From: Pseudonocardiales bacterium
GTDB taxonomy: Bacteria > Actinomycetota > Actinomycetes > Mycobacteriales > Jatrophihabitantaceae
Reading direction: 5' to 3'
NCBI GenBank assembly: GCA_030840295.1
Contig: JAVEET010000147.1
Location: 1 to 36,387, forward strand
DNA: 36,387 bases
This document shows positions 1 through 36,387 of this stretch, in pieces (the stretch's first letter is position 1; every line of letters starts with the position of its first letter). The notes under the pieces were generated by a model. It saw nothing but the letters and a program-made list of their open reading frames with translations. It was not told the origin of the DNA and made no database searches. The position numbers and the translations under genes were made by a program.

Positions 1-2
1 TT

Positions 3-101
3 CAACTGGACGATGATGACCTGCGACGGCTGGAGCAGATCGTCCCGCCGGGAACAGTCAAGGGCGATCGCGCGGCAGACATGAGCTGGGTGAATCGCTA
101 G
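3..101 (+). CDS. Aldo/keto reductase, C-terminal end (partial)
   Basis: The window opens inside a reading frame that ends at the TAG at 99-101. The 32 visible residues (QLDDDDLRRLEQIVPPGTVK..., ending MSWVNR) resemble the C-terminal tail of NAD(P)H-dependent aldo/keto reductases, where an acidic helix is followed by a PPG(T/S) turn and GDR. The catalytic barrel lies upstream of the window, so substrate and start cannot be judged. The family call rests only on this short tail. Confidence 0.5.
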   Translation, partial: QLDDDDLRRLEQIVPPGTVKGDRAADMSWVNR

Positions 102-251
102 GAGAGCCTGGGCCCATCACGGCCGACAACGATGGCCAGACCTGCCGTGGGTACCCCGCAGGCTGCACTTCTTACTCCTCTTGTGCGACGCCACGCAGAA
201 CGACCCGAGCGTCAACGGCTCGGAATTCCCCGAGCAGCAGCCTGCCTTTGA

Positions 252-550
252 GGCGCTCGAGCATGCGACCAACTGGGCGACGAGTTGCGCCATTTGCCCG
301 AGCTGGAGGTTCACGGAGTGCGCAACGCCGACGCTCGTGCCTTACTGAGTTCGGCAGTGCCGTTCAAGTTGGATGAGAGGGTCCGGGAGCGCTTCGCCGA
401 AACGCGGGGAAATCCGTTGGCCCTGATCGATTGCCACGGGGGTTGATGGCGACGCAGTTGGCCGGTGGCTTCGGCCTGCTAGGCGCGCAGGCGCTGACCG
501 TGCGGGACGCCGACCCGTCGTTGCCCCCCACTTGCCTCCATATTCGCGAG
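252..550 (+). pseudogene. Remnant of a LuxR-type AAA (MalT-like) regulator, frameshifted
   Basis: Two consecutive pieces of one protein lie in different frames. In frame 3 (252-446) the text includes LRHLPELEVHGV, ARALLSSAVP, RERFAETRGNPLALI and then a stop. In frame 2 (from 431) it continues as PRGLMATQLAGGFGLLGAQAL. Together these match the stretch after the Walker B region in large actinobacterial LuxR-family ATPase regulators, where GNPLAL is followed by LPRGL and then QLAGGFGLL. The frame change falls near 430. Nothing recognisable remains of the Walker A motif or the C-terminal LuxR helix-turn-helix, so this is a short decayed internal fragment. The limits are approximate. Confidence 0.6.
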
Positions 551-711
551 CCTGAAGAACCACCAACCCGCTTCGGTATACGCTTCGAATGTTGGCGTTG
601 GGGCCGGTGCCGAGCCTGTGGTATTGGAGATCGTTTCCCAGCGAGCTGGGAGCAAGACCTTGTCCGAGGCTTGTCTGCCGCGTCGCCACCGGACTTTGAG
701 GCGTTGGGAGA
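551..711. other. Intergenic stretch upstream of the LacI gene
   Basis: Sequence between the LuxR-like remnant and the LacI-family gene. Open frames cross it on both strands, but none gives a protein-like translation. It may hold further unrecognisable remnant sequence and the lacI-type promoter. No convincing -35/-10 pair was identified. Confidence 0.4.
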
Positions 712-1767
712 TTGGTCATTAGCAGTGCCGGGTCGACGTCTTCGGAACACCGGCGGCCTCGCCTTGCCGACATCGCCGCAGCAGTGGATGTGCATCTCTC
801 GACCGTCTCACGTGTGCTCAACGGTGATCAAAGTTTGTCTATTAGGCCCGAGACGCGCGATCGCATCCTGACGGCTGCCCACCGGCAGGGCTACCGGCCG
901 AACGCCATGGCACGGGCGCTCAAGCGCTCGCGGACCGGCGCGCTGGCCATGGTCGTGCCGTTGCTCCGGAACCCGATTTGGGCCGGCATTCAGCGCGGCG
1001 CGTTGCAGGCGGCGGTCGAGGGCGGTCAGGTAGTCATGATCCTTGAGGAGCCGCAGGACGACGTCAGACCGCCGACCGACTATCAGTATCTGGTGGAGGA
1101 GAGCCGCGCGGACGGGTTGCTGATCGCCACCTCCCGGCGCGAGGGCGCCGGGCGCCATCGCGGCCTGGTTGTTCCGCACGTCTATCTCAATCGCCGCGGG
1201 CCTCAGCCGGGCAACAACGTGGTCATGGACGAGGACATGGCCATGCGGCTGTTCGTCGATCACGTGGCTGCCCTCGGCCACCGGCGCCTGGGTGTCGTCG
1301 ATGGCTTCAAGATCATCGATACCGTTCACCGCCGGGCCGCTGCGGTCCGTGCACTGTGCAGCGCTCGCGGCATGTCTGTGACGTTTGAACACGCCGAGGA
1401 CACCGAGGAGGGTGGCTACGAGGCGGCCCGCCGGTTGCTGCAGCGCAGCGAGGCGCCGACGGCCATCGGCGTCGGCAGCCTGACCCAGTTGTTTGGCGCG
1501 ATGATGGCGCTTCGTGAACTCGCGGTCTCGGTGCCCGACGACATGTCGCTCGTCAGCTTCGACGAGGACGCTTGCCTGCGGTATCTCGAGGTTTCCGTCA
1601 CCAGTGTGAGCATGCCGCTGCACGAGCTCGGCGCTGCGGCGGTGCGTGCGCTGATCGAGCGGGTCAACGGCGGGGCAGGCGAAGATCTGCTCGTGTCGAA
1701 CCCGCTGACGCTCGTGCAACGAGCATCCACTGCGGCGCCGCGCTCCGGTCGCCGCCTGCGCCGCTGA
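712..1767 (+). CDS. LacI-family transcriptional regulator
   Basis: A 351-residue protein, the usual length for LacI/GalR repressors. Residues about 17-65 form the DNA-binding headpiece: RLADIAAAVDVHLSTVSRVL is the helix-turn-helix, and AHRQGYRPNAMARALK is the hinge helix region. The rest is a periplasmic-binding-protein-like sensor domain with recognisable landmarks (ALGHRRLGVVDG, then VPDDMSLVSFDED near residue 285). It lies directly upstream of, and in the same direction as, the amidase/ABC/hydantoinase operon and is the likely ligand-responsive regulator of that operon (inference). The start is uncertain: TTG at 712 is the first in-frame start, but the GGGAG at 706-710 sits too close to it. 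A start slightly downstream is possible. Confidence 0.9.
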   Translation: MVISSAGSTSSEHRRPRLADIAAAVDVHLSTVSRVLNGDQSLSIRPETRDRILTAAHRQGYRPNAMARALKRSRTGALAMVVPLLRNPIWAGIQRGALQAAVEGGQVVMILEEPQDDVRPPTDYQYLVEESRADGLLIATSRREGAGRHRGLVVPHVYLNRRGPQPGNNVVMDEDMAMRLFVDHVAALGHRRLGVVDGFKIIDTVHRRAAAVRALCSARGMSVTFEHAEDTEEGGYEAARRLLQRSEAPTAIGVGSLTQLFGAMMALRELAVSVPDDMSLVSFDEDACLRYLEVSVTSVSMPLHELGAAAVRALIERVNGGAGEDLLVSNPLTLVQRASTAAPRSGRRLRR

Positions 1768-1924
1768 ACCGGCGCCGACTAGCTCCCTTTCCCAAGCGGA
1801 CCGGACCGAGTCGCGTACGGCAGCCATGGGGTACTGACCGTCACGAACACGCAACCGAAAACCCGTCGCGCGTCGTACCAAACTGACGTTTCCGTCGCGT
1901 TACCGACGATCAAGTAGAGGAAAC

Positions 1925-1932
1925 AAACGTTT
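1925..1932. promoter_or_regulatory. Candidate LacI-family operator core (AAACGTTT)
   Basis: An 8-bp perfect palindrome with a central CpG, typical of LacI/GalR half-site pairs, inside an AT-rich stretch about 50 bp upstream of the first gene of the catabolic operon. Flanking symmetry is poor, so this is only a candidate site for the regulator encoded at 712-1767. Confidence 0.3.
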
Positions 1933-1945
1933 TACTCCGGGGCTA

Positions 1946-1975
1946 TTGCTCTAGGCAAACCTTTTCCTTTATGGT
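1946..1975 (+). promoter_or_regulatory. Candidate promoter of the amidase/ABC operon
   Basis: TTGCTC at 1946-1951 and TATGGT at 1970-1975 are separated by 18 bp and fit a housekeeping sigma-factor promoter. Transcription would start at about 1982-1984, at or next to the ATG at 1984. The first message would then be leaderless, which is common in actinobacteria. No Shine-Dalgarno sequence precedes that ATG, which fits. Confidence 0.4.
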
Positions 1976-1983
1976 CTTGAACC

Positions 1984-2289
1984 ATGCAGCGGACCGAGGA
2001 CAGCAACGACGGGGACGTTCACTCGCCTGAGACCTCGACGAACCAAGCCAAAACTGGCCTGTCTGTCTATCCCCGAACATCGGGCGACGACTTGGAAACT
2101 CTGGCCACCGTGCTTGTCGAGGTCGTCCGGCGTGCGCAGCCACGTCCGATCACCGACCTTGAGATGGACGAGATTCGTACAACGGTCGGCTCCCACCTCA
2201 CAGCGGCCGAACGGCTGCGTCAATTCGCCCTAACCAACGACTGCGAGCCGATTTTTGTCGTGCACGCAGACGCATGCCTCCGTTCATGA
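1984..2289 (+). CDS. Small amidase-partner protein (AtzG/GatC-like)
   Basis: A 101-residue, acidic, largely helical protein with no signal peptide. Its C-terminal part (AAERLRQFALTNDCEPIFVV) resembles the tails of small proteins encoded next to amidase-signature enzymes, as in AtzG-like and GatC-like partners, which end in a motif like LRxxPLTNxxEPxFVF. Its stop overlaps the ATG of the following amidase (ATGA at 2286-2289), so the two are probably translated together and may form a complex. It is the first gene of the operon and probably leaderless. The family call is tentative; the coupling to the amidase is seen directly. Confidence 0.55.
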   Translation: MQRTEDSNDGDVHSPETSTNQAKTGLSVYPRTSGDDLETLATVLVEVVRRAQPRPITDLEMDEIRTTVGSHLTAAERLRQFALTNDCEPIFVVHADACLRS

Positions 2290-3737
2290 ACGCGGAGGAG
2301 CTCGCGTTCTCGAGTATCACGCAGCTCGGCGCCCTGCTCCGCAGTGGCACGGTGTCGCCTACTGAGCTCACCGAGCTTTACCTGGGGAGACTGGACCGCA
2401 TCGGTCGCAGCCTTAACGCGGTTGTCACCATCACTGAGGACATCGCGCACAGGGAGGCCGCGCTGGCCGAGGCAGAGCTCCGTTCCGGACTCGATCGTGG
2501 ACCACTGCACGGAATCCCGTACGGGCTCAAAGACATCATCAGCGCGGTCGGGGCACCGACGACATGGGGCGCGTTTCCCGACCAGCGTTTCGCTGAGGAG
2601 GCCACGGTCACCCGCAGGCTTCGCGATGCTGGCGCGGTTCTGCTGGCCAAGGTAGCGACAATTGAGATAGCCGGAGGTATGGGATACGACAATCCAGACG
2701 CCTCGATAACCGGCCCTCCCGCCAATCCATGGCATACCGAGCGCTGGACGAACGGGTCCTCCAGCGGGCCATCCGCGGTCGTGGCGGCCGCGGTTCTTCC
2801 GTTCGCCATGGGCAGCGACACGGGAGGCTCTATCCTGCTTCCCGCCGCCTTCACCGGGACCGCCGGGATGCGAGCGACGTACGGCAGAGTCAGCCGCGCC
2901 GGGGCAATGACACTTTGCTGGACGCTGGACCGGCTAGGACCGATGTGCCGGTGTGCTGATGACTGTGGCCTGGTGTTGGAGGCGATTGCGGGCCATGATC
3001 CGCGAGATCCGTCGAGCCTGGGCCGCCCCTACCGCTATCGGCGGGCCCACCGGCGACGCACGGACTTTCGCTTCGGGGTCATCAGCGGTTCCTGCGATGG
3101 TGCCGAGACCGAGGTGTCAGCCAATTTCGATGTATCGCTTGCCGCCCTTGGAGAGATAGGCACGCTCCATGAGGTGCAACTGCCCGATCTGCCGTATGGC
3201 GAGGTCGCCGAACTTGTGACCAGCGCCGAGGCCTACGCGGCCTTCGACGCGTTCATTGCGAGCGGGCGAACTGTCGAGCTCACAGCGTCGAAGGCGCGCG
3301 CGCACCGGCTGGCCGGCGCCGTGATACCCGCAGTCGACTACATTCGCGCGCAGCGAATTCGACGGGTGATTGCGGAACGGTTCGCCGAGCTCGCATCGGG
3401 CTACGACGCGTTGCTGGCCCCGTCGCTGGGCGTCGTTGCATCCGGCGTCAATGACGATTTCGAGTACATGCTTCCGGGCGCCTTCGGACGCCCACTTAAC
3501 TATGCCGGCGTGCTGTCCGGTACGCCGACCGTCTCCGTGCTCAACGGCCTCGGTCGCGATGGTCTGCCCACCGGCATCCAGTTCGCGGGGGGCGCCCTGA
3601 AGGAGAACAGGATTCTGGACGCCGCGGTGGCCCTTGAAGAACGCACCGGAACAACACTCCTGCGCCCGGACGGGCCGCACGGCACGGCCGCACGAGCAAG
3701 CACGGGCGTCGGACGCGGGAACGGGTCAGCCGCATGA
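2286..3737 (+). CDS. Amidase (amidase-signature family)
   Basis: A 483-residue cytoplasmic amide hydrolase of the Ser-cisSer-Lys family. The catalytic Lys is in YGLKDI (about residue 82), the cis-Ser in the GSSSGPS loop (about 158), and the nucleophile in GSDTGGS (about 182). The signature is slightly unusual: GSSSGPS instead of GGSSGGS, and GGSILLPA where most members have Arg after GGSI. The start at 2286 is preferred over the in-frame ATG at 2274 because it forms an ATGA overlap with the upstream gene; the stop likewise overlaps the start of the first permease. Related enzymes include GatA, AtzE and aryl/alkyl amidases. Operon context suggests it hydrolyses an amide imported by the adjacent ABC system; the substrate is not readable from sequence. 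Confidence 0.9.
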   Translation: MNAEELAFSSITQLGALLRSGTVSPTELTELYLGRLDRIGRSLNAVVTITEDIAHREAALAEAELRSGLDRGPLHGIPYGLKDIISAVGAPTTWGAFPDQRFAEEATVTRRLRDAGAVLLAKVATIEIAGGMGYDNPDASITGPPANPWHTERWTNGSSSGPSAVVAAAVLPFAMGSDTGGSILLPAAFTGTAGMRATYGRVSRAGAMTLCWTLDRLGPMCRCADDCGLVLEAIAGHDPRDPSSLGRPYRYRRAHRRRTDFRFGVISGSCDGAETEVSANFDVSLAALGEIGTLHEVQLPDLPYGEVAELVTSAEAYAAFDAFIASGRTVELTASKARAHRLAGAVIPAVDYIRAQRIRRVIAERFAELASGYDALLAPSLGVVASGVNDDFEYMLPGAFGRPLNYAGVLSGTPTVSVLNGLGRDGLPTGIQFAGGALKENRILDAAVALEERTGTTLLRPDGPHGTAARASTGVGRGNGSAA

Positions 3738-4657
3738 TCAACTACACCTTGCGCCGGGTCGGCTCGATCATCGCGCTGGCCTTCGGTATCAGCGTTCTGG
3801 TCTTCATGATCATCAGGCTGATCCCGGGCGACCCTGCCGTCGCACTACTGGGCACGAACGCCGGCGACAGCACCCTCGTGGCACGACTGCATCAGCAGCT
3901 CGGCCTCGATCAGCCGGTCCATGTCCAGTATCTGCACTGGATCGGTAACGTCCTGCGGGGCAACTTCGGCTATTCCTACGGTGACCAGCGCCCGGTGAGC
4001 TCGCTGTTGGCCGCGAACTTCCCGGCGACCATCCAACTGACCCTGGCCGGCCTGGCCCTCTCGCTATTCTTCGGCAGCATCATCGGCGTGGTCGCCGCGC
4101 TACGACGTAACCGCGCGGCGGACACGATCGCCATGGGATTCGCGCTCACCTGCATGTCGATCCCGAGTTTCTGGCTAGGACTGCTGCTCATTCTGGTCTT
4201 CGCTGTCAAGCTGCCGATTTTCGACGTCGTCGGAGGCACCTCCTTGAAGGGTCTGGTGCTGCCTTCGGTGACGCTGGCGCTGGGAAGTATCGGGTTCAAC
4301 GCCAGGTTCGTTCGTTCCAGTGTCATCAACGCACAGCAGCAGAAGCACGTGATCACCGCGCGGGCCAAGGGGATCAGCGCGGCCCAGGTGTTCAGGCGGC
4401 ACGTCCTGCGCAACGCCTTGTTGCCCATACTCACCATCGTCGGGCTGCAGGTCGGCCAGCTCATCTCGGGTGTCGTAATCGTCGAGACAGTGTTCTCGCG
4501 GCCCGGCATCGGCCGGTTGCTCGTTCAGGCGATCCTGTCCAAGGATTACCTGACAGTGCAAGCGGTTGTGCTGATCATCGCGGTCGTCTACGCCCTGACC
4601 AACCTGGTCGTCGATCTGCTTTATCCGGTCCTCGATCCTCGCGTCGCGAACCGATAG
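3734..4657 (+). CDS. Peptide-type ABC transporter permease (DppB/OppB-like)
   Basis: A 307-residue inner-membrane permease of the dipeptide/oligopeptide/nickel class. The N-terminal helix (about residues 9-28) is followed by the family motif RLIPGDPAV. Five further hydrophobic segments follow, and the EAA loop that contacts the ATPases is visible as ARAKGISAAQVFRRHVLRNA (about 215-235). It ends in DLLYPVLDPRV, typical of this subunit. The ATG overlaps the amidase stop (ATGA). It would pair with the permease at 4671 to form the membrane channel. Confidence 0.92.
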   Translation: MINYTLRRVGSIIALAFGISVLVFMIIRLIPGDPAVALLGTNAGDSTLVARLHQQLGLDQPVHVQYLHWIGNVLRGNFGYSYGDQRPVSSLLAANFPATIQLTLAGLALSLFFGSIIGVVAALRRNRAADTIAMGFALTCMSIPSFWLGLLLILVFAVKLPIFDVVGGTSLKGLVLPSVTLALGSIGFNARFVRSSVINAQQQKHVITARAKGISAAQVFRRHVLRNALLPILTIVGLQVGQLISGVVIVETVFSRPGIGRLLVQAILSKDYLTVQAVVLIIAVVYALTNLVVDLLYPVLDPRVANR

Positions 4658-4670
4658 GGAAGAGATACAG

Positions 4671-5585
4671 ATGCAGCATGACATCGCCCCGCTCGATTCC
4701 CTGACGGCGCTGCCCGTGAGCACAATCGACGCCCAGAGCGGGCTGCCGTCGCGTCGCCGTAGGGTTCTGCGCGCGCTGCGGCACCGCAGCCTCGCCGTCG
4801 GAACGGTGATCTGCGTGGTTCTCGTGGCGATGGTGCTCGCCGCTCCGCTGCTGACCTCGATCGACCCGAATACTCAGGATCCGTTGGCCGCCTTCGCCCA
4901 TCCCTCGTCCGCCCACCTGATGGGCGCCGACTCGTTCGGTCGCGACCTTTTCGCGCGGGTGCTCTACGGCGGGCGCACCACGATGTTTGCCAGCCTCTGT
5001 GTGGTGGTCCTAGGCGGGCTGGTGGGAACTGCGCTCGGCCTCGTCGCCGGTTACTTCGGCGGAGCCACCGGATTCGTCATCATGAGACTCGTCGACCTCC
5101 TGCTCGCGTTCCCAGGCATCCTCCTCGCGCTCGCGGTCGCCGCCGTCCTGGGACCAGGTCTGTCGAACGGCGTCATCGCGGTGGCGGCCATCCTGGTCCC
5201 GGTGTACGCGCGCCTCGTGGAGGCCGCCACCGTCGAGGTCCTGCATCTGCCTTACGTCGACGCCGCCGTGACGCTCGGATCCAGCCCGTGGCAGATCATC
5301 CGGCGGCACATCGTTCCCAATGTGGCCTCGGGAATAATCGTCCTGACAACGTCCTGGCTGGGCATCGCCGCTCTGTGGATTGCCGCGCTCGGATTCATCG
5401 GGCTCGCGGTCCAGCCGCCAACACCCGAGTGGGGAGCAATCCTCAACGACGGTCAGAACTACATCACGGTTGCTTGGTGGATCACCGTCTTCCCAGGCAT
5501 TTTCCTGGCGATGTTCGTCGTCAGCGTGAACCTGATCGGCGACGGTCTACGAGATGTTCTGGATCCAACACTGTCTCGGAGCTAG
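4671..5585 (+). CDS. Peptide-type ABC transporter permease (DppC/OppC-like)
   Basis: A 304-residue second permease. A hydrophilic N-terminus precedes the first membrane helix (about residues 40-62), then the DppC-type stretch HLMGADSFGRDLFARVLYGGR, which in most members reads H.LGTD..GRD...R...G.R. The EAA loop is at about 203-222 (AVTLGSSPWQIIRRHIVPN). It closes with NLIGDGLRDVLDPTL, a family hallmark. It follows the first permease by 13 nt with a purine-rich GGGAAGAG ribosome site. Confidence 0.92.
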   Translation: MQHDIAPLDSLTALPVSTIDAQSGLPSRRRRVLRALRHRSLAVGTVICVVLVAMVLAAPLLTSIDPNTQDPLAAFAHPSSAHLMGADSFGRDLFARVLYGGRTTMFASLCVVVLGGLVGTALGLVAGYFGGATGFVIMRLVDLLLAFPGILLALAVAAVLGPGLSNGVIAVAAILVPVYARLVEAATVEVLHLPYVDAAVTLGSSPWQIIRRHIVPNVASGIIVLTTSWLGIAALWIAALGFIGLAVQPPTPEWGAILNDGQNYITVAWWITVFPGIFLAMFVVSVNLIGDGLRDVLDPTLSRS

Positions 5586-5641
5586 CGACGCTGCTGGCTA
5601 TTTCCCGCAACACCCGAAACCTTGACTAAGGAGTCATCACC

Positions 5642-7255
5642 GTGCGGTTCTCACGCAAGTCAGCGTCCACTAAAGTTCTTTCGCTGGTGGTCATAGCAGC
5701 GACCGCAACCGCCTGCGGAGGCTCCGGGTCATCCGGAAACGGGGCCACTGGCGTTGTTGACAAGCAGGCCAAGGTCACCCTGGGCTGGGCCGAGCCGGTA
5801 GACACCCTCAATCCGGCCACGACCGGCAACCGCGATGTCGGCCCGATCGATTCGAACCTGTTCGACACGTTGATCTGGCTCACGCCCGACTTCCAGGTCA
5901 CCCCCGATCTGGCAACCAAGTGGGCGGTATCGCCGGACGGCAAGACGTACACGTTCACACTCCGCCAGGATGTGAAGTTCCACGACGGAACGCCTTTCGA
6001 TGCGTCCTCGGTCGTGGCGAATATCAACTACATCACCAACAAGTCAACGCAGTCCAACATCTCGCTAGGTCTGCTCGGACCATGCACGAAGGCCACAGCG
6101 ACAGCGAAGTACACCGTCACGATCGGCTGCTCCGCGCCTTACGCCCCGCTGCTCGCCCAACTTGGTGAGCCGTATCTGGGCATGCAGTCACCCGAAGCGA
6201 TCGCCAAGTACGGTAAGGATCTCGGGCAGCATCCGGTAGGTACCGGACCGTTTTCCTTCGTGAGTTACCAGCCGAACCAGAGCGTGGTGCTCAAGCGCAA
6301 CGAGGCCTACGTCTGGGGACCGGCGGCGACCAAGCACACCGGCCCGCCCGACATCGCCCAGCTCACCTTCCAGATCGTGCCCAGCTCGCAGGCCAGAGTC
6401 AGCCAATTCCAGAGCGGACAATCCGACTTCATGCAGGAGACGCCCGGCATCTTCTGGAACACGCTGGGAAAGACCAACCGCTACACCTCCATCGAATTCC
6501 CGATCAGCGGCATGGGTATCTTCGCTCCCATCAACGCGGGCAGCTGGCCTACCAGCGATCCAGCGGTGCGCAAGGCGATCATGTACGCCGTGGATAAGAC
6601 CGGAGCCATCAAGGTCGCCGACGACGGTGCGTTCACTCCGAGCAACACCCCGTTGCAAAAGGGTATGACCGGTTACGATTCCTCGCTCGAGAACGCCTAC
6701 TCCTACGACCCGGCCAAGGCCGAAGCCACCCTGCAGGCAGGTGGCTGGACGAAATCCAACGGCTTCTGGGAGAAGGGCGGCAAGCGGCTCACGATCAATA
6801 TCACCGCGATCTCCTCGGTACCGGAGTATCCGCTCATCGCCCAGGCCATTCAGGGATACCTGCGCAAGGTCGGGATGGACGCCCAAGTGACCCAGCAGGC
6901 CGTGCCGGCGTGGCTGGCCGCAAACATCAAGGGAAACATGTCCCTGACTCCGCTGCAGTACATCGCGGTAGATCCCGACGCTCTGCACCTGTGGTTCCTG
7001 CCCGGCCAGTACTTCAACTGGAGCCACTACACGAACCCTCAGCTGACGGCGTTGATCACCCAGGGCCAGCAGCAGACCGATACCGCTAAGCGGCTTGCCA
7101 TCTACTCGCAGATCCAGAAGATCATCATGGATCAGGCCGTGCTCATGCCCATCCACCAGAACGTCGATCTGGTTATGACCTCGAAGAAGCTCACTGGCCT
7201 GCTCTACTCCGGAGGTGGTTTCGAGTACTTCGGCGCGGCCTCGAAGACCAAGTAG
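5642..7255 (+). CDS. Solute-binding lipoprotein of the peptide-type ABC importer (SBP family 5)
   Basis: A 537-residue extracellular substrate-binding protein. The N-terminus is a lipoprotein signal: Arg/Lys-rich start, hydrophobic core, and a lipobox ending TATAC with the acylated Cys at about residue 25. A Gly/Ser-rich linker then leads into family 5 landmarks (DSNLFDTLIWL, LATKWAVSPDGKTYTFTLR, VKFHDGTPFDA, PVGTGPFSF). The GTG start at 5642 has a strong AAGGAG about 9 nt upstream. It feeds the two permeases encoded just before it. Family 5 proteins bind peptides but also opines, sugars, metals and heterocycles, so the ligand is open; the amidases and hydantoinase around it suggest an amide- or ureide-like compound (inference). 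Confidence 0.92.
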   Translation: MRFSRKSASTKVLSLVVIAATATACGGSGSSGNGATGVVDKQAKVTLGWAEPVDTLNPATTGNRDVGPIDSNLFDTLIWLTPDFQVTPDLATKWAVSPDGKTYTFTLRQDVKFHDGTPFDASSVVANINYITNKSTQSNISLGLLGPCTKATATAKYTVTIGCSAPYAPLLAQLGEPYLGMQSPEAIAKYGKDLGQHPVGTGPFSFVSYQPNQSVVLKRNEAYVWGPAATKHTGPPDIAQLTFQIVPSSQARVSQFQSGQSDFMQETPGIFWNTLGKTNRYTSIEFPISGMGIFAPINAGSWPTSDPAVRKAIMYAVDKTGAIKVADDGAFTPSNTPLQKGMTGYDSSLENAYSYDPAKAEATLQAGGWTKSNGFWEKGGKRLTINITAISSVPEYPLIAQAIQGYLRKVGMDAQVTQQAVPAWLAANIKGNMSLTPLQYIAVDPDALHLWFLPGQYFNWSHYTNPQLTALITQGQQQTDTAKRLAIYSQIQKIIMDQAVLMPIHQNVDLVMTSKKLTGLLYSGGGFEYFGAASKTK

Positions 7256-7303
7256 TCAACACTACCCAGCCAACTGGGCAGAACCTATGAACGGAGCTTC
7301 ATC

Positions 7304-8539
7304 TTGACCACCGTGATACGAGCGGACCGCCTCGTCGACGGCACCGGCGCCGCCCCGATTCAGGACGCGACCCTGGTTATCGATCAGGGCAGAGTTGTCG
7401 GAGTGTTTTCCGGGGAGGCGCCCCAGGCCCTGGTGCCAGCAGACGCCGAAGTGTTCGATCTGCCCGGATGCACCATCCTCCCCGGGCTCATCGACTCACA
7501 CGTACATCTCAACTTCCCGGGCAACGGCATCCTCCTCGAGGAGATCATGGCCGAATCCCAGGGGGTCATGGTGGCAACAGCCGCCTTCGCCGCAGCCAAA
7601 GCCCTCGAATCGGGAATCACGACCGTCCGTGACACCGGCTGCGTCCAAAGCACAGTTTTCGACCTTCGGCGCTCGCTGACGCTCGGACACGGACTGGGCG
7701 CGACGATCCTCGCCTGCGGCCAGCCGATCACGATCACCGGCGGCCACACCTGGTACCTCGGCGGCGAAGCGGACGGTGTCGACGGACTGCGCAAGAAGGT
7801 CCGGACGATGGCCAAGCTCGGCGCTGACGCGATCAAGGTCATGGCCAGCGGCGGCGGAACGCTGAACACGCTGTCCTACCGCCCGTCCTTCCGACCGGAG
7901 GAACTCGCCGCCATCGTCGACGAGGCTCACCGGCTGGACCGCAAGGTAACAGCACACTGCCTGTGCGCCGAGGCGATCTCGATTGCGGTGGACGCGGGGG
8001 TGGACCAGCTCGAACACGCCGGATTCATCGTGGACCCGGAGGGAAACCAGAAGTTCGACCCAGCCGTGGCCGAAAAGGTGGCGGCTGCCGGCGTCGCGGT
8101 GACCACAACCCTCGCCGTCGGTGGTTACGCGGTCAAGGAGATGCGTGCCAAGTCTGAGCTGACCGCAGCTGAGCAGAGCTTCCACGATGACTGGAGCAAG
8201 ATGCTCGAGGACAACCTCCATCAGTTCGGCCAGATGCACGAGGCCGGAGTGAAGTTCGTGGCAGGGACCGACGCGGGCTGGCGGTTCACCCCGATCGACG
8301 GTCTTCCCGAGGAACTGGCGCTGATGCAGCAGGGAGGCATGACGAACATGCAGGCGTTGAGCGCGGCCACCGGAATCGCAGCCTCCACGCTAGGAATCGA
8401 CGGCCACGTCGGGACGCTTGAGGCCGGCCTCGACGCGGACGTGCTCGTGGTAGCCGGAGACCCGCTTCAGGACCTCTCGGTGCTCCGGGACGTCCAGCTG
8501 GTCCTGCAGGGCGGACAGGTCCGAGTCGGGTCGAGATGA
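7304..8539 (+). CDS. Metal-dependent amidohydrolase (prolidase/imidazolonepropionase-like)
   Basis: A 411-residue amidohydrolase-superfamily enzyme with a complete binuclear-metal set: HVH at residues 66-68, a likely carboxylated Lys at 178 (AIKVMASGGG), His 218 (TAHC), His 238 (LEHAG) and Asp 323 (GTDAG). The N-terminal 60 residues and the C-terminus (GTLEAGLDADVLVVAGDPL) form the beta-sandwich. Overall it resembles the group including L-Xaa-Pro/Lys/Arg dipeptidases and imidazolonepropionase-like proteins. The start is TTG at 7304 with ACGGAGC upstream. The stop overlaps the next ATPase (ATGA). Probably cytoplasmic, hydrolysing the imported compound or a product of it. Confidence 0.85.
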   Translation: MTTVIRADRLVDGTGAAPIQDATLVIDQGRVVGVFSGEAPQALVPADAEVFDLPGCTILPGLIDSHVHLNFPGNGILLEEIMAESQGVMVATAAFAAAKALESGITTVRDTGCVQSTVFDLRRSLTLGHGLGATILACGQPITITGGHTWYLGGEADGVDGLRKKVRTMAKLGADAIKVMASGGGTLNTLSYRPSFRPEELAAIVDEAHRLDRKVTAHCLCAEAISIAVDAGVDQLEHAGFIVDPEGNQKFDPAVAEKVAAAGVAVTTTLAVGGYAVKEMRAKSELTAAEQSFHDDWSKMLEDNLHQFGQMHEAGVKFVAGTDAGWRFTPIDGLPEELALMQQGGMTNMQALSAATGIAASTLGIDGHVGTLEAGLDADVLVVAGDPLQDLSVLRDVQLVLQGGQVRVGSR

Positions 8540-9525
8540 CCAGCGCCCGTCAGATGACCGACGAACCGGCCAACCTGCTGCTGCAGGTCACGGATCTGCA
8601 AACTCATTTCGCGACCCGGTCAGGGGTGGTGCGGGCCGTCGATGGGGTCACCTTCGACGTTCCTGCCGGCGCGAGCGTGGGAATCGTCGGCGAGTCTGGT
8701 TCGGGCAAAAGCGTGACCTCGCTATCGATCATGCGCCTGGTCGAGGCGCCCGGAAGGGTCGTGGGCGGTCAGATCCGCTTCAAGGGACGAGACATCGCCG
8801 GCATGTCAGATCGGGAGTTCCGGTCCGTCCGCGGACGCGATATCGCGCTGGTCTTTCAGGATCCGATGAGTGCCCTGAACCCGGTGTACCCCGTCGGCAA
8901 GCAGGTGGTCGAGGCGTTGCGGGCACATCAGCCGCTCAGCCGCGCAGCGGCCATGGAGCGAGCGATACAGCTGTTCTCGATGGTCGGGATCTCCGCTCCC
9001 GAGCGCCGGGTGCACGAGTACCCGCACAAGTTGAGCGGCGGGATGCGCCAGCGGGTCACGATCGCGATGGCGCTGGCCAACGAACCCAGCCTGCTGATCC
9101 TCGACGAGCCGACGACAGCGCTCGACGTGACGATCCAGGCGCAGATCCTCGACCTGATCAGGGATCTGCGCCAACGAGTCAACACGTCGATCTTGCTGAT
9201 CACCCATGACATCGGGGTCGTTGCCGAGTTGTGTGAGCGTGTTGTCGTCATGTACGGCGGCCGCGTCATGGAACAAGGCACCGTCCAGCAGATCACCGAC
9301 CAGCCCTGCCACCCGTACACGCAGGGACTGCTCACGTCGATTCCTACGCCGGAGATGAAAGGCCGCAGGCTCAATACGATCGGCGGCGCGGTACCCAATC
9401 CGTTGCGGATGCCACCAGGCTGCCCCTTCCAACCGAGATGCCCGAAGGCGATGGACGTGTGCTCGACCAAACCGGAACTCAACCAGATCGGTGACGGGCG
9501 CGAGGTCGCCTGCTGGCTCTACTGA
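8536..9525 (+). CDS. Peptide-type ABC transporter ATPase (DppD/OppD-like)
   Basis: A 329-residue ATPase. Walker A is GESGSGKS (about residues 52-59), the Q-loop lies in VFQDPMSALNP, the signature is LSGGMRQR (about 166-173), Walker B is LLILDEPTTALD (about 186-197), and the H-loop His is in LLITHD. The C-terminal oligopeptide-transporter extension has the Cys cluster GCPFQPRCPKAMDVC plus a later Cys (VACW), the arrangement linked to a [4Fe-4S] site in DppD proteins. The ATG overlaps the preceding amidohydrolase stop. Confidence 0.93.
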   Translation: MTSARQMTDEPANLLLQVTDLQTHFATRSGVVRAVDGVTFDVPAGASVGIVGESGSGKSVTSLSIMRLVEAPGRVVGGQIRFKGRDIAGMSDREFRSVRGRDIALVFQDPMSALNPVYPVGKQVVEALRAHQPLSRAAAMERAIQLFSMVGISAPERRVHEYPHKLSGGMRQRVTIAMALANEPSLLILDEPTTALDVTIQAQILDLIRDLRQRVNTSILLITHDIGVVAELCERVVVMYGGRVMEQGTVQQITDQPCHPYTQGLLTSIPTPEMKGRRLNTIGGAVPNPLRMPPGCPFQPRCPKAMDVCSTKPELNQIGDGREVACWLY

Positions 9526-9561
9526 CCGATGAGTGGGATACCGATCAAGAGGAGGGTCGAC

Positions 9562-10572
9562 GTGGTCGACATCGACAGCAAGCCCGGCAGCGAGGCCGGC
9601 GCGGACGTCCTGCTCGACGTGCGCAACCTCAAAACCTATTACCCGAGCCGGGCTCGTGTGCTCGGGCGCAAGCAGGACTGGGTTCGGGCCGTCGACGACG
9701 TATCATTCACGATCCGGCGCGGCGAGACGTTCGGCCTCGTCGGCGAGTCCGGCTGCGGAAAGTCGACCCTGGGGCGGTCGGTGGTGCGCCTGGAGAAGGC
9801 CCAATCCGGACAGGTAATTTTCGAGGGCTCCGACGTGCAGCAGTTGACGGGCCGTAAGCTGAAGAAAATCCGCAGCGATCTGCAGGTCATCTTCCAAGAT
9901 CCGCAAGGCAGTCTGGATCCGCGGATGAAGGTACGCGAGATCATCGCGGAGGGGCTGTCGGTACAAGGCACCCTGAGCAGGGACGAACGCCGCGAACGCG
10001 TGCATGACCTCGCTTCGGTCGTCGGTCTTCGAGAGGAACACCTGGACCGCTACGCCCACGAATTCAGCGGCGGTCAACGGCAACGCATCGGAATCGCGAG
10101 GGCACTAGCGCTGCGACCGAAGTTCGTGCTCGCCGACGAACCTGTGTCCGCCCTCGACATGTCCGTACAGTCTCAAGTGCTCAACCTGCTCAGCGACCTG
10201 CAGCAGGAGTTCGACCTGACATACCTGTTCATCGCTCACGACCTCTCGGTCGTGGAATACATCAGTGACCGGGTGGGCGTGATGTACCTCGGCAAGCTGG
10301 TCGAAGTGGCAAATGCGACGGACCTGTATGCCGATCCGCGGATGCCCTACACCCAGGCGCTGCTGTCGGCGATCCCCGGGTCTCACACCCTACGCGGTCG
10401 CGAGCGCATCGTGCTGAGCGGCGAGGTTCCCAGCCCGCTGGATCCCCCTTCGGGCTGCCGGTTCCGTACCCGATGCTGGCGCGCTGAATCGATCTGTTCG
10501 GTGGAGGAACCGGTTCTCACTGAGGTTCGCCCAGACCACTGGGCGGCCTGCCACTTCGCGGCGGAATCATGA
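9562..10572 (+). CDS. Peptide-type ABC transporter ATPase (DppF/OppF-like)
   Basis: A 336-residue partner ATPase with Walker A GESGCGKS (about residues 61-68), [13 protein letters not shown], signature FSGGQRQR, Walker [12 protein letters not shown] and FIAHDLSVV for the H-loop. The C-terminus carries the oligopeptide-transporter extension ([15 protein letters not shown]). An ATG at 9529 is in frame but has no ribosome site. The GTG at 9562 has GAGGAGGG at 9549-9556 five bases upstream, so it is taken as the start; annotation from 9529 would add 11 residues. With the ATPase at 8536 it completes the importer. Confidence 0.92.
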
Positions 10573-11966
10573 GCAACACAGAAGGGAAAGAAATGGATCT
10601 GGTCGTACGAAATGGCCTAGTCGTCACCGGCGCGGGCGAGTCCGTGGCCGATATCGGCATCCGGGACGGGCTGATCATTCAGCTGGGTGGCCCCATGTCG
10701 GGAGCGCGGGAGATCGACGCGACCGGCAAACTGGTCATGCCCGGCGGGGTCGACATGCACGTACACCTGTCACCGGTGGAGATGGGCGGCGAGACGATGC
10801 CGTGGGCAGATGACTTCCGCAGTGGTTCCCGGGCCGCGGCCGCCGGTGGCGTCACGACCGTCGGAAACATCGGATTTCCCAAACCGCACGAACGTCTGCC
10901 GGATCTCGTGGAGCGCATCGCCGCCGAGGCGGAGCGTGACAGTCTGGTCGACTTCGTCGTGCACCCGGTGCTGATGGAGCCGGACGACGGGACGGAGAAG
11001 GACATCGCCAGGCTGGCCGAACTCGGACATACCAGCGTGAAGATCTTCATGAGCATCGGTGACTTCGACGCGAAGCTGAACGGCTTCGTCGGCGCCCTGG
11101 CCAGTGCTGGCCGGCACGGGATGCTGACGATGGTGCATTGCGAGGACGCCTGCGTCATTGACCACATCACCGCGGAACTGCTGGAGGAAGGGCACAGCGA
11201 ACTCCGCTACTACCCGGAAAGTCGCCCCGAACTGTCCGAGCGGATGGCCGTGAATCGTATGATCGCCTTCGCCGAGGCCACGGGTGCGCCGATCTACATC
11301 GTCCACCTCGGAAGCGAAGCCGCACTGATCGAGGCGAGATCAGCCCGGGCACGTGGCCAGCGCGTATATGTCGAGACCAGACCGATCTACCTTTACTTCA
11401 CCAACGAGAGCTTTGCCGGTGAGGACGCGCCTCTGTACGTCGGTAATCCGCCGTTGCGCGGCCCGCGCGATCAGGACGCGCTCTGGGCGGGGCTCGCTGC
11501 CGGGCACGTGGACACCTGCTGCACCGACCACGCAGCCTGGACCCTGGAAGAGAAACTCGACCCGGAGCTGACGGTCGCCAACGCGCGTCCCGGCATGTCC
11601 GAGCTGGAAACCCTGATGCCGGTGCTGTATTCCGAAGGCGTGCGCAAGGGCCGGCTCACCTTGCAGCGTTTCGTAGAGGTGACGTCGACGAACGCGGCGA
11701 AGCTGTTCGGCCTCTTCCCGCAGAAGGGAACGATCGCGGTCGGCAGCGACGCCGACCTCGTCATCTGGGATCCGGAAGCGAGGCGGCCGATCGTCGGCGC
11801 GGAAGGCATGAGCCAGTCCGGCTACAGCCTTTACGAAGGCTGGGACGTCGTCGGCGCGCCGGCGCACACGATAAGCCGGGGTGAGCTGGTGTACTCCGAG
11901 GGTGCGGTCGTGGGCGAGGCAGGCCGTGGCCGGCTGGTTCACCGCGGACCCACCAGGGACCTGTGA
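10569..11966 (+). CDS. D-hydantoinase / dihydropyrimidinase-like amidohydrolase
   Basis: A 465-residue cyclic-amide hydrolase. The binuclear-metal residues are all present: HVH at 64-66, carboxylated Lys 158 (SVKIFMS), His 190 (MVHCED), His 246 (YIVHLGSE) and Asp 320 (CCTDHAAW). The N-terminus ([12 protein letters not shown]) and C-terminus ([16 protein letters not shown]) form the typical beta-domain. Family members open hydantoins, dihydropyrimidines, allantoin or related cyclic imides; the dihydropyrimidinase substrate-loop Tyr is not obvious, so the ring system is uncertain. ATG at 10569 overlaps the ATPase stop (ATGA). The ATG at 10593 has a purine-rich GAAGGGAAAG upstream and is an equally good start. 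Confidence 0.88.
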
Positions 11967-12043
11967 GCGCACGACGCCGACAACCCGCAGGATCCCCGCA
12001 CTCGGACAGGCAACACGAGTAGCAAGTTGAACAGGATGATTCG

Positions 12044-12112
12044 ATGAAGTACGGATACTCCGCAATACCGGTAGCGGAGCTGCGCCAGACCGGGCGAGCC
12101 ACACGTGGCTGA
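12044..12112 (+). CDS. Possible 22-residue upstream ORF
   Basis: ATG at 12044 preceded by AGGA, reading MKYGYSAIPVAELRQTGRATRG and stopping at 12112, which overlaps the GTG start of the following dehydrogenase by a few bases in another frame. It sits in the only long gap (138 bp) inside the operon. It could be a coupling or leader peptide, the stub of a lost gene, or chance. Confidence 0.25.
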   Translation: MKYGYSAIPVAELRQTGRATRG

Positions 12113-12803
12113 TCTGCAGGGCAAGGTCGCCCTCGTCACCGGTACCGCACACGGAATCGGCTCGGCCATCGCCGACGGCCTCGAGACCGACGGTGCCACC
12201 GTGCATCGTGCCGACCGCGATACCGTCGACCTCGCTGACGCCAAACAGGTCGCGAGTCTGCTCGACACCATCGGACCAATCGACTTACTGGTCAACAATG
12301 CAGGCGGGGTAAGCGGCCAGGTCGGCAAACCGCTGGAAGAGGTGACCGAGGATGATTGGCATGCTGTGCTCGACGCCAACCTGACCACGGCCTTTCTCTG
12401 TACGAAGGCAGCAGTCTGGGGCATGAAGGACTCCGGGTTCGGCCGCATCGTGATCATCTCCTCCGGCGCCGCGAGGGGAATCAGCCTCACCGGAATTCAG
12501 GCCTACGTCAGCGCGAAGGCCGCACAGGTGGCGTTCACTCGCCAAATGGCCCAAGAGTTGGGCCCCTACGGAATAACGGTGAACTGCATCGCACCAGGAT
12601 TTGTCCTGTCCAATCCCACGACCCAGGCCCAGTGGGACAGCTACGGCGAGCAGGGCCAGCGCAAGCTGACCGAGCAGATCGCACTGCGCCGCCTCGGCAG
12701 CGCCGAGGACATCGCAAACGGAGTGCGGTTCCTGGTGTCGGCACAGGCATCGTGGATCACGGGCCAACTGCTCGCGATCGACGGCGGCCACACCGCGCTG
12801 TGA
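12105..12803 (+). CDS. Short-chain dehydrogenase/reductase (first of three)
   Basis: A 232-residue classical SDR. The cofactor loop is TGTAHGIG (residues 12-19), NNAG is at 64-67, the catalytic Ser is near 120 (IIISSGA region), and YxxxK is Y134/K138. It ends with GQLLAIDGGHTAL, typical of the family. The start is GTG at 12105, chosen because it begins just before the conserved GKVALVTG strand. It would oxidise or reduce a hydroxyl/keto group of a downstream intermediate; NAD versus NADP preference is not assigned. Confidence 0.88.
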   Translation: MADLQGKVALVTGTAHGIGSAIADGLETDGATVHRADRDTVDLADAKQVASLLDTIGPIDLLVNNAGGVSGQVGKPLEEVTEDDWHAVLDANLTTAFLCTKAAVWGMKDSGFGRIVIISSGAARGISLTGIQAYVSAKAAQVAFTRQMAQELGPYGITVNCIAPGFVLSNPTTQAQWDSYGEQGQRKLTEQIALRRLGSAEDIANGVRFLVSAQASWITGQLLAIDGGHTAL

Positions 12804-12855
12804 CGTAATGAATTTGCCCGCCGAGATCGCCAACACCACCAAGGAGCACAGGCTC

Positions 12856-13632
12856 TTGACTGATATTGCAAGCCGTCCCCCCGGACTGCTGGCGGGGCGA
12901 AGCGCGGTCGTGACCGGGGCCGCGCGCGGGATCGGGGCGGCGATCGCTGTCGCCTTCGCAGCCGAGGGGGCGCGGTTGTGTCTGGTCGACCGGGCGGAGG
13001 GAGACGGCCTGCGCGAGACGGCCGACCGCTGCTCAGGATTAGGTTCTGAGGTCACCACGGTGCGGGCGGACGTATCCCTGGAGCAGGACGTCGCCGCTGC
13101 TGTTGAGCACGCGTTGGAGCGTTTTGGCAGCGTGGCTGTGCTGGTCAACAATGCAGCGATTCTGACGAACTGCCGGGTCGCCCAGATGCCGGCTGCGATG
13201 TTCGACGAAACGATAGCGGTCGATCTGCGAAGTGTCTTCCTGTGCTGCCGAGCGGTACTTCCCTCGATGACCGCGGCCGGATATGGCCGGATCATCAACA
13301 TAGCCTCACAATTGGCCCTCAAGGGAGGCCCCGGGCTGGCGCACTACAGTGCGGCCAAGGCTGGCGTCATCGGCTTCACTCGAGCTCTGGCCCGCGAGGT
13401 TGCCGACGACGGGATTACCGTCAACTGCATCGCGCCCGGGCCGATTGACACGCCCCTGGCCGGCGACCTGGCTCCTGAGCAGGTAGAGGCCACCCGGCTG
13501 AGCCTGCCGCTGCGCCGCATCGGTGTCCCAGAAGAGGTCGCGCCGACCGCCGTGCTGCTGGCCAGCGAACCAGGTGGAAACCTCTACACAGGGCAGACCC
13601 TCGGTCCAAACAGTGGGGATGTCATGCCATGA
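12856..13632 (+). CDS. Short-chain dehydrogenase/reductase (second of three)
   Basis: A 258-residue classical SDR with TGAARGIG (about 20-27), NNAA, Ser about 151 (INIASQ), Tyr 164 and Lys 168 (YSAAK). The frame is open back to an ATG at 12808, but that has no ribosome site. TTG at 12856 follows AAGGAG at 12841-12846 and gives a protein starting close to the Rossmann fold, so it is preferred. The stop overlaps the start of the third dehydrogenase (ATGA at 13629). Confidence 0.88.
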   Translation: MTDIASRPPGLLAGRSAVVTGAARGIGAAIAVAFAAEGARLCLVDRAEGDGLRETADRCSGLGSEVTTVRADVSLEQDVAAAVEHALERFGSVAVLVNNAAILTNCRVAQMPAAMFDETIAVDLRSVFLCCRAVLPSMTAAGYGRIINIASQLALKGGPGLAHYSAAKAGVIGFTRALAREVADDGITVNCIAPGPIDTPLAGDLAPEQVEATRLSLPLRRIGVPEEVAPTAVLLASEPGGNLYTGQTLGPNSGDVMP

Positions 13633-14407
13633 ACGCACAGAGTGCCCTGATCACCGGAGCGGCCAGCGGGATCGGCCGGGCTGTGTCGGTCGCCTTGGCC
13701 GAGACGGGAATTCCAGTGGCTATCGGTACTTTCGACGGCGACCCTCACGATCCCCGTGAGACGCTTGAGGCAGTCGAACGGGCAGGTGGCCGCGGCGTGG
13801 TCGTCCAGGCCGACGTGCGCGACAGCGACCAGCTGCTCAAGGCGTGCAAACAGCTCAAGGCGTGCAAACAGGCGGCCGAGCAGTTCGGCGCCCTGACCCA
13901 TGTCGTCGCCAACGCCGGCATTCTGCACCGTCAGACCTAGATGGACTGTCCGATGAACTCTGGAACCATCTTCTCGACGTCGACCTGACCGGCGTCATGC
14001 GCACAGTCCGCGCGGGAGCCTCGGTGATGAACGACCGTGGCGCGATCGTCTGCGTCTCGAGCATCTCAGGTGGCGTCATCGGCTCGATCGGGCATACTCC
14101 GTACGCCGCCTCCAAAGCCGGGATGCTTGGCTTTGTCCGAAGCAGCGCTCTGGAGCTGGCGCCGCGGGACATCCGAGTGAACGCCGTCTTGCCCGGTGTC
14201 ATCGCCTCCCCGCAGTCGTTGGATCCGGTGAACTCCGCAGGTGAGGACGGTCTGGAGAGCGCAGCGAAGCGGATCCCGCTCGGGCGGGTGGGCCAACCCG
14301 ACGAGGTCGCCGATGTGATCTGCTTCCTCCTTTCAGCACAGGCCCGCTACATGACCGCCCAGACCGTCGTCGTCGACGGTGGAATGACCGTCGCCTGGCC
14401 GACCTAG
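13629..14407 (+). pseudogene. Third short-chain dehydrogenase, frameshifted, with an internal duplication
   Basis: The first part (13629-13940) has TGAASGIG and VVANAGILHRQT, then a stop. The protein continues in another frame from LDGLSDELWNHLLDVDLTGV through Ser (VSSISGG), Tyr/Lys (YAASKAG) to the end at 14407. Restoring one C in the CAGACCTAG at about 13934-13941 would read HRQTLDGL and join the halves into a normal-length SDR. Upstream, an 18-bp unit at 13836-13853 is repeated exactly at 13854-13871, adding LKACKQ twice in an SDR helix. Either the gene is dead or the missing C is a sequencing error; the duplication is in frame and independent of it. Confidence 0.85.
13836..13871 (+). repeat. 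18-bp exact tandem duplication inside the third SDR
   Basis: Two adjacent copies of CTCAAGGCGTGCAAACAG at 13836-13853 and 13854-13871. In frame it adds six residues (LKACKQ) before AAEQFG. It looks like replication slippage and is rare in the SDR fold at this position. Confidence 0.9.
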
Positions 14408-14416
14408 ACGCTAGGG

Positions 14417-14433
14417 GTGTCGCGTCGCGACAC
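14417..14433. terminator. Palindrome/stem-loop after the SDR operon
   Basis: GTGTCGCG and CGCGACAC flank a single T, 10 bp after the last SDR stop. It can form a 7-bp GC-rich stem with a 3-nt loop. There is no T-run, which is common for actinobacterial terminators. A protein-binding palindrome is the alternative. Confidence 0.4.
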
Positions 14434-15359
14434 ATACCTTGTCGACTGGGAGCTGTTACCCGGCGGCGGCCCGCAACGCCCGGCACCGACGATCGCATTC
14501 GTGACCGGGACACGAAGACGCATCAACCGCGCGTTCCTTGCGATCACCCCGCGAGACACCACTACCGCTACTCATCGAACGTCCTCCTTCTGCGACTGAG
14601 ACACCAAGCCCGACAAGCGCATCAGGGGACGTTCCTACGCCCTGCGTCGACACGCAGAACGTCTTTCATGGCCGCTGACGTGCTCATTCCGCAACGCACG
14701 GATCGGCGGAATTGAGCGCGTGTGTCCGAACTCGGGATGGCATCCTTGCGAGTGATGCCGCGGTCGTCACGCAATTGGCCATCCAGGCCGCGGAGAACGA
14801 GGCGTTCCCAGTAGCTGGGGCATTGGCGGCTGCGGAGATTCGGTCACCTGGTAGCGACGCGCGGGGACGATAGCGGGTGTCGGGTGCCGGCCTTCCTATT
14901 CGGCCAACAGGCGTTCGACGGCTACGGCGTACAAGTAGTTGTTCACGTCCCTCACCACCACACTAGCCAGACGCTATGCCACGCCCTGCGCCGAGTCGTC
15001 GGCGCTTGACCAATCCACGCCCACCCTACGCGGCGCGGGCGTGGACGGACCGGCGCACGATCCGAGCCTGGTGGTGGCGGGCGTGTCGGTGTCGACGCGT
15101 GGTCATTTTGATCGGCGCGGGTTGGTTACCGCAGTAAGGGCTGTGCGGCGTGAGCGTGTCGCGGGTCTAGGCACGAGCATAATCTCCTCACTGGATCAAG
15201 GGATTGCTCATAGGGCGTGCCGCGGGCTTCGCCGCGAGTCCTTCAGCGGGCGCCAAATATCCGCCCCCGAGCCATCGATAGGTGCGCGCATTCGGCGTTG
15301 ACGACGCGGAGATCGGTCACTATGGCGTTCCGCCTGGGACTGCACGCCACCCTCCGCGA
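14434..15359. other. Gene-poor region of about 0.9 kb
   Basis: No frame on either strand gives a convincing protein, and no IS ends, tRNA or rRNA were seen. Short frames exist (for example around 14939-15301), but their translations are Arg/Ser-rich and lack any domain. The stretch probably holds decayed coding sequence too degraded to name. Confidence 0.4.
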
Positions 15360-15378
15360 GCCGGCCCTCTGAGCCGGC
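15360..15378 (-). terminator. Stem-loop downstream of the HxlR gene
   Basis: GCCGGC at 15360-15365 and again at 15373-15378 (self-complementary) enclose a 7-nt loop. It lies 7 bp beyond the stop of the minus-strand HxlR gene, where an intrinsic terminator would be expected. Confidence 0.45.
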
Positions 15379-15385
15379 GGACGAC

Positions 15386-15784
15386 TCAGCCTGCAGCGGG
15401 AGCCACGGCACGGGAGTCGTACTCGGCGCGGGCGGCCATGATGCGCGGCGTGTTCGCAGCGGTCCATTCCGCCAACGCGGTCACCGGTCGCAGGAGTTCG
15501 CGTCCGAGATCGGTGAGCGCGTATTCGACCTGCGGCGGGACGCTCGGGATCACCGTCCGCTCGACGAGACCGTCACGCTCCAGCACCTTCAGGGTCGAGG
15601 AGAGCATCTTCTGACTGATGTCTGCGATCTGCCGTCGCAACTCGTTGAAGCGCAGCGAACCCTCACCCAGCGTCGAGACAATGAGCAGCGACCACTTGTC
15701 ACCGATGCGGGCGAGCATGTCGGAGATCGCACTGTAGACCTCAGGGTCTCCTCCGTGTCGCGCACACGTTCGGCTGTCGACCAT
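15386..15784 (-). CDS. HxlR-family transcriptional regulator
   Basis: A 132-residue winged-helix protein with HxlR landmarks: a Cys near the N-terminus (RTCARHGG), then IGDKWSLLIVSTLGEGSLRF, ELRRQIADISQKMLSSTLK as the recognition helix, and LERDGLVERTVIPSVPPQVEYALT for the wing. It is transcribed divergently from the FMN reductase at 15918. HxlR proteins commonly sense electrophiles, quinones or redox state through the N-terminal Cys and control adjacent reductases, so it probably regulates that gene and itself through the palindromes in the shared 133-bp region. Confidence 0.9.
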   Translation of the reverse strand: MVDSRTCARHGGDPEVYSAISDMLARIGDKWSLLIVSTLGEGSLRFNELRRQIADISQKMLSSTLKVLERDGLVERTVIPSVPPQVEYALTDLGRELLRPVTALAEWTAANTPRIMAARAEYDSRAVAPAAG

Positions 15785-15803
15785 CGTGTCCTCCTACCTG
15801 GTG

Positions 15804-15819
15804 GTCACCTGTAGGTGAC
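15804..15819. promoter_or_regulatory. Candidate HxlR operator (16-bp palindrome)
   Basis: Perfect inverted repeat GTCACCT-GT-AGGTGAC in the divergent promoter region, 20 bp from the HxlR start codon. It is placed to repress the regulator and possibly the reductase. Confidence 0.5.
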
Positions 15820-15868
15820 GTAGTGGTCGGCAAGTGCCCTCTTGTGAGAGGCGACTTCCTGAGCCAGA

Positions 15869-15879
15869 GTGGTAACCAC
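15869..15879. promoter_or_regulatory. Second palindrome (GTGGTAACCAC) near the reductase start
   Basis: An 11-bp inverted repeat (5-bp arms, central A), 39 bp upstream of the FMN reductase start. It is distinct in sequence from the 15804 palindrome and could be a second operator or part of the promoter. Confidence 0.3.
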
Positions 15880-15917
15880 AGGAAACCTACTCCCCACGCG
15901 AAACTTAAGGAAGACAT

Positions 15918-16508
15918 GTGAGCACCCCACCCCGCCTGGCCCTCATCATCGGTTCGACCCGTCCGCAGCGCTTCGCCGACAAGCCTGCCGACTGGCTGAT
16001 CGGGCAGGCGGTCACGCGCGACGACTTCACCCTCGACCGGCTCGACCTGCGCGACTTCGACCTACCTTTCTTCGCCGAGGCTGCCACGAACCTGCACGCT
16101 CCCAGCGTCGACCCGAAAGTACTCGCCTGGCAGGACGCAATCCGTCCCTACGACGGCTTCGTCTTCATGGTCGCCGAGTACAACCACTCCATCACCGCAG
16201 CCTTGAAGAACGCCCTCGACCAGGCCTACGTCGAATGGGTACGCAAGCCATTCTCGGCGTTCGGCTACGGAAGCACAGGCGGTGCCCGTGCCGTCGAGCA
16301 CCTACGCGGTATCGGTGTCGAACTTCAGATGGTGCCGTCAAAGTTCGGTGCGCACATCGGCGGCAGCGACATGTTCAAGGTGCACCCCTTCGGCGGCAAC
16401 GCCCCGATCAGCGACATCGAGGACGCCATCAAGCCGTCTGTCGACGCGATGTTCGATGATCTCGTCTGGTGGTCAACGACCCTGCGCGGCGCTCGCGCCG
16501 ACGCCTAG
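15918..16508 (+). CDS. NADPH-dependent FMN reductase (flavodoxin-fold)
   Basis: A 196-residue flavoprotein of the NADPH:FMN/quinone/azo reductase family. The N-terminal phosphate-binding loop is IIGSTRPQRFADKPADWL (residues about 9-27). The second flavin contact is in FMVAEYNHSITAALKNALD (about 85-103), and the later loop is FGYGSTGGARAVEHLR. The GTG start at 15918 has AAGGAAG upstream. Members reduce FMN, quinones, azo dyes or chromate in the cytoplasm and are often induced by electrophiles, consistent with the divergent HxlR gene. Confidence 0.9.
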   Translation: MSTPPRLALIIGSTRPQRFADKPADWLIGQAVTRDDFTLDRLDLRDFDLPFFAEAATNLHAPSVDPKVLAWQDAIRPYDGFVFMVAEYNHSITAALKNALDQAYVEWVRKPFSAFGYGSTGGARAVEHLRGIGVELQMVPSKFGAHIGGSDMFKVHPFGGNAPISDIEDAIKPSVDAMFDDLVWWSTTLRGARADA

Positions 16509-16529
16509 CCCGGTTCCAACCTGCGCGCG

Positions 16530-16737
16530 AACACAACTACCGACCGTCTTCCTACAAGCTGCAACCATCTTCGGCAACTACGCACCACTATCTCGGCCGC
16601 ACTCCCGCCCGGCATCGACGGGTTCGTCGCCCTCGACTGGAAAGACGACCGACTCGTCGGCATCGAAGTCCTCGACCGCCGACACCCGCCTCCGCCCCGA
16701 CCTCCTCCAGCAAGCCGATGACATCACGAACGACTAG
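16530..16737 (+). pseudogene. DUF2283-like small protein remnant, frameshifted
   Basis: Frame 3 reads AALPPGIDGFVALDWKDDRLVGIEVLD, which resembles the DUF2283 core (valine-rich strand, then LVGIEILDAS). It then loses frame. The continuation TRLRPDLLQQADDITND, matching the expected RLPxDLL tail, lies in frame 1 and stops at 16737. One extra C near 16677 accounts for the break. No start codon or N-terminal half is visible. DUF2283 proteins are small and of unknown function. Confidence 0.5.
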
Positions 16738-16740
16738 ATC

Positions 16741-16770
16741 AACGGCTCACTCTGGCAGAGAGGAGCCGTT
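16741..16770 (+). terminator. Strong stem-loop terminator
   Basis: AACGGCTC at 16741-16748 pairs with GAGCCGTT at 16763-16770, and an inner CTCT/AGAG extends the hairpin. It begins 3 nt after the stop of the DUF2283-like remnant, and TTTG follows the stem. It probably ends the transcript of the FMN reductase unit. Confidence 0.6.
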
Positions 16771-16820
16771 TGCCGACGTCGGCACAACGCCGATTGTGCC
16801 GACCTGAGGATTGTGCCGAC
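16771..16820. repeat. Cluster of TGCCGAC repeats
   Basis: A 14-bp perfect palindrome TGCCGACGTCGGCA at 16771-16784 is followed by two copies of GATTGTGCCGAC at 16792-16803 and 16809-16820, a 17-bp period. A further GTCGGCAC occurs at about 16865-16872. This could be a set of protein-binding sites or a decayed repeat element; no adjacent gene obviously uses it. Confidence 0.45.
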
Positions 16821-17134
16821 GTTTTGGCAGATCGCCTTGCCGGACAAGGGTTTCGGGCGCACGATGTCGGCACCATCCGAACGTCTCGCTCACCGTATCG
16901 GGACACAGATCTCAAGTCTGAACACGCCGCGCATGAGGCTCACGTAGGTGACAAACCGACAGATGAATGCACGAGTTGACCTGAACGTATTCCTCTGCCG
17001 CTGGTTTGATTGTTTCGAGGCGTGCGGATGTGCCGATTGGCGTGTGGTTTGCGATCTGGATCGGCGATGCTAGACGGATGTGGCCCCGTGACCGAGCGGC
17101 CGAGTTTTGCTCTGTGACGCATAGGAATCGGGCC
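16821..17134. other. Decayed non-coding stretch
   Basis: Between the TGCCGAC repeats and the FAD-oxidase remnant no protein-like frame, RNA gene or mobile element end was recognised on either strand. Confidence 0.35.
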
Positions 17135-17250
17135 CAGATCGAATCCGTTCTCGGGCAACTTGCTCCATCGAATATCCGGACACCTGCCGGCCGAACCTAC
17201 CGAACTCCGTACGGACGACCGCCAGCACGCTCGCCGCCATCGCGTCAAGC
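17135..17250 (-). pseudogene. FAD-linked oxidase (D-lactate/glycolate oxidase type) fragment, frameshifted
   Basis: On the minus strand one frame reads VVRTEFGRFGRQVSGYSMEQ. After a 1-2 base frame break the next reads LPENGFDLG. Joined, these match the RTEFGRxxRQVSGYxLEHLLPENGFD block of large FAD-binding, often Fe-S-containing, oxidases related to D-lactate dehydrogenase. Only about 40 codons survive of a gene that is normally over 2 kb, so this is a deletion relic. Confidence 0.6.
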
Positions 17251-17339
17251 TTGCTGCGCAACTCGGGCCGTTCACGGGAGGTCGAGCGCGGCGTCAGCGG
17301 TTGAACGCCCATGCCACAGCCAGGTCGCCCGGTTCGTCA

Positions 17340-17972
17340 CTACTCCACCGAAAGGCCGAGGACAGCGAGCGCCGAGCGGACCAAGACTTCGGCGTGGGCC
17401 CGGGCATTGTCAGTGAGCTCGCTGTGGGGGGTATGGGGGCTGCTGCGGAGTTGAGCGTTGGCGCTGAGCAGGAGAGCGCCATTTATGGCACCCATTGCGC
17501 AGCGGTGCTGAATACGCACGGCCTCGTCATCGGAGCCGGCAAATGCACGTTCGAACTCGTCCGCGAACCCCACGGACTTGCGTCGTTCCCGCATGGCACG
17601 CATGGCGGACGGGTCGAAGAGAAGTGACCGCAGGAGGGGGATGTTGGTGAGCTGTACTTCGACGAATCGTCGAACGGTGGCGATTTTGAATGCGTCCGAC
17701 GCTGCTTGGTCGCCGGGAGTGAGCTGTGCCCGACCGGCTACGGTTGCTGCGGTGAGATCGTCCAGGCTCTGCGTGAGCGGGGCGAGGATCGCATCGAGCA
17801 GGGCGTCCTTCGAGCTGAAGTGGTAGTACATCGACGATTTCGTCAGCGAGAGACGTTCGGCGATGTCGCGCAACGTGGTGCCGGCGAAGGCGCGCTCGGT
17901 GAACAGCTCCAGCGCGGCGTCGATAATTCGCTGGCGGGTCTGTTCCGCCGTGGTGCCTTTGATCCTGGCCAT
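17340..17972 (-). CDS. TetR-family regulator of the MMPL exporter
   Basis: A 210-residue TetR-type repressor. The N-terminal helix-turn-helix is clear: TRQRIIDAALELFTERAF, then TTLRDIAERLSLTKSSMYYH and FSSKDALLDAIL. The C-terminal ligand domain is divergent, as usual. The frame is open to 18014, but the Met at 17972 (MARIKG) gives the normal distance to the DNA-binding domain; neither start has an ideal ribosome site. It is divergent from the MMPL gene, with a perfect 26-bp palindrome between them, so it very likely represses that gene and itself. Confidence 0.9.
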   Translation of the reverse strand: MARIKGTTAEQTRQRIIDAALELFTERAFAGTTLRDIAERLSLTKSSMYYHFSSKDALLDAILAPLTQSLDDLTAATVAGRAQLTPGDQAASDAFKIATVRRFVEVQLTNIPLLRSLLFDPSAMRAMRERRKSVGFADEFERAFAGSDDEAVRIQHRCAMGAINGALLLSANAQLRSSPHTPHSELTDNARAHAEVLVRSALAVLGLSVE

Positions 17973-18029
17973 GTCAGCTGCTTCACAACTCCTCTCTTCG
18001 CTTCGTCCATCCATTGGTCGTCAGGTAGG

Positions 18030-18055
18030 TTATTAAACGTCCGGACGTTTAATAA
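18030..18055. promoter_or_regulatory. TetR operator: perfect 26-bp palindrome
   Basis: The half-site TTATTAAACGTCC (18030-18042) is followed directly by its exact inverse complement (18043-18055). The site lies between the TetR gene and the MMPL gene and runs up to the MMPL ribosome site (AAGGAGC at 18054-18060), so a bound repressor would cover both promoters. Confidence 0.85.
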
Positions 18056-18064
18056 GGAGCTCCT

Positions 18065-20269
18065 GTGACCACTCTAGCCCGCTGGTGCCTTCGGCACCGG
18101 ACGTTGACGGTACTTGGCTGGGTGGTGTTGCTGGTGGGGCTCGCGGTCGGCAGCAAGGCCGCAGGCGGGGCCAGTTACGCCGATGCGTTCTCCCTGCCAG
18201 GCACGCAGTCGACCCAGGCGACCGACCTACTTCAGAAATCAGTGCCCTCCGAGGCGGGCGACGCGGACAGCGTCGTCTGGAAGGTCGACTCCGGCACCGT
18301 GCGCGACACGGCGGTCGAGCGGCACGTCAGCGCGATGTTGACCAAGATCGGCAGGTTGCCCCACGTTGCCAGCGTGCGTAGCCCTTACTCGACCACCGCT
18401 GGCGCGGCACAGATCAGTTCGCAGGGTCAGATCGCCTATGCCACGATCACCTTCGACACGCAGGCCAACAAACTGCCCGCCTCGGCGGTGACCGCGGTCA
18501 TCGATACCGCCCAGGCCGCGCGCACCGACCGGCTGCAGGTCGAGCTGGGTGGGCAAGCGATCAAGAAGGTCAACCAGAGGCCGGGCGGCTTCAGCGAGCT
18601 CATCGGTATCCTCGCGGCCGCGATCGTCCTCTTCCTCGCGTTCGGCTCGTTGCTGTCGATGCTCATGCCGCTGCTGACGGCGGTCGCGGGTATCGGGGTC
18701 GGCATCGAGCTGGCCGGGGTGCTGACCCATGCGTTCAGCATCGCCTCGCTGGCCCCCACCCTGTCCGGCTTGATCGGGCTCGGGGTGGGCATCGATTACG
18801 CGCTGTTCATCGTCACAAGGCATCGCAACGGCATCAAAGCCGGCCGAAGTCCGCAGGATGCGGCGGTCGCCGCGTTGAACACGTCCGGGCGGGCAGTGTT
18901 GTTCGCCGGAGCCACGGTCTGCATCGCATTATTGGGGCTGCTCGTGCTCGGTGTCGGGTTCCTCAACGGCGTTGCGATTGCGGCCGCTCTGACAGTGGTG
19001 TTCACCGTTCTCGCCGCGATCACCCTGCTGCCGGCGCTGCTGGGACTGCTCGGCAACCGGGTGCTGTCGCGGCGCGAACGTGCCCGGTTGGCCACAGGCC
19101 CGGTCGACGTGCACGCCGGATCGAGGTGGAGCCGCTGGGCCGGACTGCTGCAGAACCGACCGAGGATTCTCGCCGGCCTGGCCGTCGCGATCATGCTGGT
19201 CCTGGCGATCCCAGCCCTGTCGATCCGGCTCGGCTCTTCAGACTCCAGCAGCGACCCCGCCGCCAGCACCACCCGGAAGGCATACGACCTGCTCGCCGAT
19301 GGATTCGGCCCCGGGTTCAACGGTCCGCTGGTGATCGTGGCCCAGCACACCGGCGCCGCGAACCCTCAGACTGACACCAGGTTGCAGAGCGTGCTGAACT
19401 CAACCGCAGGGGTCGCGAAGGTGAGCAAGTTGCCCCTGAAGTCCGGTGACGTCAGCGTCTTCGACGTCTACCCGACGACCTCTCCGCAGTCCAAACAAAC
19501 CACGGATCTGATCAGTCACTTGCGTGCTGATGTCCTGCCACCCATCGAGAAATCGACGAATACGACAGTCTACGTCGGTGGGGCAACCGCGATCTTCGCT
19601 GACTTCGCTCAGGTGCTATCCGGCAAGCTGCCCTTGTTCATCCTGGTGATCATCGCCCTGGGCGCGTTACTGCTGATGCTGGCGTTCCGCAGCCTGCTGA
19701 TTCCGCTCACCGCCGCGGTCATGAATCTCATCGCCGCCGCCGCGTCCTTCGGTGTCGTGGTCGCGGTCTTCCAGTGGGGCTGGGGATCCGACGCCCTCGG
19801 ACTCGGGCATAGCGGACCGATCGAGGCGTTCCTGCCCGTGCTGATGCTGGCCATCCTGTTCGGCCTGTCCATGGATTACCAGGTGTTCCTCGTCAGCCGT
19901 ATGCACGAGGAATGGGTCCACACCGGCGACAACCACCGCGCAATCCGAGTCGGGCAGGCCGAGACCGGCAAGGTCATCACCGCAGCCGCCACCATCATGA
20001 TCTGCGTGTTCCTCGCGTTCATCTTCCTCGGCCAGCGAACGATCGGGGAGTTCGGCATCGGCCTCGCCACGGCCGTAGCCCTGGACGCCTTCATTCTGCG
20101 CACCGTGCTCGTGCCCGCGTTGATGCACCTGTTCGGCGACGCCAACTGGTGGCTACCCGGGTGGCTGGACAAAACACTGCCGCATCTATCCGTCGACCCG
20201 CCCGAGGAGCTCGCATCGACCGGCCAGCCCGGGCCGCCACCCCAGGACCTCACCACCGTAAGCGCGTGA
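18065..20269 (+). CDS. MMPL-family RND-type membrane transporter
   Basis: A 734-residue integral membrane protein with the duplicated MMPL layout. TM1 at about residues 12-30 is followed by an extracytoplasmic domain, then a five-helix bundle (about 175-330) with GLGVGIDYALFIVTRHR. A second extracytoplasmic domain follows, then a second bundle (about 515-700) with LFGLSMDYQVFLVSRMHEEW. These two GxxxDY motifs mark the proton-relay helices. The family exports lipids, siderophores or toxic compounds by proton motive force. The GTG start at 18065 has AAGGAGC upstream. Control by the divergent TetR suggests an inducible efflux role; the cargo is unknown. Confidence 0.92.
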   Translation: MTTLARWCLRHRTLTVLGWVVLLVGLAVGSKAAGGASYADAFSLPGTQSTQATDLLQKSVPSEAGDADSVVWKVDSGTVRDTAVERHVSAMLTKIGRLPHVASVRSPYSTTAGAAQISSQGQIAYATITFDTQANKLPASAVTAVIDTAQAARTDRLQVELGGQAIKKVNQRPGGFSELIGILAAAIVLFLAFGSLLSMLMPLLTAVAGIGVGIELAGVLTHAFSIASLAPTLSGLIGLGVGIDYALFIVTRHRNGIKAGRSPQDAAVAALNTSGRAVLFAGATVCIALLGLLVLGVGFLNGVAIAAALTVVFTVLAAITLLPALLGLLGNRVLSRRERARLATGPVDVHAGSRWSRWAGLLQNRPRILAGLAVAIMLVLAIPALSIRLGSSDSSSDPAASTTRKAYDLLADGFGPGFNGPLVIVAQHTGAANPQTDTRLQSVLNSTAGVAKVSKLPLKSGDVSVFDVYPTTSPQSKQTTDLISHLRADVLPPIEKSTNTTVYVGGATAIFADFAQVLSGKLPLFILVIIALGALLLMLAFRSLLIPLTAAVMNLIAAAASFGVVVAVFQWGWGSDALGLGHSGPIEAFLPVLMLAILFGLSMDYQVFLVSRMHEEWVHTGDNHRAIRVGQAETGKVITAAATIMICVFLAFIFLGQRTIGEFGIGLATAVALDAFILRTVLVPALMHLFGDANWWLPGWLDKTLPHLSVDPPEELASTGQPGPPPQDLTTVSA

Positions 20270-20370
20270 CCGTCCTGGCCGGGTGTCGCGATGCTGACAG
20301 TCGGGCAACGAAAATTGGACGCACCCTTCGCAAGGGGACATGCGGATCTGGATTGGAGAAAGTTCCTCAA

Positions 20371-21015
20371 ATGACATCCGCATGCGATCTCGGCCTGCTT
20401 GCCTTACGTATAGGAATTGGCGGCACATTCATTGCTCATGGCACCCAGACGTTGTGCGGCTGGCTCGCCGGCCCCGGTCTCGATGTGACTGCCGCTCGGT
20501 TTGAGCAGTTGGGCATTCGCCCGCGGCGTGTGAATGCGCTGGTGGCCGGACTCGCCGAGGCTGGAGGAGGCGCTCTGCTCGCCACCGGTCTTGCCACTCC
20601 GGCTGCCAGCGCGACCAGCGCCGGCACGGTGGTCATCGCCTCGTCCACACCCACCTCCCCCGGTTTCTTCACCGGCGATACGGTGGCCTCGTTCCACGCC
20701 ACCCTGGGCTCCAGCGCCGCGGCACTTTGCCTGGCTGGCCCCGGCACGCTCTCCCTCGACCACGCCCTAGGCCATCGCTTCAACCGGAACTGGGTACGCG
20801 CCGTCGCCTTCGCTGCGGTCGTGCCCGCGGCGAAGCTTGTCATCGCTAAGCGGCGTTACACGCTAGCCATGGGTCTCGCTGAATCGGTTGATGCCGATGC
20901 CGCCTGCCGGTCAGTACTCCCTCGCCCGATTCATCGACGGGAGCCGTCCATGTTCGACCGCGACCCGCACCCAGGCTCGGCGGGTTTGACGGCTCGCATG
21001 CGGAGCATTCGGTGA
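20371..21015 (+). CDS. DoxX-family membrane protein
   Basis: A 214-residue protein with about four hydrophobic segments. The DoxX signature is visible at the start: LALRIGIGGTFIAHGTQTL, then GWLAGPGLDVTAARFEQLGI and LVAGLAEAGGGALLATGLATP. ATG at 20371 is preceded by GGAGAA about 10 nt upstream; the frame runs further upstream, but only as antisense-like text over the MMPL gene end. The soluble, Arg-rich C-terminal extension of about 60 residues is longer than usual. DoxX proteins are linked to redox/thiol stress membrane complexes. The stop overlaps the next gene (GTGA). Confidence 0.8.
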   Translation: MTSACDLGLLALRIGIGGTFIAHGTQTLCGWLAGPGLDVTAARFEQLGIRPRRVNALVAGLAEAGGGALLATGLATPAASATSAGTVVIASSTPTSPGFFTGDTVASFHATLGSSAAALCLAGPGTLSLDHALGHRFNRNWVRAVAFAAVVPAAKLVIAKRRYTLAMGLAESVDADAACRSVLPRPIHRREPSMFDRDPHPGSAGLTARMRSIR

Positions 21016-21662
21016 GCAACTTTCGCCCACGATTCACCGAATCGGTCAGCACCGGCCTCGTTCGCCGCGCCGAACCCTCCGCGCACGTGCCCCCGCCCGC
21101 AACAACATTCCTGAAACCGCGGTGGCTCGGACTTCATCTATTTGTCTGGGCCATCACCGCGGCCATGGTGCTCCTTGGGCGCTGGCAGCTTACGGTTTCA
21201 CATGAGAAGCATTTCAGCCTCCAGAACTTCGGCTACGCATTGCAATGGTGGACGTTCTGCGCCTTTGCCTTGTTCTTCTGGCTACGACTCATCCGCGATG
21301 CGCGACAACCACCAGCCGCAGCAGGCGAAGCTGCCCAGCTGGCTGTCCGACCCGGTCAACCAACTCAGACTGTCGAACCGACATACTCCGGTCCAGCCGA
21401 CCTGATCAGCCGGCCTAAGCGCGCAGATCAAGCATCGACCGTTTACCGAGGCTACGTCATAGCCAACAGCGCTATAAGCCCGGCACGCAGTAATGACGAT
21501 CGATATCACGCCGCTTACAACGACTACCTCTGGGAGTTGAATTTGGCGGATGTGGCTAGGCGTGGCCGCCTTGTTAAACCTAAAGAGGCAGATGCCCATC
21601 CCATCGCGCCCCGATCGCTGGAGCCCGAGACGATCAACGGCGACGTCTCCAAGGACCGCTAG
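21012..21662 (+). CDS. Two-helix membrane protein of unknown function
   Basis: A 216-residue protein. A cytoplasmic N-terminus is followed by two membrane helices (about residues 40-58 and 72-92) within LHLFVWAITAAMVLLGRWQL and NFGYALQWWTFCAFALFFWL. A hydrophilic tail ends in AAYNDYLWELN. This layout matches a conserved actinobacterial uncharacterised family with a GRWQL...QNFGYALQWW core; no function is known. The GTG start overlaps the DoxX gene stop (GTGA), suggesting co-expression. Confidence 0.75.
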   Translation: MSNFRPRFTESVSTGLVRRAEPSAHVPPPATTFLKPRWLGLHLFVWAITAAMVLLGRWQLTVSHEKHFSLQNFGYALQWWTFCAFALFFWLRLIRDARQPPAAAGEAAQLAVRPGQPTQTVEPTYSGPADLISRPKRADQASTVYRGYVIANSAISPARSNDDRYHAAYNDYLWELNLADVARRGRLVKPKEADAHPIAPRSLEPETINGDVSKDR

Positions 21663-21736
21663 AAGCATGCGTCCCGAAGGTCGCGGCGCCTGCCGCCCCG
21701 ATGGCCTTCTACTGTATCCAATTGAGGAGCTTAGCC

Positions 21737-22504
21737 ATGTCGCATTCACTCTCGTTCACTCTCGTTGCCCCGGGCGTGCACCGCCTGGCCGACTCCCTCG
21801 TCAACATTTATGTCGTCGAAGAGGCAGGCCAACTCACCGTGATCGATGCCGGCATGCCGGCCCTCTACCGACCGCTTGCCGCCGCTCTCGCCGCGATCAA
21901 CCGATCCGTCTCCGACATCCGCGCCGTACTAATCACCCACGGCCACCCCGACCACATCGGGCTAGCCGAGCGCCTACGCACCGAAGCCGGAGCCACCATC
22001 TGGGTCCACGAGGCAGATGCACTGCTCTTGCGCGACCCTCGCCACATCATGGCCAATTCCAAGAACGAACGCTCCTTGCTGCCCTACCTGCTCAAGCGTC
22101 CCGCTTCGTTCAGCATCCCCATCCACCTGGCGCGCGCCGGCGGATTCACCGCCCGACCGGTCCTGTCGACGTCGACGTTCCACGGTGGAGAGACCTTGAA
22201 CATCCCCGGCGAGCCGACAGTGATCGCAACACCGGGACACACCCGAGGCAGCTCGAGTTTCCTGCTTGCTGCACGGCGCGTTCTGTTCACCGGCGACGCG
22301 CTGGTAACGGCGGACGGAATGACGGGCCGCATCGGCCCCACGATCGTCTCCCGCGCCTTCACCAACGACAGCCAACAGGCAATCACCTCACTGGACGCAC
22401 TGGCCAACCTCGACATCGACGTCGCGCTTCCCGGGCACGGCGAACCGATCACATCAGCATTCAATGCCGCCCTAGATCAAGCTCGTACGGCAGAAGCAAG
22501 GTGA
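21737..22504 (+). CDS. Metallo-beta-lactamase-fold hydrolase
   Basis: A 255-residue MBL-fold protein. The metal site THGHPDH is at residues about 67-73 (H68, H70, D72, H73), with the later ligands in TPGHTRGS, FTGDAL and LPGHGEP. The fold supports a hydrolase of the glyoxalase II/lactonase type; substrate unknown. The ATG at 21737 is chosen because GAGGAG lies 7 nt upstream; an in-frame ATG at 21701 lacks a ribosome site. Confidence 0.88.
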   Translation: MSHSLSFTLVAPGVHRLADSLVNIYVVEEAGQLTVIDAGMPALYRPLAAALAAINRSVSDIRAVLITHGHPDHIGLAERLRTEAGATIWVHEADALLLRDPRHIMANSKNERSLLPYLLKRPASFSIPIHLARAGGFTARPVLSTSTFHGGETLNIPGEPTVIATPGHTRGSSSFLLAARRVLFTGDALVTADGMTGRIGPTIVSRAFTNDSQQAITSLDALANLDIDVALPGHGEPITSAFNAALDQARTAEAR

Positions 22505-22706
22505 CCGACGTCCTCAAATGAGAACACGGAGCGGGACTCTTCGCCACGGCGTCACGGCCAACCAGCAGCGCCAATGGCGAGCGGATGATGGTTCTCCGTG
22601 GAGTGGACCTAGCACATACGTGACGCAGCGATTCGGCGGTGATGAGGTGCCAGACCCGTGACGGACCTCGACCAGGCTCATCCCGCTCCAAGCCGCTGTC
22701 TTCCTG

Positions 22707-22723
22707 ACCGGCCCGCGGCCGGT
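22707..22723 (-). terminator. Terminator hairpin of the keto acid dehydrogenase operon
   Basis: ACCGGCC and GGCCGGT form a perfect 7-bp stem with a 3-nt loop, 11 bp beyond the stop codon of the E2 gene on the minus strand. No T-run, as often in actinobacteria. Confidence 0.5.
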
Positions 22724-22734
22724 GTGCCTTGGAA

Positions 22735-24078
22735 CTACAGGTGGCGCAGGGTGTTTGTGGGTGACTCGACGCAGTCGGCGACGAATCGCAGGAACCCGCC
22801 CGCAGTGCCGCCGTCGCAGACGCGGTGGTCGAAGGCCAGCGTGAGTTGTGTCAACTTGCGAGGCACGATTTGTGCGTTGACGACCCAGGGGCGTTCGATG
22901 ATCCGGCCGATGCCGAGGATCGCTACTTCCGGGTGGTTGATGATGGCCGCTGAGCCGTCCACGCCGAACACGCCGTAGTTGTTGATCGTGAACGTCCCCC
23001 CGTTCAGGTCAGCGGTGCCGAGCTTGCCGTCTCTGGCGCGCTGGGTCCGCTCGGCGAACGCCGTGCAGAGCTGCTCGAGTGAGAGGGTGTGAGCATCGGG
23101 TACGACGGGCACCATGAGTCCTCGATCGGTTTGTGCGGCGAAGCCGAGATTCACCGTCGGACCCATCACGATTTCGTCGCCTTCGATTCTCGCGTTGAGT
23201 TCGGGGTAGCGGCGTAGCCCGAGGATCGCGAATCGGGACAGCAGCGCCAGCAGGCTGATCTTGGGCGCGGTCGAGTCGGCGTTCAGGGATGCGCGGAGCT
23301 CCAGCAAACCGGTGGCGTCGACGTCCACCCATACTGTCGCCTCTGGGATTTCACGTCGCGATCGGCTCAGTTTGTCGGCTACGGCTTTGCGCACACCTCG
23401 TAGCGGGATCCGGACCACGCCTGCGTATTCGGTCGCTGCGATAGCCGATGACTCGGGTTCGGCGACGATCCGATCTTCGGAAAGGTCGGCGTGGATGGCC
23501 TGATCAATGTCCTGTCGGGTGATCAGGCCGGCGGTGCCGGAGCCGTGGACGGCGGTGATGTCTATGCCTGCGTTCCGGGCCAGCCGCCTAACAAGTGGTG
23601 AGACGACGGCAACGCGGCCGTTGGCCGCGGGCGACGGCGGTGTGCTCGCGACCGGCGGGGAGGCTGGGGCGGAGGTCGGGGTGCGGTGGGTTCGGCGGCG
23701 GCGACGGCGGGTGCCGGAGGTGCCGTAGCCGATGAGGACGTTGCCGCTTTCGACGTCGCCGTCGGACCCTGCGTCGGGAGTGACGATGCCTGGTTCGGCG
23801 AACGATGTGCCGGTGTGCTGGGGCGACGTGCCCGGTTCGGCGCCTGCGTCCTGGACGGTGAGGAGCGGTTGTCCGACAGCCAGCACGTCGCCCGGATTGC
23901 CGTGCAGCTCGGTGACCTGACCGGCGAAGGGGACCGGGACCTCGACGATGGCTTTCGCGGTTTCGACTTCGACGACCGTCTGATCGATGGTGACAGTGTC
24001 GCCAACCTGGACGTGCCAGGTCACGATTTCGGCTTCGGTGAGGCCTTCACCGAGGTCAGGGAGCAGGAAGTCGGGCAT
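22735..24078 (-). CDS. bkdC: 2-oxoacid dehydrogenase E2 (dihydrolipoyl acyltransferase, branched-chain type)
   Basis: A 447-residue E2. The N-terminal lipoyl domain (residues 1-77) has the lipoylated Lys 42 in VEVETAKAIVEV; ETAKA rather than ETDKA is usual for actinobacterial branched-chain complexes. A Pro/Ala linker with an Arg run (about 124-129) precedes the E1/E3-binding domain (about 159-192, SPLVRRLARNAGIDITAV). The catalytic domain ends with AFDHRVCDGG (His 418, Asp 422). It transfers acyl groups from the E1 encoded upstream to CoA. ATG follows the E1beta stop directly (TAAATG). Confidence 0.9.
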   Translation of the reverse strand: MPDFLLPDLGEGLTEAEIVTWHVQVGDTVTIDQTVVEVETAKAIVEVPVPFAGQVTELHGNPGDVLAVGQPLLTVQDAGAEPGTSPQHTGTSFAEPGIVTPDAGSDGDVESGNVLIGYGTSGTRRRRRRTHRTPTSAPASPPVASTPPSPAANGRVAVVSPLVRRLARNAGIDITAVHGSGTAGLITRQDIDQAIHADLSEDRIVAEPESSAIAATEYAGVVRIPLRGVRKAVADKLSRSRREIPEATVWVDVDATGLLELRASLNADSTAPKISLLALLSRFAILGLRRYPELNARIEGDEIVMGPTVNLGFAAQTDRGLMVPVVPDAHTLSLEQLCTAFAERTQRARDGKLGTADLNGGTFTINNYGVFGVDGSAAIINHPEVAILGIGRIIERPWVVNAQIVPRKLTQLTLAFDHRVCDGGTAGGFLRFVADCVESPTNTLRHL

Positions 24079-25128
24079 TTAGCCGTCCGCCTTGACGGTG
24101 CCGCTGCTGTCCTGCCATTGGAGCCTGTCGATGGCGTCGAGAATGCGGTCGATGCTGGGTAGGTGGTGCTCTTCGAGATTGGGCGGGGGGTATGGGATGT
24201 CGAAGCCGGTGACCCGCAGGATGGGGGCTTCGAGGTAGTAGAAGCACTGCTCGGACAGCCGGGCCGCAACCTCGGCGCCGTAGCCGCAGAAGCGGCTTGC
24301 TTCATGCACGACGATCGCGCGGCCGGTACGCCGCACCGACGCGGCCACCGTTTCGTCGTCGAACGGCGACAGGCTCCTGAGGTCGATGACCTCCACGCTG
24401 CGGCCCTCCTCAGCCGCGGCGTCGGCTGCCTCCAGTGCCGTGCCCAGTGCGCCTCCGTAGGAGATGAGGGTGACCTCCGAGCCCGGTCGGCGAACGACAG
24501 CCCGATCCAGCGTAGCGGCGGTGTGCTGCAGGGTGGTGGTCTCTTTCGACCAGTAGCGGCGCTTGGGTTCGAGGAAGATAACCGGGTCCGGGCACTCGAT
24601 CGCTTGACGCAGCAGGGCGTAGGCGTCGGCGGGGGTGCCGGGAGTAACGACCCGCAGGCCGGCGGTGTGGGTGTAGTAGGCCTCGGAGGAATCGCAGTGA
24701 TGTTCGACGCCACCGATGCCTCCGCCGTAAGGGATCCGGATGACGATCGGCAGCGCAACCCGGCCCTTGGTCCGGTTGCGGAGTTTGGCCAGGTGGCTCG
24801 TGACCTGTTCGAAGGCGGGGTAGGCGAACGCGTCGAACTGCATCTCCACCACCGGGCGCAGGCCGTTCATCGCCATGCCGATGGCGGTACCGACAATGCC
24901 TGCCTCTGCGAGCGGGGTGTCGAACACTCGCTGTTCGCCGAAGGTTGCCGCCAGCCCGTCGGTGACTCGGAAGACGCCCCCGAGCGTCCCGACGTCCTCA
25001 CCGAAGACCAGGACGCTGCTGTCCTCACGCAGCGCGTCGGCCAGCGCCCGGTTCAACGCTCCCGCCATGGTCACCGGGGAGGCTATCGGCGCCTTCTCGA
25101 GGTCGCGATCGGTGAGAGTGGTCATCAT
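24079..25128 (-). CDS. bkdB: 2-oxoacid dehydrogenase E1 component, beta subunit
   Basis: A 349-residue E1beta. Typical blocks are VLVFGEDVGTLGGVFRVTDG, FDTPLAEAGIVGTAIGMAMNG, VEMQFDAFAYPAFEQV, RIPYGGGIGGVEHHCDSSEAY and the C-terminal SPFDDETVAASVRRTGRAIV and YGAEVAARL. Together with E1alpha it decarboxylates branched-chain 2-oxoacids using thiamine diphosphate. The ATG overlaps the E1alpha stop (ATGA). Branched-chain rather than pyruvate specificity is inferred from overall resemblance and the ETAKA-type E2. Confidence 0.9.
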   Translation of the reverse strand: MMTTLTDRDLEKAPIASPVTMAGALNRALADALREDSSVLVFGEDVGTLGGVFRVTDGLAATFGEQRVFDTPLAEAGIVGTAIGMAMNGLRPVVEMQFDAFAYPAFEQVTSHLAKLRNRTKGRVALPIVIRIPYGGGIGGVEHHCDSSEAYYTHTAGLRVVTPGTPADAYALLRQAIECPDPVIFLEPKRRYWSKETTTLQHTAATLDRAVVRRPGSEVTLISYGGALGTALEAADAAAEEGRSVEVIDLRSLSPFDDETVAASVRRTGRAIVVHEASRFCGYGAEVAARLSEQCFYYLEAPILRVTGFDIPYPPPNLEEHHLPSIDRILDAIDRLQWQDSSGTVKADG

Positions 25129-26243
25129 TGGTCCTCGGATTCGGCAAGTTCGCGGGCGAGTTCCTGCTGCTGCTGGCCGAGCGCTGGAGTCTGTTCGGCG
25201 TAGACGTAGCGGAACAGCTCGGCCGGGTCCTGAACGGTGTCCACGTTCATCCGCTGCCGCAGCGCCGCGGCCTCGGTTTCCGCCTCGGCATCCAGGGCGG
25301 CAATGGCGGCTTCGTCGAGCAGGCCCCGGCCGGTGAGGTGCTGGCGCAGGCGGGTCAGCGGGTCGCGGGCCAGCCAGGACTCCACCTCGCCTCGGTCCCG
25401 GTATCTGGTGGCGTCATCGGCATTCGTGTGCGCCTCGATGCGGTAGGTGATCGCTTCGATAAGGGTCGGGCCCTCACCGGCCGCGGCGGCCGCCACCGCC
25501 TGCGCTACCGCGGCATACACCGCGGCAGGGTCGTTACCGTCGATGAGCATGGACGGCATGCCGTAGCCAACCCCCTTGTGCGCGAGGGACGGAGCGGCGC
25601 TCTGCTTGGACAGCGGCACGCTGATCGCATAACCATTGTTCTGAACGAAGAACACCACCGGCGACTTCCACACGGCCGCGAAGTTCAGCGCCTCGTGAGT
25701 GTCTCCTTCGCTCGTGGCGCCATCGCCGAGCATGACCAATGCGACGGTGTCCTCACCCTTGATCCTGGCCGCGTGAGCGAGGCCGACCGCATGCAGGGCG
25801 TTGGTCGCCAACGGGGTGCACTGTGGTGCGACCCGGTACCCGTAGGGGTCATAGCCGCAGTGCCAATCCCCCCGCAGCAGAGCCAGAACCTCAACAGGGT
25901 CCACCCCTCGTGCTACGACAGCCATCGAGTCGCGGTACGTCGGGAACAGCCAATCCTGGGGGCGCAGGGCAACGACCGCGCCGATCTCTCCCGCTTCTTG
26001 CCCGCGCGCGGATGGATAAACCGCAAGACGGCCTTGTTTGGTCAACGCCGTCGCCTGCGAGTCGAACCGGCGACCCAGGACGATCTTGCGGTGCAGCGCG
26101 AGCAGGATGTCGTCGCTGGGCATGACGAGGCCGGCGTCAGCGACTACGTGACCACCGGCATCCAGCAGGGCGAGCGGTGTCTCGGTGGGCAGGAACCGTT
26201 GGGGGTTCGTGCTAGTGGGGGCTGCAGGCGCAAGGGTGACCAC
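25125..26243 (-). CDS. bkdA: 2-oxoacid dehydrogenase E1 component, alpha subunit
   Basis: A 372-residue E1alpha. The thiamine diphosphate motif runs from GDGATSEGD (about 173) to QNNGYAI (about 201), and the phosphorylation-loop-like region YRIEAHTNADDATRYRD is present. The N-terminal FPTYRDSMAVVARGVDP and YPSARGQEA blocks match branched-chain E1alpha. The GTG start at 26243 has GGAG five bases upstream. It is the first gene of a three-gene operon without its own E3, which is probably shared from elsewhere. It is divergent from an Lrp-type gene that was probably its regulator before truncation. Confidence 0.9.
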   Translation of the reverse strand: MVTLAPAAPTSTNPQRFLPTETPLALLDAGGHVVADAGLVMPSDDILLALHRKIVLGRRFDSQATALTKQGRLAVYPSARGQEAGEIGAVVALRPQDWLFPTYRDSMAVVARGVDPVEVLALLRGDWHCGYDPYGYRVAPQCTPLATNALHAVGLAHAARIKGEDTVALVMLGDGATSEGDTHEALNFAAVWKSPVVFFVQNNGYAISVPLSKQSAAPSLAHKGVGYGMPSMLIDGNDPAAVYAAVAQAVAAAAAGEGPTLIEAITYRIEAHTNADDATRYRDRGEVESWLARDPLTRLRQHLTGRGLLDEAAIAALDAEAETEAAALRQRMNVDTVQDPAELFRYVYAEQTPALGQQQQELARELAESEDQ

Positions 26244-26362
26244 GTACGCTCCGATCCGGGAAAGACAACTAAGCGTGAGTTTCCGCCAAATTGCCGCTAA
26301 ATATCTAGGGTGCTGCGAGGATCACGGACAATCGCTCGATCCGCGCACTCCGATCTGGATTT

Positions 26363-26683
26363 ATGGCAAACACGAATGGTCCGCAGGTCACGGCCGCTAG
26401 ACAGATTGCGGCCCTCGACGAGGTCGATCAACGGCTGCTCGACGAGCTCGTCGCCGACGGTCGCCTATCGATGCGGGCCCTGGCCGAGCGCGTCCACATC
26501 TCGCGAGCGGGCTGCTACACGCGGGTGGAGCGGCTCCAACGGGACGGGATCATTACCGGCCACACCGCGATCGTCGATGCGCGCCGTCTCGGCTGTACGT
26601 TGTTGGCGCATGTCTATCCGAAGGGACCATTTCTACCCCGAGATCATCGACTCTCGCACCGGCGCCGTCCTTCCGGACGTTGA
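26363..26683 (+). pseudogene. Lrp/AsnC regulator, truncated and fused to the paaK remnant
   Basis: The first about 82 residues are a good Lrp/AsnC N-terminus: ALDEVDQRLLDELVADGRLS, then MRALAERVHISRAGCYTRVERLQRDGIITGHTAIVD and ARRLGCTLLA. After about 26612 the family likeness ends. The frame runs on as FLPRDHRLSHRRRPSGR, an out-of-frame reading of a phenylacetate-CoA ligase gene. The sensor (RAM) domain, about 70 residues, is missing. The DNA-binding half could still be made. Its place opposite the bkd operon suggests it once controlled that operon. Confidence 0.85.
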
Positions 26684-27124
26684 GCAGGGCGAACTGGTCT
26701 TTTCTCGTTGACGAAGGAAGCGATGCCGATCATCCGCTACCGCACGCGCGATATCACCCGGCACCGCCCGCACCATGCGCCGGATGGAGAAGATCACCGG
26801 CCGCACCGACGACATGATCATCTTGCGCAGCGTCAACCTCTTTCCCGCGCAGATCGAGGACCTGATCCTGCGCATCCCGGCATTTGTCGGCCCATTTTCA
26901 ATGCCTGCTGGACCCGCACCGGAGCGCTGGACGAACTCACCGTGCGAGTCGAGCGACGTCCCGATGCCGACGTGTCTACCGCCTACGGCGCGTCGAGCGA
27001 GCTACGCGCACTCATCAAGAACTCGATAGGGGTCAGCGTCCACGTGGACGTCGTCGAACCCGACCAGACCGAACGCTCCGTCGGCAAAATGCGGCGGGGC
27101 ATCGACGAGCGTAAACATCGCTGA
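26616..27124 (+). pseudogene. paaK: Phenylacetate-CoA ligase C-terminal remnant
   Basis: Pieces of the PaaK C-terminal third occur in order but in shifting frames: DHFYPEIIDSRTGAVLPD...GELVF (frame 3), SLTKEAMPIIRYRTRDITR (frame 2), PGTARTMRRMEKITGRTDDM and LRSVNLFPAQIEDLILRIPA (frame 3), HFQCLLD (frame 1), then TRTGALDELTVRVERRPDAD...IGVSVHVDVVEP and ERSVGKMRR (frame 2) to the stop at 27124. Breaks fall near 26703, 26760, 26898 and 26915. The N-terminal adenylate-forming core (about 290 residues) is absent. With this many lesions it cannot encode ligase. Confidence 0.88.
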
Positions 27125-27196
27125 GCAGCCTGGCCGCGAGGCCCCACGACGCGGGTCACCATGGAAAGGACAGACGGCGCGTGCCGGCCCCTCTGC

Positions 27197-27805
27197 TCAC
27201 GCCTCGCGGTGCACCCGTAGACCGTCGAAGGCCACCGCGGCCACCACCTCGGCAATGTCCGCGGAGGAAGCGCCGCGACCAACCTTGAGCCATTCGGTCA
27301 ACGAGTTCACCATGCCGAAAAGAAGCCTCGCGGTCACGGCCGGATCGATGTCCGGTCGCAGGTCGCCCTCGCCGACCGCCTGCTTGACCAGCTCTGCTGC
27401 CAGCCGATCCAAGCGCCGGCGACGGGTGAGCGCCTGCCGCTCGACCTCGCTGTTGCCCCGAACCCGCAGGAGGAGCGTGACGTAGGGCAGCCGCTCGACG
27501 AGCACGGCGACGCTGCCACGCAGCAAGGTGTCGAGCCTGTCCATCGCCGGCCCGTCGAGCGAGCGCACGTGCTTCGCTACCTCTTCCAGGCCGGTCAGGG
27601 CGCGGTCCAGCGCCAAGCCGAGCAGGGCGTCCTTGCTCTCGACGTGGTGGTAGATGGCGGACTTGCTGATCTTGAGCCGTCGCGCGAGGTCGTCGATGCT
27701 GGTTCCGTCGAAGCCGCGTTCGTTGAAGACCTCGACCGACGTTGCCAACACCGTGGAGATGTCATGACCTGGCCGGCCGCGGCGCGCCGTCGCACCGGTA
27801 GTCAT
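27197..27805 (-). CDS. paaR: TetR-family regulator of phenylacetate catabolism (PaaR-like)
   Basis: A 202-residue TetR protein. The helix-turn-helix is SVEVFNERGFDGTSIDDLARRL plus KISKSAIYHHVESKDALL (about residues 24-62). The C-terminal domain includes ALTRRRRLDRLAAELVKQAV and LLFGMVNSLTEWL. Its ATG overlaps the stop of the PaaI-type thioesterase gene (ATGA), so it is co-transcribed with that gene on the minus strand, opposite the thiolase operon. Two sites resembling the PaaR operator lie at 28236-28257 and 31770-31791. PaaR proteins are released by phenylacetyl-CoA. Confidence 0.85.
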   Translation of the reverse strand: MTTGATARRGRPGHDISTVLATSVEVFNERGFDGTSIDDLARRLKISKSAIYHHVESKDALLGLALDRALTGLEEVAKHVRSLDGPAMDRLDTLLRGSVAVLVERLPYVTLLLRVRGNSEVERQALTRRRRLDRLAAELVKQAVGEGDLRPDIDPAVTARLLFGMVNSLTEWLKVGRGASSADIAEVVAAVAFDGLRVHREA

Positions 27806-28218
27806 ACCCGGGTCTCCGGCAGTTGGACACTTCGGCCGCGGAATTCTGCAATAACGCCGCCGGCGGTGCGTACCGTGACGTCATAGATGCCGTGCCGGCT
27901 GTATCGGGTACGCACCCGAGCGTGGGCATCAAGGACGTCGCCGACCCGGGTCGGGGCGACGAAGACGATGTCAGCGCCGGCGCCGACAGTAGGCGGCCCC
28001 CAGCTGTTGCAGGCGCAGGCGAACGCGGTGTCGGCGAGGCTGAAGATCAGACCGCCATGGGCGATTCCGTGGCCGTTGACCATGTGTTCGCCAATCACCA
28101 TGCGGGTATGCGCGTGGCCGTCACCGCTTTCGATCAACTCGATTCCCAAGGATCGCGATGCGACATCGGCCGCCATCATCGTCTCGACGGGGTTTGGACC
28201 GATCGACACCTGTGACAC
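27802..28218 (-). CDS. paaI: PaaI-type hotdog-fold acyl-CoA thioesterase
   Basis: A 138-residue hotdog thioesterase. The signature VNGHGIAHGGLIFSLADTAFA (about residues 48-68) contains the HGG(L/I).(S/A)LAD core with the catalytic Asp. In the paa pathway it releases CoA from stalled phenylacetyl- or hydroxyphenylacetyl-CoA esters, preventing CoA depletion. The GTG start at 28218 has GGGAGGG just upstream. It is divergent from the thiolase gene and upstream of the TetR gene. Confidence 0.9.
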   Translation of the reverse strand: MSQVSIGPNPVETMMAADVASRSLGIELIESGDGHAHTRMVIGEHMVNGHGIAHGGLIFSLADTAFACACNSWGPPTVGAGADIVFVAPTRVGDVLDAHARVRTRYSRHGIYDVTVRTAGGVIAEFRGRSVQLPETRV

Positions 28219-28235
28219 GTCCCTCCCGTACTGGT

Positions 28236-28257
28236 CAAGACCGAACGTTCAGTCAAC
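28236..28257. promoter_or_regulatory. PaaR-type operator in the paaI/thiolase divergent promoter
   Basis: GACCGAACGTTCAGTC (28239-28254) is palindromic except for one base pair. Its core ACCG-AA-CG-TT-CAGT fits the ACCGNNCGNNCGGT core reported, as I recall, for corynebacterial PaaR. For the thiolase direction it lies between a plausible -35 (TGGTCA, 28232-28237) and -10 (AACAAT, 28255-28260), where a repressor would block RNA polymerase. Confidence 0.65.
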
Positions 28258-28290
28258 AATACAGCAGAGTCGCTCGTCGAGGAGGTCGGT

Positions 28291-29508
28291 ATGGCAGAAG
28301 TGTTCTTGGTCAGTGGTGTTCGTACGCCGCACGGTAAGTACGGCGGGCAGCTGGCCGGTGTGCGTCCGGACGACCTGGCCGCTCTGGTGGTCGGTGAGGT
28401 CGTGCGCCGAGCCGGTCTGCCGGGCGAGGCGGTGGATGAGGTGATACTCGGTGCCGCGAACCAGGCCGGTGAGGACAACCGCGACATCGCTCGGATGGCC
28501 ATACTGCTGGCGGGCCTGCCCGACTCGGTACCCGGATATACGGTCAACCGGCTGTGCGCCAGCGGGTTGACCGCGGTCGCGGCCGCCGCCCAGGCCGTGC
28601 GTTCGGGCGAGGCCGACGTCGTGGTCGCCGGCGGTGTCGAGTCGATGACACGTGCGCCCTGGGTGATGGCCAAGCCAGGCACCCCCTGGGCCCGCCCCGG
28701 TCAGGTCTTCGACACCTCGCTCGGCTGGCGTTTCACCAATCCCATCTTCGAGCGGCACGACGCGGGCACGGCGGGCACCGGCCCGGACGTCCGTAAGATC
28801 TCGCTGTCGATGGGTGAGACCGCCGAAGAGGTTGCCGCGCTCGACGGCATCACCCGTGTGCGCAGCGACGCCTTCGCGCTGCGCAGTCACGAGCGTGCCG
28901 TGGCCGCGATGTCGGCCGGCCACTTCGACCAGGAGATCGTCGCGGTGCCGACCGCAAGCGGAGTGGCCACCGCCGACGAGGGACCCCGCGCGGGCAGCAC
29001 GCTGGACAAGCTGGGCGCGCTGCGGACCGTCTTTCGAGCCGACGGAATCGTCACTGCCGGAACGTCGTCGCCGCTGTCGGACGGCGCATCATCGGTACTG
29101 GTCGTCAGCGAGGCAGCGGTCGAACGCTACGGCCTCGTTCCTCGGGCCCGGGTCGTTGCGTCGGCCAGCGCGGGCGTAGCCCCGAACGTGATGGGCCTGG
29201 GCCCGGTGCCGGCGAGCGAGAAGGCGCTCATCCGGGCCGGCTGGACCGCCGACGACCTGGATGCGGTCGAGCTCAACGAGGCTTTCGCGGCGCAGGCACT
29301 CGCGGTAATGGGCCGACTCAAGCTCGACGAGGACATCGTCAACACCGAGGGCGGCGCTATCGCGCTGGGACATCCCCTCGGCTCGTCCGGGTCGCGGATC
29401 CTCGTCACCCTTCTCGGGCGCCTTGAGCGCGACGGGCTGCAGCGTGGTCTCGCGACGCTGTGCGTCGGGGTTGGGCAGGGCATGGCGCTGCTGGTGGAAA
29501 GGGTATGA
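28291..29508 (+). CDS. paaJ: Acetyl-CoA acyltransferase (3-oxoadipyl-CoA thiolase, PaaJ-like)
   Basis: A 405-residue thiolase. The nucleophile Cys 89 is in VNRLCASGL, His 361 in GGAIALGHPLGSSGSR, and the second Cys 391 in CVGVGQG. In phenylacetate breakdown this enzyme performs the thiolytic cleavages yielding acetyl-CoA and succinyl-CoA. ATG at 28291 has GAGGAGGT 6 nt upstream. It is the first gene of a three-gene run (thiolase, hydratase, dehydrogenase) joined by ATGA overlaps. The family alone does not separate 3-oxoadipyl-CoA thiolase from general beta-ketothiolase; the context supports the former. Confidence 0.88.
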   Translation: MAEVFLVSGVRTPHGKYGGQLAGVRPDDLAALVVGEVVRRAGLPGEAVDEVILGAANQAGEDNRDIARMAILLAGLPDSVPGYTVNRLCASGLTAVAAAAQAVRSGEADVVVAGGVESMTRAPWVMAKPGTPWARPGQVFDTSLGWRFTNPIFERHDAGTAGTGPDVRKISLSMGETAEEVAALDGITRVRSDAFALRSHERAVAAMSAGHFDQEIVAVPTASGVATADEGPRAGSTLDKLGALRTVFRADGIVTAGTSSPLSDGASSVLVVSEAAVERYGLVPRARVVASASAGVAPNVMGLGPVPASEKALIRAGWTADDLDAVELNEAFAAQALAVMGRLKLDEDIVNTEGGAIALGHPLGSSGSRILVTLLGRLERDGLQRGLATLCVGVGQGMALLVERV

Positions 29509-30248
29509 CTTACCGCGGATTCGCGACCCTCGAACTCATCGAGCTCCCCGATCGGGTTGTGGCCACGCTGAACCGGCCCGAGACCCGCAACGCGATCGAC
29601 CTGGCCATGGTCGAGGAGCTGCACGCGGTGTGCGAACTCGTTGAAAGCGGTCAGCACGCGTTGTTGATCACTGGTGCGGGCGGGACGTTCGCGGCCGGCG
29701 CCGATATCGCCCAACTGCAGCAGCGCGGGCGCGACGAGGCACTGTCCGGGATCAATAGCCGGCTCTTCGATCGGATCGCACGGCTACCGGCCCTGACCCT
29801 CGCCGCCATCGACGGCCCGGCGCTGGGCGGCGGGGCCGAACTCGCCTACGCCTGTGACATCAGGATCGTGACGCCGACGGCCCGGTTCGGCAATCCCGAA
29901 CCCGGGCTGGGCATCCTGCCCGCCGCCGGTGCCTGCTGGCGACTGGCCGAGCTCGTAGGCAAGTCCGTGGCCAAGCAGGTGCTGCTGGGTGGCTACACCC
30001 TGCACGCCGAGCAGGCGATGCGCGTCGGGCTGGCCAGTGAGATCGTTGCACGCGAGGAGCTACTCGCTCGAGCCCACCGAATCCTCGACCGGACCTCGGC
30101 CTGGTCACCGCTGGCCCTGCGGCTGACGAAACTCGTGCTCGACAGTGACGGCGCGCACCCGCTCGCCGACGACCTTGCCCAGGCGATCCTGTTCGACACA
30201 CAGGACAAACGCGACCGGATGACCGCGTTCCTCGAGGGGAACGGATGA
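29505..30248 (+). CDS. paaF: Enoyl-CoA hydratase/isomerase (PaaF-like)
   Basis: A 247-residue crotonase-fold protein. The CoA/oxyanion loops are TFAAGADIAQL and GPALGGGAELAYACD. The Glu of NPEPGLGILP aligns with a catalytic Glu of crotonases. It would hydrate 2,3-dehydroadipyl-CoA; because the nearby isomerase-like gene at 31129-31775 is broken, it may also have to cover other crotonase steps. The ATG at 29505 overlaps the thiolase stop; an upstream in-frame ATG at 29460 would overlap the thiolase by 49 bp and is rejected. Confidence 0.87.
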   Translation: MTYRGFATLELIELPDRVVATLNRPETRNAIDLAMVEELHAVCELVESGQHALLITGAGGTFAAGADIAQLQQRGRDEALSGINSRLFDRIARLPALTLAAIDGPALGGGAELAYACDIRIVTPTARFGNPEPGLGILPAAGACWRLAELVGKSVAKQVLLGGYTLHAEQAMRVGLASEIVAREELLARAHRILDRTSAWSPLALRLTKLVLDSDGAHPLADDLAQAILFDTQDKRDRMTAFLEGNG

Positions 30249-31102
30249 TGACCAACACAGCCGCAACGATCGCGGTCGTCGGCGGTGGCCGGATGGGCAT
30301 CGGCATTGCCCAGGTATTCGCGGCGGCCGGTCATTACGTCGTGATCGCCGAACGCGATGCGCCGACCGCATCGGCCGCATTGGACAGCTTGCGACTCGGA
30401 CTGCGCCGCGCGGCCGAACGATCAGCTCTGGACGGAGATGTCGAGACGGTCGCCGGGCGAGTCCGCACGGTTGACGACCTCGCCGCGCTGCCGGCCGATA
30501 CCGACGTGTTGATCGAGGCGGTCCCCGAGGATGCCCGGCTCAAGCATGACGTTCTGGTCGCGGCCGAAGCGGTCGTGACGCCTGGCTGCCTCATCGCGAC
30601 CAATACCAGTTCACTGTCGGTCAGCGAGCTGGCGGCGGCGCTGACCCATCCGGACCGGTTCGTCGGCATGCACTTCTTCAATCCGGTCCCGGTATCGACC
30701 CTTGTGGAGATCGTGGTCGCCACCGACACCTCCGACGACACCGTGACCCGCACGACCGGCTGGGTCGATGGGTTGGGCAAGAAGCACATCGTCGTGCGCG
30801 ACTCCCCCGGTTTCGCCACCAGCCGGCTCGGCGTGCTGCTCGGCCTCGAGGCGATCCGCATGCTCGAAGAAGGACTGGCCGACGCGGCCGATATCGATAC
30901 CGCGATGGAGCTGGGCTACCGCCATCCGATGGGGCCGTTGCGCTCGACCGACCTCGTGGGTCTGGACGTCCGGCTGGCCATTGCCGAACACCTGAGCAAC
31001 ACGTTGGGCGAGCGGTTCACGCCACCCGCCCTGCTGCGGGAGAAGGTCGCGCGGGGCGAGCTCGGCCGTAAGAGCGGCCGGGGGGTTTACGACTGGCCCT
31101 GA
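30245..31102 (+). CDS. paaH: 3-hydroxyacyl-CoA dehydrogenase (PaaH-like)
   Basis: A 285-residue NAD-dependent dehydrogenase. The Rossmann motif VVGGGRMGIGIAQVF is at about residues 10-24. The catalytic His is in MHFFNPVP (about 140-147), and Asn/Glu landmarks are in TNTSSLSVSEL and DSPGFATSR. It is the short form, like 3-hydroxybutyryl-CoA dehydrogenases, whereas the enterobacterial PaaH is about 475 residues. It would oxidise 3-hydroxyadipyl-CoA. The ATG overlaps the hydratase stop (ATGA). Confidence 0.88.
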   Translation: MMTNTAATIAVVGGGRMGIGIAQVFAAAGHYVVIAERDAPTASAALDSLRLGLRRAAERSALDGDVETVAGRVRTVDDLAALPADTDVLIEAVPEDARLKHDVLVAAEAVVTPGCLIATNTSSLSVSELAAALTHPDRFVGMHFFNPVPVSTLVEIVVATDTSDDTVTRTTGWVDGLGKKHIVVRDSPGFATSRLGVLLGLEAIRMLEEGLADAADIDTAMELGYRHPMGPLRSTDLVGLDVRLAIAEHLSNTLGERFTPPALLREKVARGELGRKSGRGVYDWP

Positions 31103-31128
31103 GAGCCCACGGCTGGCCAGAGCGCGGC

Positions 31129-31775
31129 TCAGGCGAGGCCGGTGAAGGTGGGTCGCCGCTTATTCAGGAATGCCTCGACGGCATTCAGATGATCTTGGGT
31201 GAGACCGAGTCGCCGCTGGTCGGCCCGCTCGTGCGCGAGCACCTGGTCCAGTGGCACGGCCCAGGCTTCAGCCAGCGCGCGCTTGGCAGCGGCGTAGGCC
31301 TGGGTAGGCCCGCCGGCGAGCCGGGCTAGCTCAGCCCGATGGCAGTGAACGCCGTCGCAAATGTCGCCCCGGCCCGGGCCAGGCGGACATCGCAGGCCAG
31401 GATGATCGACAGTCCGGCTCCCACGCAAGCCCCGTTTACCGCGGCGAGGACCGGCTTCGGCATCGTCGTGAGCGCGGTGATGATGGGCTCGTAGTGCTGC
31501 TCGAGCGTGTCGAATGCCGAGCCCGGATCGGCGGCTAGCGCCTCAGCGTGCTCACTGAGATCCTGACCGACGCAGAACGCCTTGCCGGATCCGGTGAGGA
31601 TCACTGCGCGCACGGCGTCATCGGCGCCGACGGCAACGAGGCTATCGCGCAGCCACACCTTGCCGGCGGTGCTGAGCGACGGGGCGGGCAGCACGATCGT
31701 GGCCAGGCCGTCGCGTACGTCATATCCGGTGGCAAGCGTTGACGTGGACTCATCCATGCGGTCACAATAACTCAC
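31129..31775 (-). pseudogene. Enoyl-CoA hydratase/isomerase (PaaG-like) with internal deletion
   Basis: The 5' part (31775-31326) encodes a normal crotonase N-terminus to VNGACVGAGLSIILACDVRL and AFTAIGLS, then TAG. The C-terminal part continues in the next frame from ELARLAGGPTQAYAAAKRAL to FLNKRRPTFTGL at 31129. The middle block that should carry DSGLSWTLPRLVG and the active-site second loop, about 60-70 residues, is absent. The join is within GGGCTGAGCTAGCC (about 31323-31336), where the two sides share short identity. The intact gene would be about 260 codons. Position in the paa cluster suggests it was paaG, the 1,2-epoxyphenylacetyl-CoA isomerase, but another crotonase is possible. Confidence 0.82.
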
Positions 31776-31791
31776 TGAACGGACGGTTAGT
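31770..31791. promoter_or_regulatory. PaaR-type operator upstream of paaZ
   Basis: A 22-bp near-palindrome, ACT-C-ACTGAACGGACGGT-T-AGT. It fits the core ACCGNNCGNNCGGT with ACT/AGT flanks at all but one defined position. It lies in the 38-bp gap between the broken crotonase gene (minus) and paaZ (plus). A candidate paaZ -10 (TAGTAT, 31788-31793) overlaps its right end. Confidence 0.7.
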
Positions 31792-31813
31792 ATATCGAGG
31801 TGGAGGAATCCTG

Positions 31814-33847
31814 ATGGCAGTGTTGCCGAGCTACCTGGAGGGTGCGTGGGTGTCCTCGTCCAGCGATGGCGCGCCGATGCACGATGCGGTTACCGGTGAA
31901 GAGATCGGGCGCTTGTCGAGCGCTGGCCTCGACCTGGCCGCCGCGCTCGACTACGGCCGACGCGTCGGCGGGGCCAGCCTGCGGGAGCTGACCTTCCACC
32001 AGCGCGCGGCACTGCTCAAATCCGTCGCCTCCTACCTGCGCGAGCACCGCGACGAGCTCTATGCCCTCTCGGCGCGCACCGGTGCGACCCTGAACGACTC
32101 GAAATTCGACATAGACGGCGGCATCGGGGTGCTACTGGCATATGCGAGCAAGGGACGCCGTGAGCTGCCTGCGGACACGCTCCTGCTGGATGGCGACATC
32201 GAGGCGCTCGGGCGTGGCGGCACGTTCCTGGGTCAGCACGTGTGGACGTCCCTGCGTGGCGTTGCCGTGCAGATCGATGCGTTCAACTTCCCCGTCTGGG
32301 GACCGCTCGAAAAGCTCGCACCCGCCTTCCTCGCGGGCGTGCCGAGCTTGATCAAACCGGCCAGCCCAACCGCTTTCCTCTCGCATCGCATGATGGAGCT
32401 GATCGTGGAGTCCGGCCTGCTGCCCGACGGCTCCGTTCAGCTCATCGCCGGCGGTGCGGGTGATCTGCTCGACCACTTGAGCGAGCAGGATCTGGTCGCT
32501 TTCACCGGTTCGGCCAGTACCGCGCAGCGATTGCGAACTCATCCCGCGGTCGTCGCGAACGCAGTGCGGTTCACCGCTGAGGCCGACTCGCTCAACTGCT
32601 CTATCCTTGGACCGGACGCCGTCCCCGGCACGCCTGAGTTCGACCTGTTCGTCAAGGGGCTGACGACCGAGATGACGGTGAAGGCGGGGCAGAAATGCAC
32701 CGCGATCCGGCGCGCGATCGTGCCGAACGCGTTGATCGACGCGGTCGCCGAATCCGCGTCAGCCCGGCTCGCCAAGGTCGTCATCGGAAATCCGGCCAAC
32801 CCCGATGTCCGGATGGGCGCCCTCGCCGGCCTCGAGCAGCGCGAAGAGGTACGCCGTTCGCTCAAGGCGCTCACCGACGCGGGCCGGATCGTATTCGGCG
32901 ATCCCGAGCACGTCGAGGTCCTCGACGCCGACGCCGAGCGAGGCGCGTTCCTATCCCCGATATTGCTCGTGGCCGACGGAAACCGGGCCGAACCCCACGA
33001 GGTCGAGGCGTTCGGCCCGGTCAGCACCCTGATCGGCTACGACACCGTCACCGACGCGATCGAACTGGCGCGGCGCGGCAGGGGCAGTCTCGTCGGCTCC
33101 GTCGTCACTCATGACACGCAGGTCGCGAACGAGGTCCTACGAGGCATCGCCGCGTGGCACGGGCGGCTTCTGGTTCTGGACCGCGACGATGCGGGCGAGT
33201 CAACCGGGCACGGCTCACCGCTCCCCATGCTGGTACATGGCGGCCCGGGCAGGGCCGGCGGTGGCGAGGAGCTGGGCGGCATCCGTGGCGTCCAGCACCA
33301 CATGCAGCGCACCGCCGTCCAGGCCTCGCCACGCATGCTGACCGCCCTGACCGGCCGCTGGACCTCCGGCTCGGAACGCACCGTCACCGACGTGCACCCG
33401 TTCCGGAAATCCCTGACCGAGCTGCGGGTCGGCGACGCGATCGTCGCCGGGCCGCGGCGGGTCACCGACGAGGACATCGCGCACTTCGCGGAGTTCACCG
33501 GCGACACGTTCTATGCACACACAAACGCCGCGGCCGCCGCCGCCAATCCGTTCTTCGACGGCATCGTCGCGCACGGCTACCTCGTCGTGTCACTGGCCGC
33601 CGGCTTGTTCGTCGATCCTGAGCCCGGCCCGGTCCTGGCCAACTACGGCATCGACAACCTGCGCTTCCTGACACCGGTCTATCCGGGTGACGAACTGACG
33701 GTCACGCTGACCTGCAAGGCGATAACGCCGCGCGGTGAGAGCGAACACGGCGAGGTTCGCTGGGATGCCGACGTTACCAAGCAGGGCGGCGACTCCGTCG
33801 CCAAGTACGACGTCCTGACGATGGTTGCGAAGGAATGGGCCTCATGA
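31814..33847 (+). CDS. paaZ: Bifunctional oxepin-CoA hydrolase / 3-oxo-5,6-dehydrosuberyl-CoA semialdehyde dehydrogenase
   Basis: A 677-residue ring-opening enzyme. The N-terminal aldehyde dehydrogenase domain (about 1-520) has Glu 256 (FTAEADSL) and Cys 295 (GQKCTAIRR), the same positions as in E. coli PaaZ. The C-terminal MaoC-like hydratase (about 540-677) has the Asp/His pair D564/H569 in GDTFYAH, followed by [14 protein letters not shown]. It hydrolytically opens oxepin-CoA and oxidises the aldehyde. ATG at 31814 has GGAGG 7 nt upstream; upstream in-frame starts lie across the operator and are rejected. The stop overlaps paaA (ATGA). Confidence 0.94.
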
Positions 33848-34785
33848 CGACAATCGAGCCGCTTCAGCAGCATTTCGAGGACACGATCGCGCACGAGCAC
33901 CGGATCGAGCCCAGGGATTGGATGCCTGAGGGCTACCGCAAGACGATGATCCGCCAGATCGGCCAGCACGCCCATTCGGAGATCATCGGCATGCAGCCGG
34001 AAGGCAACTGGATCACCCGGGCTCCGTCACTGCGGCGTAAGGCGATCCTGCTGGCCAAGGTGCAGGACGAGGCCGGGCATGGCATGTATCTCTACTCGGC
34101 GGCCGAGACCCTTGGTGCCGACCGAGCCGACCTCACCGACAAGCTGGTCCAGGGCCGGCAGAAGTACTCCTCGATCTTCAACTACCCGACGCTGTCCTAC
34201 GCCGACGTGGGCGTGATCGGCTGGCTCGTGGACGGCGCAGCGATTTGCAACCAGGTGCCGCTATGCCGTTCGAGCTACGGGCCCTACGCGCGCGCGATGA
34301 TCCGTATTTGTAAAGAGGAATCCTTCCATCAGCGGCAAGGTTACGAGCTGCTGATGACGATGATGCGCGGTACCGACGCGCAGCGGCAGATGGTCCAATC
34401 CGCTGTCGACCGGTTCTGGTGGCCGTCGCTGATGATGTTCGGCCCGCCGGACGAGGCCTCCACGAACACCGAGCAGTCGATGGCATGGGGCATCAAGCGC
34501 CACACCAACGACGAGCTTCGCCAACGATTCGTGGACATGTCCGTGCCCCAGGCCGACAAGCTCGGAGTGACGCTGCCCGACACTGCGCTGAAGTGGAATG
34601 CCGAGCGCGGCCACTACGACTTCGGCGCGGTCGACTGGGACGAACTGGCTGCCGTCATCGGGGGAAACGGCCCGTGCAACATCCAACGGGTCGCCCACCG
34701 CAAGGCAGCGCACGATGACGGCGCGTGGGTTCGTGAGGCCGCGACAGCGCACGCCGCCAAGGCAGCCAAGGCGGCACAGGGATGA
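33844..34785 (+). CDS. paaA: Phenylacetyl-CoA 1,2-epoxidase catalytic subunit PaaA
   Basis: A 313-residue ferritin-like di-iron subunit. Metal-binding segments are visible as [15 protein letters not shown] (about residues 76-90) and [15 protein letters not shown] (about 157-171), each with an ExxH-type pair. Conserved blocks [21 protein letters not shown] and [20 protein letters not shown] identify PaaA. It epoxidises the aromatic ring of phenylacetyl-CoA with O2. ATG at 33844 overlaps the paaZ stop; an ATG at 33835 is in frame but directly abuts the AAGGA. Confidence 0.95.
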
Positions 34786-35144
34786 CCAATCACGTCGCCG
34801 AGGGTGGCCACGGCGCCATCCCCACCAGTGGTATCCCCGTCGAGCCGGCAGCCGAGATCGTGCACACCGACTGGCCGCTTTACGAGGTGTTCCTGCGGGG
34901 CAAGCGCGGGCTGAACCACGTGCATGTCGGCTCGCTGCACGCCGCGGACGCGCAGATGGCGCTGCACCATGCCCGCGACCTGTACACCCGCCGCAACGAA
35001 GGCGTCAGCATCTGGGTGGTCGCGTCCAAGAGCATCACGGCCTCCTCCCCCGATGAGAAGGACCCGTTCTTCGCCCCGTCCGGCGACAAGGTCTACCGAC
35101 ACCCCACCTTCTACGACATCCCCGACGATGTCCCGCACATGTGA
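34782..35144 (+). CDS. paaB: Phenylacetyl-CoA epoxidase subunit PaaB
   Basis: A 120-residue small subunit. Family blocks are [43 protein letters not shown] and [17 protein letters not shown]. It joins PaaA and PaaC into the oxygenase assembly. It is somewhat longer at the N-terminus than the about 95-residue E. coli protein. The ATG overlaps the paaA stop (ATGA). It is followed by the repeat element rather than directly by paaC. Confidence 0.93.
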
Positions 35145-35159
35145 GCCGGTGACGACCCG

Positions 35160-35249
35160 ATGAGTGAGCATCGAAGGGCCGCTCGCGGCCCGAGGAGCGG
35201 AGCGAATCCAGCGATGAGCGCTCGCGCGAAGAGCAGGCTCGCCTCATGA
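35160..35249 (+). CDS. Micro-ORF 1 in the paaB-paaC repeat
   Basis: A 29-residue Arg/Ala-rich basic peptide (MSEHRRAARGPRSGANPAMS...) starting 15 nt after the paaB stop. Its TGA (35247-35249) overlaps the ATG of the second micro-ORF as ATGA. No clear ribosome site precedes it, so it would depend on reinitiation after paaB. Translation is not proven; the overlap geometry is the evidence. Confidence 0.45.
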   Translation: MSEHRRAARGPRSGANPAMSARAKSRLAS

Positions 35250-35324
35250 GTGAGCATCGAAGGGCCGCTCGCGGCCCGAGGAGCGGAGCGAATCCAGCGA
35301 AGAGCGCTCGCGCGAAGAGCAGGC
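35160..35324 (+). repeat. Tandem 79-bp repeat (86-bp period) between paaB and paaC, MIRU-like
   Basis: Copy 1 is 35160-35238 and copy 2 is 35246-35324. They match at 78 of 79 bases (T at 35215, A at 35301) and are separated by 7 bp (TCGCCTC). Each holds a GGGCCG/CGGCCC hairpin, an AGGAG-like element and a GAGCGCTCGCGCGAAGAGC end. Each copy starts with ATGAGTGAGCA and is open on the coding strand. The layout (tandem unit, ORF with ends overlapping neighbours, inside an operon) resembles mycobacterial MIRU elements, without sequence identity that I can claim. Confidence 0.85.
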
Positions 35325-35332
35325 CAACCTGA
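35246..35332 (+). CDS. Micro-ORF 2 in the paaB-paaC repeat
   Basis: A 28-residue peptide nearly identical to micro-ORF 1 (MSEHRRAARGPRSGANPAKS...), in a different frame because the period is 86 bp. Its TGA (35330-35332) shares its last base with the ATG of paaC (TGATG). A chain of coupled starts thus links paaB to paaC. Confidence 0.45.
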   Translation: MSEHRRAARGPRSGANPAKSARAKSRPT

Positions 35333-36219
35333 TGAGCGAAGAGGACGAGTTCGGCGCCTACCACGCGCTGACCGAGAGCGAGGACGACCGCAGATGGGCG
35401 TTCGGGACCGGGTTCACCGACGCGCTAGAAGGCGTTGACACCACGGTTCCCGACGGGGTGGATGGTGCGGCCCTCGCCTGCTACTGCCTCATGCTGGGCG
35501 ATGACGCCCTGATCTACAGCCATCGCCTGCAGCAGTGGATTACCCGCGCGCCCGAACTCGAAGAGGAGACGGCGCTGGGAAACATCGCGCTCGACCTGCT
35601 CGGGCAGGCGAGAATGCTGCTCGCCCGCGCCGGCCGGGCCGACAGGACCGGCCGGGACGAGGACCGCCTGGCGTTCTTTCGGGAGGAGAGCGAGTTCCGC
35701 AACGTCCGGCTGGTGGAGCGTTGTGACAATGACTTCGCCGAACTGGTGGCGCGGCTGCTGGTGTTCTCGACGTTCCGGCTCGCGCTCTTCGACGGGCTGA
35801 GGACGTCGGGTGATCCGGTGCTGGCAGCGATCGCCGCCAAGGGCGTGAAGGAGCTGACCTACCACCGCGACTACGCGGCGCAGTGGGTCGTGCGTCTCGG
35901 CGACGGAACCGAACTCTCGCACAACAAGATGCAGGCCGGCCTGGACGTCATCTGGCCGCTGGTCGACGAACTGTTCGTCCCGCATCCAATCGAGGCTTCA
36001 CTGCACGGCGTCGCTGTCGACGTCCAGACGCTGCGGACCGAGGTCGACGTCGTGCTCGACACCGTCCTGGCCACCGCCGGCCTTGACCGGCCGGCGACCG
36101 CACCGATGGCCACCATCCGGGGCCGGGCCGGGCGCGACGGCGTGCACACCGAGGCGCTGGGTTACGTCCTGGCCGAACTGCAGAGCGTAGCCCGCGCCTA
36201 CCCGGACGCGACCTGGTGA
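35332..36219 (+). CDS. paaC: Phenylacetyl-CoA epoxidase structural subunit PaaC
   Basis: A 295-residue ferritin-like subunit, longer than the about 250 residues of the E. coli protein. Landmarks are LMLGDDALIYSHRLQQWITRAPELEEE, ALGNIALDLLGQARMLL, RNVRLVERCDNDFAELVARLLVF and KELTYHRDYAAQWVVRLGDGT. It pairs with PaaA as the non-catalytic scaffold. The ATG at 35332 overlaps the second micro-ORF stop. The stop overlaps the next gene (GTGA at 36216). Confidence 0.93.
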   Translation: MSEEDEFGAYHALTESEDDRRWAFGTGFTDALEGVDTTVPDGVDGAALACYCLMLGDDALIYSHRLQQWITRAPELEEETALGNIALDLLGQARMLLARAGRADRTGRDEDRLAFFREESEFRNVRLVERCDNDFAELVARLLVFSTFRLALFDGLRTSGDPVLAAIAAKGVKELTYHRDYAAQWVVRLGDGTELSHNKMQAGLDVIWPLVDELFVPHPIEASLHGVAVDVQTLRTEVDVVLDTVLATAGLDRPATAPMATIRGRAGRDGVHTEALGYVLAELQSVARAYPDATW

Positions 36220-36387
36220 GCACCGTGAGCACGGGGAGCGCCGCATTCGACATCGCCGCAGGCGTCCCGGATCCCGAGCTGCCCATGGTGACGCTGGCCG
36301 ATCTCGGCATTCTGCGGGACGTGCAACACGACGGCTGCGCCGTGACGGTGACGATCACCCCGACGTATTCCGGCTGCCCAGCGATGC
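36216..36387 (+). CDS. paaD: Phenylacetyl-CoA epoxidase maturation protein PaaD (partial, cut by window end)
   Basis: 57 residues of a PaaD/MIP18-type (DUF59) protein are visible. VPDPELPMVTLADLGILRDV and VTVTITPTYSGCPAM are the family core, with the conserved Asp-Pro-Glu and the metal-linked Cys. PaaD is thought to mature the Fe-S or di-iron centres of the epoxidase. GTG at 36216 overlaps the paaC stop; GTG at 36225 is an alternative. The C-terminal Cys motif lies beyond the window; paaE would be expected next. Confidence 0.9.
   Translation, partial: MSTVSTGSAAFDIAAGVPDPELPMVTLADLGILRDVQHDGCAVTVTITPTYSGCPAM

Follow-up and report, generated by a model that had tools for sequence, protein, structure and literature searches.

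Our analysis of the window, a 36,387-nucleotide stretch of DNA from a Pseudonocardiales bacterium, identified two tandem repeat units separating the paaB and paaC genes of a paa operon, and we conclude that this array probably stems from a MIRU-like element, dispersed and non-autonomous, that inserted at the start codon of paaC, with coupling kept by termination and reinitiation of translation on the small open reading frames (micro-ORFs) that the units carry. MIRUs, the mycobacterial interspersed repetitive units reportedly described by Supply et al. in 1997, are well-known tuberculosis typing markers, and we know of no description to date of coupled units inserted into operons other than these Mycobacterium repeats. 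The host of the window is probably a Jatrophihabitans-like soil actinomycete, and Mycobacterium belongs to a different family; what we describe here, judged from its DNA, is a real, dispersed, MIRU-like candidate coupling element outside that genus. The array and the genes around it are made up of the following features.

33835-34785, + strand: paaA, phenylacetyl-CoA epoxidase large subunit (ORF; Pfam PaaA_PaaC, 9.1e-96)
34782-35144, + strand: paaB (ORF; Pfam PaaB, 2.1e-42)
35145-35159, + strand: spacer of 15 nt from the paaB stop to unit 1
35160-35245, + strand: repeat unit 1, 86 bp
35160-35249, + strand: micro-ORF 1, 29 aa, MSEHRRAARGPRSGANPAMSARAKSRLAS (ORF; its stop and the micro-ORF 2 start share ATGA, -4)
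35160-35213, + strand: 5' module of unit 1, 54 bp, ATGAGTGAGCATCG...AGCG
35176-35191, + strand: dyad in unit 1, GGGCCGC-TC-GCGGCCC, in a segment that varies across the family
35214-35245, + strand: 3' module of unit 1, 32 bp, ATGAGCGCTCGCGCGAAGAGC...
35246-35331, + strand: repeat unit 2, 86 bp, matching unit 1 at 81/86 positions
35246-35332, + strand: micro-ORF 2, 28 aa, MSEHRRAARGPRSGANPAKSARAKSRPT (ORF; its stop and the paaC start share TGATG, -1)
35262-35277, + strand: dyad in unit 2, GGGCCGC-TC-GCGGCCC
35332-36219, + strand: paaC, its start ATGA being the putative insertion site, with empty sites in relatives (ORF; Pfam PaaA_PaaC, 7.1e-76)

The earlier note had described two near-identical copies between paaB and paaC, each with a micro-ORF of 28 or 29 residues, joined through overlapping stop and start codons and repeating with a period that is not a multiple of three, and our analysis reproduced each of these observations. 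TRF returned a single array at 35160-35324 with a period of 86 (i.e., 2 mod 3) and a 98% match, the two units differ once within their first 79 bp, and a 24-bp core was absent from every shuffle of the window, which places the array far beyond chance. The paaA/paaB junction upstream is itself an ATGA overlap (34782-34785, -4), and the paaB stop is separated from unit 1 by a gap of 15 nt (35145-35159), with no overlap. Overlaps of exactly 4 nt between neighbouring ORFs are frequent in the window, at 34782-34785 and also, for example, at 3734-3737, 8536-8539, 10569-10572, 21012-21015 and 30245-30248, so that potential ATGA-type insertion sites are plentiful in the window, and only one junction is occupied. 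Elsewhere in the window, at 13835-13871, a frame resembling a short-chain dehydrogenase contains a perfect 18-bp in-frame duplication (GCTCAAGGCGTGCAAACA twice), with a TAG at about 13938, and is possibly a decaying gene.

The window unit matches four further places in its own genome, giving five places when paaB-paaC is included. These are located in or beside pdxT-yebC, before a gene resembling cystathionine synthase, at ureA-ureB and at rnhB-DUF2469, the genes being named from their translated ORFs without a family-library search. Matches to the unit were present in 34 of 61 related genomes, with a maximum of 24 in a single genome, and with about 80 further stretches and a nucleotide profile the family set came to 104 distinct arrays, all of which we examined. 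The family consensus is ATGAGTGAGCATCGCAGCGAGGGCCAGCGAGCGAGGAGCGGAGCGAATCCAGCGATGAGCGCTCGCGCGAAGAGCAGG followed by a variable tail and ATGA, and units outside Mycobacterium are 86 bp long in the window and 77-89 bp in the family. Co-directional genes flank most of the 104 arrays on either side (73 were scored on both sides, 19 upstream only and 9 downstream only), in agreement with the earlier note, which had named many intra-operon copies of the repeat as support for its reading. No member of the family turned up in the collections of phage, plasmid and viral sequences, at the sensitivities applied. Among named sequences, the closest loci come from metagenome-assembled genomes labelled Pseudonocardiales bacterium BP_205 (PaaC 86%) and, within the same family group, Jatrophihabitans sp. 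At two loci a unit has been absorbed into a host protein: the C-terminal tail SECERSDERLREEREKP of PdxT derives from a unit (L002, 1501-1555), as does the N-terminal MSEHRSGH of UreB (L004, 1552-1575).

Analysis of the array junctions demonstrated that overlap with the neighbouring genes recurs across the family. For 72 arrays the upstream gene could be scored and the first DTGA located; the upstream stop codon lies within this DTGA in 38 of them, and in most of the others it is no more than 30 nt before it. At the other end, ATGA or GTGA is the downstream start in 62 of 82 cases, mostly 6-10 nt past the conserved 3' core. Followed from the first start of the unit, the micro-ORF chain of 45 out of 64 arrays runs into the downstream start with a -4 or -1 overlap, compared with 20.9 when array interiors were shuffled, so that the conserved start/stop overlaps proposed in the earlier note are a property of the family. 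Since 7 of 21 ordinary near junctions in these genomes, about a third, are already -4 overlaps, the overlap at the upstream end is in part a property of the target sites. The phase that yields an ATGA overlap is a length of 2 mod 3, and despite their varying lengths 30 of 39 single-unit arrays have it, with a binomial probability (3e-8) that is somewhat inflated because some of these arrays are orthologous; counted by distinct length, 12 of 21 single-unit lengths are 2 mod 3 (p 0.02). Some arrays have a broken chain, or a unit fused in frame to the downstream protein. Shine-Dalgarno (anti-SD) pairing upstream of the downstream starts was no better in energy than in shuffled sequence.

Comparison with other genomes identified empty sites at two of these loci. 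In every other family genome with a paaB-paaC pair the full element is absent from it; G002 contains a weak partial unit match near the junction (E 1.6e-4), and traces linked to ATGA/GTGA are visible at this junction in G008 and G003. In the nearest of these genomes, G007, the junction reads paaB TGA-GCCGGCA-ATGA paaC, and in G006 it reads TGA-GCCGGTGACCAGCAG-ATGA, compared with TGA-GCCGGTGACGACCCG-ATGA[unit..] in the window. As the empty site of G006 has a similar 15-nt spacer before the paaC ATGA, the spacer in the window is probably native. At pdxT-yebC, a bare -4 ATGA overlap is the common state (G003, G004, G016, G017, G020 and others), and units occupy the junction in G000, G008 and G014, as they do a second copy in G002. 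The sequence AGAGCGGG at this junction in G006 resembles the 3' end of the element, and as the site could be ancestrally empty or the remains of a collapsed insertion, we did not count it as proof.

Copy number also differs between close genomes at orthologous sites, as the earlier note had anticipated, although these are comparisons between species. For example, rnhB-DUF2469 contains two units in G000 and one in G006, where the flanks are 95-96% identical in DNA, and two other orthologous sites contain one unit versus two (G002 and G003) and two versus one (G022 and G017). Three outcomes that the earlier note had listed as counting against its reading, namely a repeat present only here, copies without overlaps elsewhere, and the same coupling in strains lacking the repeat, did not appear.

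The upstream flank of an array shares 3.03 of 8 bases with its downstream flank, compared with 2.30 (sd 0.16) when cross-paired, and none of 2000 shuffles scored as high. Clear duplications of 5-12 nt before the ATGA occur at a few sites, e.g., L161 and L162, and many arrays have no such target duplication. Direct repeats of the bases preceding the target ATGA were seen at both ends of the arrays at L161, L162, L203 and L206, and resemble a target duplication of variable length. Y1/REP transposases (PF01797) were found in none of 24 family genomes, with a positive control, and mobilization by a REP/RAYT system is therefore unsupported. The proposal of the earlier note that a mobile repeat family inserts into operons without uncoupling them thus holds as far as a MIRU-like, coupling-preserving insertion family is concerned, and does not extend to a named transposition machinery.

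Based on published MIRU biology (PMC12548453, PMC4473831), we propose the following mechanism for the paa array. The element starts with [A/G]TGA and carries a micro-ORF of roughly 28 codons, open as far as a terminal [A/G]TGA, and would have inserted at the paaC start and then been duplicated in tandem, or have arrived already as a tandem. Ribosomes would be handed from the upstream stop to the downstream start by termination-reinitiation: those released at the paaB stop would begin again at unit 1, after 15 nt, then at the ATGA common to units 1 and 2, and then at the TGATG common to unit 2 and paaC, so that paaC would stay coupled to paaB. A purine-rich stretch, GAAGAGCAGG, precedes each following start and may aid this restart, although the anti-SD pairing is no better than shuffled, and the 15-nt gap without overlap at the paaB end counts against the mechanism. 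Each unit may shed some ribosomes, with slightly lower PaaC as the result. In such a mechanism the element would be a coupling-preserving spacer, which would allow it to reside in operons, and the micro-ORF peptide would probably be incidental. Strong comparative evidence leads us to infer that the micro-ORFs are translated and that ribosomes reinitiate along them; the element may move by transposition, and PaaC may fall stepwise relative to PaaB with each added unit, a tuning that the earlier note had suggested. The family itself, its junction architecture, its phase keeping, its empty sites and its variation in copy number can be read directly in the sequences.

The 3' part of the unit (ATGAGCGCTTGCGCGAAGAGCAG..) also occurs in many Mycobacterium genomes, with up to 55 matches per genome, in the form of tandem units of 32 bp and sometimes 33 bp (L031, L271-L298). 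Among these Mycobacterium arrays of 32-bp units, 14 of the 19 with a scored downstream gene have a -4 overlap between the ORF of the last unit and the next start, and the upstream stop lies inside the first ATGA in 12 of 23. As this 3' half is free-standing as a 32-bp unit in Mycobacterium, we read the 86-bp unit of the window as 54 + 32 bp, and some Mycobacterium genomes contain the 5' module without the 3' module (L275, L292). A literature text search for the core sequence returned no paper, which is weak evidence of novelty since the subscription literature lies mostly outside such a search. These findings incline us, with some reserve, towards a modular superfamily of coupling elements, mobile and transposase-less, spread across several families of the order that contains Mycobacterium. 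The 32-bp unit (ATGAGCGCTTGCGCGAAGAGC..ATGA) would stand alone in Mycobacterium and be joined to a 54-bp 5' module in the Jatrophihabitans-like lineage, members would insert at start/stop overlaps and persist only in the phase that keeps coupling, and MIRU would be one branch of this superfamily or a parallel case.

An alternative reading is that the window units are true MIRUs by descent, i.e., that the MIRU sequence family is present in another genus. We read MIRUs upstream of regX3 as four 53-bp units (ATGACCCGCGCCAACGACGATGCAGAGCGAAGCGATGAGAAGGAGTGGCGCCG) in G339 and as one unit in G314 (L124, L125), and found 24 and 23 dispersed MIRU matches in these two genomes, respectively. Descent from MIRU would account for what the two have in common in architecture, sites of insertion, size class and phase (53 and 86 both being 2 mod 3), and an internal ...AGCG-ATGAG... 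joint is present in both the MIRU units at L124 and L125 and those of the window family. We nevertheless consider it unlikely, since a MIRU array query had no match in the family genomes G000, G001, G002 and G007, and profile searches between MIRU and the window family were not significant in either direction. Pairwise scores between the two were reached by anything from 10/2000 up to 657/2000 shuffles, with the best single scores at 10/2000 to 28/1000 and the score of consensus against consensus at 339/2000. In addition, the window unit has a dyad, and MIRUs are stated to lack one (PMC4473831). Given these marginal or negative sequence tests and the window dyad, we call the family MIRU-like and do not class it as MIRU; the MIRU-like architecture seen in the earlier note is upheld, and its impression of an unrelated sequence holds in the weaker sense that the tests of DNA homology came out marginal or negative, though the 3' half of the unit occurs in Mycobacterium.

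The dyad itself raises the question of whether an RNA or DNA structure (a hairpin, an attenuator or a REP-like structure) is the functional part of the unit, with the start/stop overlaps being incidental. The strong dyad GGGCCGC-TC-GCGGCCC is found in both window units, and some relatives contain dyads with different complementary arms, but in most family members the dyad is weak or absent. Folding energy of the units was no better than that of shuffled sequence (z 0.24 and 0.14), no Y1 transposase was found in 24 family genomes, and a functional structure would leave the phase keeping unaccounted for, making this reading improbable. The segment after GCATCG was observed either as strong hairpins with differing arms (GGGCCGC/GCGGCCC, GGCGC/GCGCC, GGGCC/GGCCC) or as non-hairpin versions.

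Selection for a functional basic peptide encoded by the micro-ORF is, in our view, very improbable. The N-terminal half, MSEHRSE..RARSGAN, does recur in one frame in most full-length units, but the frame of the C-terminal half differs between sites, giving ..SAMSARAKS.. at 18 coupled sites and ..ASDERSREE.. at 11, and both versions close on an overlap. Unit lengths also run from 32 bp to more than 90 bp, and the 32-bp units of Mycobacterium hold only about 10 codons. The N-terminus would recur because the DNA of a recent mobile family is conserved, as opposed to selection on the peptide, and the two frames argue that what is conserved is the phase and not the peptide. A tandem duplication local to the paa operon, with no wider family, would fit the near identity of the two window units and the observation that copies within an array are usually most alike, but is refuted by the dispersal of the unit in its own genome and in many relatives, and we give it virtually no weight.

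The coupling-preserving insertion that we favor would extend the MIRU architecture to a different sequence family outside Mycobacterium. The empty sites, the phase statistics and the hundreds of natural insertions turn coupling preservation into a question with many natural replicates, and the non-pathogenic hosts offer a route to testing how a short repeat gets into an operon and leaves it working. The same hosts are suited to asking whether the ratio between neighbouring proteins follows from copy number.

Among known systems, REP and REPIN sequences with RAYT (Y1) transposases resemble the window family in being short, dispersed and non-autonomous, some with a dyad, and differ from it in the transposase (0/24 family genomes with Y1); to our knowledge, REPs carry no coupled ORF. 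The 32/33-bp unit of Mycobacterium is almost identical in sequence to the window unit's 3' half and is likewise tandem and coupled, but is without the 54-bp 5' module, and it is distinct from the 53-bp MIRU. The small ORFs of MIRUs have ends that overlap the contiguous ORFs, run in the same direction and show no dyad symmetry (PMC4473831), and MIRU insertion at start codons with -4 spacing leaves expression little disturbed (PMC12548453). The window family differs from MIRU in its host family, in its unit length (86 bp, 77-89 bp in the family, versus 53 bp), in the 7-bp perfect dyad of both window units, and in that its 3' module also exists as a separate 32-bp unit. It is like MIRU in being dispersed, intergenic and co-directional within operons, with a tandem copy number that varies; in having micro-ORF ends that overlap the neighbouring stop and start, which in the window is seen downstream (TGATG) and between units (ATGA) and not on the paaB side; in its insertion at start codons in a DTGA/ATGA context, with ATGA or GTGA at most downstream starts and ATGA at the empty sites; and in a unit length, 53 or 86, that is 2 mod 3.
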